Positions 1 to 64,000 of a DNA stretch of 64,000 nucleotides are shown here, one piece after another (positions within the stretch are counted from its first letter, which is position 1; the number at the start of each line of letters is the position of its first letter). The DNA is taken from contig NZ_QFZQ01000003.1 in the NCBI RefSeq assembly GCF_003171675.1, forward strand, positions 248,001 through 312,000, written 5' to 3'. This DNA comes from Reichenbachiella versicolor (GTDB taxonomy: Bacteria; Bacteroidota; Bacteroidia; Cytophagales; Cyclobacteriaceae). The position numbers were made by a program, and so were the translations under genes. The notes under the pieces are model-generated. The model had not been told where the DNA came from, searched no databases, and saw only the letters and a program-made list of their open reading frames with translations.

Positions 1-18
1 TATTTTTGTTTCCGATAT

Positions 19-1386
19 ATGATAGAAAGGAATTTAGATACAATAATAGCCTTAGCCACTGCTCCAGGAGTTGGAGCGATAGCTGTAATTAGACTGTCAG
101 GTCCAGATAGCTATAATTTGACGAATAAGGTTTTTGATGGAAAGGACTTAGCTGAGCAGAAATCGCATACTGTTCATTTTGGTAATATTGTAGATGATGA
201 AGAGATTATTGATGAAGTATTAGTAACCTTATTTAAAAACCCACATTCATTTACCAAAGAAGATAGTATCGAAATATCTTGTCATGGTTCTCAGTACATC
301 ATAAATCGAATACTCCAACTATTTGTTAAGAATGGAGCTAGGTTGGCAGGTCCAGGTGAGTTTACACAGAGGGCTTACATAAATGGTCGTTTTGATCTAG
401 CTCAAGCGGAGGCCGTAGCTGATTTAATAGCATCTGAAAATGAGTCCGCGCATGCCGCTGCGTTGAACCAAATGAGAGGAGGTATCTCGGGGGAAATAAA
501 GGTTCTTCGAGAGAAGCTAGTTCACTTTGCATCTATGATTGAGTTAGAGCTTGATTTCTCTGAAGAGGATGTAGAATTCGCTAGTCGTGATGAGTTAAAG
601 GAGTTGATAAAGAATATCGATATAGTCTTAGTAAAGCTCATTGATAGTTTTCAGTTGGGTAATGTTATCAAGAATGGGGTGCCGGTTGTGATTGTGGGGA
701 AGCCTAATGCTGGAAAGTCTACACTGCTCAACGCTTTACTTGAAGAAGAAAAAGCTATTGTTTCGGATATAGCAGGTACAACTCGTGATATCATAGAAGA
801 TGAATTAAATATACGTGGTGTAAAATTTAGATTTATAGATACCGCGGGTCTGCGTGAAACAGCTGATCATATAGAAGCCATAGGAGTAGAACGCGCTGAA
901 CAAAAGATGGACGAAGCTGCGTTAATCATGTACTTGTTCGATTTGTCTACTGAAGCAATTGAGGAGATTAAGGAAACCGAACAAAAACTAATAGACCGTA
1001 ATAAGCCCTACATCCTAGTTGGAAATAAATCTGATAAAGTAGATTCAATTCCAAATTCGTTGATTGAGGACGATGAATTTATTTCTATAGCTGCAAAGCA
1101 TAACAAACAAGTTGAAGTTTTAAAAGATCGTATTTGGCAGAAGAGCCAAATGGACAATTTCAAAGCAGGAAATGTAGTTGTTACTAATGCTAGGCATTAC
1201 CAGAGTCTGGTAAATACTCAGAATGCGCTACATGATGTTTTGAAAGGAATTGATTTGCAGGTGTCCAACGACTTCCTTGCTCAGGATATACGCCATTCCT
1301 TACATTATTTAGGAGAGATTACGGGAGAGATTACAACAGATGATTTGCTGGACAACATATTTAGTAAGTTTTGTATCGGGAAGTAA
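19..1386 (+). CDS. mnmE: tRNA uridine-5-carboxymethylaminomethyl modification GTPase MnmE
   Basis: With MnmG this cytoplasmic GTPase modifies U34 of tRNAs that read two-fold degenerate codons. The 455-residue product has the normal family length. The N-terminal tetrahydrofolate-binding domain carries the family signature ATAPGVGAIAVIRLSG (residues 13-28). The G domain is inserted in the helical domain, with P-loop GKPNAGKS at 227-234, DIAGTTRD at 250-257, DTAG at 274-277 and NKSD near 338. It ends in FCIGK, whose Cys is the catalytic C-terminal residue of the family. The ATG at 19 fits the usual MnmE N-terminus. The upstream promoter is outside or at the very edge of the window. All key residues are present, so the call is essentially certain. 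Confidence 0.97.
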   Translation: MIERNLDTIIALATAPGVGAIAVIRLSGPDSYNLTNKVFDGKDLAEQKSHTVHFGNIVDDEEIIDEVLVTLFKNPHSFTKEDSIEISCHGSQYIINRILQLFVKNGARLAGPGEFTQRAYINGRFDLAQAEAVADLIASENESAHAAALNQMRGGISGEIKVLREKLVHFASMIELELDFSEEDVEFASRDELKELIKNIDIVLVKLIDSFQLGNVIKNGVPVVIVGKPNAGKSTLLNALLEEEKAIVSDIAGTTRDIIEDELNIRGVKFRFIDTAGLRETADHIEAIGVERAEQKMDEAALIMYLFDLSTEAIEEIKETEQKLIDRNKPYILVGNKSDKVDSIPNSLIEDDEFISIAAKHNKQVEVLKDRIWQKSQMDNFKAGNVVVTNARHYQSLVNTQNALHDVLKGIDLQVSNDFLAQDIRHSLHYLGEITGEITTDDLLDNIFSKFCIGK

Positions 1387-1526
1387 TAACTCTTCTGTTT
1401 TTGTATTTCTTACACCACTTTTTTAACTGAAAGGATAAAGAGCGTTGCGATATGTTTTTCACGCTATGAGTTGGTCTATATCATAAACTGATTTAATTTG
1501 AATTAATCAAATCAAAAATAAACCTT

Positions 1527-2207
1527 ATGAAAGCCGCAGTAATTCTAGCAGGAAGTGGAGTATACGATGGATCAGAAATCCATGAATCAGTTTTTGCATT
1601 ATTAGCACTTGAAGAGAATGGAGTAGATTATCAATGTTATGCTCCTAACAAAAGCCAGTATCACGTGGTGAACCATATTACTGGTGAAGAAATGGACGAA
1701 ACACGTAACGTCTTGGTGGAATCTGCTCGAATTGCGCGAGGGTCTGTTGTTGATCTTAAAGAGTTGACTGCTGATGGAGCCGACTTATTAGTGATTCCAG
1801 GAGGGTTTGGGGTAGCTAAGAATTTAAATCAATGGGCAATTTCTGGATCTGATGGTGAATTGGATTCTGAGGTCAAAAGAGTGATCAATGATTTTACCAA
1901 AGCTAAAAAACCAATCTGTGGACTTTGTATGGGACCAACAGTCATAGCTCAAGCTTTATCAGGAAGCGGTATTGAAGCTTCCTTGACAGTTGGTACATCT
2001 GCGGAGCCTACACCATATGAAATTGATGCGATCAGTGAAGGTATGGAATCATTAGGAGCTGTAACAGTAGCTAAGACTATAGAAGAGATAGCAATCGATC
2101 AAACAAATAAAATAGTAACGGCTCCATGTTATATGATGGAGGCCTCTCCATTACAAGTTAGAAACAATATCGCCCAAGCAATCAAAGCAACTGTAGAACT
2201 CATTTAG
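1527..2207 (+). CDS. elbB: ElbB-type isoprenoid biosynthesis protein / glyoxalase (DJ-1/PfpI superfamily)
   Basis: The 226-residue protein belongs to the class I glutamine-amidotransferase-like, DJ-1/PfpI fold group. The start AAVILAGSGVYDGSEIHE and the block LLVIPGGFGVAKN (residues 88-100) are typical of ElbB/YhbL. The nucleophile elbow GLCMGP holds Cys134. Family members have weak glyoxalase III activity, converting glyoxal to glycolate without cofactor; the older link to isoprenoid synthesis is genetic only. It is predicted to be cytoplasmic. It stands alone, 140 bp after mnmE on the same strand, and probably has its own promoter in the AT-rich gap. Family assignment is firm, physiological role is not. 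Confidence 0.9.
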   Translation: MKAAVILAGSGVYDGSEIHESVFALLALEENGVDYQCYAPNKSQYHVVNHITGEEMDETRNVLVESARIARGSVVDLKELTADGADLLVIPGGFGVAKNLNQWAISGSDGELDSEVKRVINDFTKAKKPICGLCMGPTVIAQALSGSGIEASLTVGTSAEPTPYEIDAISEGMESLGAVTVAKTIEEIAIDQTNKIVTAPCYMMEASPLQVRNNIAQAIKATVELI

Positions 2208-2386
2208 ACAGTATTTTGCTAAGCTTTATAGAAGAGACTGTAGAGATAGTGCTCGTTAGAGTGGGGTTGTGATTTGATCTTAGCTTTATCCTTTGTTGGG
2301 TTATTGTTCAGTGTGTATAGAGTCTGTGTTTAGTCTGAAAACAGCCTGAAGAGACAATACCCCTCTTTCTTTGATAATATGTTTCT

Positions 2387-2415
2387 GTACACAGCTAGAC
2401 ACTCATCTAGCTTTG
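2387..2415 (+). promoter_or_regulatory. Candidate Bacteroidota-type promoter for the GH2 gene
   Basis: TAGCTTTG at 2408-2415 matches the Bacteroidota -7 element TAnnTTTG exactly. A weak TTTCTG at 2382-2387 lies about 20 bp upstream, in the place of a -33 element. Initiation just downstream would leave a leader of about 70 nt before the GH2 start at 2491. This is motif-based inference. Confidence 0.4.
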
Positions 2416-2490
2416 TACGGTATTAGTAGCTTAAGTTTTATTCTGGATACTTCGCATTGATGTATTTGAGAAAATGATAAGATCAAAGAA

Positions 2491-5034
2491 ATGAGGATAG
2501 CAAAGACGCTTATTATGGTGTTAATTGGAGTAGCTCTGATTAGTGCCTGTACACAAGAGACAAAGGTTGAGTTTAGTAGAGAAATAGACTTTAACTTTGA
2601 TTGGAAATTTACATTAGTAGAAGATACACTACCCCCTTCAAATGTTCCGTTGACAGACACCGAGTGGAGAGACATTCGTTTGCCACATGACTGGAGTGTA
2701 GAAATGCCATTTGACTCCACGCTAGAGGGATGCGTTGGTTATCTTCCAGGAGGAGTAGGAGTATATCAGAAACATTTCAAGACACCAGCTTCACCTGAAG
2801 AAAAAAGCACGTTTGTTTTATTTGATGGTGTTTATAACAGAGCGACTTTCTGGTTGAACGGTAAAAAACTTGGATTCAATCCATATGGATACTCACCAGT
2901 TAAATTCAACCTTACTGACCTATTAACAACTGACGGATCTGAAAATGTACTTACTGTACATGTAGATCGTACAAGATTTGCAGATAGTAGATGGTATGCA
3001 GGATCTGGTATATACAGAAATGTAAAACTCATCACTTTGGATAAAGTTCATATTCCTATTTGGGGAACATTCTTAACTACTCCAGAGATTACTGATGAGT
3101 CTGCCAAAGTTGATATTGCGATCAAAGTAGAAAACGAGAATGCAGATGCCAAATCTGTAGAGTTGAAAACTGAAATTATTGACAATAGCGGAGCAACAGT
3201 AGCTTCTACTATTGAAACTATTGACCTTGAAGCTGCTTCTTTAAAAGAGGTGAAGCAGGTTTTAACAGTCGCAAATCCTAAGAGATGGGATATAGATACG
3301 CCGAATATGTACAAGGCTATCACAACTATTTCTCAAACTGGTCAAGTTTTGGATCAATATGAAACTCCGTTTGGGATCAGAACCATAGAATTCGTAAAGA
3401 ACGAAGGGTTTTATTTGAATGGAAAGAATACTTTGATGAAAGGTGTTTGTATTCATCATGACGGTGGACTAGTTGGAGTAGCCGTTCCTGAAGGGGTTTG
3501 GAGAAGAAGACTTCAAAAACTGAAAGGTGGCGGTGTGAATGCTATTCGTACTTCTCACAACCCATTTTCAGAAGAGTTTCTTAACCTATGTGATGAGATG
3601 GGGTTCTTGGTTCAGAATGAGATATTTGATGAGATCACTTATGCTAAGGATAAGCGTCTCAATATGAACGATCGTCAAATCGATTACATCACAAGAGGAT
3701 ATGCAGAGCATTTTACAGAGTGGGCTGAGATAGACTTGAAGAGAACTGTTCTTAGAGATAGAAATCATCCTTCAGTAGTTCAATGGAGCATTGGTAACGA
3801 AATCGAGTGGGCTTATAAAAACTACTGGTTAGCTACAGGATTTTTTGATGATCCTGAAGATCCTAGAAAGAGCAACGGATTCTTTGGCAAAGCACCTTTA
3901 TACTCTCCAGAAGAGTTGAAAGAGCGTTTTGATGCACAACCTAAAGGAGAGTATGAGTTGGCTAAAACGGCAAAAGACTTGAATGATTGGATCAAAGAAC
4001 TAGATACAACTCGTCCAACTACGGCTAACTTGATCATTCCTCAAATTAGTCATGTAAGTGGATATGCAGATGCTGTTGACATAGCAGGATATAGCTATAG
4101 AAATGTCATCTTTCCTTGGTCACAGAAGTATTTCCCTGAATCACATACTACTATCAATGAATGTCCAGGTACTTGGGATGACTGGAAGCAAGTATTAGAG
4201 TACCCGGGTGTATTCAGTATGTTTATGTGGACAGGAATAGATTATATAGGAGAGCGACACAACAAATGGCCAGAGAAGAGTGCTTGGGGTGATATGCTTG
4301 ATCTTGCAGGATTTGAAGTTCAAGGATATAACTACTTCAAAAGTATTTGGAATGATGAGCCGCATGTTTCCATTGGTACTATGCCATTGAAAGGATCAGA
4401 TTTCAAAGCGGATAATTACAGTGGATTCCCAGTGTGTAAGAAGAGATCTACCAAATGGAATACAGCTAAAGCTAACTTCCACTGGAACTACGAAGAAGGT
4501 GAGCAAGTATTAGTTGAAGTGGTTTCTAATTACTCTACAGTAGAGTTGTTATTAAATGGTAAATCACTTGGCTTTCGAAGCATGTCAACAAGCGAGGATC
4601 GAATCATGAGATGGATTGTTCCATTCAAGGAAGGGACATTGACAGCTAGAGCTGTACTAGGAGACACAGAAGCTACTGCTGAATTGAAATCTGCTGGTAA
4701 GCCTGCTGCTTTATCTTTAGTTGCAGAAGAAACAGATCTCAAAGCAGATGCATACGATGTGTCTCACCTAGTAGTACAGTTGGTAGACGCTGATGGCATT
4801 GCGGTCAAAACTGAAGACGTTAAAGTCGAGTTTGAAGTATCTGGACCAGCTAAATTGTTAGGAGTAGACAACGGAGCTTGGACAAACCATCAAGATTTTC
4901 AGGCTAATAATCTTGTAACATCAAAAGGTAGAGCATTGGCAATTGTTCAATCCACTAAGGAAGCTGGAACGATTACTATCACAGCCAAGGCTGATGGGTT
5001 TGCAGATCAAACTGTGACGATCCAAACGAAATAA
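2491..5034 (+). CDS. Lipoprotein GH2 beta-galactosidase-type glycoside hydrolase, probably acting on agar oligosaccharides
   Basis: The 847-residue enzyme starts with a lipoprotein signal (lipobox LISAC, Cys20), so it is likely anchored in the envelope. Domain order is the GH2 sugar-binding domain (about 30-185), Ig-like GH2 domain (200-305), TIM barrel (305-620), a C-terminal GH2-associated domain (about 640-725) and a further Ig-like domain to the end. The acid/base is Glu437 in WSIGNEIEW. The nucleophile is probably Glu557 in TTINECPGTW. Known GH2 partners of GH117 in agarose loci remove beta-galactose from the non-reducing end, and a GH117 gene lies 1.1 kb downstream. The family is certain; agar substrate is inferred from context, and other beta-galactosides remain possible. 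Confidence 0.88.
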   Translation: MRIAKTLIMVLIGVALISACTQETKVEFSREIDFNFDWKFTLVEDTLPPSNVPLTDTEWRDIRLPHDWSVEMPFDSTLEGCVGYLPGGVGVYQKHFKTPASPEEKSTFVLFDGVYNRATFWLNGKKLGFNPYGYSPVKFNLTDLLTTDGSENVLTVHVDRTRFADSRWYAGSGIYRNVKLITLDKVHIPIWGTFLTTPEITDESAKVDIAIKVENENADAKSVELKTEIIDNSGATVASTIETIDLEAASLKEVKQVLTVANPKRWDIDTPNMYKAITTISQTGQVLDQYETPFGIRTIEFVKNEGFYLNGKNTLMKGVCIHHDGGLVGVAVPEGVWRRRLQKLKGGGVNAIRTSHNPFSEEFLNLCDEMGFLVQNEIFDEITYAKDKRLNMNDRQIDYITRGYAEHFTEWAEIDLKRTVLRDRNHPSVVQWSIGNEIEWAYKNYWLATGFFDDPEDPRKSNGFFGKAPLYSPEELKERFDAQPKGEYELAKTAKDLNDWIKELDTTRPTTANLIIPQISHVSGYADAVDIAGYSYRNVIFPWSQKYFPESHTTINECPGTWDDWKQVLEYPGVFSMFMWTGIDYIGERHNKWPEKSAWGDMLDLAGFEVQGYNYFKSIWNDEPHVSIGTMPLKGSDFKADNYSGFPVCKKRSTKWNTAKANFHWNYEEGEQVLVEVVSNYSTVELLLNGKSLGFRSMSTSEDRIMRWIVPFKEGTLTARAVLGDTEATAELKSAGKPAALSLVAEETDLKADAYDVSHLVVQLVDADGIAVKTEDVKVEFEVSGPAKLLGVDNGAWTNHQDFQANNLVTSKGRALAIVQSTKEAGTITITAKADGFADQTVTIQTK

Positions 5035-5043
5035 TATTGAATA

Positions 5044-5079
5044 AAGAAGGGAGTTTTTCATATGAAAAACTCCCTTCTT
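5044..5079. terminator. Perfect 36-nt palindromic terminator after the GH2 gene
   Basis: Positions 5044-5079 form a perfect inverted repeat centred on CATATG, with arms AAGAAGGGAGTTTTTCAT and its exact complement, starting 9 nt after the GH2 stop and followed by GTTTTA. The A and T tracts flanking the GC part make it a likely intrinsic terminator. The ATG at 5062 lies inside it, so that ATG is not a credible start for the next gene. Confidence 0.8.
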
Positions 5080-5103
5080 GTTTTACTGATCTACCAATCG
5101 AAT

Positions 5104-6144
5104 ATGATGAAAAGGCTTGTCACAATTTGCTTTATGCTAGTGGTATTGGTTGCCAATGCTCAAAAGCCAAAGGTATGGGTAATCAGTGATGGAGGTGACG
5201 GGATAAATGATCCAGATGATATCTCAGCAATAGCAAGTTATCTGCTGATGTCAAACCTTTTCGATACCAGAGCTATTGTCATGGCTAGCACAGTTCATGC
5301 TTGGAACAAAGAAACTTCAGATCAAGGAATATGGGCTTCAGAATTTTTTGGTAAAGCATATAGTTCAGATCTACCCAATCTCAAAAAGCATATAGGAGGG
5401 TATCAATCAGACTTCCGTTTTATAGAATCATCTATCAAAGGTCAAGGAAACAATTTTGATCCCAAGGAGGATGTAAACCTAAAAGACTACCCAAGTATTC
5501 TGGCTTTGTACAAGGAAGTAAAGAAGTCGAAGGAAATCATTAATGTATTGTGTTGGGGGCCATTGACTGAGCAGGCCCTTTTTGTGAAATATTGCTTAGA
5601 CCAAAATAAACATAATGTCTTGTCTAAAGTGAGATTTATATCCCATTGGTCTAGTTCAAATTATCATACGGGTACTATGGAGAACCCCGAACTAACTCAT
5701 AACTGCGTGGGAGATCCTATAGCCTGTGACTATATGAAGGTTCAGGCACTGAATGGACTGATCAAATTCTACGAATGTGGAGCCATTGGACAGTTTGGAA
5801 TAGTAGAAAATGCTCAGAAAGGAAGTGACTATTATGATCAGTTTAAAGCAAGTCATCTAGGAAAAATATTTGCCGAAGGAAAATTCAAAAAAGAGAGAGT
5901 TGATGATTCAGACTGTGCTACCTACTGGGTTTTAATAGGAGATTATGGAGTGTCTTTAGATGATTTGGCTGGGAATGGACTCAATATGCCGGAAGTAGAA
6001 AAACGGAACGAAGAAGCCTTTGCTAGTCATGCTGAACTAATCCGTCACGAGATACTGAGAAGGTCTAATGCAGCAGCTGGTAAAGTAGATGCTATAGAAA
6101 GCGACTATTATATTGCCCCTAGAGGGAGAATCGAAAGAAAATAG
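5104..6144 (+). CDS. Secreted DUF1593 nucleoside-hydrolase-like protein
   Basis: The start was moved from an in-frame ATG at 5062, which lies in the terminator hairpin, to the ATG at 5104 (or 5107). This gives about 346 residues with a clean Sec signal, MMKRLVTICFMLVVLVANAQ. The mature protein opens with VWVISDGGDGINDPDD, an acidic cluster in the position of the metal/ribose site of inosine-uridine nucleoside hydrolases. It matches the DUF1593 (nucleoside hydrolase-like) family that often sits in polysaccharide-utilisation loci, sometimes labelled cellulose-binding. The later segment VLCWGPLTEQ is also typical. Lying between GH2 and GH117 genes suggests a glycan role, but the reaction is unknown. 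Confidence 0.8.
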   Translation: MMKRLVTICFMLVVLVANAQKPKVWVISDGGDGINDPDDISAIASYLLMSNLFDTRAIVMASTVHAWNKETSDQGIWASEFFGKAYSSDLPNLKKHIGGYQSDFRFIESSIKGQGNNFDPKEDVNLKDYPSILALYKEVKKSKEIINVLCWGPLTEQALFVKYCLDQNKHNVLSKVRFISHWSSSNYHTGTMENPELTHNCVGDPIACDYMKVQALNGLIKFYECGAIGQFGIVENAQKGSDYYDQFKASHLGKIFAEGKFKKERVDDSDCATYWVLIGDYGVSLDDLAGNGLNMPEVEKRNEEAFASHAELIRHEILRRSNAAAGKVDAIESDYYIAPRGRIERK

Positions 6145-6165
6145 AATTATTGAAAAACTACATAT

Positions 6166-7443
6166 ATGAAAAGAATCGCAATAATGTTGAGCATGCTCAC
6201 GCTAATATGGGGATGTAAGCAAGGAGGTGAAAGTGGAGTAGAAGAGACTGCTAAAGAAACAGGAGTTTTTCCTCAAATCATGCCTGAGGAGAAGCCTGAT
6301 TTTGCACTAAGTGCGTCTATGGATCGTATTTATACTGACTATGAATCTCCAAGACCTGACAAAAACGAACTGTTTAGCCAGTTCAAATACACCGAGCTCA
6401 AAGGTTTTGATTACAATGGACACGATGGGACGATCACTCGTAGAGACCCTTCTAAGATATTGTTACATGATGGGAAATACTATGTGTGGTATACTTATAG
6501 AAATACACCTACACCACCTCAAGGAGCTGCTAAATGCAATGATACTATCCCTTCTTCTGACTGGGATTTATCCGAAATCTGGTATGCTACTTCCACAGAC
6601 GGCTTTAACTGGGAAGAACAAGGAGTGGCTATTAAAAGACCAGAAAAACCATTAGTAGGGTGGAGGTCTGTGACGACTACTGATATCCTGGAGTGGAAAG
6701 GAAAGTACTATTTATACTACCAAGGTTTCATGGAGGCAAGTGGCAAGCGTGGAGACGATTGTCCTGTGGCAGTGTCTTATGCAGATTCCCCCGATGGACC
6801 TTGGACTCCGCACAATGAAATCGTAATTCCTAACGGAGGCGAAGGAGCTTGGGATCAGTTCTCTATTCACGATCCATATCCACTCGTACATGATGGCAAG
6901 ATTTACATTTATTACAAGTCTGATTTTGGTCAAAAAGGTGATTGGATCAGAATGCAAGGGTTGGCCATAGCAGACAACCCGCTAGGGCCATTTGAGAAGC
7001 ATCCTTTGAACCCTTTAATTACCTCTGGACATGAGACTTCATTGTTTCCATACAAGGGAGGAGTAGCTGCTTTAGTCTATAAAGATGGACCTGAGCATAA
7101 TACCATTCAGTACGCAGAAGACTGGGTAAACTTCGAGATAGCTTCTATTACAGAGTTGATGCCTTATGCCGCAGCACCATTTGTGCCAGATGCATTTACT
7201 GATACCAAGGATGGTAGAGGGATCACCTGGGGACTTGCACACTTTATTAACTACACAGGAGAATGGAGCAAGTTCAATTCAAAACTAGTAAGGTTTGATT
7301 GTGATCTAAGCAGAGATATTCATGATCCACAGATGAAGCATCATAGAGTCAATCACAAACCTGATGTGTATTACAGACAGGCCTTGACTCAAAAGCAACG
7401 CAAAAGAATCTCAGAAGAAAATAAAGCCTTGTTAGGATTATAA
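6166..7443 (+). CDS. GH117 lipoprotein, alpha-1,3-(3,6-anhydro)-L-galactosidase (neoagarooligosaccharide hydrolase)
   Basis: GH117 enzymes remove 3,6-anhydro-L-galactose from the non-reducing end of neoagarooligosaccharides. The 425-residue product has a lipoprotein signal (Cys17 in LIWGC). An N-terminal segment SASMDR (49-54) resembles the SxAxxR dimer-swap motif of the family. The five-blade propeller follows: GHDGTITRRDPSK with Asp94 as likely base, IHDP with Asp236 as likely modulator, and SGHETSLF with His289/Glu290 at the position of the proposed acid. It lies 21 bp after the DUF1593 gene and probably shares its transcript. The family is confident; the exact agar or porphyran oligosaccharide is not settled. 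Confidence 0.87.
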   Translation: MKRIAIMLSMLTLIWGCKQGGESGVEETAKETGVFPQIMPEEKPDFALSASMDRIYTDYESPRPDKNELFSQFKYTELKGFDYNGHDGTITRRDPSKILLHDGKYYVWYTYRNTPTPPQGAAKCNDTIPSSDWDLSEIWYATSTDGFNWEEQGVAIKRPEKPLVGWRSVTTTDILEWKGKYYLYYQGFMEASGKRGDDCPVAVSYADSPDGPWTPHNEIVIPNGGEGAWDQFSIHDPYPLVHDGKIYIYYKSDFGQKGDWIRMQGLAIADNPLGPFEKHPLNPLITSGHETSLFPYKGGVAALVYKDGPEHNTIQYAEDWVNFEIASITELMPYAAAPFVPDAFTDTKDGRGITWGLAHFINYTGEWSKFNSKLVRFDCDLSRDIHDPQMKHHRVNHKPDVYYRQALTQKQRKRISEENKALLGL

Positions 7444-7462
7444 TTACTACAACAACCGAATA

Positions 7463-7500
7463 GGGGAAGGAGGAAATTGATCATCCTTCTCCTTATTTCT
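7463..7500. terminator. Imperfect hairpin between convergent genes
   Basis: The gap between the GH117 gene and the histidine kinase gene holds GGGGAAGGAGGA and, after a short loop, TCCTTCTCC followed by TTATTT. The stem is imperfect. It is a plausible bidirectional terminator for the two convergent genes. Confidence 0.35.
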
Positions 7501-7502
7501 AA

Positions 7503-8672
7503 TTAGCATATAGGAAGAGTAAACTTAAAATCAGACCCGCCTAGATCATTAGACTCTACCCAAATTTTACCACTATGGAGTTCGGTTACTATTTTGTGAC
7601 AATGAGCCAGTCCGAGACCATGTCCTTTGAATTCCTTTCGCTGATTTAGCCGTTTATACAGAAAGAAAATCTTTTCCCTGTCTTCTTCAGCGATGCCTAT
7701 CCCATTGTCAGAAATGGTGAATTGCCAGTGCTTATCTAGTTGTTCAGCACTAATGTTTATCTGAGGGCTAGTTCTACAGAATTTTATCGCATTACAGATT
7801 AAGTTTTGAAAGACGATTCTCAATTCGAAATCATAGCCTCGTAGAATAGGTAAGTTATTGAATTTAATATTGGCTTTTTTTGATTTTACTAAGCCATGAA
7901 GATCTGAAATTAAGTAGGTAACCAATTCATTCAAGTCCACCCGTTTTATGACTGATTCTTTGCCTATTCTAGAGTATTCAAGTATTCCATTGATCATGTC
8001 AGACATACGGGAAGAGCTAGACTGAATGTAATCCAGATACATCTGTATCTCCTCATCTTCTGACTCTTTGAGTTTACCTTTCAGTAGATTGATGAAACCT
8101 TTGATGGTACTGAGTGGCTCTTGTAAGTCATGAGATGCCAGATAGGCAAACTGCTCTAGTTCTTTGTTTTTGAGTTCTAGTTTTTCAACATATTTTTGAT
8201 AGTCTCTTGCTTTTTGAAGCTCGGTGATATCTACATGACAGCCTACCATCAGTGTCGGGCTGCCATTCTCTTCTCTTTCGACTATTTCACCTTTACAGAT
8301 TACCCAGATAATCGAATTGTCCTTTTTTCGAAACCTAACTTCTACTTCAAAAGGTGTCTCTCCGTTAGATTTGAGATGTTTTTCCATCGACGACCACGAA
8401 TGGGGAACATCATCAGGGTGCATCAGAGTATTAATAGTATCCATACTATTTTCCAATTCATCATCAGAGTAACCCAATACCTCTTTCATGTGAGGACTGA
8501 TATAAAGAGAATCGTTAACGATGTCCCAAGTCCAGTAGCCAGCTAATGTAGCTTCGGTAATGCTAGTGAATAGTAAGTTTTTGTGTGCAAGTTGTGACTT
8601 TGTAAATTCAAGTTCTTCAAGCAATAAGCCATGGTCGGCTACTTCAGTTAGTCGTCTTTCGTTGGTTTTCAT
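7503..8672 (-). CDS. PAS-domain sensor histidine kinase
   Basis: This is a 389-residue kinase when started at the ATG at 8672; an upstream in-frame TTG at 8690 lies inside a palindrome and is less likely. A short coiled-coil start (about 1-35) precedes one PAS/PAC domain (about 40-155, GYWTWDIVNDSLYISP). The HisKA segment has His181 in SHDLQEPL, followed by an HATPase domain with N box NLICNAIKF, G1 DNGIG and G2 GHGLGLA. There is no membrane segment or receiver domain, so it is a soluble orphan kinase sensing an internal signal through the PAS domain. The HDLQEPL phospho-acceptor class is common in phytochrome-like and PAS kinases. No response regulator is nearby. Confidence 0.9.
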   Translation of the reverse strand: MKTNERRLTEVADHGLLLEELEFTKSQLAHKNLLFTSITEATLAGYWTWDIVNDSLYISPHMKEVLGYSDDELENSMDTINTLMHPDDVPHSWSSMEKHLKSNGETPFEVEVRFRKKDNSIIWVICKGEIVEREENGSPTLMVGCHVDITELQKARDYQKYVEKLELKNKELEQFAYLASHDLQEPLSTIKGFINLLKGKLKESEDEEIQMYLDYIQSSSSRMSDMINGILEYSRIGKESVIKRVDLNELVTYLISDLHGLVKSKKANIKFNNLPILRGYDFELRIVFQNLICNAIKFCRTSPQINISAEQLDKHWQFTISDNGIGIAEEDREKIFFLYKRLNQRKEFKGHGLGLAHCHKIVTELHSGKIWVESNDLGGSDFKFTLPIC

Positions 8673-8675
8673 AAA

Positions 8676-8696
8676 TGTATATTGATCCAATATACA
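8676..8696. promoter_or_regulatory. 9-bp inverted repeat just upstream of the histidine kinase start
   Basis: TGTATATTG (8676-8684) and CAATATACA (8688-8696) are exact inverted repeats separated by 3 bp, ending 4 bp upstream of the chosen kinase ATG. The arrangement resembles a dimeric operator that could be autoregulatory, or the foot of a leader hairpin. No regulator is identified. Confidence 0.4.
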
Positions 8697-8758
8697 GGTG
8701 GATGGATATGATGAAGTTATACAAAAAAACTGACAGAACCGATATATGTCACAATGAC

Positions 8759-10396
8759 TTATTTCATCATGTTTATTTCAGCAATACTCTTGATTCGATT
8801 TCTCTCCAAAAATGCATCGATCGTCTCAAAATGCTCTACCACTCGTTTTTCTTTGAACTCAAATACTTTCTCCGACAACCCTCGCAAAAAGTCTCTATCA
8901 TGAGAGACCAATATCAGCGTCCCATCAAAAGCCTTCAAAGCCTCTTTTAATACATCTTTAGACTTTAGATCAAGGTGATTAGTAGGTTCATCAAGGATCA
9001 ATAAGTTGACAGGTTCTAGTAGCAGTTTGACCATAGCCAATCTCGTTCTCTCCCCTCCAGAGAGTACCCCGACTTTCTTGTCGATGTCATCACCCTGAAA
9101 CATAAACCCACCAAGGATGTTTTTGACTTGTTTACGAATATCTCCTTCAGCCACTTCATCAACAGTCTCGAAGACCGTCTTTTCAGAATTAAGTAATGAA
9201 GCTTGATTTTGAGCGAAATACCCGACTTTCACATTGTGCCCTAATTGGCAATCACCCTCCACTTCGATTTCCTTGAGGATGGATTTCACCATAGTAGATT
9301 TACCCTCACCATTTCTACCGACGAACGATACTTTTTCGCCTCTAGAGATTGTCATGTTAGCATTTTCGAAGACGACATGATCACCATACGACTTAGAGAC
9401 ATCTTTGACGATCACAGGATAGTCACCAGATCTAGGAGCAGGAGGGAAGCGAAGCTTCAATGCTGAAGTATCCACCTCATCGATTTCTATGATTTGGAGC
9501 TTTGAAAGCATCCTTTCCCTAGACGCTACCTGATTGGTCTTAGAATATGTCCCTTTGAATTTTTCTATGAAAGCCCTGTTGTCAGCGATCATTTTTTGCT
9601 GCTCCTGATAAGCTTTGAGCTGAGAAGCCCGACGTTCTTCGCGAAGTGTAAGGTATTGGGAATAATTGGCCTTGTAATCATATATACGCCCCATCGTCAC
9701 CTCGATCGTACGGTTGGTGATGTTGTCGATGAACGCCCTATCGTGGGATATCACTATAACAGCATCCGCCTTGTTGACCAAGAAGTCTTCAAGCCAGATC
9801 ACAGACTCAATATCGATATGGTTAGTCGGCTCATCTAGTAGGATCAAGTCTGGTTTTTGAAGCAGAATTTTTGCAAGCTCTATTCTCATTCTCCATCCAC
9901 CACTGAATTCACTCGTCTGACGATTCATATCTTCTTGAGTGAATCCCAAACCTTTCAGAGCCTTTTCCACCTCAGCATCATAGTTGACCTCTTCTAGGAT
10001 GTAATATTTCTCACCTAGCTCAGACACCTTTTCGATGATTCCCATGTACTCTTTGCTCTCATAGTCCGTACGAGTCTCCAGTTCCTTATTGAGTCGGTCC
10101 ATTTCGTCTCGCATTTCATAGACGTATTGGAAAGCCTTAGCCGCCTCTTCGAAGACCGTACAATTGTCTTCTGTCAATAAGTGCTGAGGTAAATAAGCAA
10201 TCTTCGCATCCTTTGGCGCACTGATTTTTCCCTTAGTAGGTTTTTGTACACCAGCGATGATCTTCATCATAGTTGATTTACCAGCCCCATTTTTACCCAT
10301 TAGGGCGATTTTGTCCGTAGGATTGACATTGAACGATACATCACTAAAAAGAGTCGAGCCGCTGAACTCCACGGCAAGATTATCTACAGAAATCAT
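8759..10396 (-). CDS. ABC-F family ATP-binding protein (YbiT-like)
   Basis: This 545-residue soluble protein has two ABC ATPase domains in tandem and no membrane part, which defines the ABC-F class of ribosome-acting factors. The first domain has Walker A GKNGAGKS (34-41), a signature near FSGGWRMR and LLDEPTNHID. A linker of about 80 charged residues (the P-site tRNA interaction motif) follows. The second domain has GRNGEGKS, LSGGERTRL and LILDEPTNHLD. It resembles YbiT/AbcF3 more than EttA or Uup, since the Uup C-terminal coiled coil is missing. Members relieve stalled ribosomes, and some protect against antibiotics; nothing here indicates resistance. Start ATG at 10396; 86 bp separate it from the downstream kinase gene. 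Confidence 0.92.
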   Translation of the reverse strand: MISVDNLAVEFSGSTLFSDVSFNVNPTDKIALMGKNGAGKSTMMKIIAGVQKPTKGKISAPKDAKIAYLPQHLLTEDNCTVFEEAAKAFQYVYEMRDEMDRLNKELETRTDYESKEYMGIIEKVSELGEKYYILEEVNYDAEVEKALKGLGFTQEDMNRQTSEFSGGWRMRIELAKILLQKPDLILLDEPTNHIDIESVIWLEDFLVNKADAVIVISHDRAFIDNITNRTIEVTMGRIYDYKANYSQYLTLREERRASQLKAYQEQQKMIADNRAFIEKFKGTYSKTNQVASRERMLSKLQIIEIDEVDTSALKLRFPPAPRSGDYPVIVKDVSKSYGDHVVFENANMTISRGEKVSFVGRNGEGKSTMVKSILKEIEVEGDCQLGHNVKVGYFAQNQASLLNSEKTVFETVDEVAEGDIRKQVKNILGGFMFQGDDIDKKVGVLSGGERTRLAMVKLLLEPVNLLILDEPTNHLDLKSKDVLKEALKAFDGTLILVSHDRDFLRGLSEKVFEFKEKRVVEHFETIDAFLERNRIKSIAEINMMK

Positions 10397-10580
10397 AGTC
10401 TTTGCTTTAGACCTGCGAATCTAAGGAAAAGGCTTGAACCTGTAGTGGTTGACTTACGCTTACACTGGCTTTATTATAGAGTAATAGGGGGAGTAAATGT
10501 CATTTGTCAAGATGAGTAATAGGCGGGATTTCGATTCTACTAAATTGCCGGCTTTATTAATAATCTAACATTTTAATTGT

Positions 10581-11567
10581 ATGAAGATTCAAAGACTATT
10601 ATTCCTATTATTAATTACCATTCTATTGGCTTGTGAAGACGAAAGTCAAGTAGAAGAGACAGAAACAGAAGTAGATTTAGAGGTAAGTATAGCAGAAAAC
10701 TTACCAGAAAAAACAGTCTACGGTGCGGCGCACAAAGTGCGATTGGGATTGAACAAACATCAAGATTCGGTCTCTGTAAAATGGACCGCCGACGGTGGTT
10801 CTTTTAGTTCGGAGTCAGGTATTTCCAATACTTGGAATGCACCAGATGAGAAAGGTGTATACAGCCTAGCTGCTGAAGTAAGTGAAGACGGTTCTATTCA
10901 TGATACGTTTGATTTTTCAGAAGTAGAAGTTGTCGGTAGCTTTTATGAGACTTTCGATTCCGAACTGTCAGCTAATTGGTTGGTGAATGAAGAAACCACT
11001 ACCACAGCTATTACTGATGGAAGACTCAAAGTGACTAGATCAACATTGGATGATAAACCTGCAAATTTGATTCTGAAAATGACACACATGGGGGTTGAAA
11101 CAGCTGTACCTGTAGCTTTTTCAGTGGATGTCAAAGAGAATTTTACAAATGCAGCCTCAAGAGCTGATTATAGGTTTGTTAATTACTTTGACGCATCAGA
11201 TGTTCGAGACGGAGAAAAGTATTTATTCACTCTCGCTTTATATGTAGTTCCATCACAAAACAAATTGATATCTAGGATTGGAGTAGCGCAAAAAGGAAGT
11301 GAATCCTTAGCAGGTGGGGTCAAATTTTATTCATTGAATGAATACTCCGTCGTAGGTACGGAAATCAATCTGGATGTAGAAAATAATTGGTCAATTGAAA
11401 TCGATAAAGACTTTAATTTGAACTATTTGGCAAATGGTAAGAGCTTCTATTCAGCAAAACGAGCTGCAACTGATAGTATTTTAATACTAAATGAAGTGAC
11501 TAGGTTTCAATATCTTGACAACAGCCTAAGTACTGAATTGGACAATTTGATTATTGATCTAAAGTAG
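10581..11567 (+). CDS. Lipoprotein with Ig-like and jelly-roll-like domains, function unknown
   Basis: The product has 328 residues. A lipoprotein signal is clear (ITILLAC, Cys18), followed by a Glu/Thr-rich linker. Residues about 35-120 look like a PKD/Ig-type beta domain (VSVKWTADGG, WNAPDEKGVYSL). From about 125 the pattern FYETFDSELSANWLV with DGRLKV resembles the start of LamG or DUF1080-like beta-sandwich domains that bind or cut glycans. No catalytic residues could be assigned. It is a single gene with no obvious operon partner, followed by a repeat-rich gap. An envelope lipoprotein of Bacteroidota is certain; a carbohydrate role is only a guess. Confidence 0.7.
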   Translation: MKIQRLLFLLLITILLACEDESQVEETETEVDLEVSIAENLPEKTVYGAAHKVRLGLNKHQDSVSVKWTADGGSFSSESGISNTWNAPDEKGVYSLAAEVSEDGSIHDTFDFSEVEVVGSFYETFDSELSANWLVNEETTTTAITDGRLKVTRSTLDDKPANLILKMTHMGVETAVPVAFSVDVKENFTNAASRADYRFVNYFDASDVRDGEKYLFTLALYVVPSQNKLISRIGVAQKGSESLAGGVKFYSLNEYSVVGTEINLDVENNWSIEIDKDFNLNYLANGKSFYSAKRAATDSILILNEVTRFQYLDNSLSTELDNLIIDLK

Positions 11568-11991
11568 GTTGTCTCAAGGGTCAGTGCTTTCTCAGAGCAC
11601 GACGTAAAGTAAAGTGGTAATTTGTTTTAGAGGGGTGTTGTTTTCTAAAAACAGGTTGCCACTTTTCATGTCTGTAGGCATACATCTGCGCTGGTGCGAG
11701 TTTGTAGCTCGTATCAATATCATCCATGCAGTCATTTAAATTTCGTATCTTTTATAACGTAAAGTCCGAGTTGCAAACTCGAACTAGCCTTCACTTCACA
11801 TCCATGCTCGGACTAGCAGGGACTTGAAAAAGACCTTATCAAAGAAGCTGCTTGTTTCAAGGTTTGTGTTCAGCTCGTTAATACACTAATGAGTAAAAAA
11901 AACTGTCTCAGAAATAAAAAATAAGTTGAGCAAAATGTAACGCATTAGTTATCACTTGTACTTGTTTAATTTCTATTTCTGAGACAACCTA
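11565..11991. repeat. Non-coding element bounded by 12-bp inverted repeats
   Basis: TAGGTTGTCTCA (11565-11576) recurs inverted as TGAGACAACCTA (11980-11991). A second exact inverted pair, TGTCTCAGAAATA (11904-11916) and TATTTCTGAGACA (11974-11986), nests inside the right end. The interior of about 400 bp has no convincing ORF. The ends look like those of a miniature insertion element or a transposon remnant. The left repeat starts within the stop codon of the upstream lipoprotein gene. Confidence 0.5.
11696..11781. repeat. Pair of REP-like CGAG...CTCG palindromes
   Basis: GCGAGTTTGTAGCTCGT (11696-11712) and CGAGTTGCAAACTCG (11767-11781) are short hairpins sharing a CGAGTT stem. The second has 6-bp arms around GCA. 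They resemble repetitive extragenic palindromes of the kind mobilised by REP-associated or IS200-like transposases. No transposase is present in the window. Confidence 0.4.
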
Positions 11992-12034
11992 TTTATCTCT
12001 TACTATAAATTTAGTTTGAGACTAAAATTAATTT

Positions 12035-13009
12035 TTAAAGTTCAGGACTAGGTTCAGGCTCAAATTCAGACTCTGATTCTGGAGAGTATATAGATAGTGT
12101 TTTGAAGTTTTCATCAATTTCAATATTAATATCATCTACTGGCTCGTACTTAAAACCAACCTCTAATAACTGCATCTTATCTGAAAATGGATCATCATCA
12201 CAGCTCACAGTAGTATAAGTTCTTAGCTGTCCTTCAATTATTCCAGATTCTATTGTGTATTCATTGGTAAATAGACCTGTTGAATAATCCGACGTATAAT
12301 CTGAATCATACCATGACTCCTGATGAGGGTTATAATGCATTCCACTTAGTGAATTTTCAGAACGGATGATTAAATAAATATCTTTAGGGGATTCTTGTGA
12401 AAGGTTAATAGTATATTCAATTCCCCATCCTGATACTCGCCAATCATTTCTAGGTATCCATCTTGCACCGCAATCTTTTGATATTGAACTTTTATTAAAT
12501 CCTACAACAATAGGCTCAAGAGGGGTAATAGTTAAGTCGTGTTTATTGCGAGCACCAATACTACCTCCAGAACTAACGCTTATAATTTCAAGAGTAAGGG
12601 TTTCGTTTTCTAGTTCTCTTACTCCGTCTTCTACAATTAGCATCTCTACATTATAAGCAGTAGCTCCTTTAGGAATAACAAAAGTAGTGCTAGTCAAAGG
12701 AGTGACATCTTTTATGAAATCTGCAGTTCCTGTAGCCTGATAGGTTACAGAGACTTCTTCAGTACTTGTCCCAACCAATTTTAAAGGGATAAGAATAGTT
12801 CCACTTTTTTCATTGGCGATAGTTTCTCCCTCCTTAAACGAGATTTGCAAGTCACTTTCTTGAGAATCATTATCGAGTTCTGTAGTTAAAGCTTTCTGAA
12901 TTTCTTCACATTCACATGTGTCATCGCATGAGTAAAAAAGAGCCGAGAATGATAGGATAAAGGTTAGAAGAGTTAAGTTAATCTTGCGTTTTAAGCGGTT
13001 AATTTTCAT
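12035..13009 (-). CDS. Lipoprotein with a Calx-beta-like domain, function unknown
   Basis: The product has 324 residues with a lipoprotein signal (lipobox ALFYSC, Cys28). The segment from about 52 to 165 has the Calx-beta pattern: IANEKSGTILIPLKL, TATGTADF-like turns, and an acidic VEDGVRELENETLTLEI stretch that usually binds calcium. Residues 170-310 form a second, unrecognised beta-rich part with one pair of Cys (180 and 270) that could form a disulfide. The C-terminal tail is a Pro/Glu/Ser-rich ESEFEPEPSPEL. The gene is isolated between non-coding stretches. Probably an envelope protein used in surface or matrix contacts; that role is inferred. Confidence 0.65.
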   Translation of the reverse strand: MKINRLKRKINLTLLTFILSFSALFYSCDDTCECEEIQKALTTELDNDSQESDLQISFKEGETIANEKSGTILIPLKLVGTSTEEVSVTYQATGTADFIKDVTPLTSTTFVIPKGATAYNVEMLIVEDGVRELENETLTLEIISVSSGGSIGARNKHDLTITPLEPIVVGFNKSSISKDCGARWIPRNDWRVSGWGIEYTINLSQESPKDIYLIIRSENSLSGMHYNPHQESWYDSDYTSDYSTGLFTNEYTIESGIIEGQLRTYTTVSCDDDPFSDKMQLLEVGFKYEPVDDINIEIDENFKTLSIYSPESESEFEPEPSPEL

Positions 13010-13813
13010 TTTTATTTGTTTTAAATGTTTCTAATTAATTTTCTTTTATCTAAAGATGATTCAGTTTCTTGTCTTAGGATAGAGTGCTGATAGTTAGATG
13101 AATACTTCAGTTCTATAGTACTTTGATGAGTTATTTTAATCTCACTTATAAGCTGTGAAGAATTGATTCTATTTGCTTAAATCGTATGAACTGTTTTTAT
13201 AGGTCAACTTCTGAGTGGGATTTAATAGCGCTTACTGTTTTGTGGTGTACACAGTTTGTCAATACACTATTGAGTTGTATGGTTTTCTCGACGAATGATT
13301 GGCAGAATCTAGGTTTTACCGCGAATAAAAGAGAAGAATAATAATGAAGGTTAGAAATAGATATCGCTTGCATAGTAGTTAGATGTTTTTAGATAAATGT
13401 CAGACCTGTATTAATAAAAGAATTAATCCAGAATATTCTTGGATACAAGATTACTTAAAATAGATGTGACGTTCAAAAAAAAATGCTAGCTAGGTGTCTA
13501 TAGCATAGCTTTATTTTCGATAAGAGATAATTCGATTAAGCTTTATTTTCAAATACATGGTTGCATAATATTATCTTCTAGTATACAGACAGATTAAAGG
13601 GGGATCTATAAAACCTTCCATAACCTCATCTCTTAGACGCATATTCAAGTATTAATCCGTTCTATTCTACTAATGGAATTAGGTATTCTAGGTTTAGTGA
13701 AGGTATTTAAGCTCAAACTCAATGTTTTTTAGAGTTTGAGGCACATTTTAGTGAAAATAGATCGTCTCTTAGTTACTGAAACACACCTAGACGATCCACC
13801 AGCTATTTATTCC
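13010..13813. other. Gene-free stretch upstream of the 21-bp array
   Basis: About 800 bp of AT-rich sequence with stops in every frame at short intervals. Nothing recognisable was found apart from a presumed promoter region for the lipoprotein gene starting at 13009 on the minus strand. Confidence 0.5.
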
Positions 13814-14000
13814 TGGAATAATTCATTCCCGACATGGAATAACTCATTCGTCAGGTGGTAGAATTCATTTTTTGATGGAATAACTCATTCATGAAGTGGT
13901 AGAACTAATTCCTGATATGGAATAATTCATTCTTAAGGTGGTAGAACTCGTTCCTATACTGGTAGAAATGATTTTTTAGTGGTAGAATTTATTCTTTGAC
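13814..14000. repeat. Array A: nine degenerate 20-21-bp tandem units
   Basis: Units start at 13814, 13835, 13856, 13876, 13897, 13918, 13939, 13960 and 13980. Seven are 21 bp and two are 20 bp. The consensus is TGGWAKAAYTCATTC followed by six variable bases. Each core has partial dyad symmetry (GAAT, five bases, ATTC). Reading frames are broken by stops (TGG TAG) and by the 20-bp units, so the repeat is not coding. It lies about 145 bp beyond the 3' end of the first TPR gene. Unit length equals two DNA helical turns, suggesting binding sites on one face of the helix, but no binding protein is known. Confidence 0.75.
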
Positions 14001-14144
14001 ACGAATATGTCAATCTAGAAGAGGAATGGCACAATAGTTCATGTTCAGATTCAAATCACAGCCTTCTATCAAAGGGTAAATAGATCATGAAAGACAGCTG
14101 TTAATCGTTTTTAGCTAACAAGAGAGCTAGGTATTAGTACAAAC

Positions 14145-15383
14145 TCAAGCATGATTAATCAAAGTCTCGTCTATTTCTTTTATTAGAGACTTGTATGCCT
14201 TTCTTTTCTTTCGGGTGTATAAGCGTATCAGTACGATCGAAATCAATATTAATAATACCAATGCCACAGCAGCTATGATCCATTTTTGTAGACTCTTTTC
14301 TAGCTCCGAATTATGAACTCCTTTTTCATGGTCTTTTATAATTAGCTGAGCATTGGCTTTTCCAAGGTCAGTATTCAAACCAGTTATTTGTTCAATGTTT
14401 TCTAATTCAGCCAATCGGCGCTGGTCATTTTTGGCAATTGCTATTAGTTTGAGATACTCTAAAGACTCAGTCAATTCAACGGTGTGTTGAGATTTGGTCG
14501 AAGTGCTAGGAAGATTGAGGTGCAAAGCTTTGTCTAGGTATATCAAAGAAGAGTCATAGTCTCCAAGGTGATAATAGCACCTTCCTATACTGTTTAAGAG
14601 AGGAATATAAGTATATAGATATTCCTGATCAACACGCTTCTCTGCACTGATATACAATTCTAAAGCTTCTTTATACCTCTGCTGAATCAATCTAATATTT
14701 CCAATATTGAGTTTGGATATAGCGATATTCTCCTCACTTATATCTGGGACTTGTCCTGATTCATAGTATAGCTGAGCTGCTTTTTCTAAATCCCCTTTGT
14801 CTTTACTATTTCGACCTAGTTCATTGAGAGATAATGAAACTATGTCGCTTATACCAAGTTCTTTCGCCAGATAGTTGCATCTTAAAAGACTCTTTGTGCA
14901 TTCATCGTGTTTCTTCTGACTTCTGAGGCAGATACCAAGATTGTATAAACAATATACCACACGAACTTGGCTGCCCTGTTCTTCAGCTATAGCTAATGCA
15001 TATTCAAACAGCTTCTGAGCCTCAGTGATGTTGTTCATCTCCAAATTATTCAAACCTGAGAGCTGTGCAGTTTTATATTCGAGATCTTTCATGTTGTCGT
15101 TTTCCAGAGTTATCGCTCTTGATTTGACCCCATATGTTAAGCTCTTTAAGTATTCCTGCTGATAATAAAATTGTTTGGCTATCAAGTAATAATATTCAGC
15201 AAGTTCGGGTTGATCTACTACAGGGTTTTTGGAAAGGTAGTCATTTAACAATGCTATTGATAGTTGGGCCGAATCTAGCGCTACAGCTTCTGCTTTTAGC
15301 TTTTCAAAAGTTGATGAATCTGCTTGTACAGCCAGCGAGATGGTTAAGGTAAATAGTAACAGTAGGGGGAGTTTTAGATTCAT
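14145..15383 (-). CDS. TPR-repeat membrane protein with short cytoplasmic tail (paralogue 1)
   Basis: The product has 412 residues. An N-terminal Sec signal (LLLLFTLTISLAVQA) precedes an all-helical TPR region of about 320 residues, including YNLGICLRSQKKHDECT and LNIGNIRLIQQRYKEALELY. A coiled-coil segment, one membrane helix near 370-390 and a basic tail ending YKSLIKEIDETLINHA follow. TPRs would therefore lie in the periplasm and the tail in the cytoplasm. The layout is that of Bacteroidota TPR sensors that normally carry a LuxR or kinase domain after the helix, but here only about 25 residues remain. It lies in tandem with a paralogue at 15447-16706. Function unknown; truncated sensor or scaffold are both possible. 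Confidence 0.75.
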   Translation of the reverse strand: MNLKLPLLLLFTLTISLAVQADSSTFEKLKAEAVALDSAQLSIALLNDYLSKNPVVDQPELAEYYYLIAKQFYYQQEYLKSLTYGVKSRAITLENDNMKDLEYKTAQLSGLNNLEMNNITEAQKLFEYALAIAEEQGSQVRVVYCLYNLGICLRSQKKHDECTKSLLRCNYLAKELGISDIVSLSLNELGRNSKDKGDLEKAAQLYYESGQVPDISEENIAISKLNIGNIRLIQQRYKEALELYISAEKRVDQEYLYTYIPLLNSIGRCYYHLGDYDSSLIYLDKALHLNLPSTSTKSQHTVELTESLEYLKLIAIAKNDQRRLAELENIEQITGLNTDLGKANAQLIIKDHEKGVHNSELEKSLQKWIIAAVALVLLILISIVLIRLYTRKKRKAYKSLIKEIDETLINHA

Positions 15384-15446
15384 TTGTATCCGTTTATTTG
15401 TTAGGCAATAGTCACTGCTTAGACTTATCGAATGAATTTATACTGC

Positions 15447-16706
15447 TCACGCATGATTAATCAAAGTCTCGTCTATTTCTTTTATTAGAGACTTGTATGT
15501 ATTTCTTTTCTTTCTCGTGTAGTAGCGTATCAGTACGATAGAAACGAAAATCAAAGTCAACAGTCCAATAGCAATGGTAATCCATTTTTGGTTGCTTTTT
15601 TCTAGTTTCTTATTTTCTACTTCCTTTTCGTGATCCTGAACGGTCAGCTGGATATTAATTTTTTTAAGTTCTTCTAGATTGGCTATTAGGTTAGCGTTAT
15701 ACCTAGCCATCTTTTGCATAATCCCCTTATCCACCAACAAGTTCTCGTTATTTTTCGCTTTGGCAACTAATTCAAGGTATTCAAAAGATTCTTTCAACTC
15801 TATGGGGCGATTAGCCATTACATTGGGCGTAGGAATATTTAGATGGAAAGCCTTTTCAAGATAAGTCAAAGCTGAGTCATAAAGTCCTACTTGATAATAG
15901 CATTTACCTATACCATTTGATAGAGGAATATAAGTATACAAATATGTTTCATCTATAAGATTCTCAGCTTTTCTATATAATTCAATAGCCTCATTGTACC
16001 TCCCTTGAATCAATCTAATATTTCCAATATTGAGTTTAGATATAGCAATATTTTCTTCACTTATATCAGGTACTTGTCCTGATTCATGGTATAACTGTAC
16101 TGCTTTTTCTAAGTTTCCTTTTTTCTCACTATTCCATCCTAATTCGTTTAGAGATGACGATACGATGTCGTTTATGCCAAGTTCTTTAGCCATATCGTTG
16201 CATTTTGAGAGAATCTTGGTAGAAGCGTCATATTTTTTCTGATTGTTTAAGCAAAGGCCAATATTGAATAAACAGTATACTATTCGGACTTTGTTTTCTT
16301 GTGCTTCGGCAATGTTCAAAGCAAGTTCAAACTGTCTTTGTGCCTCAGTGTAATTGTTCATCTCAGTATTAATAACTGCTGACAACTGGTCTAATTCATA
16401 TTCGAGATCTAGTGAATTTTCATGCTCTAGAACTAACTCTCTTGACTTTAGTATGAACGATAAACTTTTTAAATACTCTCGTTGACTAAAAAATTGTTCT
16501 GATACCAGATAGTAATAATCTGCAAGCTGATGTTGTTCTACTTCATCATTTTTGGATAGATAATTATTCAATAAAATGACTGATTGTTGGGCAGAATCAA
16601 GTGCCATCGCCTTAGCTTTTAGCTGTTCAAACTGCGACAATTCAGCCCTCACTACTAAAGTGCTTGTAATAATTAAAATTAAAAGCGCCGGTTGTTTTAG
16701 GTTCAT
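15447..16706 (-). CDS. TPR-repeat membrane protein with short cytoplasmic tail (paralogue 2)
   Basis: The product has 419 residues from the ATG at 16706; a TTG nine codons upstream is possible but spoils the signal peptide. Architecture matches its neighbour: signal MNLKQPALLILIITSTLVV, about 330 residues of TPR helices with the shared run ISEENIAISKLNIGNIRLIQ, a coiled coil, one membrane helix and the same tail YKSLIKEIDETLINHA. DNA of the last 70 or so bases is nearly identical in both genes, pointing to recent tandem duplication or gene conversion, while the TPR parts have diverged. The small lipoprotein gene at 16797 lies just upstream on the same strand. Its ligand and downstream partner are unknown. 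Confidence 0.75.
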   Translation of the reverse strand: MNLKQPALLILIITSTLVVRAELSQFEQLKAKAMALDSAQQSVILLNNYLSKNDEVEQHQLADYYYLVSEQFFSQREYLKSLSFILKSRELVLEHENSLDLEYELDQLSAVINTEMNNYTEAQRQFELALNIAEAQENKVRIVYCLFNIGLCLNNQKKYDASTKILSKCNDMAKELGINDIVSSSLNELGWNSEKKGNLEKAVQLYHESGQVPDISEENIAISKLNIGNIRLIQGRYNEAIELYRKAENLIDETYLYTYIPLSNGIGKCYYQVGLYDSALTYLEKAFHLNIPTPNVMANRPIELKESFEYLELVAKAKNNENLLVDKGIMQKMARYNANLIANLEELKKINIQLTVQDHEKEVENKKLEKSNQKWITIAIGLLTLIFVSIVLIRYYTRKKRNTYKSLIKEIDETLINHA

Positions 16707-16760
16707 TTGTATTGGTTTAAGTGTTGTATACAATATTAGTTACTTAGACTTATCAAAAGT

Positions 16761-16785
16761 CGGAAGAGACAATTGCGTCTCTTCC
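16761..16785 (-). terminator. Hairpin between the small lipoprotein gene and the TPR genes
   Basis: GGAAGAGAC and GTCTCTTCC form a 9-bp perfect stem around a 6-nt loop, just past the stop of the small lipoprotein gene. On the minus strand it is followed by GACTTTTGAT, a weak T-run, so it may be a partial terminator or a processing site between the lipoprotein gene and the TPR gene. Confidence 0.4.
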
Positions 16786-16796
16786 AAAATTCATTT

Positions 16797-16964
16797 CTAA
16801 TTAATAGAAGAAGGTCTTTTTGCTTTATTACCACCTTTACTAGCTGTCGGATTTACGATCTCCTGATCAAGATTTTCATCTTTAGCTGGGATTTCATCCT
16901 CCGCACATGCGAAACAGATGACTGGAAAAATTAATAATGCGACCAATTTAAGAAAAGATTTCAT
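16797..16964 (-). CDS. 55-residue small lipoprotein, function unknown
   Basis: This short gene reads MKSFLKLVALLIFPVICFAC before an acidic stretch (AEDEIPAKDENLDQE) and a C-terminus rich in Gly, Asn, Lys and Arg (GGNKAKRPSSIN). The first 20 residues are a good lipoprotein signal with Cys20 as the lipidated residue. The gene is on the same strand as the two TPR genes and about 90 bp upstream of the second. Small lipoproteins of this size are common in Bacteroidota and often lack any known homologue. Given its position it could be a ligand or partner of the TPR proteins; that is speculation. An ATG at 16964 and a good lipobox make coding likely. Confidence 0.6.
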   Translation of the reverse strand: MKSFLKLVALLIFPVICFACAEDEIPAKDENLDQEIVNPTASKGGNKAKRPSSIN

Positions 16965-17349
16965 GATTATAATATTTAAATGTTAAATCCTCCAACCTAG
17001 GAGGCCTTCTTTATTGTAACCTTAAATCAATTCATAGTTGGTTTAAATTTCTTCTTATTACACTCTATTTCTGCTTATACTATGTGTATTAGCGGTTTGT
17101 AGATGTTTTTTAGCATCTAGTATGCTGGATTTATGCCCGTTTCAGTATTTGGTTTTTTGTCTCCTGAGTCTTCAGTATTGAGTTGAAATTTTATCTATAA
17201 GGTTGTCAAAAGACTCGAGTCTTGGAGCTTTGTTTTTAATGCACTCACGTATAACGATTTTTATGTTATTTCGCAGACGTTTCGATGCTAGTGATTGGAG
17301 TTGTTCTTGTTATTCATGACGTTTTTGTACAAAGTAGACGTAAGCTATC
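16965..17349. other. Gene-free promoter and spacer region
   Basis: AT-rich sequence upstream of the small lipoprotein gene. It should carry the minus-strand promoter for the lipoprotein and TPR genes. No ORF or clear structure was seen. Confidence 0.4.
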
Positions 17350-18640
17350 CCGTCATCACGAACAGAGTGAAGTGATCTGTTCATGTCATGCAGCAGTTCA
17401 GTGAACATACTGCCGTATTTCATCTCGGCTTTCTATTTAGCCTCCATTCGGATGATGCTGTTACCTGATCAGGAGCATGAATCAAAAGAAATGAGTAGTT
17501 CATTAGTTAGTGTGAGACCCCAGATAATTACCCGACCTATCGGTCTTAGTAATTTCTGGGATGACGAACACTTTCTCGAAATCAATAACACCGTCATCCC
17601 AAAAATCAATTTTGCGATAGCAGGAATTGGTTATTTGGGATCTCTAACTCAGGGTGAGGGTGTATGTTTTTTAACAAACTTCAATAATAACGCCGTCCAT
17701 TGCGAGGAGGCATGACGAAGCAATCTGTACGAGTGAGATGAGTTACTAAAGAACCGCAGCAGTCCAGTGGACAGGCTGCCGCATTCCGTCTCGATAGCTA
17801 TCGAGCTTCCATTCGCAGTGACGCTGTTTTTTTGTTTTTTTCTGGTTCAGTATGGTGGGATGACGAGCATTCTATCTAAATCAATAACACCGTCATCCCA
17901 AAAAACAATTTTGCGATAGCAGGAATTGGTTATTTGGGATCTCCAACTCAGGGTGCGGGTGTCTTGTTTTTTTCATAAACTTCAATAATAACGCCGTCCA
18001 TTGCGAGGAGGCATGACGAAGCAATCTGTACGAGTGAGATGAGTTACTAAAGAACCGCAGCAGTCCAGTGGACAGGCTGCCGCATTCCATCTCGATAGCT
18101 ATCGAGCTTCCATTCGCAGTGACGCTGTTTTTTTGTTTTTTTCTGGTTCAGTATTGTGGGATGACGAGCATCGTATCTAAATCAATAACACCGTCATCTC
18201 AAAAATCAATTTTGCGATAGCAGAAATTGGTTATTTGGGATCTCTAACTCAGGGTGCGGGTGTCTTGTTTTTTTCATAAACTTCAAATGATTCCGTCCAT
18301 TGCGAGGAGGCATGACGAAGCAATCTGTACGAGTGAGATGAGTTACTAAAGAACCGCAGCAGTCCAGTGAACAGACTGCCGCATTCCATCTCGGCTTTCT
18401 ATTTAGCCTCCGTTCGGAAGGCACCGTTACCTGTTCAGTAGCATGAATAAAAAGAAATGAGTAGTTCATTAGTTCGTGTGAGATCCCAGATAATTACCCG
18501 ACCTATCGGTCTTAGTAATTTCTGGGATGACGAGCACTTTCTCGAAATCAATAATACCGTCATCCCAAAAATCAATTTTGCGATAGCAGGAATTGGTTAT
18601 TTGGGATCTCTAACTCAGGGTGCGGGTGTCTTGTTTTTTC
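17350..18640. repeat. Block of about four composite tandem repeats, period about 300 bp
   Basis: Two modules alternate. Module X begins near CCGTCATCCC (17591, 17890, 18191, 18557) and runs through TTGCGATAGCAGGAATTGG to GGGTGTCTTG. Module Y begins TTGCGAGGAGGCATGACG (17700, 18001, 18300) and runs through CCGCAGCAGTCCAGTG to the CATCTCG region; a partial Y lies near 17390. Copies are nearly identical, with spacing of 299-301 bp and one longer interval of 366 bp. Both modules contain palindromic parts, such as GGGATGACG against CGTCATCCC. Open frames in the block are translations of the repeat and are not genes. Similar GCGAGGAGG...CGAAGCAATCT repeats are familiar as dispersed intergenic elements in Bacteroidota. 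Confidence 0.8.
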
Positions 18641-18701
18641 ATTCCAATACTTTCACTGAGCATTGTGTAAATACTAAGTCAAGGTATCATATGGATGCGT
18701 A

Positions 18702-20144
18702 TCAGTCGATCGTATGAAATACAATCTCCACACGACGGTTTAGCTTCCTGTTCTTATCATTGTTATTCGGAGCGATAGGGACAGTAGGACCAAAACCTTT
18801 GATGTCTACACGCTCTTCTTGAATCCCTCGACTCAGTATGTAGTTAGCTACAGCTTTGGCTCTCCGCTCTGATAGATCCATATTCTCATCAAAAGAGCCT
18901 TTGTTATCTGAGTGACCTTGTACTTCTATCCTAAAATGATGATGGTGTTTTAGGTATTTGGAGAGTTGATCCAGTTGCTCAAATGACTCAGGGGCGATAA
19001 TGTCCTGTCCACGCTCAAAGTGAATATGGTCCATGATCACATGCGTATTATCATGGATCGGTTTTTGGAACATAGGTATGTCCTCGAAATTGATAGCGTC
19101 TTCTTCTACGACAAGCGAATCTGGTATGATCTGATTAGCAGAGTCTTGTTTCGCTTCAGCAGCCAATAGTGCTCTAGCGTCTCTAATGCTATCTCTTTTG
19201 GCCATTCGTATAGAATCCCGTTCAGCTTTTTTGGCGATAGCTAGCTTTCTTTTTTTAGAATCAATCGTCTCCCAATCAATAGAAAACAATATTTCGTTCG
19301 ATACGCCTAGTTCTTTACTGTTTCCTTGAGGTGTTTCAAATCCATACGAACCTCGGGCTCGGTACCTTTTGATGTAGAAGCCAATTTGGAATACGATGCC
19401 GAAGTCTTGCCTGTAGCCTGCAGTGAGACTTACCAAATTGTCGTAGGTACCGCGTAATTGAGCCTCTAGTTGAGGTTCGAAATTTTGATTGGATCTATAT
19501 ACCACTATAGGAGTAACAACATATTTCGGGTTTCTCAATGAAATGGGCTTTCTGATAAAAGAGTGAAGGTCAGCATAATGTTTGAAATCAGTAGCGCCAG
19601 CAGAAACTCCTATTTCGAACCCTTCACGGTTGTAAGTCAGGCCAAGACGGTTGGTAGCTGCTAGTCGTCGATCGATGTTAATGACTTCAGGATCGGAGAG
19701 CTCTACTAGGTCAAAATCATCGAGTTTAAGCCCTGAGATATTCATTCCCATCAACAACCCAAGATTGAGTTGCTCTGTTCGATTCTTAAATACCGAAACT
19801 GAGAAAGATCCAGATACTCCGTTTCGGGTGATGATACCTAGGTCTTCGTTTTGAAATATAAAACCTAACGATAGAGGGTAAAAGTCGTGCTTCGATGGGA
19901 GAAATGGACGTGAAAAGTAAAGAATGTTGTTTTTAGGACCGATGCCAGCCCATTGATTTCTATGGAATAGGTTTAGCTGAGCATATTCACCAGCAGCCAT
20001 CATAGCAGGGTTGAAATAGCCTAGCATTTCTTGATGACCGATCAACTGGCTTTGCTGAGTTTGACATTTTGATTCATGACTTGAAAAAATCAGAATGAAA
20101 CTGGTCAGTATCGCTAGGGTATAAAGAAGTATTCTGCTCATCAT
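18702..20144 (-). CDS. PorP/SprF-like outer-membrane protein with C-terminal OmpA domain
   Basis: The product has 480 residues. An N-terminal signal precedes a PorP/SprF beta-barrel-type region (about 35-295), recognisable by FNPAMMAAGEYAQLNLFHRNQW and alternating strands ending in LFSIDWE. A charged, Ala/Lys/Arg-rich helix links it (300-345) to an OmpA peptidoglycan-binding domain (about 365-480) with VQGHSDNKGSFDEN and LSERRAKAVANYILSRG. PorP/SprF proteins work with T9SS and hold large surface proteins with a CHU_C/gliding C-terminal domain. The next upstream gene encodes exactly such a protein, and its stop overlaps this start by four bases (ATGA), so the two are translationally coupled. 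Probably an outer-membrane anchor for that partner. Confidence 0.85.
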   Translation of the reverse strand: MMSRILLYTLAILTSFILIFSSHESKCQTQQSQLIGHQEMLGYFNPAMMAAGEYAQLNLFHRNQWAGIGPKNNILYFSRPFLPSKHDFYPLSLGFIFQNEDLGIITRNGVSGSFSVSVFKNRTEQLNLGLLMGMNISGLKLDDFDLVELSDPEVINIDRRLAATNRLGLTYNREGFEIGVSAGATDFKHYADLHSFIRKPISLRNPKYVVTPIVVYRSNQNFEPQLEAQLRGTYDNLVSLTAGYRQDFGIVFQIGFYIKRYRARGSYGFETPQGNSKELGVSNEILFSIDWETIDSKKRKLAIAKKAERDSIRMAKRDSIRDARALLAAEAKQDSANQIIPDSLVVEEDAINFEDIPMFQKPIHDNTHVIMDHIHFERGQDIIAPESFEQLDQLSKYLKHHHHFRIEVQGHSDNKGSFDENMDLSERRAKAVANYILSRGIQEERVDIKGFGPTVPIAPNNNDKNRKLNRRVEIVFHTID

Positions 20145-23100
20145 TTCTTCACGTAAAAACTGCCCTTGAATACTTTTCCATCTAAGCTAAATACATAATA
20201 GTAATTGCCTTCGTCTACACTTCTGACTAGCTGGTCAGATAGAAGCTGGCTATTGTCATAGTCATTGACTTCAAAGAGTTTATTCCCCCAGCTATCCAAA
20301 ATATAGAGGTGGTTAGTACTTGGTTTTAACCCTTTGATTCGGAAGGTGTCATTGAGTCCGTCATTATTGGGAGAGATGATCTTAGAGAAGGATAGTCCAT
20401 TGGGGTCAGACAGGTTGATTGAAAATTTCTGTACAGAACTACAGTTTTCAGTACCATTGACTCTAGCGTATAGGGTTATTTCATCTTCTTCGTATGAAGT
20501 AGGGACCGTGAAGATGCCTTTGTTGCCATTGGAGGTAATCAGGTATTGCTCAGGGAACCATTCTGCAAAACCGACGGTAGGCTGGTCGGTATTTATATTC
20601 AACTCAAAGGGTTCGTCTTTGAACTGTGAATTATTTCCTAATATGTCAATCTCAAATGAGTTAGGGTCTTCGGATACCTTCCACACGTCTGACTGGATTT
20701 CGCACGAACCGAATCGTGCCAAGAAATAAAAATAACCTCCACTGAGTCCATCACTTCCTGATGGTAATGAGAGTTTAAAGCTTCTAACGGTGTCTATTCT
20801 TACGAAAGTAAAATTGTCTTCAGAGTAAAACCATGAGTAATCAAATGACTCGTATGTATCTGAACTAAGATAGCCTTGGTGTGCTACTATGGTGAAGTCT
20901 TCTCCAAAACAATACGTAGAGTCTCCATTGACTTTGTTGGGTGGAGATGTGATTTCTATTGTGTTACTTAGGGCATTACATGAAGAGTTTACCACTGTTC
21001 CAGAGCATTGATAGACTCCCGATTCGGGAATGTCAAACTGTTTTTCATTTGCATCTTCAAGTGATTTGAAATTCTCAATAGATGGATCATACACCTTCCA
21101 TTCGTAATCAAGTTTGGAATTGGTAGACAATTGAAATGCTTCCAAGCTCAAGTTGGTATTAGCTAGGTCACAGACGAATAAATCTTCAGTGGAATTGTTA
21201 GAGGTGTTTCTGATTTCTAATTCAGGTCTTCGGATAGCAGTCAGCTCAAATGGGTCTGACATCGTAGCACAGCCTCCTTCTTTTACTCCCAGCAAAAAGT
21301 TGATTTTATTAGAGCTAGGGTTAGGCCTTGGGAATTGTGAAGGGTCTACGAACACGCTACGTTGTTTTTCAGATTGGATAGGAGTGTAGTCACTTTTATC
21401 CACTGAGTATAGCCAAGTATATTGAGAAGTTAGGCTTGAATATTGGCTAGATAGTTCTGTAGGAGAACCAGAGCAGGCTTCATTGTTACCTTCTATTACG
21501 GACGGCACAGCCTCTACACTTGCTGTGGTCACTTCTATAGTGGGAGAGGTCAGTGTACATATATCACCTTTGATATCCACTTTATAGAAACCATTCTCCT
21601 TCGCTTGATAAAAGGTCAGGTGATTAATGTCTTTAGCATCTGCAAACACTGTGTTGTTGTTACTGTATTTCCATACTTGTTGATTTTCTTCTCTTGGGTT
21701 TTCTAACCATAGCGCTACATGATCAGTGGAGCTACAAATATTGGCGTCAGTATCGAAGTTCATCTTGTCATCCAATACATCCGCTACATGAAGTGTGTCA
21801 GAAAGAGAGATACATCCATTTGCATCAATTGCCCTGATATAATAAAAGCCTATGTCGTTGATGAAATAATCGGGTTTTGTTTCATCAGCAATAGGTGCGA
21901 AACTGGAACTGTCAGGTGAAACAAACCATTGGTAATCAGTTGTGCTATTTGGTATTGCTAGCGTGCCATTGATAGACTTACATTGGCTATCGTCAGGATT
22001 TGGAGGAGATGAAAAACTAACATTAGGTTGGGCTAGTCTGGTGACTTGGACCGGTGCGGAAGTAGTAGTACAAAAAAGGTTTCTAATCTGTAAGACATAA
22101 TCATTGGCTTCTGTAGGTTTAAATGATGTGCCACCAGCATACAGTGTCGTTCCTGAATACCATTCATATATATAACCGGGGTCTTTCACTTTTGATTCTA
22201 ATAATACCTCTCTACCTAAGCAATATTGGGTATTGGTAGTTTCAATAGTAGCTTCTATCGGCTCAGACTCTATAATGTAAAACTCATCTGATTTGTTTCT
22301 ACAGCCATTTTTGACTACTTCTAGTGTGTACCAGCCTTGTACATTACCGGCATTGTTGATACCATCTATGAGCAGTTGGTTAGCATTGCCGACTACATTG
22401 TTGGGAGGAGATATAGGAGAATAAAGCCATTCGTAGGCTTCAGGTGTTTTATCCCAAGATTCTAAGGTAAGATCAGTTAACCCTTTACATACACCATTGA
22501 ATTCAGCGTTGATAATTTTAGGGTCAGGAGGAAGTAAAAAAATCGCAAAAGGGAATGCGGTGTCTGCAAATATGGTATTGGAGGAATAATCGACACAACC
22601 ATTGTCAAGGTCTGTGAATTCTGCTACTATTAGACCTCCCATATCGTTGTCAAGTTCGATCTGATTACCTGTTCCTATAAGTTCTAGATACTTCTTATAT
22701 ATTTCTATATCATCAGAGGTTCTTCCTAAGTTTTTAATAAAATCTAAATCAAATTCGGTGTTTAAAAATCTATACCAAGATACCTCTACATTGTCTAGGG
22801 AGATTGCTTCTAAAGTGCGTTCATTGGCAGGGTAGGTTTCACAGTAAAAGAAATCGCTTGTGGAAGTATTGATATGCTGAATAGTTCCTCTAGGCTTGGC
22901 TTGCCAAGTGATTTCAAAGTCTTTTTGGTCTGAACAGTTCTGTTCAGTAACAATGAGTCGATAGTAGTGAGTCTCATCGGTATCAATGATACTTGCAGGT
23001 TTGGGAATTTTAGGAGAAGGGTCTGTTGAAAGCATTTGAGTGTACGTCACACCATTGTCTGTGGAATAGTACCATTCGACGGTTGTTACTCCGACTCTAT

Positions 23101-23788
23101 ACCATTCACTTTTATAGCTTGCCAAATCATCTTTCGGGTCGCCTACAGTATAACAATGAGTCGAAGAACCTTCAGGAAGAGCAGGTGCTACCAGTTCGGT
23201 AGTGACTTCGACATCTTTAGATATAGCTACACAACCATCACCCATTGTGGCCTTGATTCTGTAGAAGCCAGATTCTGTGAGAGTAATATCTGGATTATTT
23301 TCTCCGGGTAAGTTTTGATATATAGCTTCATCTTCATCCTTCGACGATAGCTTTTGCCATTGGTATGAAACGATTGGTTCTCCATTAGGTGAAACTAGCC
23401 CATGTAGAACTACACTGCCACAAAGTTGAATTCTGCTATGCTCTAAAACTGAAGCTGTTTTTTCCACTGTCACTTGGATTTGGATAGGATCACTAGATCT
23501 TCCGTTTAGTTCTACTGAAACAAAGAATTTTTGATTCTCAATTAAAGAATCAGTGATATGTTCACTTACTCCATTAGCACCTATTTCTATTCCTATAGGA
23601 TTTAATTCTTCGTCATACCATATAAAGGTTAGTTGAGGGTCGCGATATGCCGAACGAGCATGAAGGGTAACTCTATCTGCACCACAGATCGAAACATTTT
23701 CCACGAATGGCTGGTCAAGAGGGGGAGTCCCTTGTGATAAAACAGAGAATGGAATTAGTAAATAGAATATTAGTAACCTTAGGTCCAT
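20141..23788 (-). CDS. Large surface protein with Ig-like repeats and gliding-type (CHU_C) C-terminal sorting domain
   Basis: The product has 1215 residues. A Sec signal (LLIFYLLIPFSVLSQG) is followed by about ten Ig/PKD-like beta domains of 80-110 residues, many with the WY or WLYS strand and paired Cys (for example YCLGREVLLESKV, CSGSPTELSS). The C-terminal 90 residues carry the signature FSKIISPNNDGLNDTFRIKG, the type B (CHU_C) sorting domain used by T9SS for export and by PorP/SprF partners for attachment. It is probably an adhesin or surface-layer protein. It is transcribed first in a two-gene operon with the PorP/SprF-OmpA gene (4-bp overlap). No enzyme motif was seen. Confidence 0.85.
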   Translation of the reverse strand: MDLRLLIFYLLIPFSVLSQGTPPLDQPFVENVSICGADRVTLHARSAYRDPQLTFIWYDEELNPIGIEIGANGVSEHITDSLIENQKFFVSVELNGRSSDPIQIQVTVEKTASVLEHSRIQLCGSVVLHGLVSPNGEPIVSYQWQKLSSKDEDEAIYQNLPGENNPDITLTESGFYRIKATMGDGCVAISKDVEVTTELVAPALPEGSSTHCYTVGDPKDDLASYKSEWYRVGVTTVEWYYSTDNGVTYTQMLSTDPSPKIPKPASIIDTDETHYYRLIVTEQNCSDQKDFEITWQAKPRGTIQHINTSTSDFFYCETYPANERTLEAISLDNVEVSWYRFLNTEFDLDFIKNLGRTSDDIEIYKKYLELIGTGNQIELDNDMGGLIVAEFTDLDNGCVDYSSNTIFADTAFPFAIFLLPPDPKIINAEFNGVCKGLTDLTLESWDKTPEAYEWLYSPISPPNNVVGNANQLLIDGINNAGNVQGWYTLEVVKNGCRNKSDEFYIIESEPIEATIETTNTQYCLGREVLLESKVKDPGYIYEWYSGTTLYAGGTSFKPTEANDYVLQIRNLFCTTTSAPVQVTRLAQPNVSFSSPPNPDDSQCKSINGTLAIPNSTTDYQWFVSPDSSSFAPIADETKPDYFINDIGFYYIRAIDANGCISLSDTLHVADVLDDKMNFDTDANICSSTDHVALWLENPREENQQVWKYSNNNTVFADAKDINHLTFYQAKENGFYKVDIKGDICTLTSPTIEVTTASVEAVPSVIEGNNEACSGSPTELSSQYSSLTSQYTWLYSVDKSDYTPIQSEKQRSVFVDPSQFPRPNPSSNKINFLLGVKEGGCATMSDPFELTAIRRPELEIRNTSNNSTEDLFVCDLANTNLSLEAFQLSTNSKLDYEWKVYDPSIENFKSLEDANEKQFDIPESGVYQCSGTVVNSSCNALSNTIEITSPPNKVNGDSTYCFGEDFTIVAHQGYLSSDTYESFDYSWFYSEDNFTFVRIDTVRSFKLSLPSGSDGLSGGYFYFLARFGSCEIQSDVWKVSEDPNSFEIDILGNNSQFKDEPFELNINTDQPTVGFAEWFPEQYLITSNGNKGIFTVPTSYEEDEITLYARVNGTENCSSVQKFSINLSDPNGLSFSKIISPNNDGLNDTFRIKGLKPSTNHLYILDSWGNKLFEVNDYDNSQLLSDQLVRSVDEGNYYYVFSLDGKVFKGSFYVKK

Positions 23789-23890
23789 AGATGATATGCT
23801 GGGTGATGAAGAATTAGGCTAATTGATTGGTACTCGCTAAATTATAGACATTACTTTCAGAAGCAAATAAATAACATCACATTATTGTTG

Positions 23891-25036
23891 TTATTCGGAT
23901 TTTAGTCTTTCAATAGCGGCTTCATATTGCTCAGGAGTATTTACATTGTCCAGTACACTGGCGTCTTCAAGTTTTACAAGTTCGATTTCTGAGTTAATTA
24001 ATACTTTTCGTGGGCACGAATAGCCTTGGCTAAGATAGTTGAGCATGATAGGGTAGGCTCTTGGTTCCCAAATAGTCACCAATGGTTCTGGGAAATCAGT
24101 TTCGGGATTGTAGAAAGCTGTGGCAACTTTAGAGGGGTTGCGTTGTTCGATTAAGAACTCTAAGGTTGATTTACTCAAGAATGGTTGATCTGCTGCTGTA
24201 ACTAGCCAAGCTCTATTAGGATTACTCATGAAAGCAGATAAAATGGCACCATACGGGCCTAGGCCTATGAATTTATCAGTGATTTCATTGGATACTTCAT
24301 CCCGCTTTTGATCTTCCCGAATGGATAGAAAAGCAGTAGAAACTAAAGGTGTCATTATGTCAAGCATGTAATCCTTCTGTTCCTTGCCGTGATATTCGAT
24401 GACAGTTTTATCACGCATCATTCTTTGGCTTTTTCCGCCAGATAGTACCAGCCCATTCAGTTCAGGAACTCGACTTACCATCATGGTGTCAATGAATTCA
24501 GCTATACCTTCTAAGTCTTCTACATCAAAACGAGGAATAGCAGTAGAATTCCTAAGGTGATCCTTTAGGTATTTTGGGACCTCAATATTTGGTTCGGATA
24601 TTATGGCTATTACATTCGTTAGTTTGTCGAGTTTTTTATTGAGAGGTTTTCTTGAGTCTAAGATTATAATCTGCTGATTGGCTTTGAAGTGGTTTCCGTT
24701 GACTATGACTAAGTCTTGAGAGTTGAAAGTCTGGCGGGTATTAAAGTCGTTTTGCTCTTCAAGCGTGTCTATTCGGGCGAAGTCAATTTTATCTATGAAC
24801 TCAAGGTTCATTCCTTTGGCTAGACTGCTTCCTGCCAAATTAGATTCATCCTCTACACTTTTGTGATCTGCGTCAATGAACGCTATCTTATAATCATCTC
24901 CCAGTCGGTATGAGATTTCAATAGCAAACCTTTGAATTTCTCCACAAGGCGCACCTAAGATAGAGATTTCATTTCTTGCAAAATACCCAAGATCAGGCTT
25001 GGTTAACTTGGCGTGTTTCTGATGTTTTTTACTCAT
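23891..25036 (-). CDS. mobA: Molybdenum cofactor guanylyltransferase MobA with an extra N-terminal domain
   Basis: The C-terminal half (about 190-381) is MobA-like: LNGLVLSGGKSQRMMRDK (residues 193-210) is the GTP/molybdopterin site of the nucleotidyltransferase fold, later followed by AADQPFL and NVNTPEQYE. It would couple GMP to molybdopterin. The first 190 residues look like a MobB-type fold (NEISILGAPCGEIQRFAIEI, YKIAFIDADH), but the P-loop glycine-lysine-Ser/Thr is absent, so it probably does not bind GTP. The gene overlaps moaC by 8 bp and is transcribed after it. MobA function is likely; whether bis-MGD enzymes exist in this organism is not visible here. Confidence 0.82.
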   Translation of the reverse strand: MSKKHQKHAKLTKPDLGYFARNEISILGAPCGEIQRFAIEISYRLGDDYKIAFIDADHKSVEDESNLAGSSLAKGMNLEFIDKIDFARIDTLEEQNDFNTRQTFNSQDLVIVNGNHFKANQQIIILDSRKPLNKKLDKLTNVIAIISEPNIEVPKYLKDHLRNSTAIPRFDVEDLEGIAEFIDTMMVSRVPELNGLVLSGGKSQRMMRDKTVIEYHGKEQKDYMLDIMTPLVSTAFLSIREDQKRDEVSNEITDKFIGLGPYGAILSAFMSNPNRAWLVTAADQPFLSKSTLEFLIEQRNPSKVATAFYNPETDFPEPLVTIWEPRAYPIMLNYLSQGYSCPRKVLINSEIELVKLEDASVLDNVNTPEQYEAAIERLKSE

Positions 25037-25508
25037 TGAGGTGGTAGTCTTTTTTACCTCCTGTTTTGGAGATTAGTTTGGTTTCTTTAATGATTATTCC
25101 ATGAGACATAGCCTTACACATGTCATAAATAGTCAGTGCAGCAGTACTAGCTCCTGTTAGTGCTTCCATTTCTACACCCGTTTTGGATTGTACTGTACAG
25201 GTACATTTGATATGAATTTCTGTTCCCTTGAGTTCTATTTCAAAATCACAACTTTCTAGTCCTATAGGGTGACAAAGTGGGATTAATTCTCCAGTTTTTT
25301 TTGCTCCCATTGTACCTGCTATGATAGCGGTTTGGAAAACTGGGCCTTTTTTAGAGATGATATCGTCTCCTGTAAATTGAGCAGCTATTTCTTCACTGAC
25401 TAAGACAATACTCTTTGCGCATGCAGTACGAAGAGTTACCTTTTTGGGAGATACGTCGACCATTCCAGGAGTATTGTCCGACTTGATATGAGTAAGTTCG
25501 TTTTCCAT
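25029..25508 (-). CDS. moaC: Cyclic pyranopterin monophosphate synthase MoaC
   Basis: MoaC converts the 3',8-cyclo-GTP made by MoaA to cyclic pyranopterin monophosphate, the first stable molybdenum cofactor intermediate. Starting at the ATG at 25508 gives 159 residues, the normal family length; the longer open frame up to 25733 would overlap moeA on the opposite strand and has no family similarity. Key segments are MVDVSPKK, LIPLCHPIGL (active-site His and Cys), CTVQSKTGVEMEALTGAS and YDMCKAMS. The gene is divergent from moeA with a gap of about 49 bp, and its 3' end overlaps mobA. moaA, moaD and moaE are not in the window. Confidence 0.93.
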   Translation of the reverse strand: MENELTHIKSDNTPGMVDVSPKKVTLRTACAKSIVLVSEEIAAQFTGDDIISKKGPVFQTAIIAGTMGAKKTGELIPLCHPIGLESCDFEIELKGTEIHIKCTCTVQSKTGVEMEALTGASTAALTIYDMCKAMSHGIIIKETKLISKTGGKKDYHLNE

Positions 25509-25557
25509 TGTTGACCAGATGAGTAGTATTATTGCATCAAAATTAGAGAACAACATC

Positions 25558-26763
25558 ATGATCACTGTAGAAGAGGCGCAAAATATTATTGGATCACTCC
25601 GCCCTAATTGGGGAACTGAAAAAGTATCCGTTTCAAACTGCACAGGTAGAGTCTTGGCAGAGGATGTTTTAGCAGATAGAGATTTTCCACCTTTTGATAG
25701 AGTCACGATGGATGGAATAGCATTTAGCTTCAATAGTTATGCACAGGGCCAAAGAGAGTTTCTAGTTCAAGGGACTCAGTTGGCAGGAGAGCCTGCTCAT
25801 GAGTTAAAAGAACCATCTTATGCACTTGAAATCATGACAGGAGCCATTATAGCCAATGGCTGTGATGTAGTAGTACGGTATGAGGATTTGGAGTTTTATG
25901 AAAAGGGTGGAGAGAAGATGGTCAAAGTCTTGGATGAAAGTGCTTTTCAATGGAAAAACATCCATAAACAAGGTTCTGACGAAAAGCAAGGACAGTTCCT
26001 ACTCGCTAAAGGAATCTTGATTGATTCTGCAATAGTTTCCATTTTAGCTAGTGTCGGTAAGAGTGAAGTAGAAGTTCTCAAAACTCCTAAAGTAGCCATA
26101 ATTTCAACAGGGGACGAGCTGGTAGAAGTAAATGAAGAGCCACTTCCTCATCAGATTAGAAAGTCGAATGTAATCACTATACAGGCAGAATTAAATAGAC
26201 AGGGCATCCAAAATGAATTGTTTCATTTACCGGATGACAAACAAAGTTTACTGGATAAGATAAAGGTAATCTTGTTAGAATTCGATGTGATTTTGATGAG
26301 TGGTGGAGTGTCTAAAGGTAAGGCGGATTATTTGCCAAAAGTGTTAGACGAGTTGGGTGTTGAAAAGAAGTTTCATAGACTGGCTCAGCGTCCAGGTAAG
26401 CCTTTTTGGTTTGGAGTCTATGAAGACCGTATTCCTGTATTTGCCTTTCCAGGGAATCCGATTTCGACGATTATGTGCTTTAGAGTTTATTTTATGGAGT
26501 GGTTAGAAGTATGTCTAGGTACTCAATCGAAACCTCTAAAAGCAATTCTGTCAAAAGATTTTAGCTTCAAACCGGACTTAGGATATTTCTTGCAGGTTAG
26601 TATTGATCATAATGAATCAGGTCAAATAGTAGCTACTCCCCAAGTGGGTAACGGTTCTGGAGATATAGCTAACCTGTCTCAAAGTGACGGGTTTCTTTAC
26701 TTGCCTAAAGGAAGAACCGATTTTCCCAAAGGAGAGTTGTTTGATTATTATTCCTTTACTTGA
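25558..26763 (+). CDS. moeA: Molybdopterin molybdenumtransferase MoeA
   Basis: MoeA inserts molybdate into adenylylated molybdopterin. From the ATG at 25558 the product has 401 residues, close to the E. coli length; an ATG at 25519 adds 13 residues but would leave only about 10 bp to the divergent moaC start. Domain order is the N-terminal MoeA region with DRDFPPFDRVTMDGIAF, a MoCF-biosynthesis domain with STGDELVEV and LMSGGVSKGKADYLP, FPGNPISTIMCF, and a C-terminal beta domain. All hallmark residues are present. It is predicted to be cytoplasmic and forms a small molybdenum-cofactor cluster with moaC and mobA. Confidence 0.93.
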   Translation: MITVEEAQNIIGSLRPNWGTEKVSVSNCTGRVLAEDVLADRDFPPFDRVTMDGIAFSFNSYAQGQREFLVQGTQLAGEPAHELKEPSYALEIMTGAIIANGCDVVVRYEDLEFYEKGGEKMVKVLDESAFQWKNIHKQGSDEKQGQFLLAKGILIDSAIVSILASVGKSEVEVLKTPKVAIISTGDELVEVNEEPLPHQIRKSNVITIQAELNRQGIQNELFHLPDDKQSLLDKIKVILLEFDVILMSGGVSKGKADYLPKVLDELGVEKKFHRLAQRPGKPFWFGVYEDRIPVFAFPGNPISTIMCFRVYFMEWLEVCLGTQSKPLKAILSKDFSFKPDLGYFLQVSIDHNESGQIVATPQVGNGSGDIANLSQSDGFLYLPKGRTDFPKGELFDYYSFT

Positions 26764-26896
26764 GTCTAGCCCAGAATACAGGCGAAGGCTTGTCTCTGAT
26801 CAAAAAGGATTGAGGTTCACATCCTAGAAGGCTCATTCCGAACAAATATAAGGTTAGAGAAACCAATAGTTTCAGGTGTTTTTTAATGTAGTGCAT
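26756..26896 (-). CDS. 46-residue small lipoprotein (possible gene)
   Basis: On the minus strand an ATG at 26896 opens MHYIKKHLKLLVSLTLYL, continuing to the lipobox MSLLGC with Cys26, then EPQSFLIRDKPSPV and FWARLK before a TAA. A charged start, a hydrophobic core and LLGC form a good lipoprotein signal. The mature part would be only 20 residues. Its 3' end overlaps the end of moeA by 8 bp in convergent orientation. No homologue is recognised. It could be a real tiny lipoprotein or a chance frame; the lipobox argues for the former. Confidence 0.4.
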   Translation of the reverse strand: MHYIKKHLKLLVSLTLYLFGMSLLGCEPQSFLIRDKPSPVFWARLK

Positions 26897-27107
26897 ACAA
26901 ATCGAGATAAATGAACAATAGACGAAGGACTTTCCTTCGAATGAGCTTAATCACGAATAGGTGTTTCAGGAACTCTGATTTCGGTTTAAAAAATCAAAGA
27001 CATCATAGAAACTGATCTCAAACTTTAATTATTGTATGCGTGCAGATTATTTTTTATCGTAGGGCAAAGACTATTTGATATACTAATGCATCGAAGGGTC
27101 GTAGCTT

Positions 27108-28001
27108 TTAAGAAAACAATCCTGAACTTAGATATCTATCTCCTCGGTCACATACTATAGATACTATGGTGGCAGGCTGATCACCGAGTTCCTTAACTAT
27201 CTGTAATACAGCTGTCATAGCTCCGCCACTGCTCATCCCAGCAAGTATTCCTGCTTCCAAGGCAAGTCGTCTTGTTAATTCTGTTGCTTGTTGACTGCTG
27301 ACATATCTGATTTCGTCTACACGATTGTCATCATATATGGCAGGTAAGAATTCGGGTGACCATTTTCTAATTCCAGGAATGCTATCTCCTTCTTTAGGCT
27401 GAAGACCTACTATTTTAACGTTTGGGTTCTGTTCTTTGAGATACATAGAGTTCCCCATGATTGTTCCCGTAGTACCCATACTACTAACAAAGTGAGTTAC
27501 TTTTCCTTCAGTGTCTCTCCAGATTTCTGGACCAGTGGTCTCATAGTGAGCCTTGAAGTTGTCAGGGTTGCCAAACTGATTGAGCATGACATAGCCTTCT
27601 TTCTCTACCATTTCTTCAGCAAGCGTCCTAGAGAGCTCAATTGTTCCTTCGGCTTTGGTTAAAATAACTGTTGCTCCATAAGCTTTCATGGTATCGATAC
27701 GCTCTTGTGTAGAGTTTTCAGGCATGATTAAGGTCAAATCTATACCCAATGATGTCGCTACCATCGCAAGTGCGATACCTGTATTACCACTGGTAGCTTC
27801 TACCAGTTTAGTATCAGTATTAATATCACCTCTTTTTAGCGCCTCATTGATCATGTAGAAAGCAGGTCGGTCTTTGACACTTCCACCAGGGTTATTGCCT
27901 TCGAGTTTTCCATATACTTCGATGTGATCTGGAATTTCAGGAAGATTTATTCTTACTAATGGGGTATTGCCAATAAGTTGGCTGATGTTTTTTGCTGGCA
28001 T
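27108..28001 (-). CDS. cysM: Cysteine synthase B (O-acetylserine sulfhydrylase)
   Basis: This PLP enzyme makes L-cysteine from O-acetylserine and sulfide (CysM can also use thiosulfate). The 297 residues match CysM in length. GNTPLVRI is near the N-terminus; the PLP lysine is Lys43 in NNPGGSVKDRPAF, and SGNTGIALAM is the substrate loop. SSMGTTGTIMG provides phosphate binding. It is read directly after cysE, whose stop is 2 bp upstream of this start, so the two form an operon for cysteine synthesis. A choice between CysM and CysK is based on the GSVKDRPAFYMI block and short length. Confidence 0.92.
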   Translation of the reverse strand: MPAKNISQLIGNTPLVRINLPEIPDHIEVYGKLEGNNPGGSVKDRPAFYMINEALKRGDINTDTKLVEATSGNTGIALAMVATSLGIDLTLIMPENSTQERIDTMKAYGATVILTKAEGTIELSRTLAEEMVEKEGYVMLNQFGNPDNFKAHYETTGPEIWRDTEGKVTHFVSSMGTTGTIMGNSMYLKEQNPNVKIVGLQPKEGDSIPGIRKWSPEFLPAIYDDNRVDEIRYVSSQQATELTRRLALEAGILAGMSSGGAMTAVLQIVKELGDQPATIVSIVCDRGDRYLSSGLFS

Positions 28002-28003
28002 GA

Positions 28004-28810
28004 TTATATGCTTTCTTTGATCAAGATATTTTCTTTTTTCTCGTAATACACTCGTGAATTGTCGGGTACACTTTGTGTGATCCAGACATTACCTCCTACG
28101 ATGCTATTGGCTCCAATATTGGTTTCTCCTCCAAGAATTGTTGCATTAGCATAGATAACTACATTATCATCGATAGTAGGATGCCGTTTAGTTCGAGCCA
28201 TTCCTTTTTTGATGCTTAGTGCTCCCAAAGTCACACCTTGATAGATTTTTACATTATCTCCAATGATAGTGGTTTCACCAATGACAATACCAGTACCATG
28301 ATCTATGCAAAAACGTTTGCCAATTTTCGCTCCAGGGTGAATGTCGATTGCTGTTCTGAAATGAGCGTATTCCGTCATTATTCTTGGTAAATAAGGAATG
28401 CCAAGCTCTAGCATCACATGTGCGATTCTATAGATAGCGATAGCAAAAAAACCTGGGTAAGATCTGATCACTTCTTTTTTATCTACAGCCGCAGGATCTC
28501 CTTCTAGAATTGCTTGAGCGTCTTCCATCGCGGCATCATAGATATCTTCTAGTTGGTTAAAGAATGATTCACAGATTGTAGGGCGTTTATTATCGTCACA
28601 TTTGGTCTTAGATAATAATTTCCTGAACATGTCACGGAGATTCTTGTGTTCCTCTATGATTTGCTCATCAGTAGTAAGACGTATATTATTCCTTTCCGGA
28701 AACAAAAACTGAAGTAGGCTAATCATGAAATCATCGATCTCTTTTTCACCAGGTAGTTCTTTAGGAATGTTATGAGCTTGATGTAGTTTTTTTAATAGTG
28801 AATCCTTCAT
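28004..28810 (-). CDS. cysE: Serine O-acetyltransferase
   Basis: The enzyme acetylates serine with acetyl-CoA to give O-acetylserine for the neighbouring cysteine synthase. The 268-residue protein has a helical N-terminal half and a C-terminal left-handed beta-helix of hexapeptide repeats, with IDIHPGAKIGKRFCIDHGTG, IGETTIIGDN and GGETNIGANSIVGGNVWI. The catalytic His is in DHGTG. The longer N-terminal part relative to E. coli CysE is usual in Bacteroidota. The C-terminus (KKENILIKESI) does not end in the Ile that CysK binds in other bacteria quite as expected but does end ESI, so complex formation remains possible. First gene of the operon with cysM; divergent from the SLC13 permease. Confidence 0.92.
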   Translation of the reverse strand: MKDSLLKKLHQAHNIPKELPGEKEIDDFMISLLQFLFPERNNIRLTTDEQIIEEHKNLRDMFRKLLSKTKCDDNKRPTICESFFNQLEDIYDAAMEDAQAILEGDPAAVDKKEVIRSYPGFFAIAIYRIAHVMLELGIPYLPRIMTEYAHFRTAIDIHPGAKIGKRFCIDHGTGIVIGETTIIGDNVKIYQGVTLGALSIKKGMARTKRHPTIDDNVVIYANATILGGETNIGANSIVGGNVWITQSVPDNSRVYYEKKENILIKESI

Positions 28811-28919
28811 TCTCGATTGCTTTACTCCACGTACGACGAACAGTTAAGATGGTTGCTTGCGTACAGAGAATGTGCAAATATGATAAACCAAAGCTCTAAT
28901 CTAAAATAAGATTTTAGTC

Positions 28920-30755
28920 ATGATTTGTATAAGTGCTTTTCGGATTCGGTTAAAGGTCTATTTTTGTGCCGTGCAAAATTTGATATTAGATCAGTCTATT
29001 CAGCAATGGATCGTTATTGCTGTGGTGTTGGCAGTCATTGTCGGTTTATTCTTTGAACAATGGAAACCTCCGGTATTGTTTATTGGTGCCGTATTCATAT
29101 TGATGGTTACCAAAGTGATTACTCCTCAGCACTTTGTCAATAGTTTTTCGAATCAGTCTTTAATTTCAATATTCCTTTTAATATTTATTACATCTTCCAT
29201 TAGTGATAATTTTAATTTGACCTATTGGTTTGATAAGCTGTTTTCTAAAACCAAAAAGCCTCAGAACTTTCTTAGTAGAATGACTTTTGGTGTAGCAGCA
29301 CTTTCTTCTTTCATGAATAATACCCCAATAGTGGCTTTGATGATCCCTCATGTGAGAGAATGGTCGAAGGAAAATAACGTTCGTCCATCCAAACTTCTCA
29401 TTCCTCTTTCTTATGCAGCTAGTTTAGGAGGGATGATTACTGTCATAGGTACTTCTACCAATTTAGTTTTGAATGGGTATTTAGAAGAGAAAGGAGAGGT
29501 GATGCTTCAAGTTTCGGATTTTATGCCTCTTGGAATTCTTGTGACTATAGTAGGTTGTATCTATTTAATTACGATTGGATATAAGATTTTACCCAATAGA
29601 CTAGCTCCAAATCAGGGTTATAAGAACGATGATAGACAGTATTTGGTAGAAACTTTGGTTAACGAAGACTCTGATTTTATAGGTAAGAGTATAATAGAAG
29701 CAGGTCTTAGAAATCTTAAGGATGTATACCTTGCGCAGTTGGTTAGAGGTGAGAAGGTAATTGCACCAGTTCCTCCAGATAAAAAAATCGAAAAGGATGA
29801 CCACCTATTTTTTGCTGGAGTCACAGAAGATGTTGTTGATTTTGTCAAAAATCATAGTGGTATTATTTTGATCTCAGATGAGAACAAATACAATCTAGGT
29901 AAAAAGGTAGATATAGTAGAGGCTATTGTACCAGCTAATTCTGGATTGGCAGGAAGTACTGTGAAGGATTATGGCTTTAGAGATGCATTCGATGCAGCTA
30001 TTATTGGTATTCATCGAAACGGAGAGAAAATTTTTGGTAAGATTGGTGATTTAGCTTTGCAGCACGGTGACTTGCTTTTGTTGTTGGTTGGTGAACAGTT
30101 TTACAAGAATAAAAACAAAGATAGGCATCTCTATGTAGTATCTGATATTGATCAAATTGATGGTGATAACCCTTTAAAGAAGCGAAGTTTTTTAATTATT
30201 CTGGGGTTAGTCCTATCTCTGATGCTGTTTAATGTATTTAGCCTTTTTATGTCTTTATTGGTGATAGTATTGGCATTAATGGGGCTGAGATTGGTGCCAA
30301 AACAACAAGTAAGTCGAGGTACTAATTTTAGCCTGTTTGTGGTTTTAGCTTCCGCTTTGACTCTTGGTAATGCCATGATCGATACAGGTACTGCTGATAT
30401 TATAGCACAACAATTTTTAGGGATATTTGTTCCGTATGGTAAAGTAGCTACGTTGATTGGTATTTTTCTCTTGACCCTATTGCTTACTTCATTCATCACG
30501 AATGTCGCAGCTGTTTCTATAGCATTTCCCATAGTGTACGCCTTTGTGCAGTCTCAGGGTCTTGTAGGCGCTCCTTATTATTTGACCATTGCATTTGCTG
30601 CATCGGCTTCGTTTTTGACGCCTATCAGTTATCAGACCAATTTGATGGTTTATGGTCCTGGATCATATACTTTCAAAGATTTTCTTAAAGCAGGAACACC
30701 AATGACCCTGATTTATGCACTAGTAGTGATTTGCTATATGTACTGGGTGTACTAA
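28920..30755 (+). CDS. SLC13/DASS-type anion permease with two RCK_C domains, probable sulfate transporter
   Basis: The product has 611 residues. Membrane helices fill about 30-200 and 420-611, separated by a cytosolic part with two TrkA-C (RCK_C) domains (about 215-295 and 305-385, with DHLFFAG and HGDLLLLLVGE). The conserved ligand loops SFMNNTPIVA and SFITNVAAVS match the SNT motifs of sodium-coupled anion permeases. Related proteins with this layout carry sulfate, and the divergent cysE-cysM operon 109 bp away supports a sulfur role; that substrate is inferred. The N-terminus is uncertain: the ATG at 28920 adds about 20 atypical residues, and a GTG or TTG near 28972-28979 may be the real start. 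Confidence 0.8.
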   Translation: MICISAFRIRLKVYFCAVQNLILDQSIQQWIVIAVVLAVIVGLFFEQWKPPVLFIGAVFILMVTKVITPQHFVNSFSNQSLISIFLLIFITSSISDNFNLTYWFDKLFSKTKKPQNFLSRMTFGVAALSSFMNNTPIVALMIPHVREWSKENNVRPSKLLIPLSYAASLGGMITVIGTSTNLVLNGYLEEKGEVMLQVSDFMPLGILVTIVGCIYLITIGYKILPNRLAPNQGYKNDDRQYLVETLVNEDSDFIGKSIIEAGLRNLKDVYLAQLVRGEKVIAPVPPDKKIEKDDHLFFAGVTEDVVDFVKNHSGIILISDENKYNLGKKVDIVEAIVPANSGLAGSTVKDYGFRDAFDAAIIGIHRNGEKIFGKIGDLALQHGDLLLLLVGEQFYKNKNKDRHLYVVSDIDQIDGDNPLKKRSFLIILGLVLSLMLFNVFSLFMSLLVIVLALMGLRLVPKQQVSRGTNFSLFVVLASALTLGNAMIDTGTADIIAQQFLGIFVPYGKVATLIGIFLLTLLLTSFITNVAAVSIAFPIVYAFVQSQGLVGAPYYLTIAFAASASFLTPISYQTNLMVYGPGSYTFKDFLKAGTPMTLIYALVVICYMYWVY

Positions 30756-30862
30756 CCTTATTGAACATCTTAAACCTGAGATTTTCTAATCTTCTGATTG
30801 CTAGAAATCTGATAGTTTAGCGTAGTAAAATAGGATAGTAATCAAAAACAAATAACATATAG

Positions 30863-31870
30863 ATGAATAAGATAGTTTGTTTCGGAGAGTTGTTACTCCG
30901 CTTAAGTCCGCCTGGCTATTATAGAATAGCTCAAACTAATACACTTGAAATGGAGTTTGGAGGCGCTGAATATAATGTTGCTACTTCACTTGCTCATTTT
31001 GGTGAGAAACCTGCTTTTGTCTCTAGAGTACCCCAAAATAAACTAGGGAAGAGAGCTATGGCTGAGATTCGAAGACATGGGATAGATAGTAGCTGTATGG
31101 TTTATGGAGGAGATCGACTTGGATTGTATTTTGTAGAAAAAGGAGTATTACAGCGTCCAACAGAAATCATATATGATCGAGAAAATTCATCATTGACTGA
31201 GGCTGAACCATTAGATTTTGATTGGGATAAGATTTTGAATGGGGCAAATTGGTTTCATTTTACAGGAATTTCTCCTGCCATTTCTCAAAAAGCTGCAGAT
31301 TTGTATTTATATGCAGCTAAGAAGGCTAGTGACGCAGGAATAACGATCTCATGTGATGTTAATTTTAGACCATCATTGTGGAAGTATGGAAAGTCAGCCA
31401 AAGAAGTATTGCCTGAGTTGCTTCAGTTTGTAAATGTCATATTCGGAAATGAAAGAGATGCCGAGCATTTGTTTGATATCACTCCTCCAAAAGATGATTC
31501 GGATTTAGTCAGGGGCTACAAAGAAATGATGATTCGTCTGCCAAAGCTCAGAAAGATAGTTTCGACTAAACGAAAGGTGTTCGGAGCTAGTCACAATGAA
31601 ATAAGTGCAGTATTTTTTGATGGTGAAAAGATTCATCAATCTAAAGAATATGATATCAATCCAATCGTAGATAGAATCGGTGGGGGAGATGCTTTTGTGG
31701 CTGGATTCATTCATGGGTATCTGAAATATGAAGACAGAATGAAAGCCTTAGAATTCGCAACAGCCGCTTCATGCCTAAAACATTCGATTCCCGGAGACGC
31801 TAATTATGTGAGTTCAGAGGAAGTTGAGAGACTTGCCTTTGGCGATTCATCTTACGAAGTAAAGAGATGA
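30863..31870 (+). CDS. kdgK: PfkB-family sugar kinase, probable 2-keto-3-deoxygluconate kinase
   Basis: The 335-residue product begins KIVCFGELLLRLSPPG, the usual KdgK/PfkB start, with the GGAEYNVA substrate loop and FVSRVPQNKLG. The C-terminal PfkB signature is DRIGGGDAFVAGFIHGYL, in which the Asp of GGGDAF is the catalytic base. KdgK phosphorylates 2-keto-3-deoxygluconate (or the galactonate epimer) for the Entner-Doudoroff aldolase. That would serve both the hexuronate route (uxuA and SDR at 55.7-57.7 kb) and the route for 3,6-anhydro-galactose from agar. A strong palindromic terminator follows. Specificity among ketodeoxy sugar acids cannot be told from sequence. Confidence 0.82.
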   Translation: MNKIVCFGELLLRLSPPGYYRIAQTNTLEMEFGGAEYNVATSLAHFGEKPAFVSRVPQNKLGKRAMAEIRRHGIDSSCMVYGGDRLGLYFVEKGVLQRPTEIIYDRENSSLTEAEPLDFDWDKILNGANWFHFTGISPAISQKAADLYLYAAKKASDAGITISCDVNFRPSLWKYGKSAKEVLPELLQFVNVIFGNERDAEHLFDITPPKDDSDLVRGYKEMMIRLPKLRKIVSTKRKVFGASHNEISAVFFDGEKIHQSKEYDINPIVDRIGGGDAFVAGFIHGYLKYEDRMKALEFATAASCLKHSIPGDANYVSSEEVERLAFGDSSYEVKR

Positions 31871-31900
31871 AAATGTAAGCTGGCTATCCATAAGAATTAA

Positions 31901-31932
31901 AAAGCCCTTGCTGACTAGTCAGCAAGGGCTTT
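31901..31932. terminator. Perfect palindromic bidirectional terminator
   Basis: AAAGCCCTTGCTGACT at 31901-31916 is followed directly by its exact complement to 31932, then AATTTTTT. It lies between the convergent kinase and symporter genes and can serve both strands. Confidence 0.85.
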
Positions 31933-31954
31933 AATTTTTTAGTTTCTGTAATTA

Positions 31955-33565
31955 CTACCAGAATAATGCATACAGCACTGCTGTTAAAATACAGATCACA
32001 AATGCCCAAATATTGAAAGTTGCATTTGTTTTGAATATGCCGCCACTTACATCTATTCCTTTTTCATCATCCTCACCTTTACCGGTGATATGACTAATTA
32101 TTATTATTAGGATCATAGTACCAACTGCAGTTAAACCCATTTGATTCATCCAGGGCATAGTAGTCGCTTTGAATGCTAGCGCGATTGGTACAGAAAGTAT
32201 AGCTCCCCAGATAGCTGCAGTATTATTAGATTTTTTATAAAATAGACCAAGTAAGAAAACTCCTAAGATCCCAGGAGAAACAATTCCTGTGTACTCTTGA
32301 ATAAATTGGAAGGCTTGATCGATACCTCCCAATAATGGAGCCATAATACATGCGATCACTAAAGAAACAACTCCAGTCAAACGTCCTACATTTACAAGCT
32401 GTCCTTCACTAGCATTTTTATTGATATATGGTTTATAAATATCCATAGTGAATATCGTAGAAGTAGAGTTCAGCATTGAAGCCAATGAAGAAACTACTGC
32501 AGCCGTTAATGCAGCAAAAGCAATACCTTTCAATCCAGAAGGTAGTAGTTGAAGTAACCATGGGTATGCCTTATCAGAAGCTCCTTCTCCAGGCATATTT
32601 TGTAACCCTGCCTCTCCTAATCTCGCCATGATCTCAGGGTCGTTTATCATTACATAAGCTGCAATACCAGGAACAACCACTATGAAAGGAATGATTAGCT
32701 TTAAGAATGCAGCTAAAGCAATACCTTTTTGAGACTCTTCTAGAGATTTAGCCGCAAGAGTTCTTTGAATAATATACTGATTGAATCCCCAGTAGTAAAT
32801 ATTCGCTACCCAAAGACCACCAACTAATACCCAGATACCAGGAAGGTTGGAATATTGTGGGTTATCTTTTTTTAGTATCATGTGGAACCTATCAGGTGCC
32901 GCATCTATTATTTGCTGGAAGCCAGCCATCACACCAGTACCATCTGATACAACGTTTAATGCTAAATAGGTAGTGATTAGTCCACCAGCTACTAAACATA
33001 CAACTTGTATGACATCTGTCCATGCTACAGCGGAAAGACCTCCATAAAGAGAGTATGCAGCTGCAAATAAGGAAAGTCCAATTACCCCATACATCATTGG
33101 AATACCCATTATAGTCTCAAGAGCAAGCGAGCCAAGATAAAGTACAGAGCTTAAGTTTACGAATACATACAGTGCTATCCAGAATACAGCTAGTATGGTT
33201 TTAAGATTGGTGCTATATCTTTTTTCTACGAATTCTGGTATGGTATATAATCCTTTATCAATGAAGATTGGTAAGAAAAATTTACCTACAATCAGAAGTG
33301 TGATAGCAGCCATCCATTCATAAGAAGCAATTGCCAATCCTAGTGCGAAACCAGAACCAGACATACCAATGAACTGTTCTGCGGAAATATTGGCAGCGAT
33401 AAGTGACGCACCAATTGCCCACCAAGGCAATGATTTACTGGCTAAAAAATAATCTTCTGAATTTTTTTCATGACCATCTTTGTCTCTCGATACAAATAAT
33501 CCTGTAGCCAATATTAGCACACAGTAGGCACCAAAGACAATAAAGTCGAGGGTTGAGAAATCCAT
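31955..33565 (-). CDS. Sodium:solute symporter (SSS family, SGLT-like sugar transporter)
   Basis: The product has 536 residues with about 14 membrane helices. It matches the SSS family and in particular sugar transporters of the vSGLT type: ISAEQFIGMSGSGFALGLA, the signature region GGLSAVAWTDVIQ, and YYWGFNQYIIQRTLAAKS, where the Asn/Gln and aromatic residues resemble those lining the galactose site. It would import a monosaccharide with sodium across the inner membrane. Its place next to a ketodeoxy-sugar kinase and within 30 kb of agar-degrading enzymes makes galactose or an anhydro-sugar plausible. ATG at 33565. Confidence 0.87.
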   Translation of the reverse strand: MDFSTLDFIVFGAYCVLILATGLFVSRDKDGHEKNSEDYFLASKSLPWWAIGASLIAANISAEQFIGMSGSGFALGLAIASYEWMAAITLLIVGKFFLPIFIDKGLYTIPEFVEKRYSTNLKTILAVFWIALYVFVNLSSVLYLGSLALETIMGIPMMYGVIGLSLFAAAYSLYGGLSAVAWTDVIQVVCLVAGGLITTYLALNVVSDGTGVMAGFQQIIDAAPDRFHMILKKDNPQYSNLPGIWVLVGGLWVANIYYWGFNQYIIQRTLAAKSLEESQKGIALAAFLKLIIPFIVVVPGIAAYVMINDPEIMARLGEAGLQNMPGEGASDKAYPWLLQLLPSGLKGIAFAALTAAVVSSLASMLNSTSTIFTMDIYKPYINKNASEGQLVNVGRLTGVVSLVIACIMAPLLGGIDQAFQFIQEYTGIVSPGILGVFLLGLFYKKSNNTAAIWGAILSVPIALAFKATTMPWMNQMGLTAVGTMILIIIISHITGKGEDDEKGIDVSGGIFKTNATFNIWAFVICILTAVLYALFW

Positions 33566-33968
33566 AATTTAATCTCGTGTTTAGTTTATAATGTAACAGT
33601 CAATACCAATCTTCGAGTGAATTAAAGTACTCCGAAAACTTTTCTCACTCTTTTCGAAAGTCACCAAAGATACTTTTTTTTGGAAAGACAATGTTTTAAT
33701 TTCAATCAACTAAGAAATCGTTTTGATATTAAATACGTAAAAATTACGGTTAAATGCAATTTTCGTGTTCTATGGTTTTAAAAACAAATGAGATAATCAA
33801 TTTTATCTATGAGCTTGAGCAACTTTTTGGCTCGTGTTTTGGTTTAGAACTACAACTATGATAAAGTGTTTATTGGGCCTCACTTCATCAAGTTTGTAAC
33901 TGGATATTGCAACTAGCTTATTGAAATTACTAATTTTGAGCCCTCATAATTTTTTTAGCGAAACAACC
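33566..33968. other. Divergent promoter region, no gene seen
   Basis: About 400 bp between the symporter gene and trxB. A 35-codon frame at 33754-33861 has no family features and is not called. The stretch should hold promoters for both genes. Confidence 0.4.
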
Positions 33969-34916
33969 ATGACAGAAGAGAAGGTAAAAGTATTGATAAT
34001 TGGCTCTGGGCCTGCAGGCTACACAGCCGCCATTTATGCGTCTAGAGCAGGTTTAAATCCAGTTTTAGTAACAGGAGGTGAGCCAGGTGGACAGCTAACT
34101 ACTACAAATGATGTAGAGAATTTCCCGGGTTATCCAGAAGGTATTAACGGTCCAGCAATGATGGTTGATTTGCAAAAACAAGCAGAACGTTTTGGAACAG
34201 ATATTCGATACGGATTAGTCACTTCAGTAGATTTTTCAGGATATCCTCACAAGGCTGTGGTAGATGAAAAACATGAGATTACAGCAGATGCTATTATAAT
34301 ATCTACAGGAGCAAGTGCAAAATACTTAGGGCTTGAGTCAGAAGCCAAATTGATGAATCAAGGAGTATCAGCATGTGCAGTGTGTGATGGCTTCTTCTAC
34401 AAAGGTAAAGATGTAGCAGTTGTGGGAGCTGGAGATACTGCTGCTGAGGAGGCACTTTATTTGGCTAACATTTGTCCTAAAGTACATATGATTGTTAGAA
34501 GAGATGAAATGAGAGCTTCTACTATCATGCAGGAGAGAGTAAAAAATGCAGCTAATATTGAAATTCATTGGAACTCTTCTACTGAAGAGGTGCTTGGAGA
34601 AAATGAAGTGACTGGCATTAGAATAGTAGATAATGTGAGTGGAGAAAAAAGCGAAATTCCGTTAAGCGGGTTCTTTGTTGCAATAGGTCATAAACCAAAT
34701 ACCGATATATTTAAGGATTATCTAGATACAGATGAATCTGGATATCTTCTGGTAGAGCCAGGAACTTCTAAGACTAAGGTTGAAGGAGTGTTTGTTACAG
34801 GAGATGCTGCAGATAGAGTGTATAGACAAGCTATAACAGCTGCTGGATCTGGATGTATGGGAGCCTTAGATGCTGAAAGATTTTTAGCAGCTAAAGAGTT
34901 CGAAATGGCGCAATAA
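33969..34916 (+). CDS. trxB: Thioredoxin reductase
   Basis: This NADPH-dependent flavoenzyme reduces thioredoxin. The ATG at 33969 gives 315 residues and the standard start EKVKVLIIGSGPAGYTAAIY with the FAD-binding GxGxxG. The redox pair is CAVC (Cys136, Cys139), followed by the NADPH-binding GAGDTAAEEA, and the C-terminal FAD motif is FVTGDAADRVYRQAITAAGSG. A longer frame from 33921 adds 16 residues before the Rossmann strand and is unlikely. It is followed after 20 bp by a secreted peptidase gene on the same strand, probably co-transcribed. Confidence 0.96.
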   Translation: MTEEKVKVLIIGSGPAGYTAAIYASRAGLNPVLVTGGEPGGQLTTTNDVENFPGYPEGINGPAMMVDLQKQAERFGTDIRYGLVTSVDFSGYPHKAVVDEKHEITADAIIISTGASAKYLGLESEAKLMNQGVSACAVCDGFFYKGKDVAVVGAGDTAAEEALYLANICPKVHMIVRRDEMRASTIMQERVKNAANIEIHWNSSTEEVLGENEVTGIRIVDNVSGEKSEIPLSGFFVAIGHKPNTDIFKDYLDTDESGYLLVEPGTSKTKVEGVFVTGDAADRVYRQAITAAGSGCMGALDAERFLAAKEFEMAQ

Positions 34917-34936
34917 ATCGAAATTAAAAGATATTG

Positions 34937-35959
34937 ATGTATCGACTAATAATACTGATATGCCTCATAGTACTTGGGGCTACATTAGAATCCCCGGGGC
35001 AAAAGAAGCGTTCCGGGGATTTTTTTAAGTTTAAAAACAAAAGAATAAAAGCTAATCAGGAAGAAGATAGTATCATTATTGATGTTAAGGGGCTTTTTGT
35101 GATAGATGACCTATATCTTGATAGTCTTGAATGGAAAGAGCAAAAAGAACTAGAAGCGCTTCTTAAGGAGCAGGCAGATACCGCTCAGATAGTATTATCC
35201 TACGAGGTTCCTATAGAGGTAGCTGAGCAAATATTTATAGATTCTGTATGGGTTACTTTAAAGGAATATTATAGTACATGGAGTTCGACAGATGTTAATC
35301 CTTACCATATTGATGGAGAAAAGTTCAAAGACACTCTTCGGCTTCCGTTGATATTTGAGAAGCCAAACCTAGCATGGAGTTTACCACTAGAAAAGATAGA
35401 AGTAACCTCGCCATTTGGATTGAGGAGATGGAAGTGGCATTATGGGGATGATTTTAGACTAGTAGTGGGAGATTCGGTAAGGGCCTCTTTTGATGGAGTT
35501 GTTAGAATATCTAAGTACAATTACCGTGGTTATGGTCATTACGTTTTGGTAAGGCACTACAATGGGTTAGAAACTTTGTATGGTCATTTAAGTAAAAGGG
35601 CTGTAAAAGTTGGAGATATTATTAAGGCAGGAGAAGCTGTTGGTTTGGGAGGAAATACAGGACGAAGTACTGGGCCTCATCTTCACTATGAAATACGTTA
35701 CGAGGGGAATGCGATAGATCCAGAAGAGATTTTTGATTATGAAGCATTAACTATTAAAGCGGATACTTTAGAAATTACGCCTAATACCTTTTCTTATTTG
35801 AAGGAAGCTAGAAAGATCCGTTTTCATCGAGTTAGGTCTGGGGACACACTCAGTGGTATAGCTTATCGCTACGGTATTTCTATTAATAAGATTTGTCGAT
35901 TGAATGGAATTAGAAGAACTTCTATATTGAGAATAGGTCAAAGATTAAGAATTACATAG
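34937..35959 (+). CDS. Secreted M23-family peptidase with C-terminal LysM domain
   Basis: The 340-residue product begins with a hydrophobic signal (MYRLIILICLIVLGATLES). The lysostaphin-type M23 zinc peptidase domain lies at about 150-265, with HYGDDFRL (first His and Asp ligands), HLSKRAVKVGD and HLHYEIRYEG (HxH). A LysM domain covers about 293-340 (RVRSGDTLSGIAYRYGIS). The combination indicates a peptidoglycan endopeptidase or divisome-type amidase activator held on the cell wall by LysM. All zinc ligands appear present, so it may be active. The start codon ATG at 34937 was taken over an adjacent TTG. Confidence 0.88.
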   Translation: MYRLIILICLIVLGATLESPGQKKRSGDFFKFKNKRIKANQEEDSIIIDVKGLFVIDDLYLDSLEWKEQKELEALLKEQADTAQIVLSYEVPIEVAEQIFIDSVWVTLKEYYSTWSSTDVNPYHIDGEKFKDTLRLPLIFEKPNLAWSLPLEKIEVTSPFGLRRWKWHYGDDFRLVVGDSVRASFDGVVRISKYNYRGYGHYVLVRHYNGLETLYGHLSKRAVKVGDIIKAGEAVGLGGNTGRSTGPHLHYEIRYEGNAIDPEEIFDYEALTIKADTLEITPNTFSYLKEARKIRFHRVRSGDTLSGIAYRYGISINKICRLNGIRRTSILRIGQRLRIT

Positions 35960-36069
35960 GTGCAACGTTTTTTAACAAAACGAGTTAGACCATATGTTTA
36001 AATAGAGGGTGAAGAGTTGCTTTGTTCTTTGAGAATAACAGTTTTTTAAACTGAATAAAATTTTAACTG

Positions 36070-36786
36070 ATGAAACTAGATGTATTAGTATTTGCTGCTC
36101 ATCCTGATGACGCGGAGCTATCTTGTAGTGGGACTATTGCCAGTTTAATAGCTCAAGGCAAAAAAGTTGGAATAGTTGATTTTACAAAAGGAGAAATGGG
36201 GACTCGTGGTACTCCAGAAATTAGGATGGATGAAGCAAAGGCTTCTTCGAAAATTCTTGGTTTGTCTATACGAGAGAATCTTTGTTTTCAAGATGTGTTC
36301 TTCAAAGTGGATGATGAACATGTAATTAAGGTAGTAGAAAAAATAAGGCAGTATCAACCAGAGATTATCCTAGCAAATGCTGTTAGAGATCGTCATCCAG
36401 ATCATGGAAAAGGAGCTGAAATCGTCAAAAAGGCTTTGTTTCTATCAGGGCTTAAAAAATTAGAAACTTATATAGAAGGTGAATCACAGGAGATTTGGAG
36501 AGCAAGAAACCTCTATCATTATATTCAAACAGATTGGATAGAACCTGATTTTGTTGTGGATATCACTGATTATTGGGATGTCAAAGTAGAATCTATAAAG
36601 GCTTTCAAATCACAGTTTTTTGATCCGGATGGTCAGTCAGCTGATACTTTGATTTCATCTTCTAGATTTATGGATTTCTTAGAAGGAAGGGCAAGAGAGT
36701 ATGGTATGTCGATTCGCTCAGACTTCGGAGAAGGTTTTACCAAAGATAGAATGCTGGGTCTTTCAGATTTGACTTCGCTTCTCTGA
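36070..36786 (+). CDS. bshB1: Bacillithiol biosynthesis deacetylase BshB1
   Basis: The 238-residue PIG-L/LmbE-type zinc deacetylase converts N-acetylglucosaminyl-malate to glucosaminyl-malate in bacillithiol synthesis. The zinc motif HPDDAE is at residues 11-16; VDFTKGEMGTRGT and NAVRDRHPDHGKG are characteristic of BshB1. Bacillithiol is a common thiol in Bacteroidota. The last 154 bases overlap the 3' end of the site-2 protease gene on the opposite strand, an unusually long convergent overlap, but the BshB1 C-terminus (SIRSDFGEGFTKDRMLG) is canonical, so it is the other gene that runs in. Confidence 0.92.
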   Translation: MKLDVLVFAAHPDDAELSCSGTIASLIAQGKKVGIVDFTKGEMGTRGTPEIRMDEAKASSKILGLSIRENLCFQDVFFKVDDEHVIKVVEKIRQYQPEIILANAVRDRHPDHGKGAEIVKKALFLSGLKKLETYIEGESQEIWRARNLYHYIQTDWIEPDFVVDITDYWDVKVESIKAFKSQFFDPDGQSADTLISSSRFMDFLEGRAREYGMSIRSDFGEGFTKDRMLGLSDLTSLL

Positions 36787-38048
36787 ATATTAACAATTTT
36801 AAATGGTTGGGGACTGAATGAAATTACGAAAACAAAAAGTGCAAACCACCCTAATATTTTTCTTTTAATATCTAGAGGTCTATCAATTAATACGGGGGGA
36901 TGGTAGATTCCTAAGAATCTACCAATGACAAATCCAAATACTAACCAACCTGTATATCCCTCAGCATTAGGGGAAACAAAACAAGTTATTATCTGAGCTG
37001 TAAATATTCCGAGTGCATACATCCAACGGTCTCTCATTAATGGAGAGAACCGATAAAAACACAAATACAGAAACCCAATGTAAAGGATTGCATAGGGAAA
37101 TTCATTGACTATTGTCCAAGGTTTATACATACCTAGACCGGCGAAGTATAGGAAAAGTACAAAAATGATCCTCGAGGCGTATTTATGATTTTGAGCACCT
37201 ATAAGACCATACAAAATATGACCACCATCTAACTGGCCTATAGGGATCAGGTTGAGAGATGTGAAAAAAAGAGCTAAAAACCCTGCGAAAAGCCAAGGGT
37301 AATGCATTATTTCAAAGTTATTAGGGACTTTTTCTGGGTCAGCAAAAATTGCCTTCATCCACTCAAAGAGTATAGTAGTACCCATTGAATAGGTTTCGAA
37401 ACTTTCTCTTTTTTCATATTCAGGAAACCCCCAATTATGAGAGTGGCCATGTTCTAAACGATGACTTAATGAGTCGGCCTTTCTGGTACTGTTATAACTT
37501 TGTTCATAAAGAGCATCATTGTATTCGTAAGTATAAACGTAGTCTTCAAAATTTTCTCCAAAAGTTTTATAATCAGGATGAATATTGAATACGTAGTCTT
37601 TTTTTGGTAAAGTGCAAAAACCGTATGCTAAAATAGCTACAGCTAAAACAAAACCAGCTAGTGGTCCCGAAATACCGATATCGAAGTATTTCTTACGATC
37701 TATAATATGCTCTTTGATTTTGATAAGAGCACCCATTGTACCTATCGATGGACCTCCTAAGAATCCAAGCCAAAGCGGGATATAGAAAGGCAGGGTAACA
37801 CGGACCTTATGGTATTTAGCAGTGAAATAATGTCCGAACTCATGTACTGTTAGAATACTTAAAAAAGGGATAGAAAAGAACAAGCCATTCCAAAAATCAA
37901 CCCAATTGAGCTTTCTTTCTCCAAAGAGTAAAAGTTTGCCAGTCATCCATTCTGCACCTGCTAAAGTCGTTGTGATAAGAGTGATTATAAAGAGACCAAT
38001 TTGAAGGAGAATTCGTTTTTGGTTCCTATTGTTGGATGTACTGCTCAA
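36633..38048 (-). CDS. Site-2 protease family membrane metalloprotease (M50)
   Basis: The product has 471 residues. The zinc motif HEFGH is at 69-73 within the second membrane helix and the partner motif is NLIPIGQLDGGH later in the protein, both needed for intramembrane cleavage. Several further helices follow. Such proteases release membrane-bound factors. The start is a TTG at 38048; no in-frame ATG precedes the first helix, and the TTG overlaps the end of the HAD gene by 23 bp, consistent with translational coupling. The last 50 or so residues are hydrophilic and run antisense into bshB1, probably a stop-loss extension. Confidence 0.85.
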   Translation of the reverse strand: MSSTSNNRNQKRILLQIGLFIITLITTTLAGAEWMTGKLLLFGERKLNWVDFWNGLFFSIPFLSILTVHEFGHYFTAKYHKVRVTLPFYIPLWLGFLGGPSIGTMGALIKIKEHIIDRKKYFDIGISGPLAGFVLAVAILAYGFCTLPKKDYVFNIHPDYKTFGENFEDYVYTYEYNDALYEQSYNSTRKADSLSHRLEHGHSHNWGFPEYEKRESFETYSMGTTILFEWMKAIFADPEKVPNNFEIMHYPWLFAGFLALFFTSLNLIPIGQLDGGHILYGLIGAQNHKYASRIIFVLFLYFAGLGMYKPWTIVNEFPYAILYIGFLYLCFYRFSPLMRDRWMYALGIFTAQIITCFVSPNAEGYTGWLVFGFVIGRFLGIYHPPVLIDRPLDIKRKILGWFALFVFVISFSPQPFKIVNIQRSEVKSERPSILSLVKPSPKSERIDIPYSLALPSKKSINLEDEIKVSAD

Positions 38049-38649
38049 TGTCTAATGTTTTATTAGGATTGGGAATATGGAATGTGTTTAAACCTGCCTT
38101 TTCTGCGCCTTTTAAGTTTTCGAGTTTGTCATCAAGAAAAATAGCTCTATTAGGATTAATATCTGATATTTCAATTATTTTTTCGTAGATCTCAATATCT
38201 GGTTTTCTTAGATTCAATTCATGAGAGAAAAAAACTTTATCAGCGAAGTCATTTAAGTTTTTTTTCCCAGAAACATTCTCGATGATTTTGTTGAATGCCC
38301 TTTCGTGAATAGCATTCGTGTTGCTCAGAACCATCACTTGATAATTTTTTCTAAGTCTACTCATAAGGTTCAGTCGTTCAATAGGGATATTACCCAACAT
38401 TGCATTCCATGCAAAATCAACCTGAGAGTCGCTATTTGTAGATTTTAATAGGAACCTAATTTCTGATCTGAATTTATCTGAAGAAATAAGTCCCTTTTCA
38501 TACTCTTTAAAAACAAGTGCTGATTGATAGGCTTCTAAAACCTGAGTTGACGGAAGATCAGATAGTTGCGTCAATGCTTTGACCGTAGCTTCTTCATCAA
38601 GATCAATGATTACGCCCCCAAGGTCGAAAATTATAGTGTTTATATTCAC
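38026..38649 (-). CDS. HAD-superfamily phosphatase (class IA)
   Basis: The 207-residue protein has the HAD motifs in order: DLGGVIIDLD (nucleophile Asp), LSNTNAIHE (motif II), LRKPDIEIYEKI (motif III Lys) and IFLDDKLENL (motif IV acidic pair). A helical cap insert sits after motif I. It resembles the YihX/epoxide-hydrolase-like subfamily, members of which dephosphorylate sugar phosphates; the true substrate is unknown. The start is a GTG at 38649, as no in-frame ATG is near. Its 3' end overlaps the site-2 protease start, so these form a two-gene unit. Confidence 0.85.
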   Translation of the reverse strand: MNINTIIFDLGGVIIDLDEEATVKALTQLSDLPSTQVLEAYQSALVFKEYEKGLISSDKFRSEIRFLLKSTNSDSQVDFAWNAMLGNIPIERLNLMSRLRKNYQVMVLSNTNAIHERAFNKIIENVSGKKNLNDFADKVFFSHELNLRKPDIEIYEKIIEISDINPNRAIFLDDKLENLKGAEKAGLNTFHIPNPNKTLDIEQYIQQ

Positions 38650-38726
38650 GAGTGTGTTGTGTAATAAAAGGCAAATATGTAATATTGCACTCCCAAATTC
38701 AAGGCGGTCTTATTGACAATTTTGAA

Positions 38727-38800
38727 GGGCCTATAACTCAGTTGGTTAGAGTATCTGACTCATAATCAGAAAGTCCCTGGTTCGAGCCCAGGTGGGCCCA
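38727..38800 (+). tRNA. tRNA with CAT anticodon (elongator Met or Ile2)
   Basis: All four arms fold: acceptor GGGCCTA with TGGGCCC, D stem ACTC/GAGT, anticodon stem TCTGA/TCAGA around loop CTCATAA, and T stem CCTGG/CCAGG around TTCGAGC. The discriminator is A and CCA is not encoded. The anticodon stem lacks the three G-C pairs of an initiator, so it is elongator Met or the lysidine-modified Ile2; sequence alone does not decide. The gene marks one end of the accessory region to its right. Confidence 0.93.
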
Positions 38801-38805
38801 CTTTT

Positions 38806-38846
38806 AAAAAGCCTCTTTACTTTAAGTAAAGAGGCTTTTTGTTTTT
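38806..38846 (+). terminator. Terminator after the tRNA
   Basis: GCCTCTTTACTT and AAGTAAAGAGGC form a 12-bp perfect stem (38811-38835), flanked by AAAAA and TTTTT and followed by GTTTTT. It begins just 6 nt after the tRNA and can also stop the convergent cassette genes. Confidence 0.85.
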
Positions 38847-38908
38847 AACTCATATCAACCTGTATTATTAATACAAGCTTTATGATTGTTTTTTAAAACG
38901 AGATATTT

Positions 38909-39373
38909 TTAAATTTTTAGAATCAATTCCTTTGAATAGGTGTCTTCACCTTTGACTTTTATCCTATATACCATTGTTTTATTGAATAGTGTGTAAGTAT
39001 TAAATATTTTATTTTTACCATCATAAGTAATTAGTTTCGTTGTATCACTGTTGATGGCTTTAATTTTATAGATACCTGCTTTGTTTAAGGTAAAAGATAC
39101 TGTCCCATTGATTGATTCTTTAGCTTCTAATAATTGACTTCCTTGATATAGCTCTAGACGAGTATCTATACTGGAACCAACCCCATCGGTAATTCTAACC
39201 ATTAGATCGAAAGAGTGTTCGATACTGAAACCATATACTTTATCATTGGGACTGTCATATTCGATACTGAAACCAAACATCCTAGAATCAAGAGTGCTAT
39301 GCTCTAAACTAAATCCTGAGACTTTTGATCGATCAGGTTCGTATTCGATACTGATTCCATTAATACTATTCAT
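38909..39373 (-). CDS. Cassette small protein C: 14-residue repeats plus beta domain, function unknown
   Basis: The product has 154 residues and no signal peptide. Residues 5-56 hold four near-tandem 14-residue repeats with the core GFSIE (GISIEYEPDRSKVS, GFSLEHSTLDSRMF, GFSIEYDSPNDKVY). The remaining 100 residues form a beta-rich domain (LMVRITDGVGSSIDTRLELY through YSKELILKI), with the look of a carboxypeptidase-regulatory or transthyretin-like fold. It shares that domain with two paralogues at 40810 and 42923, and DNA around GTATCTATACTGGAACCAAC is nearly identical to the middle paralogue. It is the last gene of the cassette cluster. Confidence 0.65.
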   Translation of the reverse strand: MNSINGISIEYEPDRSKVSGFSLEHSTLDSRMFGFSIEYDSPNDKVYGFSIEHSFDLMVRITDGVGSSIDTRLELYQGSQLLEAKESINGTVSFTLNKAGIYKIKAINSDTTKLITYDGKNKIFNTYTLFNKTMVYRIKVKGEDTYSKELILKI

Positions 39374-39402
39374 AGTTGATGTTTAAATTGAATAAGTAAG
39401 TT

Positions 39403-40734
39403 TTAGAAAGAATCATCAAAATCATTTCTAACCACTAAAGCAATTTTTATGCTTCTTAAAACAATATCTTGAAGTCCTATAGGTAGAAAACCAGATTCGC
39501 CAGTAGACCTTCCAGTGCCATCTAATTGCATTTTGGTGCCATATCTGAAAGTTCTCCAAGAGCCATTGAATACACCATCATTACCAGCCCATTGTGCTTC
39601 AAATTCTAGTCTATTTGGATTTACTTTCGAATTATCCGAATCTGGCACATTATTCATGAAGTCTAAAATGGCATTGAGTCTGACTATAGGGCTTTTTACT
39701 AAAAAACCAATATCAAAAGTATATTCAGTTCTACCTTCTTGATATCCATTTGATACCTTCATTTCTGAATTTACCCAGTCTTGACCAATAGATAAATCAG
39801 GTTCAGGAGCAGTTGATTCATTTAACAAAATTCCTTCACTGACATTAGCAATGTTGGAGCCTCCTATTCCTTGTCCTATAGCCGGAGAGTTGGAGTGTAC
39901 AACAAACTCTCTTTTGTTAGGGTCACCTTTAAAGAGTATTGGGGAACTTGTACTGAAGGGTAATAAATTTGGAAATGCTGATTTTAAAGCCGATAGATCA
40001 GAGTATGTGTCGGATTGATATGTTATAGGACATTCGATAATGCAGTGACTACTGTTGTCAAATGTATTGAAATTCCCATCTTGATTATTCTCAATTAGTT
40101 TAGAACCAGAATCAAAATAGCCATTTATTATAGCCTTACCAGAGGCAAAAGTTGAATTTATAGATAAGATGTCTTTATGAACCTTTTCAATATTTTGCGA
40201 TAAGTTGAAAGACTCGTCAGAGCAATCTATTATGCTGTTTATAATCTTTAAATTTGTAAATGATAAATTATTTGAACTTGTTCCTTTTCTAAGTGTCATT
40301 TTAAGGTTTCTGAATTCGCAATTTTGAAAACTGCAGTTGATGTTGCCATTTCCAGTTTTATTAAAAAGATAGTCCCAATTGTCAAAAACAATGCTCTCGA
40401 AGAAGGTCCAATATTGTTGCGTACCTCCCAATGAACTTAATTGGTCTCCCTTAAATATTACTTCTCCGTCTCCTATATGTCGAGTTCCTACATTGGAGGC
40501 ATGTCCAGACATTTGAGATGGTGTATATTCTCCTTCTCCAATAATTACAGTTTGATTTCTAAGTAAATTAATACTTATAAATGACCATGCTCTATCTAAA
40601 GTTAGCCAGGGATTGTCCATAGAGCCATCACCAGTTAAATCATTACCGCTTTTAGAAACGAAAAAATGATTACCTAAAGGTGTTGCACCACTCGGGTCTG
40701 TATCTAAATCTTTACCTATACTAAATTCATTCAT
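39403..40734 (-). CDS. Cassette beta-helix protein C, function unknown
   Basis: The product has 443 residues. It opens with IGKDLDTDPSGATPLGNHFF and VSKSGNDLTGDGSMDNPWLT, the start typical of right-handed parallel beta-helix proteins of the DUF1565 type. Asn-rich ladder turns follow up to about 290. A separate C-terminal domain (about 320-443) has LNAILDFMNNVPDSDNS, FEAQWAGNDG and DGTGRSTGESGF, shared with the paralogue at 41313. No secretion signal or sorting tail is seen, which is odd for this fold. Catalytic residues of polysaccharide lyases were not identified. It could be an appendage or tail-fibre-like protein; unproven. Confidence 0.65.
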   Translation of the reverse strand: MNEFSIGKDLDTDPSGATPLGNHFFVSKSGNDLTGDGSMDNPWLTLDRAWSFISINLLRNQTVIIGEGEYTPSQMSGHASNVGTRHIGDGEVIFKGDQLSSLGGTQQYWTFFESIVFDNWDYLFNKTGNGNINCSFQNCEFRNLKMTLRKGTSSNNLSFTNLKIINSIIDCSDESFNLSQNIEKVHKDILSINSTFASGKAIINGYFDSGSKLIENNQDGNFNTFDNSSHCIIECPITYQSDTYSDLSALKSAFPNLLPFSTSSPILFKGDPNKREFVVHSNSPAIGQGIGGSNIANVSEGILLNESTAPEPDLSIGQDWVNSEMKVSNGYQEGRTEYTFDIGFLVKSPIVRLNAILDFMNNVPDSDNSKVNPNRLEFEAQWAGNDGVFNGSWRTFRYGTKMQLDGTGRSTGESGFLPIGLQDIVLRSIKIALVVRNDFDDSF

Positions 40735-40809
40735 TTTATTTATTGTTAGTTGTTTGACTTAAATCAAGCGCTTCTGATTCTGTCTAGAAGCTTTGATAGT
40801 GTAAGTGTC

Positions 40810-41313
40810 TTATACTCGAATTGTTAATTCTTTTGAATAGCAATTTTGGCTTTGGTTCATGATTCGATACACAATTGTTTTGTTTAAAAAACTGTATGTC
40901 TCACTAAGAGTGTTTATTCCGTCATAAGAGATGATCATTTTAAAATCACTGTTAATTGCCTTAATCTGATAAAAACCCGCCTTGCCTAGGGGGAATTTTA
41001 CTATTCCATTAACTGATTCTTTAGAGTCTAATAATTGACTTCCTTGATATAGCTCTAGACGCGTATCTATACTGGAACCAACCCCGTTGATAATTCTAAC
41101 TATCAGATCGAAAGGTATAGTAATAGCTAGGCCATAGTTTTTTGATTTGACAGAATCTATCTTAACTGAAAGTCCATAATTTATTGATCTAACAGAGTCT
41201 GTTTTAACTGAAAGTCCATAATTTCTAGACTTGACTGAGTCAACCCTTATTGATAAACCGTTATTCTTTGATTTAATAGAGGGTGTGGAAATGCTTAGTC
41301 CAAAGTATGGCAT
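40810..41313 (-). CDS. Cassette small protein B: 14-residue repeats plus beta domain, function unknown
   Basis: The product has 167 residues. Residues 4-59 contain four exact-length 14-residue repeats: FGLSISTPSIKSKN, NGLSIRVDSVKSRN, YGLSVKTDSVRSIN and YGLSVKIDSVKSKN. The regular alternation of GLS strand and DSVKS turn suggests a short beta-solenoid or stalk. The C-terminal domain (FDLIVRIINGVGSSIDTR to YSKELTIRV) is shared with the two paralogues. Its ATG overlaps the stop of the preceding beta-helix gene by one base (TAATG), indicating translational coupling and probably joint assembly. No signal peptide. Confidence 0.68.
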   Translation of the reverse strand: MPYFGLSISTPSIKSKNNGLSIRVDSVKSRNYGLSVKTDSVRSINYGLSVKIDSVKSKNYGLAITIPFDLIVRIINGVGSSIDTRLELYQGSQLLDSKESVNGIVKFPLGKAGFYQIKAINSDFKMIISYDGINTLSETYSFLNKTIVYRIMNQSQNCYSKELTIRV

Positions 41314-42593
41314 TATAAGTTAATTAAGTCATTTGCAACCTTAAGAAACCACATATCAATTTTCACTGCGGTAGCCCAATCAAATCCATCTTCACCAGTG
41401 CTTTTCCCTGTTCCATCGAGCATTGGTGTCATTCCTGCAATAAATTTTTTCCATTCTCCATTTAGTATACCGTCTTGCACTGCCCACTGAGCTTCATAGA
41501 TGATATGAAAATCATTGGTGTTAGAGTCGGGGACATTATTTTCAAAGTCCAAAAGAGCATTGAAATCAATAACGGGATTAACTCTTCTTCCAAAAGATAA
41601 TACCTGACTCTCTCTTCTAGAGGCTTGTTGGTTATCTGTGATAGTTAGTGAGCCGTCTATATAGCTGTTGTTAGTTGCTAGATCTGGGGATATTCCCCAT
41701 TCACTAGAAGTGTCATTGAGAAGAAAGCCTTCCGAAACATTTCCAATATTGGAGTGGTTCAACCCAGATAGAAGTAGAGGTGAGTTTGATTCGACAATAT
41801 TATGTTCATATTGAAAAGGATCTCCCTTAAATAAAGGATCGGTATCAAAACAATTTGGAAAATAATTATTAGCCCTAGGTGTTCCCATATCGTCTATGTT
41901 ACATCCATAAAAACAGCAGTGTGAAATTTTAGGTGCTCCTATCTCAGAGCCTAATATTGTAAGGTTAGAGTTGGAGTTGAAGTAATTATTTAATAGGCTA
42001 TATCTGGTTCCTGAAGGGTTATTAGTAGACGTATTTTCAATACTCAATGGTGAATTATGAAACTGATTTAGTGTTACTACTTTTGGTGAATGACTTTTAT
42101 TACTCAGTAGTACAGGGGTGTTTAAAAAAACATTTCCTGTAATATTAAATCCTATCGAAGCGTTGCCATTTGTTGTTTCGTAAAGATAGGTGTTTTCATA
42201 CCTGCAGTTGACACTTCTTAGTGATGGGAGGTATGCTGATAATCTTATTCTTTCGTAGCCCAAAAAGTGTATTCCTTCAAAGTCTAATAACCTTGCATTT
42301 TCTACCAGCTTTTGAGAGCTGTTTCCAGATAATATTACCATCCCATCTGCTTTGAGTTTGATGCTTCCATTGACAACTGGGCTAGAAAGGTCATGTTCTT
42401 CATACCGTCCAGTTGCTATGATGCCGGTATGGCCATTAGGCGAATTTGCTAAAGCTCTCTTGATAGTCTTGTAAGGTAATTGTGGACTGCCATCCGCAGT
42501 AGAGTCATTACCAATTTTGTTACATACAAAGTATGTGTCTGAGAAAGGGATTCCAGTAATTTTATCTATCCCTTCTTTAAATCCATTTATCAT
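41313..42593 (-). CDS. Cassette beta-helix protein B, function unknown
   Basis: The product has 426 residues. The N-terminus FKEGIDKITGIPFSDTYFV, then NKIGNDSTADGSPQLPYKTI, matches the other two beta-helix proteins and DUF1565-like starts. Repeated short strands with Asn and Ser turns run to about 290. The C-terminal domain has FNALLDFENNVPDSNTND, YEAQWAVQDGILNGEW and DGTGKSTGEDGF, closely like paralogue C. There is no signal peptide, so a Sec or T9SS route is unlikely. It is coupled to the small repeat protein that follows. Possible roles are cell-surface or phage-derived fibre; nothing enzymatic is apparent. Confidence 0.65.
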   Translation of the reverse strand: MINGFKEGIDKITGIPFSDTYFVCNKIGNDSTADGSPQLPYKTIKRALANSPNGHTGIIATGRYEEHDLSSPVVNGSIKLKADGMVILSGNSSQKLVENARLLDFEGIHFLGYERIRLSAYLPSLRSVNCRYENTYLYETTNGNASIGFNITGNVFLNTPVLLSNKSHSPKVVTLNQFHNSPLSIENTSTNNPSGTRYSLLNNYFNSNSNLTILGSEIGAPKISHCCFYGCNIDDMGTPRANNYFPNCFDTDPLFKGDPFQYEHNIVESNSPLLLSGLNHSNIGNVSEGFLLNDTSSEWGISPDLATNNSYIDGSLTITDNQQASRRESQVLSFGRRVNPVIDFNALLDFENNVPDSNTNDFHIIYEAQWAVQDGILNGEWKKFIAGMTPMLDGTGKSTGEDGFDWATAVKIDMWFLKVANDLINL

Positions 42594-42680
42594 TTTGTTT
42601 CAGGTTTTTTTATCAATTTGAATTTAACTGGTAAGGCTGGAAGGAATGTTGAAACAATACTTATGTAGAGTTTTGTTGTT

Positions 42681-42902
42681 TTAATCTTTGAAAGTAGTAT
42701 CCGAGAAAGTCTTTTCGTTTACAGCAGTAGTGCCAATTGTGCTCCAATTCTCATCATCAATTTTTCGTTGTATTTCAAATGATAATCCATCAAGACCTTC
42801 CCAAGTAAGTTCTATTTGGTCTAGTGTGATGGAGGTTGCTCTTAAGTTTTTAATCTTGTTTGGGTTATTTCCGCTTAACAACCCTAGTTTCCAATTTCTC
42901 AT
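42681..42902 (-). CDS. Short FN3-domain protein within the cassette cluster
   Basis: The product has 73 residues. After MRNWKLGLLSGNNPNK it has one fibronectin type III pattern: ATSITLDQIELTWEG, FEIQRKIDDENWSTIGTT and an ending at TFSDTTFKD. FN3 domains normally run about 15 residues further (the last strand), so this one is short or truncated, and no continuing frame was found. It starts 20 bp after the first small repeat protein. It may be a linker protein of the cluster or a decayed remnant of a larger gene. Confidence 0.55.
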   Translation of the reverse strand: MRNWKLGLLSGNNPNKIKNLRATSITLDQIELTWEGLDGLSFEIQRKIDDENWSTIGTTAVNEKTFSDTTFKD

Positions 42903-42922
42903 TACTTTTTAATCTATTGATT

Positions 42923-43453
42923 CTAAATATGTATTGCCAATTCTCCTGAGTATGTGTCCTGAGTGGGATCCTTGACTCGGTAAACTATTGTTTTGTTTAG
43001 ATAGGTATATGTCTCAGCAATGTTGTTTGCTCCATCATAGTGGATGCTCATTTTTATATCACTATCAGTAATTTTGATTTTATATTCTCCAGCTTCAGGA
43101 AGCGCAAAAGTCATTATTCCATTCTCAGTAAATTTGGAAAATAGCAATGCCTCTGCTTTGTAGATTTCTATTTGAGCAGGGTGTAATAAGCCATTTTCAT
43201 TTACTATGTTGACAAGTAGATTCGCTACAAATACTGTTGATAGTCCTGAAAAAGATTTGAGTACCGTATCCTCTTTTTTTCTTTCAAGTGAAATACCGGA
43301 AAAACCTTTGGTGACTACATGGGTATTGTTGATAACTGATAAGCTTGTAAAGCCTTTAGTTACTACTGAAGAATCATTGATCTTTGATACACCTGTTGAA
43401 TTTTTAATGACCTTGTTAGAGTCATTTATGTGCGATATGCCAGTCCAACCCAT
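42923..43453 (-). CDS. Cassette small protein A: 16-residue repeats plus beta domain, function unknown
   Basis: The product has 176 residues. Repeats here are 16-17 residues (TGISHINDSNKVIKNS, TGVSKINDSSVVTKGF, TSLSVINNTHVVTKGF, then SGISLERKKEDTVLKSF), unlike the 14-residue form in the paralogues, but they keep the same G-x-S-hydrophobic core. The C-terminal domain VNIVNENGLLHPAQIEIY to YSGELAIHI aligns with the others. It overlaps the upstream beta-helix gene by one base (TAATG). Different repeat length with the same overall plan suggests that repeat number and length vary by slippage. No signal peptide; role unknown. Confidence 0.67.
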   Translation of the reverse strand: MGWTGISHINDSNKVIKNSTGVSKINDSSVVTKGFTSLSVINNTHVVTKGFSGISLERKKEDTVLKSFSGLSTVFVANLLVNIVNENGLLHPAQIEIYKAEALLFSKFTENGIMTFALPEAGEYKIKITDSDIKMSIHYDGANNIAETYTYLNKTIVYRVKDPTQDTYSGELAIHI

Positions 43454-44742
43454 TATCCTTTGATCAATAGTCTGACTTTATAATAATTGGCTGGAACCTT
43501 AGAAAAATTTCGTCTATCGAATTCTAGTTCTGCATTTGACTTTCCTGACAAATCAGTACTTGGAGATATATTCCATTTGAATTCTTTAAAGTCTGGTTGA
43601 TATATTCTATCAGCAAATGCCCAGTTTAGAAATAGCCTTATCTGCTTTGGATTAGTAAATCCGTCTTTGATGAATGTGCCTAAATAAGTCGTTCCTCCCA
43701 AATCTACCTCTGGTAGGTTCAGCCATTGGTCTGAGCCGCTATTATTGACTATTTCACCTAGTCCATTTATGGATAAGTTTGGGTGGTTAGATATTGCAAT
43801 GTCTAATTCACTCACTCCTTGGTGCCAAGTTTGATCAATGATTTTTGATCCACCTATATTTTCATTAAAAGGAAGGGCTGTAGAAGGAAGACCTTTAAAT
43901 GCATTAGGACTATTTCTCTGAATATTGAAATTCATTCCGTTAGGATTGATCATCAAAGGATCTTCAGAGAAGCATTTGTTAAACTTGCTTGAAACTGTTT
44001 CTATGGCTGACTCTAAATCGGTATAAGTAGTGTCATCTATAGTGATGGATGATCTGATATTGTTGTTTATCAAAGTCCTGCCTGACGAAGCCACTTCTAA
44101 AGAGCTATTCTCATCAAAGTAGCAAGATTGGATATGCGTTTGATTTTTTTTTAATGGAGAATTGATGTAAATGCAGTTGTAGTCTCCCGATACATAGTAC
44201 TTATGTCCTAATAAAGATATATTTCTAGTTTCAGTGGCATCTGGTAGATCAATTTCACTGTTAATGAATAGGCAGTTATCAAAAGTTACACTTAGCACAT
44301 TAGCTCCTCGTTTTCCTGAAATAGGAGCATTGATAAATTTACAGTTCGTAAAAATTGGATACCTAGAGCCATTGGTATGGCTGCGATATGCGTATTCAAA
44401 GTCCTTGAATGTAATCCCATCGCAGACAAAGTAGTAGTGAGTATCGAAAAGTCGGTTTGTTCCTGTTCCTCTGACAACTACTTGGCCGTCTGCGATAAAT
44501 ACAACTTGATGACTTTCCCAGCCAGTTTCAAAATATTCTCCTTCTAAAATTATAAATCTAGTTGTATTAGCTTGAGCCAATGTCAAAGCGGCATTGATTG
44601 TCTTGTAAGGTGTGTTTGGATTGGTACCATCTGTGGTGGCGTCATTGCCATTTTCTCCGTCAATGAAAACATGATCGCTTAAAGGAGTTTCACCCGTTGG
44701 ATCTAGAATAAGATCTAGCCCTTTACTGAATCGATGTGGCAT
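43453..44742 (-). CDS. Cassette beta-helix protein A, function unknown
   Basis: The product has 429 residues and is the first gene of the seven-gene cluster. It begins FSKGLDLILDPTGETPLSDH and continues DGENGNDATTDG and NPNTPYKTINAALTLAQA, the hallmark beta-helix start shared with paralogues B and C. Its C-terminal part (RLFLNWAFADRIYQPDFKEF, STDLSGKSNAELEFDRRNF) is a more distant version of the paralogues' C-terminal domain. There is no signal peptide. The cluster promoter should lie in the gap of about 700 bp upstream. A structural fibre-like role is inferred only from the fold. Confidence 0.65.
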   Translation of the reverse strand: MPHRFSKGLDLILDPTGETPLSDHVFIDGENGNDATTDGTNPNTPYKTINAALTLAQANTTRFIILEGEYFETGWESHQVVFIADGQVVVRGTGTNRLFDTHYYFVCDGITFKDFEYAYRSHTNGSRYPIFTNCKFINAPISGKRGANVLSVTFDNCLFINSEIDLPDATETRNISLLGHKYYVSGDYNCIYINSPLKKNQTHIQSCYFDENSSLEVASSGRTLINNNIRSSITIDDTTYTDLESAIETVSSKFNKCFSEDPLMINPNGMNFNIQRNSPNAFKGLPSTALPFNENIGGSKIIDQTWHQGVSELDIAISNHPNLSINGLGEIVNNSGSDQWLNLPEVDLGGTTYLGTFIKDGFTNPKQIRLFLNWAFADRIYQPDFKEFKWNISPSTDLSGKSNAELEFDRRNFSKVPANYYKVRLLIKG

Positions 44743-45439
44743 ATTGCTTTATTTATTAATTAGAATTTAAAAAAAAATCTGTAGGTGATATTGATTGGCT
44801 TTTAAAATATTGATGTCCAATATAATCTTAGGAAGGAGGCTTGATTTTGTACTATGCTAAGTGTGGTCAATCTGTAGTGATTGATGAATGAAATGCTCAC
44901 AGACAGAAAAGGAACACTCAGAACTGAGGGTTGTATTTTCTAGAATTGACCTATTGGATATTGTGTGAGGTAGAAAAGGTGTGGTAGAATTGGTGGCTAT
45001 TAAACTATAGTTGCAACAAGTCTTTTTGCTGGCACTTGTTGAATTGTGCTTTGGTAGGATCATTAAATTTTTCATTAGAAGATTATATGGTTAAAAGATA
45101 ACTTGAGCTTGTAAACTATAAAAAAATCTTAAAAATTGTCTCAATGGAAAGGAAAAACTAAGTGTTAGTTTTTTGATACTAATACTCAAAGAAGTTTTGA
45201 TCTATTAACTCTTAAGAGATATTTTAGAATTGTTGTCTTCTAGTGTTGCTATTTTTTTGTGAGATTCAAATTTTCGCTACCTAAGCGTTTTTCTGGCTAT
45301 AAGCATGTTGAAATATGAAGCAGTGTATTTGTTCTCATTTCAACATGCTTGTGAGATTGGAAATATTTGATTTGAGGCACATATTTCAATAGTAAATTCA
45401 ACTTATCAAAATACTCACTCGAACTTCAAATCACTAGAT
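44743..45439. other. Gene-free stretch with a 14-bp inverted repeat
   Basis: About 700 bp of AT-rich DNA. The only clear structure is AAGCATGTTGAAAT (45301-45314) with its exact complement at 45337-45350, a hairpin with a 22-nt loop roughly 90 bp beyond the NHL gene's stop. It lacks a T-run. A 72-codon frame at 44857-45075 is Ser/Thr-rich without family features and is not called. Promoter for the cassette cluster is expected here. Confidence 0.5.
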
Positions 45440-47161
45440 CTATTGTTTCAGAACTTTGATCTGTATTGTCTCATCGAAGGAGGATATCTTAATAAAGTAA
45501 ACGCCATCAGCTTGCTTGGATAAGTCTATTTCTATTTTTTCTCCAGTGAACGCTGAGCTCTGTATTTTCTGCCCATGGATATTTAGTACAGATATTTTTC
45601 CAGAGAAGACCTTGTCAAAACTGACAATGGTCTTTCCTTCGATTAATGGGTTAGGATAGACCGAAATATCGTTGAAATCGTCTTCTGCTATATAGGTTAT
45701 TTCCAATACTTCAATGGTAAAACTCTGCTCGGAGGTACCTCCATTTGTGTCTGATATTTTTAAAACAACGTCATGTGAACCAATGTTGTCCACTGTTGGA
45801 GTGCCTGTTAAAGTTGCTTCTTTCGAGATCTGTCGTACTGTATGATCGGAAAAATCTGCTACATATACATTACCTGAAGCATCCACATCAATCCCTGCAG
45901 GGAATATAAATTCTGCAGAGCCTGCTACTCCATCAGTTGAGCCAGATCCTCCACTGCCGGCAAGTGTAGAAACTACTCCGGCTGATGTAATTTTTCTGAT
46001 TCGTCTGTTTGTGAATTCGGTTACATAGATGTTGCCTGACTTATCCAGTGCAATCTCAAAGGGAGAGGCGAATTTTGCACTTGTGCCAGTGCCATCTAGG
46101 TAGCCTGAGGTACCATCTCCAGCAAAAGTTGATACATCTCCTGAGGTATTTATTTTTCTGATGCAGTGATTTAGCCGGTCGCTCACAAAAACATTTCCAG
46201 ACTCGTCTACTGCTATTCCATACGGCTCATTGAATTGGGCAGTAGAAGCTGCACCGTCTTGATATCCCTCTACACCTGAACCTGCATGAGTGGTAACTAC
46301 TCCAGCTGGAGTTATTTTTCTTACACGGTTGTTTTCTTGATCTCCTACATACAAATTGCCAGATTTATCAAAAGCCAATCCACTAGGTGAGAAGAACTGA
46401 GCATCTGTGCCTGTGTCATCTTTATACCCAATCGTGCTACCTGCAAACGTAGTAACAACTCCAGCAGGAGTTATCTTTCGTATTCTATGATTACCAGTTT
46501 CAGATACGTATAAATTTCCAGAAGCATCTATGGCAAGACCTCTAGGGGTATTGAATTCAGCTGCTGTACCTGTACCATCTGTACTGCCTGCTACTCCACT
46601 GCCTGCAAAAGTGGAGACTTCTCCATTAGCAGTTACTTTTCTTATCAGGTGTGATTTGCTGTCCGATACAAATAGATTTCCGGAGTCATCTACTACTACG
46701 CTTATTGGAGCATTGAATTGCGCTGATGAACCTGTTCCGTCAGTAGAGCCAGCCGTGCCATTACCAGCTAGGGTACTAACGATTGTTGATACATTCAATG
46801 ATAGCCAGTTAGGCAAGGTAGGTGCGGAATAGCTGTCAAAGTCTCCATCTGTGTCATTTATGGTGATTTTGTAGTTGTATTCATTTCCAGCTTTTACACT
46901 TGTTATAGCTGTAGAAGTAAAGGTTGGAGCTGTATTAGCTACCGCTAATAGGTCGACTTTATTTACTGTCTCTAATTCATCTCTATCTATTGCTGCTGAG
47001 GTAAGCTGGTTTGCAGAAATATGAAAAGAAAATGAAGTGAAAAAAACTAACACCAGAACTTTTACTAGAGCTAGCTTATTGGTCAAATATTGAAATAATA
47101 GAGAAGATAGCTTCTGCTGAAATAGTGGCAGATCATTTTTTAAGGTAAATCTTAAATTCAT
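45440..47161 (-). CDS. Secreted NHL-repeat beta-propeller protein with T9SS sorting tail
   Basis: The product has 573 residues. A longish N-terminus with a hydrophobic core (LVKVLVLVFFTSFSFHISA) acts as a signal. A cadherin-like or Ig-like segment (about 75-130) leads to six NHL repeats of about 55 residues, each with FNxPxGIAxDxSGNLYVxDxxNHRIRKIT and TFAGSG themes, making a six-blade propeller (about 130-450). A second Ig-like strand set and the type A sorting tail (DDFNDISVYPNPLIEGKTIV to IKVLKQ) end the protein. It is exported by T9SS to the surface. NHL propellers bind proteins or other ligands; no enzymatic role is apparent. Confidence 0.82.
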   Translation of the reverse strand: MNLRFTLKNDLPLFQQKLSSLLFQYLTNKLALVKVLVLVFFTSFSFHISANQLTSAAIDRDELETVNKVDLLAVANTAPTFTSTAITSVKAGNEYNYKITINDTDGDFDSYSAPTLPNWLSLNVSTIVSTLAGNGTAGSTDGTGSSAQFNAPISVVVDDSGNLFVSDSKSHLIRKVTANGEVSTFAGSGVAGSTDGTGTAAEFNTPRGLAIDASGNLYVSETGNHRIRKITPAGVVTTFAGSTIGYKDDTGTDAQFFSPSGLAFDKSGNLYVGDQENNRVRKITPAGVVTTHAGSGVEGYQDGAASTAQFNEPYGIAVDESGNVFVSDRLNHCIRKINTSGDVSTFAGDGTSGYLDGTGTSAKFASPFEIALDKSGNIYVTEFTNRRIRKITSAGVVSTLAGSGGSGSTDGVAGSAEFIFPAGIDVDASGNVYVADFSDHTVRQISKEATLTGTPTVDNIGSHDVVLKISDTNGGTSEQSFTIEVLEITYIAEDDFNDISVYPNPLIEGKTIVSFDKVFSGKISVLNIHGQKIQSSAFTGEKIEIDLSKQADGVYFIKISSFDETIQIKVLKQ

Positions 47162-47636
47162 ACGATTTTAAACTGATTTTAACTTTGTAAAATAATGAAA
47201 ATAGCCAGTTGTTGAATAGTGCATGTATCACATTGCTGTTTCCATGCGGGCTGGCAAAATAGTCTAAAATACTGTCTGCTAGCAGTTTTAGGAGTTCTTT
47301 TTTGCCTTAAATAGGTTTGTTGGTCATGGTGGAGGTTTTTAAGTGAAAAAAGTTTGATTTTTTGAGTGAATTAATCTGTTAAATAACAGTGTTTGTAAAA
47401 TATTAATTAGCTGTTATTTTGTTGTTCGAGATCCTTGATTTTGATGCTGTTGGCAGAAAGAGCACTGGATTGGCACGTCAAACGAAAATAGTTAAGGTTA
47501 TTAGCGTTTTGATTGAATCTGCCACTGTTGTAGTAAAACTCACATTTTTCAGTAATATGAGTGTAGTTATTGTTAAATATTGAGATACTAGATAGGAGAG
47601 AAGTCAGTGGTCTTTTACAGATTAGTTCTTAATTGC
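47162..47636. other. Gene-free stretch, nothing recognised
   Basis: About 475 bp of AT-rich sequence between the NHL gene start and the end of the HTH gene. No ORF, repeat or hairpin stood out. It should hold the NHL promoter. Confidence 0.4.
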
Positions 47637-48005
47637 TTAAGATTTACTGTTTTTACACTGTTCTAATTCCGTTTTCAAGTGATCAACCAAATAGCGATAT
47701 TCTTCCAAGAGTTTTTTCATCTCTTCAATAGTATGATCAGCGTTACCATATTCACCTTCTGGTTCTTGGACTATGCCATTTTCCGAATTTAGTACCATGT
47801 TCCCTTGTCCAGTAATGACCCAAGATGGATTAACAAATGGGTATGCTTTAAAGAACCTTTCTAAGACTGGTTCGCTGACACCAGTATTTTTATCAAGAGT
47901 GCCATTTGAAATCCCTGTTTCTGAATAAAAGGCCCTCTTGGTGATCTTCTGACTTTCAAGGAAAGTGATTATCCTTTTTTTATAATTTGAGATATTTTTC
48001 TTCAT
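47637..48005 (-). CDS. Phage-repressor-like helix-turn-helix regulator
   Basis: The product has 122 residues. The start KKRIITFLESQKITKRAFYS and the helix TGISNGTLDKNTGVSEPVLE resemble the N-terminal DNA-binding domain of CI/XRE-type repressors common in Bacteroidota mobile elements, and SWVITGQGNMVL is a typical following motif. The second half is a coiled coil (TIEEMKKLLEEYRYLVDHLK) likely used for dimerisation, in place of a LexA-like peptidase domain. It is divergent from a gene at 48138, whose promoter it may control. It suggests the surrounding DNA is, or was, a mobile or phage-derived segment. Confidence 0.72.
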   Translation of the reverse strand: MKKNISNYKKRIITFLESQKITKRAFYSETGISNGTLDKNTGVSEPVLERFFKAYPFVNPSWVITGQGNMVLNSENGIVQEPEGEYGNADHTIEEMKKLLEEYRYLVDHLKTELEQCKNSKS

Positions 48006-48137
48006 TTTTTGGTTAAATAGAAATATGTCTCCATATTAGCTATGTATTTCTACTTGAATATAGGGAAGTGTAGAAATGTAGGCAATGCCTTTTAGTTGTT
48101 TAGACCATTTGAGTCGATAAACGGAGTTGTTTTGGAG

Positions 48138-48464
48138 ATGGGAGTAGATAAAATTGGTAGCGGCAGGTTCAGGTTGCCGAAAAAAACGATTGAATTCTTG
48201 AATTTAGAGATTTTCAGCCTTGGTTTGAAAAGGAGAAAAATATCTCAATTATCAGATGTTTATTATGATACGATTATAAGGCCCTTTAGAGGAGATACCT
48301 ATAATATAAGAGTACATGAAGCTATCTGGGAAGAAATCGTACGCTGTAGGCAATCTATTATTAAATCTTCAATACTCTTATTGAAATTCAATGATCAGAA
48401 ACTAGAACGGTTGAAAATACATAGCCCAAAAACTAATTCCCCAGATTATTCCAACGAGACTTGA
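48138..48464 (+). CDS. Hypothetical protein, divergent from the HTH regulator
   Basis: This product has 108 residues from the ATG at 48138; a TTG at 48096 would add 14. It is basic and mixed helical/beta, with RFRLPKKTIEFLNLEIFSLG and VHEAIWEEIVRCRQSIIKSS. No known family is recognised and there is no signal or membrane helix. It is head to head with the phage-repressor-like gene with a gap of 132 bp, an arrangement that often signals control of one by the other. Coding potential is moderate, since amino-acid composition is balanced and the frame is clean. Confidence 0.45.
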   Translation: MGVDKIGSGRFRLPKKTIEFLNLEIFSLGLKRRKISQLSDVYYDTIIRPFRGDTYNIRVHEAIWEEIVRCRQSIIKSSILLLKFNDQKLERLKIHSPKTNSPDYSNET

Positions 48465-48666
48465 CTAGCAACTAGAAGATTGAATTCTAATCTCGATTTA
48501 TGTTGATGGCTATAGGTTTGAATCACTGAAAGGAAGAGTCAGAGCATTGAGAAAAAGTTAAACCTATATGCTATTACGCTAAACTACTCTTGATTGAGTT
48601 CTCGCTATAGAAAAGCAGTGATATGGAGAGGGGTTGAAATCAAAATATTCAATAATCAATAATTTT

Positions 48667-48981
48667 ATGAATACTGAAATGCTCAAGCAGATGCTAATAG
48701 AGCATAGGCATATTTTATCTGAAATATCTAAGCTACAAAAAGAATCTTGTTGTCAAGGAAAGGTTCTATTTTGGACGGTGCTCCTTAGAGAAAAGGAAAG
48801 GAAACTACTAGAACAAGTGCCTGATTTTATTCAAAATGATATTGATCAAGCATTGAGCGCCAAAATCATATATATGGACATGAGTCCGTTGTTTTTGTTT
48901 ATGATTAGGGATGAGATGATGAGGGTAAATAATTGGGTTGTCAGGCATTGTTCAGACCAGTCTTATCCAAAAACTACTTGA
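48667..48981 (+). CDS. Hypothetical small helical protein
   Basis: This product has 104 residues from the ATG at 48667 (a TTG at 48634 would add 11). It is predicted mostly alpha-helical (MLKQMLIEHRHILSEISKLQ, REKERKLLEQVPDF), with two Cys at 28-29 and a hydrophobic Met-rich stretch (YMDMSPLFLFMIRDEMMR). No family is recognised. It follows the previous unknown gene after about 200 bp on the same strand and precedes the long regulatory gap of the ABC/TonB operon. Confidence 0.45.
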   Translation: MNTEMLKQMLIEHRHILSEISKLQKESCCQGKVLFWTVLLREKERKLLEQVPDFIQNDIDQALSAKIIYMDMSPLFLFMIRDEMMRVNNWVVRHCSDQSYPKTT

Positions 48982-49193
48982 TACAGTATTTCTCGGTACA
49001 GGTATATAATAATAAATGGCTGAAAATAACCAGTCTATATTTTGCTGTGTAAACGTAGCCTGGTTATTGAATTGTCTGAGTGTATAATTGTTTGTTTTTA
49101 CTGGTGTTTAAAATATTGTTCTTCAAATAGATTTGTAAGCCATAGAAAATAATTTTTAAAGCGGGTAATCATTAGTTTTTGTTGTTATTTCCG

Positions 49194-49238
49194 TGTTGCA
49201 TTAACTATTTGTAATTATTACAAATAGTTAATGCAACA
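49194..49238. promoter_or_regulatory. Perfect 45-bp palindrome upstream of the ABC/TonB-receptor operon
   Basis: TGTTGCATTAACTATTTGTA plus AT (49194-49215), a single central T at 49216 and the exact complement (49217-49238) make 22-bp arms with no mismatch. It ends just before a candidate promoter and about 245 bp before the ATPase start. The extended symmetry suggests a regulator binding as a tetramer or two dimers, or a cruciform; it does not match the Fur-box consensus. No flanking T-run, so a terminator is less likely. Confidence 0.7.
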
Positions 49239-49242
49239 ATGT

Positions 49243-49263
49243 TGCGTAAGTAAAAAAGCTTTG
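49243..49263 (+). promoter_or_regulatory. Candidate promoter next to the palindrome
   Basis: TTGCG at 49243-49247 followed by AAAGCTTTG at 49255-49263 and TACCTTCGC resembles Bacteroidota promoters with a TTTG -7 element, though spacing is shorter than ideal. It would give a leader of about 210 nt before the ATPase ATG at 49483; no known riboswitch was recognised in that leader. Confidence 0.35.
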
Positions 49264-49482
49264 TACCTTCGCGGCTGTCAATCCAATTGAGGAATAAGAG
49301 GTATTGTTTCTATAGTTGGTTTGTTGTTGCCTGATAACTATTCTTTCTAGTATTAAAAATCAAAATTCGATCTCTGATGTTTGGCCATATGGGCTTAATA
49401 TCAATTTGAGTTTCAGATTTTATAAAGGGAATAGTTATACGGTTTGTTCCAATATTTAATAATTACAAAACCTTCTTTCAAG

Positions 49483-50175
49483 ATGTTAGAAGCAAGAAAT
49501 TTATCAAAAAAATACGGTGATCAGTTGGCTTTGTCTGATTTGAACCTATCTGTTGCTCCTGGAGAAGTGTTTTGTCTTTTAGGTCAAAACGGAGCAGGCA
49601 AGACCACTACCATAAATCTATTCTTGGGCTTCATTCAACCTACTAGTGGAATAGTATCAATTGACGGAGTACCTGTTGATTCTAGTGGTGTCACGAATCA
49701 GATGATCGCTTACATTCCTGAAGTGGTACAGCTCTATGGCAACATGAATGGATTTGAAAATCTTAAATTTTTTAGTCAGCTGTCAGGGCACCAACATAGT
49801 AAAGTAAAGTTGACTGAACTACTTACCAAAGCAGGCTTAAAAGAAGAAGATCATCATAAAAAACTATCAGAGTACTCCAAAGGTATGCGTCAGAAAGTAG
49901 GTATTGCTATAGCTCTTTCTAAGGATGCTAAGGCTATTTTTATGGATGAGCCTACCTCTGGATTGGACCCACATGCCACCAATGAGTTTACGACCATCTG
50001 TAAAGAGTTAGCTGCTGATGGGAAATCTATTTTTATGGCTACCCATGATATTTTCAACGCAATAAATGTTGGCAATAGAATAGGGATAATGAAAAAAGGA
50101 GAGTTGGTTTATACCAATGATACTAAAGATATCAATGCCAACGAAATGCAGGAACTCTACCTAAAAACGGTTTGA
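49483..50175 (+). CDS. ABC transporter ATP-binding protein
   Basis: The product has 230 residues from the ATG at 49483; an in-frame TTG at 49444 adds 13 residues before the first strand and is unlikely. Motifs are Walker A LLGQNGAGKTTT, Q-loop region, signature LSEYSKGMRQKVGIA and Walker B AIFMDEPTSGLDPHA, then the switch His in ATHD. It belongs to the CcmA/NatA-like class that pairs with ABC-2-type permeases. The two permease genes downstream are its likely partners, separated from it by a TonB-dependent receptor gene. An exporter or an envelope-remodelling complex is more probable than an importer. Confidence 0.9.
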   Translation: MLEARNLSKKYGDQLALSDLNLSVAPGEVFCLLGQNGAGKTTTINLFLGFIQPTSGIVSIDGVPVDSSGVTNQMIAYIPEVVQLYGNMNGFENLKFFSQLSGHQHSKVKLTELLTKAGLKEEDHHKKLSEYSKGMRQKVGIAIALSKDAKAIFMDEPTSGLDPHATNEFTTICKELAADGKSIFMATHDIFNAINVGNRIGIMKKGELVYTNDTKDINANEMQELYLKTV

Positions 50176-50221
50176 CAATTAAATGTTGCTCTCGCAACGA
50201 ATTAACTCAATTATTATAAAT

Positions 50222-52735
50222 ATGAAATATCTCTATATACTAGCTTTTCTAGTAATAGCTAATAGTTCTTTTGCTCAGATCAAAGTAAATGGAACGGTGG
50301 TAGGTCAAAATGGAGAAGCGATAGTCGGTGTTGTCGTTTCTGCATCTAATGGATCAGAAAATAAGCGAACCATAACTGATTACGATGGTAACTTCGAGAT
50401 ATCGCTTCTAGAAAAAGGTCAATATGAAGTTCAGTTTAGGTTTATAGGTTTCAAGTTACAAACCCAATCGTTCGACTTTGGAAAGCTAGATTCATATAAC
50501 CTAGGTAAAATAAGTCTTGAAGAAGATGCGATACAACTACAGTCGGTAGAGGTAGTAGGTAGATCTAGAACGGATTATAACAGTGCGTATTCATTCTCAG
50601 CTTCTAAAATGGCCATTGAAAACAGAGAGATGCCACAGGCTATTTCTACGATTACCAAGGAATTAATCAGTGATCGTCAGGCATTTCAAATAGCAGATGC
50701 GGTGAAGGCTGTGAGTAGTGTGACTTCAACAGGTAGTTACAATCATTTCAACATTAGAGGACTGACACAGTCAGAAGAAGGTCAAGTTATCAATGGTATG
50801 CGTACTAGACAATACTACTTTTTACAGCCTATCACATCGAATATCGAAAGGGTAGAAGTAATCAAAGGGCCATCTTCTGTTACTTTCTCGAGTGTAGATC
50901 CGGGAGGAACAGTCAATATGGTGACTAAAAAGCCTTTGGCAGAGGATAAGAGAGAAGTATCTATTTCTGCTGGAAGTTTTTCAACTATCAGAGCCACGGC
51001 CGATATGACAGGGCCTTTGAACGAATCTAAAACACTGTTGTATCGTTTCAATGCAGGCTTTCAAGAAGCACAGTCCTTTCGTGATGTAGTGCAAAACAAC
51101 GCATTACTCTTGTCTCCATCTATCAGCTATGTTCCTAATGAAACGACTGCTTTGAATACAGAGATAATTTATAGTAATGAAGTAGGAAACTTAGATAGAG
51201 GTCAGCCTACACTAGGCAGCATAGATGGTACAGGTAATTTTGACTTAAACAGTACACCTATATCTATGAATGTGGGTGCGTCAAGTGACTATTATGCTTC
51301 AGAGCAGTTTATGATCATGACAAACTTTACCAAGGCCATTACTAGAAATATTGGTTTTAACGCTTCTTACATGAAACAGACATGGAAAGAAGATTTGGCA
51401 GAGCATAGAACTACCAATAGTGCAGTAGTAGATAGTTTGGGAAATCCAATTCCTACCTTGATAGCGATGAGATACAATGAGCGTCAACAGTTTTGGGATA
51501 CAGATAATTTAAGCGCTTATCTCAATTTCGATTTTGAAAGCGGGGCTATCACTAACAAAGTTCTAATCGGGTATGATTTAAACAAATGGAGACGTACTAA
51601 GAGAGGTGGTAGAACTGATGCTCGTCGTTATTTGAAAACAGACGGTACTGCTGGTTCTTATGACCCATCTAATCCAGATGCCTACCAATTTGAAACAGTG
51701 AATGGAGTGACTGTTCCTGTATCAAATGTTCCTTTCTTTGATTTAGAAAACCCAGATAATGGGACTAGGCTTACTCAGGATTATGTAACTGCAGTAGCTA
51801 CAATACCTGCGAATTTGACTACTTCACATGGTGCGTACATCCAAGACCAGTTTAAAATAGGTAAGTTTTCAACGTTGTTGAATTTGCGATATGAGTGGTT
51901 TGAGGATATCTATGATATAGGTGGAAGTGCCGAAAAGAAACGTACCAATGGTTCTTTCATTCCAAGAATTGGGTTTACCTATGAAGTAACAAAAAATATC
52001 AGTGCTTATGCTACTTATCTTAGAGGGGTACAAGCACAAAGTAATACTGTTTCCTTGTCTCCTGCTACTGAAGGATTTTTCTGGGATTTCGGCATACTAG
52101 ATTCTCCTAACCAGTTTGATCCTATTCAAAGTGAATTGAAGGAAGTAGGGTTTAAAGGACTGTTTTTGAACGGTATACTTCAAGCTAATTTCTCAGCCTA
52201 TCGCATCAATAAGGAGAATATCATCATTGGTGAGAATGCTTACGATATCAATACCTTGGAGGCTACAGGTGAGATTCAAAGTCAAGGTTTTGAATTTGAT
52301 GTGTCAGGATATGTTTTACGAAATCTTCAGTTAATCGCTTCTTATGGTTATGTAGATGCTACCATCGAAAATCATTTTGATGAGAATCTGATCGGTGAAA
52401 GAACTGGTGGTTCAGCTATTCATACTGCCAACTTCTGGGGTAAGTATGATTTCATAGAAACAATACTAGAAGGATTTGGTATCGGTCTGGGAGCTCAATA
52501 TAGTGGAGATAAATATACTTGGTATTTCTACGGAGCAGATGATCGAGTAAAGTTACCAGCTTACACTGTTCTAGATGGAGCACTATATTATAGACCCAAC
52601 AATTCTGACTTGCAGCTAACTCTTAAGGTTAACAACTTAACTGGTGAGAAATATTGGAGTGGAGGATTGAACCAATACAGATTGGCTCCAGGCGCTCCAA
52701 GAAACTATTTAATGACTGTAACATATAAATTTTAA
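50222..52735 (+). CDS. TonB-dependent outer-membrane receptor, siderophore-receptor type
   Basis: The product has 837 residues from the ATG at 50222, giving the signal MKYLYILAFLVIANSSFAQI; an ATG at 50183 only lengthens the front. A carboxypeptidase-like beta domain (about 22-105, VNGTVVGQNGEAIVGVVVSA) precedes the plug (about 115-235, with FNIRGLTQSEEGQVINGMRT and GPSSVTFSSVDPGGTVNMVT) and a 22-strand barrel ending in YLMTVTYKF. Residues around SYGYVDATIENHFDENLIGE are typical of siderophore receptors. It would import a metal chelate using TonB energy. It sits between an ABC ATPase and two permeases in one operon; the usual siderophore synthesis genes are absent. Confidence 0.9.
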   Translation: MKYLYILAFLVIANSSFAQIKVNGTVVGQNGEAIVGVVVSASNGSENKRTITDYDGNFEISLLEKGQYEVQFRFIGFKLQTQSFDFGKLDSYNLGKISLEEDAIQLQSVEVVGRSRTDYNSAYSFSASKMAIENREMPQAISTITKELISDRQAFQIADAVKAVSSVTSTGSYNHFNIRGLTQSEEGQVINGMRTRQYYFLQPITSNIERVEVIKGPSSVTFSSVDPGGTVNMVTKKPLAEDKREVSISAGSFSTIRATADMTGPLNESKTLLYRFNAGFQEAQSFRDVVQNNALLLSPSISYVPNETTALNTEIIYSNEVGNLDRGQPTLGSIDGTGNFDLNSTPISMNVGASSDYYASEQFMIMTNFTKAITRNIGFNASYMKQTWKEDLAEHRTTNSAVVDSLGNPIPTLIAMRYNERQQFWDTDNLSAYLNFDFESGAITNKVLIGYDLNKWRRTKRGGRTDARRYLKTDGTAGSYDPSNPDAYQFETVNGVTVPVSNVPFFDLENPDNGTRLTQDYVTAVATIPANLTTSHGAYIQDQFKIGKFSTLLNLRYEWFEDIYDIGGSAEKKRTNGSFIPRIGFTYEVTKNISAYATYLRGVQAQSNTVSLSPATEGFFWDFGILDSPNQFDPIQSELKEVGFKGLFLNGILQANFSAYRINKENIIIGENAYDINTLEATGEIQSQGFEFDVSGYVLRNLQLIASYGYVDATIENHFDENLIGERTGGSAIHTANFWGKYDFIETILEGFGIGLGAQYSGDKYTWYFYGADDRVKLPAYTVLDGALYYRPNNSDLQLTLKVNNLTGEKYWSGGLNQYRLAPGAPRNYLMTVTYKF

Positions 52736-52739
52736 ATCC

Positions 52740-54182
52740 ATGCGTAGAGAAGTACTTCTGTTGATTGCCAGACAGTTTTGGGTGAGTACCTTTAAATCCA
52801 AAGGTATATTCTTACTAATGGGAATAATGGTGGTGCTTCTCGTATACGCTGTATATAGCGGAGTAGGCTATCACGATCAAAATCATTTTAGAATTGATCA
52901 TCAAGAAAAAGCACGAGAGAGTTGGGAAGGAAACCCTGATAAGCACCCTCATAGAATGGCGCATTTTGGAACCTTTGCTTTCAGATTGAAGCATCCGTTA
53001 AGTGTTTTTGATTTTGGTATCGAGAGTTATACCGGAAATGCAGTCTTTCTTGAAGCTCATAGGCAAAATGTAGCCAATTTCTCTGAGGCTGGTTTTTCTA
53101 CAGGACTCTTGCGTTTTGGAGAATTGAGTATGGGAATGATTCTTCAAATGATTTTACCTCTTATTATCTTTTTTCTTGGTTATGCATCTATCGTTTCTGA
53201 TAGAGAAAATGGAACCCTCAAAGTACTTTTGACACAAGGAGCAAGTTGGAAAGAGATCTTGTTTGGTCGGTCTATTGGACTATTTGGGATCTCCTGTCTG
53301 TTTGTAATTCCGTTTTTAGTTGTTACAGCTATTTTGCTCATTCTAGAAGAACACTCAGTTGATGATCAGTGGGTGAGGCTGTCGTTTTTATCTCTTTCAT
53401 ATATTGTCTTTTCATTTGTACTAAGCTTACTCACTATATCAGTATCAGCAAGAAGCCAATCTTCCAAGTCTGCCTTAATAAAGTTACTAGGTCTATGGTT
53501 ATTCATGATTGTGATATTGCCAAGAGCTTCTCAAGCTTTGGGTACGTACTTTCACCCATCTCCGAGTAAGCTAGAATTTCGTGCGGCAATTGAGGAAGAA
53601 ATAATACAATACGGTGACAGTCATGATCCTAATGATGAGCATTTCGCAGCTCTAAGAGACTCAGTATTGAGAGCCAATAACGTAGACTCAATAAGTCAGC
53701 TTTCATTCAACTATGGAGGTTTAGTCATGCGTGAAGGGGAGAAAATAAGTGCTAGTATATTTAATGAGCACCAACAACAACTTGTTTCAATATATAGAGA
53801 TCAAAATCAACTAACTAGATCGCTGATATTGTTAAACCCATATCTCGCCATTAAGAATCTATCAATGACCTTATGCGGAACTGATTTTGAATCTTATGTC
53901 GACTTTCAAAACCAGGCCGAAGACTACAGGTACAGCTTAGCTCAAAAGATGAATGAGCTTCAGATTAAATATATCAGCCCAAAAAGAGTAAGTGGTTCGG
54001 AGGGAAAAGTATACGTAGTAGATAAATCAGAGTGGAAGGCTTTTCCTGATTTTAAACACCAATTCCAGAATATTCAACATTCATTGGAGAATGAGCTTAT
54101 CTCGATAGTATCTCTTTTAATATGGCTTGTTTTAGCCGTTTGGGTCATTTTGTACTTGTCTAGAAAATCAACTGCGCTTTAG
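52740..54182 (+). CDS. ABC-2-type permease with DUF3526-like soluble domain (first)
   Basis: The product has 480 residues. One N-terminal helix (about 20-42, GIFLLMGIMVVLLVYAVYSG) is followed by a large extracytoplasmic loop and a group of five helices (about 135-265, ILPLIIFFLGYASIVSDREN being the family hallmark), then a second long soluble part and a final helix (about 452-475). The order and the DREN-GTLKVLL motif match ABC-2 permeases of the DUF3526 type. It starts 4 bp after the receptor gene and is 2 bp from the next permease, so all four genes are one operon. It works with the upstream ATPase. Confidence 0.8.
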   Translation: MRREVLLLIARQFWVSTFKSKGIFLLMGIMVVLLVYAVYSGVGYHDQNHFRIDHQEKARESWEGNPDKHPHRMAHFGTFAFRLKHPLSVFDFGIESYTGNAVFLEAHRQNVANFSEAGFSTGLLRFGELSMGMILQMILPLIIFFLGYASIVSDRENGTLKVLLTQGASWKEILFGRSIGLFGISCLFVIPFLVVTAILLILEEHSVDDQWVRLSFLSLSYIVFSFVLSLLTISVSARSQSSKSALIKLLGLWLFMIVILPRASQALGTYFHPSPSKLEFRAAIEEEIIQYGDSHDPNDEHFAALRDSVLRANNVDSISQLSFNYGGLVMREGEKISASIFNEHQQQLVSIYRDQNQLTRSLILLNPYLAIKNLSMTLCGTDFESYVDFQNQAEDYRYSLAQKMNELQIKYISPKRVSGSEGKVYVVDKSEWKAFPDFKHQFQNIQHSLENELISIVSLLIWLVLAVWVILYLSRKSTAL

Positions 54183-54184
54183 TT

Positions 54185-55549
54185 ATGAATCAATTAATGA
54201 TCAAACAATTTTTGAGAACCCGAACGTTTCAATTCGGTCTCATCTTGATTTTGCTTTTGGGTTTAATTAGTATCATTACTGGAAGGCAATTCTTAAATGA
54301 CCAAAGAGAGAGAATATCTCATGTAGTAGAGAAGCAAGAAGGACATATTGCTAGAAATATTGAGTTTCATGGCGACGACCTTGGTTTGCTTCTGTACTAT
54401 TTGAAGTTTTCATTAGTCAAAAAGCAAAGTCCGTTAGTAGCACTTTCTATTGGTCAGAATGATCTCAATCCAAGTATACAAAGTGTAAAAATACTTGCTC
54501 TGGAAGGGCAGAAGTATGATACAGATCTAGTTAATCCTACAAAGTTACTTTTTGGAAATCTAGACTTTAGTTTCATTCTTGTCTACGTTTTTCCTCTTTT
54601 GATTATAGCGTTTACTTATAATCTTTTGTCAGAGGAAGAGGAGTCTGGTACTTGGAAAATGGTCAGTGTAACGGTACAGTCAAAATTGAAGTTCCTATTA
54701 TCTAAGCTACTTGTAAGATTGATTTCCCTACTAGCAGTGATGAGCTTTCTATTTATTGCAGCCAGCTTAGTATTAGACATTCCATGGAATGAGGCGTTTT
54801 TTGCCTTTTATATGATTGGTGTTTTGTATCAAGTATTTTGGTTTGCAATTTGTTTTTGGGTCATTTGTTTAAAGAGAAATTCAAGTTTCAATGCCGTAGT
54901 ATTATTATTCTTTTGGCTGATGCTGGTAGTGTTATTACCTGCTGTAGTTAACAATGCTGTCACGAATAGATACCCAGTTCCGGAGGCATTGACTACGATG
55001 ATCAAGCAAAGAGATGGGTACCATCAAAAGTGGGACACTAATAAAAGGGAAACCTTGGTAAAGTTCTATAAGAGCTATCCACAGTTTGAGTCTTTTGGCT
55101 TCCCACCAGAAGAGGGGTTCAATTGGTTATGGTATTACGCGATGCAGCATCTCGGTGACGATGAATCTGTTGAGGAAAGTAAAGCTATGGCTTCTAAGAT
55201 TATAGAACGTGAAGAAATGAGTAAGCAAATCGGTCAATTCTTCCCGTCTATGTATGCATTGCTTACATTTAATGAGCTTGCTGAGACTAGTTTAGTTGAT
55301 CATATGAGCTTTCTTGAACGTACCAATAAGTTTCACGAAGATACGAGGCTCTATTTTTATCCAAAGATATTCTCAGAGTCTACTGCAGATGATGTAGAAT
55401 GGGAGAAGTTCAAGCCGAAATTTTATGAAGGAAGGAATCAATCTTTTTCATGGACAGGTCTTCTACCTTTAGCGTCGGTAATACTGTTTTTCATTGGGTT
55501 GTCAGCCTTTATGTATAGAAGAAACTTTGTTTCAATTGCCAATGATTAA
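54185..55549 (+). CDS. ABC-2-type permease with DUF3526-like soluble domain (second)
   Basis: The product has 454 residues and the same plan as the gene before: first helix near 16-33, helices from about 125 to 270 including VYVFPLLIIAFTYNLLSEEE and ESGTWKMVSVTVQSKLKFLL, a large loop (about 275-425) and a last helix at 425-447. Together the two permeases would form a heterodimer in the inner membrane. No catalytic motif is in the loops. It is the final gene of the operon and is followed by a terminator hairpin. Substrate is unknown. Confidence 0.8.
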   Translation: MNQLMIKQFLRTRTFQFGLILILLLGLISIITGRQFLNDQRERISHVVEKQEGHIARNIEFHGDDLGLLLYYLKFSLVKKQSPLVALSIGQNDLNPSIQSVKILALEGQKYDTDLVNPTKLLFGNLDFSFILVYVFPLLIIAFTYNLLSEEEESGTWKMVSVTVQSKLKFLLSKLLVRLISLLAVMSFLFIAASLVLDIPWNEAFFAFYMIGVLYQVFWFAICFWVICLKRNSSFNAVVLLFFWLMLVVLLPAVVNNAVTNRYPVPEALTTMIKQRDGYHQKWDTNKRETLVKFYKSYPQFESFGFPPEEGFNWLWYYAMQHLGDDESVEESKAMASKIIEREEMSKQIGQFFPSMYALLTFNELAETSLVDHMSFLERTNKFHEDTRLYFYPKIFSESTADDVEWEKFKPKFYEGRNQSFSWTGLLPLASVILFFIGLSAFMYRRNFVSIAND

Positions 55550-55601
55550 ACGTCTAAAAGTGAAACTTTAAACTCTACTGGATCAATAGAATGATAATTC
55601 G

Positions 55602-55648
55602 GAAAGAATCATAACCTGATCCAATCTCGGATAGATTATGATTCTTTC
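55602..55648. terminator. 13-bp stem hairpin between convergent operons
   Basis: GAAAGAATCATAA (55602-55614) and TTATGATTCTTTC (55636-55648) are exact complements with a 21-nt loop. The hairpin lies between the end of the permease operon and the end of uxuA on the other strand, a position expected for a bidirectional terminator. Confidence 0.6.
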
Positions 55649-55661
55649 ATGATTGCCAGAA

Positions 55662-56855
55662 TTATTTGTGATCAGCCTTTGACCTTCTTATCCCAAGTTC
55701 TAAACCTCTCAATTCAGCCAAACCTCTAAGACGTCCAATAGCCGTATATCCTGGGTTTCCTGGGTTTTTTAAGTCATTGAGCATGCGATGCCCATGATCA
55801 GGTCTGAATGGCATTCTTAGATCTAATCTACCATCAGTATTCCTGTTCTCCTGCTCTTCTACCAGAGCTTTCATGACTGCGTACATATCTACATCACCGT
55901 CCAAATGATCCGCTTCATGAAAATTGCCCTTTTCATCTCGTTTAGTAGCTCTAAGATGGATGAAGTGAATTCTATCCCCAAGTCTCTTGACCATTCCAGA
56001 GAGATCATTATCAGCTCTGACTCCAAAAGATCCGGTACAGAAGGTCAATCCGCAGTGAACATTAGGCACAGCATCAAATAGGTCCACGACATCCTGCTCA
56101 GTACTCATTACCCTTGGAAGTCCTAATATGAAAAATGGAGGATCATCAGGATGAATGCATAGTCTCACTCCAGCTTCTTCAGCAGCAGGTGTAATTTCAT
56201 TTAAGAAATAGAACAAATGCTCCTTCATCTTCTTGACATCAATGTTGTCATATGTATCTAAGATACTCTGAAATTCATCTAAAGAATATCCTTCCTCTGC
56301 TCCAGGAAGTCCAGCGATAATGCTGTCCACGATGTTTTTTCTTTGCGCATCATTCATGCTTTCGAAGCGTTTCCTAGCTTCTTCTTGTTCCTCTTCAGAA
56401 TAAGTCGCTGATGCTCCGGGACGCTTCAGTAGATGCAGTTCAAATACTGCCATGTCAAGCTTGCTATATCCCAGACATGTCGATCCATCTTCGAAGGGAT
56501 AGTCTAGATTGGTTCTAGTCCAGTCTACTACAGGCATGAAGTTGTAGCAGACAGTATCTATTCCGCAGGCTCCCAAGTTTCGGATAGTCTGCTTATAGTT
56601 TTCAATATATAGCTTGTAGTCACCAGTTTGGCGCTTGATATCTTCATGAACTGGTACACTTTCTACTACACTCCAAGTAAGACCTTCAGACTCGATAATT
56701 GACTTTCTTTCCTTAATCTCATCGATGGTCCATACCTCCCCATTTGGGATATGGTGAAGTGCAGTGACAATACCTGTTGCACCTGCTTGTTTCACATCCT
56801 CGAGTGATACATAATCATTAGGACCATACCACCTCCATGTTTGCTCTAATCTCAT
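55662..56855 (-). CDS. uxuA: D-mannonate dehydratase
   Basis: UxuA dehydrates D-mannonate to 2-keto-3-deoxygluconate. The 397-residue product is of normal length and begins [20 protein letters not shown], a hallmark UxuA start. Other family blocks are [38 protein letters not shown] with metal-binding His and Asp, [15 protein letters not shown], and HGHRMLND near the C-terminus. It follows the SDR gene by 12 bp on the same strand and is the second gene of a hexuronate-degrading operon. Its product would be the substrate of the KdgK-like kinase at 30.9 kb. Confidence 0.95.
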
Positions 56856-56867
56856 CTTTTTTAACTC

Positions 56868-57683
56868 TTATACTCCACTAAATGCATTGAACCCTCCATC
56901 GACTGGTACTACTATACCAGTTATAAATGTTGAAGAATCATCTATTAACCATTCCAATGTTCCAACTAGTTCTTCAGGTTTACCAAATCGTTTCATCGGA
57001 GTTTGACTTAGAATGGTATTGCCTCTATCAGTAAGGCTTCCGTCAGAGTTAGTAAGCAATGCTCTATTTTGATCCGTTAAAAAGAATCCCGGAGCTATGG
57101 CATTCACTCTGATACCTGCAGAAGCGAAGTGTACTGCCATCCATTCTGTGAAGTTGGATATGGCGGCTTTAGCAGCACTATAAGCCATTACTTTAGTCAT
57201 CGGTGAATAGGCACTCATGGATGATAGATTGATGATGGAACAGCCTTCTTTGCCAATCATATCTTTTCCGAAGATTTGGGAAGGAAGGAATGTGCCGAGG
57301 AAGTTTAAGTCAAATACTCCTCCAACAGCTTTGTGATCCAAATCGAAGAATCCTTTTCCTTCATTAGTTGTTGAATCAAACTCGGTCATGGAAGTAGTAG
57401 CATCGGGATGGTTGCCTCCAGCACCATTGATGAGAACATCGCAAGTACCAAGCTCACTTTTAATACTCTGGTGTGCACTGAGTAAGGCATCTTTATCTAG
57501 AACATCAGCAGCGATAGCTAGTACGGTCCCACCAGTTTCTTTGATTTCATTGGCTACATTTTCGAGCTTTGAAAGTGTTCTCCCAATTAGAGCTATTTTA
57601 AATCCTTGTAGGGAAAGGTGTTTAGCCATGACGCTGCACAGTACGCCTGATCCTCCTGTGACTACAGCTACTTTATCCTTCAT
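56868..57683 (-). CDS. SDR-family oxidoreductase, probable D-mannonate oxidoreductase
   Basis: The product has 271 residues. It is a classical SDR with the NAD(P) motif TGGSGVLCSVMAK, NGAGGNHPDA, the catalytic Ser in SSMSAYSP, and the YSAAKAA pair (Tyr and Lys). In Bacteroidota an SDR next to uxuA acts as D-mannonate oxidoreductase, reducing D-fructuronate to D-mannonate, in place of the unrelated E. coli UxuB. That role is inferred from context; gluconate or ketogluconate reductases are close relatives. It is the first gene of the operon, with a double GTTAAC motif just upstream. Confidence 0.87.
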   Translation of the reverse strand: MKDKVAVVTGGSGVLCSVMAKHLSLQGFKIALIGRTLSKLENVANEIKETGGTVLAIAADVLDKDALLSAHQSIKSELGTCDVLINGAGGNHPDATTSMTEFDSTTNEGKGFFDLDHKAVGGVFDLNFLGTFLPSQIFGKDMIGKEGCSIINLSSMSAYSPMTKVMAYSAAKAAISNFTEWMAVHFASAGIRVNAIAPGFFLTDQNRALLTNSDGSLTDRGNTILSQTPMKRFGKPEELVGTLEWLIDDSSTFITGIVVPVDGGFNAFSGV

Positions 57684-57706
57684 ATCTTTTTATTTTTTTT
57701 AGCAAT

Positions 57707-57730
57707 GTTAACGCTATGGTGTACGTTAAC
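57707..57730. promoter_or_regulatory. Two GTTAACG operator-like sites upstream of the uxu operon
   Basis: TGTTAACG (57706-57713) and CGTTAACG (57724-57731) repeat a palindromic GTTAAC core 18 bp apart, within 25 bp of the SDR start. Such cores are typical of LacI- or GntR-family operators. No regulator gene is adjacent. Confidence 0.45.
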
Positions 57731-57934
57731 GCAACTCAAAATTAACTGAAAGATAGAAGATTGCCAATTCCTGTATAACGCGGGATCATGAGACTACGTA
57801 ATCTAAACCTGGTTCTGATATCGAAATATTTTGGTACCAATAAGCTAGTTTCAATCTACCAGTTAAAAAGGGATTAACTTTTTAAAGATTGTCTATCTTA
57901 AGATTACAAATAATTCAAATTACTTATTCACCCA

Positions 57935-59041
57935 TTGAACTTTAGTCCCAAGTTTTATCGAAATCTAAGTCGGACCTTCCCATTTGGCATCATCTGGCTG
58001 ATTACGGGTTGGATATTTCTATTTACCGAGTCTGTATCTACTGGGTATCAAAATGTTTACCCAGAGGAATCTATTACTTTAACTCTACCAGTCTTTGTAT
58101 TTGCTTCTTTCGCTCTTCTGATTGTAGGTATGCTTGTAGGAGTTATTGAACTAGTGGTACTTGAGAATAGATTGACACAATTTAGCCTAGGTAAAAAGGT
58201 ACTTTATAAGTTTCTGATTTATACGATCCTGATGTGTTTTATCATCGTTGTGGCCTTTATGCTGGCAACGAGCATTGAATTGGGCACCAATCCTTTTGAT
58301 TCACAAGTAGTGGAAAAGACAACTCGGTTTATGGGAAGTATAGTGCTTTTGAATACTATCGTTCAGTTGTGCTTTCAGTTGATGCTGAGTCTACTCTATG
58401 CGGCTATTAGTGAAAACTTAGGCTATCAAGTGCTCTTCAATTTCTTCACAGGTAAATATCATAAGCCGAAAAAGGAACGTAGGATCTTCATGTTTTTGGA
58501 TATGAAAAGTTCTACTTCTATCGCTGAATCATTGGGAAATGAAAAGTATTTCCAGCTGTTGCAGGCTTATTATGATTCGATGTCTGACGCCATCATCAAT
58601 ACGCATGGTGAAGTTTACCAATATATAGGGGATGAGGTAGTGATAACGTGGATGGAAGAGAGAGGAGTGGAGAACAGCAACTGTTTACTTTGTTTTCAAA
58701 AAATCAGAGAAAGTATATCTGCGAAGCGTTTAGATTTTAAAACCAAATTTGGACTGATCCCAGAATTCAAAGCGGCGATTCATCTAGGAGAAGTTACTAC
58801 TGGAGAGATAGGAGCATTGAAGAAAGAAGTGATCTATACTGGGGATGTTCTTAATACTACTGCCAGAGTGCAAGGGCTTTGCAACCAATATAAGACTGAC
58901 CTTATTTTTACTGAGGATTTACTTCATGCTTTGCCAAATCGAAAAGCAATTAGCTATCATTTCTTAGGGGAGCTTTCATTGAAAGGTAAGACGCAAAAAG
59001 TCAAGTTGTACGATGCTATGGCTGATCAATACTCTGTTTAG
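57935..59041 (+). CDS. Membrane-anchored class III adenylate/guanylate cyclase
   Basis: The product has 368 residues. Four or so membrane helices (about 17-165) precede a C-terminal class III cyclase domain (about 185-340). The metal-binding Asp residues appear in FMFLDMKSSTSIAESLG and YQYIGDEVVITW, and the later part has IHLGEVTTGEIGALKKEVIYTGDVLNTTARV, with the Asn and Arg that stabilise the transition state (NTTAR). Thus it is probably active and makes cAMP or cGMP; substrate choice is not clear. No ATG precedes the first helix, so a TTG at 57935 is taken as the start. No obvious partner gene is close by. Confidence 0.82.
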   Translation: MNFSPKFYRNLSRTFPFGIIWLITGWIFLFTESVSTGYQNVYPEESITLTLPVFVFASFALLIVGMLVGVIELVVLENRLTQFSLGKKVLYKFLIYTILMCFIIVVAFMLATSIELGTNPFDSQVVEKTTRFMGSIVLLNTIVQLCFQLMLSLLYAAISENLGYQVLFNFFTGKYHKPKKERRIFMFLDMKSSTSIAESLGNEKYFQLLQAYYDSMSDAIINTHGEVYQYIGDEVVITWMEERGVENSNCLLCFQKIRESISAKRLDFKTKFGLIPEFKAAIHLGEVTTGEIGALKKEVIYTGDVLNTTARVQGLCNQYKTDLIFTEDLLHALPNRKAISYHFLGELSLKGKTQKVKLYDAMADQYSV

Positions 59042-59256
59042 ATCATTTGGGTAGTGAGTGGGGATTTTTTTGATTAGTTATTCGTATAGGGTATAGGCCG
59101 TTGTACAAAATGCCCCTTGAATTGTCAAAGACTACCCCGTGTCTGTTGAAGAAATTGAGTATTGAACAAGAGTTTGACCAGTTCTAATCTAGTCTGTTAA
59201 TAAGGATTAAGTACTTCATCTATAGAGATTTATGGATTAACTATAAAATTTTTATT

Positions 59257-60795
59257 ATGATTAAACTTAATACCCTAAAAGCGGCTATGCTTATAGCTGT
59301 AGCCGCTCTATGTGTGTCTAATGTCATCGCACAACCCAATCCTCCTTCTGGTAAAAAATGGCAAAAGGTTGAAAACCTTTCTGATGAGTTTGATACTTGG
59401 GATGGTACTAAATGGACGAAGCCTTTGTGGAACTATGGTGAGCCAGTGCAGATGGTCTCAGGAAATTCAGGAGTATCAGGTGGTAACTTGTGGATCAAAG
59501 CTACTCATGACTCTGGTTCATCGAGGTGGTTTCAGACATCACGAGTGATGTCCAAGGAAAGAATAACCTTCCCAATGTATACGGAATGCAGTATGATAAC
59601 TGCGCATATTTCTGCGTTTAGCACTTATTGGCTGAACAATGGGGATATAGATGACCGAGATGAAATTGATATCTGTGAGCACAACTCTAAACCATCGTGG
59701 CCTGGAGACGCAGACCGTGCCTATGAAATGTATTCTCAATACTTCATTGTCAAAAATGGCGTGACAGAGAGAGCGCATATGCCAAGAGTTGATACTCGAA
59801 ATTTACCCAATAGCAATCCTGCCAAGGGTAAAAAGTGGAATGAAACTTATCAAACGTTGGGATGCTATTGGAAGGACGAACATAATGTTTCTTTCTATAT
59901 CAATGGTCAAGAGGTAGGTAGTGTTCAGTCCACTAAGGTATTTACCAGAAGTTTGAACATCATCTGGGACCTATGGACTGCCGATGAGGCATGGACTGGA
60001 GGAATAGCCAATCCAAATGACCTGTCCAACAATAACATCAATACGATGTATGTGGACTGGATACATACTTACAAACTGATAGATAATCCTAGCGGTGGTT
60101 CGACTAAGTATTTTCTAGTAAATAGAGAAACGGGTAAGAAAGTTCGTACGTCAGGAAACGCGGAAAACACTCCTTTGGAATTGGTACCTTCTACATGGAA
60201 TGGCGCTTCTACCCAATGGGAAAAAATCAATACTGATAATGGCTACTTCTATTTTAAGAATGTAAGCAATGGCATGTATTTTAGACCAATAGATGATACT
60301 GAAAATAGTGTGCTAGTTCAGAAACCAACTTCATACAGCGGTAGCTGGACCCAATGGAAAATAGTCTCTTCTTCGGGAGGATATTTTTACTTAGAGAACA
60401 GAGCTACGGGAGATTATTTCCGTCCTGAGACTAGTGCCAATTATAGTGATATCATCCAGAAGCCATCATCATGGAATGGCAACTGGACACAGTGGGCTTT
60501 GATTCCAGTAAGTAATTTCAGATTGACAGCATTGAGTGAAGTTGAATCGACAGAAGCCAATGTTGATTTTAGTTTGGCTCCCAACCCCGCAGAAGGATAT
60601 GTGAAGGTACTAGTACAAGGACTGGTTGACAATGCGGAAGTTTCACTTTCAGACTTTCAAGGAAGAGAAGTTTATAAGCGTTCAATTTCAGAGGGACAAT
60701 TGTCTATAGATACTAGAAATCTGAAAGCAGGCATATATCTAGTGAAAGTCTATACGGCTGGGAAATCAACGATCAAGAAGTTGATAGTTCGGTGA
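59257..60795 (+). CDS. Secreted GH16 agarase/porphyranase-type endo-hydrolase with CBM13-like domain and T9SS tail
   Basis: The product has 512 residues. A Sec signal (MLIAVAALCVSNVIAQ) is followed by a GH16 catalytic domain (about 30-275) with the active-site signature EIDICE (Glu136 nucleophile, Asp138, Glu141 acid/base), FSTYWLNNGDIDDRDE and WTADEAWTGG, features shared with beta-agarases and beta-porphyranases. A ricin/CBM13-like beta-trefoil region (about 280-425) contains three repeats with YFLVNRETG and QWEKINTDNGYFYF. The last 75 residues are a type A T9SS sorting domain (FSLAPNPAEGYVKVLV to TIKKLIVR). It would cut agar-type galactans outside the cell. Agarose versus porphyran specificity cannot be settled from sequence. 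Confidence 0.87.
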   Translation: MIKLNTLKAAMLIAVAALCVSNVIAQPNPPSGKKWQKVENLSDEFDTWDGTKWTKPLWNYGEPVQMVSGNSGVSGGNLWIKATHDSGSSRWFQTSRVMSKERITFPMYTECSMITAHISAFSTYWLNNGDIDDRDEIDICEHNSKPSWPGDADRAYEMYSQYFIVKNGVTERAHMPRVDTRNLPNSNPAKGKKWNETYQTLGCYWKDEHNVSFYINGQEVGSVQSTKVFTRSLNIIWDLWTADEAWTGGIANPNDLSNNNINTMYVDWIHTYKLIDNPSGGSTKYFLVNRETGKKVRTSGNAENTPLELVPSTWNGASTQWEKINTDNGYFYFKNVSNGMYFRPIDDTENSVLVQKPTSYSGSWTQWKIVSSSGGYFYLENRATGDYFRPETSANYSDIIQKPSSWNGNWTQWALIPVSNFRLTALSEVESTEANVDFSLAPNPAEGYVKVLVQGLVDNAEVSLSDFQGREVYKRSISEGQLSIDTRNLKAGIYLVKVYTAGKSTIKKLIVR

Positions 60796-60822
60796 TGAAT
60801 AATCACTGATTACATGATATGA

Positions 60823-60851
60823 AAAAAGCACTCGAATGAGAGTGCTTTTTT
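60823..60851. terminator. Bidirectional hairpin terminator after the GH16 gene
   Basis: AAAAAAGCACTC and GAGTGCTTTTTT form a perfect 12-bp stem with a short loop, ending in T residues on both strands. It separates the GH16 gene from the convergent coiled-coil protein gene. Confidence 0.8.
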
Positions 60852-60874
60852 CAATATGATTTTAACCTTGAGGT

Positions 60875-61516
60875 TTAGCTCTTCACGATATGACGTGCAG
60901 CTTCGTAGCCTATGTAGAAAGTTACATTTGATCTACGGAACCTCGACATTACCTTGTCCAATCTAGTCAAGGCTTTGTTACCTTCCTCAAATAGCTCTTC
61001 CAAGCTTTGGGTAGCGATTCTAGAAGCAATCTGATAGGCCCTAGGCATACCACGTTTTTCCTGAAAAGAATTGAAGTTAGTTTTTACATCCTCGATTTGC
61101 TCTACCGTCATTCCGTAATCCGCCATAGCGTCCACATTTTTCTCAAGTAGACCAATTACATTTTTGGTCTTAGTTTCGAATTCTTCATGTGACAATCTGA
61201 AATAGTCTGACTTAGAATTAGAAGCTTGGGCAAGTAACTCAGAGTCATTCATATCGTCTGCATAAGCCTCAAGTGAATCATCCAAAATATCCATTTTATC
61301 AGCTATGACTTGTTTTAGTTCCCTGATTGACCCTCCGATAGTTATTTGAGCAGAATCTTGATCCAACGCATTTTGCTTGATGCCCTCGATAACTTGATTC
61401 AAAGCCGTTTTGTATTTAGTAAGGATAGGGATAGCGTTCCAAATAGCGGCATTATGGTCTAGATACAGGTTTGTAGCCTCGAACATTTCAAGGCGGTTAA
61501 TTTGCGATTGTTGCAT
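60875..61516 (-). CDS. Predicted helical protein, function unknown
   Basis: The product has 213 residues and is almost all alpha-helical. Repeated charged heptads (LVHEEFETKTKNVIGLLEK-like segments, LEELFEEGNKALTRLDKVMS) suggest coiled coils or a helical bundle. No signal peptide or membrane helix is seen, so it is likely cytoplasmic. Homologues of this length are hypothetical proteins in Bacteroidota, to my knowledge without an assigned role. The start ATG at 61516 lies only about 60 bp from a long 21-bp repeat array, so its promoter region either includes or abuts the array. Confidence 0.6.
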   Translation of the reverse strand: MQQSQINRLEMFEATNLYLDHNAAIWNAIPILTKYKTALNQVIEGIKQNALDQDSAQITIGGSIRELKQVIADKMDILDDSLEAYADDMNDSELLAQASNSKSDYFRLSHEEFETKTKNVIGLLEKNVDAMADYGMTVEQIEDVKTNFNSFQEKRGMPRAYQIASRIATQSLEELFEEGNKALTRLDKVMSRFRRSNVTFYIGYEAARHIVKS

Positions 61517-61576
61517 ACTTTTTTAAAAATATTGATTTAATAATGGCTGAAATTTAAATATAACGGTTTAATAATC

Positions 61577-61849
61577 TATGCATAATGATGAAAATCATGT
61601 GCAGCGTCTAAAGATATCTATGCAGTGCCTCAAGGTATCTGTGCAGTCATTTGAGATGTCTGTGCAGAGCATTGGGCCGTGTGTGCAGACGTTTGAGATA
61701 GTTGTGCATAGTATTCGAAGGCCTATGCAGAGCGTTTGGAGCACTGTGCAGACTGTTAAGGTACCTATGCAATACTCAAAGCATGCTGTGCAATAGAATC
61801 AGGGAAGTTTGCAGAGACTCAAGGGCTATTTGCAAAACCTCCTTAAATA
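61577..61849. repeat. Array B: thirteen 21-bp degenerate tandem units in perfect register
   Basis: TRTGCA or TTTGCA cores start at 61577, 61598, 61619, 61640, 61661, 61682, 61703, 61724, 61745, 61766, 61787, 61808 and 61829, always 21 bp apart. The consensus is TGTGCAG followed by four variable bases and a TYNARG-like patch, the rest being free. An open frame of 72 codons runs through the first ten units, but the periodicity continues in phase for two more units past its stop, so the repeat is a DNA- or RNA-level feature. It lies upstream of the helical protein gene (minus strand) and upstream of the esterase gene. Confidence 0.85.
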
Positions 61850-62182
61850 AGTTGACAGGTTTAACACTAATACTAATATGAGTTTACAATGAACTCATTA
61901 ATCCTAATTGTACTTTACAGAGCTCTGCTTAGTCCTATGAAGAGTAGACAGGATTGGTTTTAGTCCTTCTTGGAGTTGTCTTTTTATTACTTAATCCTTC
62001 ATATAGTTGTCTATTTACTAGCCAATGGAAATGAAGTGACTTTCTAGAGAATTGCTTTTGCTTAACTATTTCTTAATTCAATGTATAAATAAAAGAGGTT
62101 TAGATCTTTTGGTAATTAGTTTAGAATTGCACCTTCATACTATAAGGAAATTGAATAGGGTTTTATCCTCATTGCACCATAC
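61850..62182. other. Gene-free stretch between array B and the esterase gene
   Basis: About 330 bp of AT-rich DNA. A short direct repeat, AGTTGTCT, occurs twice near 61975 and 62020. Otherwise nothing was seen; it should hold the esterase promoter. Confidence 0.4.
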
Positions 62183-63187
62183 ATGAAAACAGCTATTGTT
62201 TATTTTCAGATATACATTCTCTTGTTCTTTTTATTCTCATGTTCAAAAGGAGATGAGGAAACCATCGAGGAGATAACGGTTGAAGAAACCATAGACGAAG
62301 TAGAGACAGATGATGATGGAGAAACGATCGATGAGGAAGATTTCAACTACGAATTTACTAAGCAGCACTTCTTACACGATTTGACAGGAGCATCTTTTCC
62401 TTATAGTTTCTTTCAACCAAAAGGCGCCGATATTCTTTCTGATCAAAAATACCCTTTGATTATCGCTCTACATGGTACAGAGTATTACCTAAAATCCGAA
62501 GCTGAATTTCTCAATGATTCAAAGACGGGCTACATGGCACTGGCTTGGATAGAAAAAGAAAATCAAAAACAATATCCAGCCTACGTCGTCGCGCCCAATC
62601 TCAATAATGGACTATGGACCAAACACTTTGAATATAATGATGGTTGGGCAGGTGAGGAGTCTATTGATTTTATAGAAAAGCTTTTAACTACTCTATTGGC
62701 GGACTATCCTAACATAGATGAAAATAGAATCTACCTAACGGGTCATTCTATGGGAGGTGGGGCTACTTGGTATATCGCTACTCAGATGAAAGAAAGACTG
62801 GCGGCCATTGTGCCATTTGCACAGTCACTGTCTGTTAACAATTCTAGATTTCAAGAAGTGCTTTCCAATATTGACAATGACACCTTCAAAAATATCCCAA
62901 TATGGGAGTTTATTCATCAAGATGACAAAGTAGGAGGTGCAAAAACATCAAGAATGATGTTTAGTAGATTACAGAGTAAGGGATATAGTCCTGTTTATAC
63001 ACACTGGTATGATGATCAAGAGTTTAGCCTGACAGACGCAGCTATCGAAACAGCAATAGGTAATAATAAAAAGTACTTTTATTCAGAGTACGCATATGAT
63101 TGCGGTGACGATTGTCATTACGTCATGACCACAGCCCTCAAACAAGACTATCTTTTCAAATGGCTGTTTAGTCAGAGGAAGGGGTGA
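62183..63187 (+). CDS. Lipoprotein alpha/beta-hydrolase (esterase, feruloyl/PHB-depolymerase-like)
   Basis: The product has 334 residues. The lipoprotein signal ends LLFFLFSCSKG, followed by an acidic Glu/Asp/Thr-rich linker (about 22-57), as is common in surface lipoproteins. The alpha/beta-hydrolase fold starts near PLIIALHGTEYYL (oxyanion region HG). The nucleophile elbow is GHSMGGGAT, the acid is likely in WEFIHQDDKVG, and the His in CGDDCHYVMT. It resembles esterases of the CE1/PHB-depolymerase group that act on polysaccharide side chains. The substrate is not known. The gene is isolated, with a hairpin after it. Confidence 0.8.
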   Translation: MKTAIVYFQIYILLFFLFSCSKGDEETIEEITVEETIDEVETDDDGETIDEEDFNYEFTKQHFLHDLTGASFPYSFFQPKGADILSDQKYPLIIALHGTEYYLKSEAEFLNDSKTGYMALAWIEKENQKQYPAYVVAPNLNNGLWTKHFEYNDGWAGEESIDFIEKLLTTLLADYPNIDENRIYLTGHSMGGGATWYIATQMKERLAAIVPFAQSLSVNNSRFQEVLSNIDNDTFKNIPIWEFIHQDDKVGGAKTSRMMFSRLQSKGYSPVYTHWYDDQEFSLTDAAIETAIGNNKKYFYSEYAYDCGDDCHYVMTTALKQDYLFKWLFSQRKG

Positions 63188-63244
63188 TCACGCTAAAAAA
63201 ATATGCTGACTTTACAGAATTAATTCTTTACTAAGACCATTAAT

Positions 63245-63297
63245 TAAAAGAGCGTCTAATTGATAAATAGTTTTCAATATCAATAGACACTCTTTTT
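63245..63297. terminator. Hairpin between convergent genes
   Basis: AAAAGAGCGTCTAATTGATA pairs, with one mismatch and one bulge, with TATCAATAGACACTCTTTTT at the other end of the stretch. The T-run at the right end and the A-run at the left suit termination of the esterase gene and of the minus-strand gene ending at 63341. Confidence 0.65.
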
Positions 63298-63340
63298 GTA
63301 TCTAGTCTTCAAGATTGCTTTTCGATCTTGATCGTGGAAT

Positions 63341-63652
63341 TTATACTATTACTCCTTCAAACGTTTCTGCACCTTCTTTTTCAGGCATGCCAGCATCTAA
63401 CCAATCATTGTATTTTTGAATATCTCTGTCTGGCAAAGGGTTATTCCCAGGAGGCATTGGGTGGGCAGTTTCTTTACCAGGCATATACCCCTCTATAGCA
63501 ATCTTGATGCGTTGGCTTAGTCTACATACGGATTCGTAGTTGCTCAGGTCCAAACTGAAAGTACCCTGATCAGTAGCGATAGAAACTTCTAACATGGGTT
63601 GTACATAGGGTGCAAAGATGTTTTTGATATCTGGATCGAAATATACGCTCAT
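63341..63652 (-). CDS. Hypothetical protein with MPPGN...DRDI motif
   Basis: The product has 103 residues and no signal peptide. Segment HPMPPGNNPLPDRDIQKYND and WLDAGMPE resembles the end of cytochrome-type or copper-oxidase-associated modules in which MPPGG-like loops and a W-x-x-x-G-x-P close the domain, but no CxxCH heme motif is present. The N-terminal half (VYFDPDIKNIFAPYVQPM) is typical of small proteins linked to secreted oxidoreductases in Bacteroidota; I do not know the function. It begins 5 bp after the partial gene at the window edge and is presumably co-transcribed and functionally tied to it. Confidence 0.6.
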   Translation of the reverse strand: MSVYFDPDIKNIFAPYVQPMLEVSIATDQGTFSLDLSNYESVCRLSQRIKIAIEGYMPGKETAHPMPPGNNPLPDRDIQKYNDWLDAGMPEKEGAETFEGVIV

Positions 63653-63657
63653 GGCAA

Positions 63658-64000
63658 TTATAGTTTAGTGTGGTTTATAGTTAGTTGAAAAGCTTGTTTG
63701 TCAAAATTCTTATCGAGGTCGTTCATGACCTTGGTAAGGTCTACGTTGAGTTTGTGATCCATCATACCATTACTTCCATGGTGATGCTCAGGGTCTAGCC
63801 AAGCTGTAGATGTTGCTACGAAATACTTCTTACGAAATTTTTCTGATGATATTTCTGCTTTAACCTTTTTAGGGTGCATATATAAGTCTATTTGGTAGGA
63901 CGAAGATGCATTAGGTTCTGTATAGGTATATAGGTAAGGTTGCTTTTTACTCGCTGGTTTTACAGTGACATCGTTGGTAATGAGTTTGCCTACAGTTGCT
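63658..64000 (-). CDS. C-terminal part of an unidentified protein cut by the window edge
   Basis: An open frame enters from beyond 64000 and stops at 63658, giving at least 113 residues. An internal ATG at 63879 is not the start, since the frame stays open upstream (VGKLITNDVTVKPASKKQPY). The visible part is beta-rich with a His cluster (WLDPEHHHGSNGMMDHKLNV) and ends FQLTINHTKL. His-rich loops of this kind could bind metal. It may be the C-terminal domain of a tyrosinase-like or other metalloenzyme, consistent with the small MPPGN protein next to it, but this is a guess. Confidence 0.55.
   Translation of the reverse strand, partial: ATVGKLITNDVTVKPASKKQPYLYTYTEPNASSSYQIDLYMHPKKVKAEISSEKFRKKYFVATSTAWLDPEHHHGSNGMMDHKLNVDLTKVMNDLDKNFDKQAFQLTINHTKL

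Follow-up and report, generated by a model that had tools for sequence, protein, structure and literature searches.

Plasmid iterons are helically phased direct repeats of about 20-22 bp that adjoin the gene for Rep, the protein that binds them. A similar layout is known from the ParMRC system, in which a direct-repeat array (parC) lies beside the gene or genes of a small DNA-binding protein (ParR); according to the parts of the source drawn on here, ParR of pSK41 binds 20-bp repeats and there are families in which only the cognate partner is recognised, a likeness to the pairing of proteins and array types described below (PMC9426499). Within the Bacteroidota, BrickBuilt (23-nt) and 464/PgRS (41-nt) of P. 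gingivalis are dispersed intergenic arrays of degenerate repeats, described as MITE-like with a leader and a tail, and the flanks of PgRS are themselves repetitive; no partner protein is mentioned in the portions of that paper used here, and the word 'helical' is absent from its main text (PMC4596501). Here we show that a phased array of Reichenbachiella versicolor and the adjoining gene of a 213-aa protein, which we call F1, are two parts of one module that recurs across the Bacteroidota. The module is apparently undescribed: in the open-access literature we found no description of such an array-protein pair, the nearest being BrickBuilt and 464/PgRS.

The features discussed here lie in one window, the whole stretch of 64,000 nucleotides that was analysed (Table 1). 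The units of the array beside the F1 gene start at 61577, 61598 and so on to 61829, every step being exactly 21 bp, and TNTGCA is present in 13/13 of them (11 TRTGCA, 2 TTTGCA). Identity at lag 21 is 137/252 = 0.544 against an expected 0.258 (z 10.4), and it is 0.524 at lag 42 and 0.505 at lag 63; lags 20 (0.221) and 22 (0.227) are both at background. Since none of 60 Markov-1 sequences, each of 64 kb, exceeded 0.433 over 252 positions at any lag from 10 to 63, the thirteen evenly spaced units without a single indel that the initial annotation reported are real and far above chance. Five of the 21 columns are conserved in at least 12 of 13 units, where 0.54 would be expected under uniform decay (P ~1e-4); Tandem Repeats Finder returns the array as fragments only, in two rows. 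CRISPR, which the initial annotation had also discounted, is excluded, as the units are contiguous, without unique spacers, and no cas gene was found among the six window proteins scanned.

Table 1. Coordinates of the described features within the window.
Feature	Position	Strand	Description
F1 gene	60875..61516	minus	Encodes an all-helical protein (213 aa) that belongs to no known family; array on the 5' side
Spacer upstream of the start codon	61517..61576	minus	AT-rich, 60 bp; presumed promoter/leader of the F1 gene
Phased array	61577..61849	.	13 units x 21 bp; core TNTGCA on the + strand (TGCANA in gene orientation)
End element	61842..62021	.	31-bp period (TTGACAGG...TTAATCCT), conserved, directly after the window array
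Second array of the window	13809..13997	.	Nine units of ~21 bp, core GGTAGAA/GGAATAA..TCATT; solo array

The initial annotation considered the array alone, but the array belongs with the adjacent gene. DNA 5' of nearly all full-length F1 homologs has a 21-bp period (homologs in 8 genomes), and across the Bacteroidota a 21-bp array lies no more than 600 nt 5' of the gene at 46 of the 62 testable F1 loci, and as close on the 3' side at 1/62. Among the controls, 0/207 tiles of the window and 8/1200 ordinary ORFs from five same-genus genomes passed the array test, in which the cut for lag-21 identity was 0.50 and 600 nt beside the gene were covered. The set held 63 loci, and L091, with too little upstream DNA, was dropped; matches from the phylum sample entered the test only where the locus sequence was retrieved. 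Kept outside the set were the short F1 matches L013, L023, L044, L045, L048 and L055 (L023 and L055 being one gene) and duplicates of the same genes (L057, L059, L061, L067, L035-L037, L049, L050, L054 and L056). Among the 16/62 loci below the cut, four have a lag-20 identity of 0.495-0.543 (L024, L042, L069, L078), three lie near the lag-21 cut (L017 and L019 at 0.486, L088 at 0.467), six are partial matches (L046, L047, L053, L080, L081, L082), and at L020 the array sits beyond an inserted gene; L041 and L075 are full-length loci without an array at the 0.50 cut.

At L020 (G014:C45:1837-4229) the one gene between the 21-bp array and the F1 gene is presumably dinD-like, and the DNA following the array is largely repeated ahead of the F1 gene. 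Another gene may here have been captured by array and leader.

The F1 protein of the window has no significant match in Pfam, NCBIfam or PHROG. Its predicted structure (pLDDT 82) has no structural match in PDB or BFVD at E<=0.001, a sequence search for solved relatives found none that was convincing, and no recognised nuclease or transposase domain was found in it. DUF6261, a helical family, was never matched, and the PADLOC defence families gave weak matches only (best E 0.0023). Taken whole, most F1 proteins are acidic (median pI 5.5), with an acidic body and a basic C-terminal part (median pI 5.0 and 9.3; n=49). In the window, the neighbours of the F1 gene encode a T9SS-sorted lectin-like protein and an alpha/beta hydrolase. 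At 11 F1 loci, that is ten loci and the window end, no neighbour besides the F1 gene was shared at E<=1e-6, in a comparison whose filter hid pairs with both ORFs of 207-219 aa, and we therefore rejected the idea that F1 migrates together with other genes. The distribution of F1 is patchy: with the own genome included each time, homologs occur in 8 genomes after a search of 39 relatives, in 15/148 genomes of the family and in at least 19 of the 395 genomes sampled from the phylum, the hosts including Reichenbachiella faecimaris, Splendidivirga corallicola and Aquimarina muelleri. Some distant members (L082-L085, L094, L095) are longer, in part about 300-420 aa, and have a C-terminal fibronectin-III-like part; L085 has a weak match to Pfam fn3 (E 0.0052) and weak matches to PHROG tail proteins, and several of these loci have nearly identical 21-bp units.

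How does this module compare with the systems named above? As in ParMRC, an array lies beside a gene, whose product would bind it, and ParR/parC establishes that cognate repeat arrays of such a kind exist. However, the module is no member of ParMRC, given that we saw no ParM-like neighbour: those in the window are of other kinds, and the 11 F1 loci share none. It also differs in being chromosomal, with many arrays and unit types per genome. ParR is a ribbon-helix-helix protein, a fold that F1, whose all-helical model matches no fold or family, may or may not have. From iterons the module is set apart by its dispersed solo arrays and by the lack of convincing Rep homology: the window protein has no Rep initiator match in Pfam or NCBIfam and no plasmid match, and single homologs match weakly to PHROG replication-initiation (E 0.028) and to RepC of RepABC (E 0.056). 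While BrickBuilt and PgRS, as described in the parts of the paper cited, have both a leader and a tail (PMC4596501), the arrays here generally have only one conserved side.

Phase is kept well beyond the window. In 44 F1 arrays (530 units), 472 of the 486 steps are 21 bp, seven are 22, six are 20 and one is 19; these are the arrays of at least six units from 61 loci with proteins of >=150 aa, a further six having fewer units and 11 none, and the step count is affected by array extension, which halts at larger breaks. Arrays at homologous loci, on which the reading of the initial annotation could have foundered, thus keep their phase. Units differ from their consensus at a mean of 5.5 of 21 positions, which amounts to about 2,900 differences against at most 14 register shifts, whereas a same-genus intergenic control (one region, six pairs) with 22 gap openings per 472 substitutions leads one to expect about 137 indels; this deficit is rough and overstated to some degree, because inherited differences of duplicated units are counted repeatedly and extension stops at breaks. 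There are further arrays with other cores in the own genome and in relatives, as the initial annotation had called for, and from locus to locus the unit sequence varies and the step stays near 21 bp (20-21; in some F3 loci 41-43). Among 23 intergenic degenerate arrays found in 2 Mb from five genomes (lags 10-45), the best period is 20-23 or 40-44 bp in 19, and 12, 14, 16 and 27 in the remaining four. The periods of 20-23 and 40-44 bp and the 31 bp of the end element are about two, four and three helical turns, and it is from 21 bp being about two turns that we infer the position of the cores on one face of the DNA. Within units we found no 10-11-bp sub-period, there being no excess at lags 10-11, and on this ground we rejected the idea of two half-sites per unit that match the two modules of F3 (see below).

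Several relatives have near-identical units or 42-bp higher-order repeats, so that arrays evidently start out as duplicates, whose later divergence is constrained. The initial annotation had set selection for phase against simple slippage; phase selection fits the indel deficit, but tandem duplication is evidently involved. The same repeats would be expected of a neutral minisatellite, built by slippage duplicates and eroded by mutation, an explanation that we regard as very improbable in view of the 20-21-bp step shared by unrelated unit sequences across the phylum, the indel deficit, the five near-invariant columns and the link to one protein superfamily. As to where arrays grow, CRISPR-like growth from the end element was rejected, since unit similarity shows no gradient (the proximal side is higher in 6/16, and the gene-proximal side in 19/42 F1 arrays).

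Twenty-one base pairs are also seven codons, and a 72-aa open frame (61578-61796) spans ten units of the window array; it ends ahead of the array's end, as had been claimed. Given that the 44 F1 arrays hold 64 open frames where 56.7 are expected after column shuffling, that 13/44 have none at all, and that arrays of 20, 22, 23 and 41 bp exist, we consider the chance of a coding heptad repeat to be negligible, and no longer conserved protein appears in the array frames. A coding counter-example to the intergenic arrays is provided by the minus-strand ORFs 40810-41313 and 42923-43453 of the window, whose internal 42- and 48-bp DNA repeats are 14- and 16-residue protein repeats.

A further explanation, modelled on type III toxin-antitoxin systems (ToxIN), is that transcription of the array yields a repetitive RNA, a leader or an antitoxin-like one, that acts on the protein. 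It would suit an array that lies 5' of the gene at 46/62 F1 loci and has a fixed orientation to it, and an antisense RNA that is slightly more folded than shuffles (mean z -0.76; 10/44 below -2). However, in type III systems a folded repeat RNA and a terminator precede the toxin gene, and neither was found here: the sense strand folds no more stably than its dinucleotide-shuffled versions (mean z -0.32; 5/44 below -2, which is ordinary), and in window 61400-62250 there is no terminator-like site and no Rfam match of note (best E 0.87). Given also that solo arrays exist without a gene and that RNA would not need a strict helical step, we hold this explanation to be improbable. The arrays are neither coding nor structured sense RNA, both readings having been rejected on the fold z and open-frame shuffles of the 44 arrays.

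Unit sequence tracks both protein relatedness and orientation to the gene. Over 946 array pairs, similarity is above 0.6 in 34 when the strands are the same with respect to the gene and in 0 when they are opposite, and array similarity grows with protein identity (Mantel r 0.39, p 0.0002), for part of which shared descent of the linked pair accounts. Solo arrays often match a protein-linked array of their own genome, as seen above a similarity of 0.57 for 14/21 in three genomes (G000 6/8, G014 7/9, G001 1/4); for 7/21 no matching partner was found (G000 2/8, G014 2/9, G001 3/4), and 3/21 match a protein-linked array of another genome above 0.57. This threshold is the 99.9% level of single null comparisons, and each solo array was compared with two or eight arrays. 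The test began with 19 arrays, to which L239 and L248 were added; left out were L027-L029, whose units are of 41 bp, and those sampled arrays with a period of 22, 23, 41 or 42. The second array of the window matches two others in unit type: that of the F3 gene at C18:507.9k (0.86) and, at C2:1,051.3k, a solo one (0.90). The solo array at C13:684k matches the window F1 array (0.88) and is weak as a test, because it was first found via its similarity to that array; L246 is likewise weak, as only about 1 kb of the same contig separates it from the array of L124, the F2 locus that it matches. One solo array, 5' of a gene that we take to be glyS-like, is present in just this one of eight genus genomes, and a conserved promoter-like sequence lies downstream of it.

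Array linkage was met independently for two more protein families, starting in both cases from arrays in genome samples. Five more intergenic arrays of 21-bp period were found in a spaced 400-kb sample of the own genome (L103, L110, L113 (two), L114), and that of L110 is 5' of a 227-aa protein, the first of F2. A 5' lag-21 array is present at 6/9 F2 loci; of the others, L118 has a 42-bp period, L117 falls short (0.488) and L119 has its array 3' of the gene. F3 was met in a sampled genome in which no F1 was found, where the gene of a 217-aa protein has an array 65 bp upstream. It is NCBIfam NF052641, 'PQLLE family protein', for which NCBIfam gives no function and whose name was found in no paper of the open-access literature searched. 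The PQLLE profile matches L128 above its cut-off of 80, at 251.5 bits (E 6e-75), and F2 at E 9e-10; it is weakly matched by 4/17 F1 members (best E 0.0056) and not by the window F1 protein, which thus stands outside this array-linked family. By hhalign, F3 is related to F2 at E 4.6e-8 and to F1 at E 2.4e-5; a direct relation of F1 to F2 is not supported (E 0.036). F3 is built of two similar halves (N vs C half, E 2e-18), a two-module build for which F1 (E 0.02) and F2 (E 0.0097) fall short of significance.

Arrays of 20/21 bp were present at 10/27 loci of a first F3 set (27 of 29 matches tested) and at 11/25 of a second, which consisted of the 25 retrieved loci, left out the short matches L288-L291 and shared some genes with the first. 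When periods of 40-42 and 61-63 bp were allowed, 17/25 loci of the second set had an array, and 1/25 had one downstream. In genomes rich in F3 copies, the predominant array period is 41-43 bp, with several arrays scoring close to the cut. F3 matches reach a maximum of at least 20 per genome, with copies broken by stops, and the copy numbers amount to a burst-like paralogous expansion. Such genomes are G111, G118, G153, G144, G091 and G019, with 10 to at least 20 matches each, some stop-broken.

The end element that follows the window array has 21 matches in 4/59 genomes. Among 22 inspected copies (these 21 and L031), 18 have a 21-, 41- or 42-bp array immediately to their left and four have none there (L236, L237, L240, L249); to the right of end elements the best lag is never 20-23 or 40-44 at >=0.5. 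Arrays that differ in unit type can have similar end elements beside them, as would also be expected of mobile DNA. In G014 one copy lies between the array and the F1 gene (L011/L241), and that of the window lies on the far side of its array, where TTGACA is followed by TAATAT 16 nt on, a kind of match no commoner than in shuffles. Three 41-bp arrays of the own genome (L027, L028 and L029, on C5, C16 and C2) have palindromic cores (e.g. CTGCAAGCTGCAG) and lie beside copies of this same end element. No left end is shared at E<=0.01 by the 16 usable of 17 end-element arrays, a comparison that did not cover the left end of L027; on the left of L027's array is a 33-nt sequence of which L031 has an identical copy, next to its truncated end element. 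With this one exception the left end is not generally shared, and a MITE with two ends was rejected. Beyond the end element, arrays of the same type have no common flank except matches of <=21 nt at E>0.01. In window 61400-62250 we saw one imperfect palindrome and no TIR pair, and precise empty sites were not found.

The main rival to a binding module is a selfish element, in which array and protein gene would form an autonomous copy, solo arrays, some with an end element, would be non-autonomous MITE-like copies, and phase would be needed for the protein or an undiscovered recombinase to assemble a transposition complex. We consider this unlikely, albeit well short of improbable, as it explains the patchiness of F1 (15/148 family and >=19/395 phylum genomes), the bursts of F3 (at least 20 copies per genome) and the broken F3 copies equally well. 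In addition, the solo array 5' of the presumably glyS-like gene is absent there in 7/7 genus relatives, the 31-bp-period end element adjoins arrays of several unit types (18/22 copies), and the 33-nt left sequence of L027 is repeated at L031. However, the 16 usable end-element arrays have no conserved second end, same-type arrays have no common flanks beyond the end element, the searches made of plasmid records, phage records and IMG/VR, for F1 only, found no homolog, the protein is helical without a recognised nuclease or transposase domain, and even arrays that are degenerate and seemingly old have retained the period. A selfish element and a binding module may also both be true at once.

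We propose that the array-protein pair is a binding module. Most likely, and with about an even chance in our judgement, every protein binds in phase to arrays of its own type, autoregulates its gene and gathers distant arrays. Each 21-bp unit, two helical turns long, would be a binding site for the helical protein encoded alongside. On helically phased sites, copies of the protein could stack on one face of the DNA, and the resulting cooperative nucleoprotein array beside the gene's own promoter would bring about autoregulation. The same protein might occupy solo arrays of its type and there regulate neighbouring genes or bridge distant loci, by analogy with the loading of ParR on parC repeats. 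As the unit type differs between the protein copies of a genome, these would not cross-react. Binding of this kind would explain phase without sequence constraint, the link to the gene, the several unit types per genome and the solo arrays. Counting against the binding module are that the F1 model shows no known DNA-binding fold, that most F1 proteins are acidic overall, that 16/62 F1 loci fall below the lag-21 cut and 7/21 solo arrays have no matching partner, that shared descent of a linked pair could make array and protein vary together, and that one F2 array (L119) lies 3' of its gene.

More tentatively, and with somewhat less than an even chance, we suggest that F1, F2 and F3/PQLLE belong to a phylum-wide, unnamed class of DNA-addressing systems, helical families that co-evolve with their own phased arrays of ~21-bp units, as orthogonal pairs that coexist in one chromosome with many dispersed cognate arrays and organise or regulate the chromosome. 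If arrays are addresses, the Bacteroidota would hold many orthogonal protein-DNA pairs where one sees hypothetical proteins and unannotated repeats today, and the fold of these proteins is one to which we found no relative. This would explain the degenerate minisatellites of 20-23 and 41-44 bp in Bacteroidota genomes, the function would be directly testable, and the pairs would supply a fresh set of orthogonal modules for DNA binding. Should they instead be selfish elements, they would represent a mobile kind without a recognisable recombinase.

Two other repeats were noted. The window holds a 301-bp tandem repeat at 17557-18393 (2.8 copies, 94% matches) that overlaps a 110-aa ORF in part. In G003, a 22-bp array with a CACGTGTGGT core (L193:12432-12541) lies about 320 bp 5' of a gene that we take to be HU-like and that adjoins a presumably amidase-like gene.
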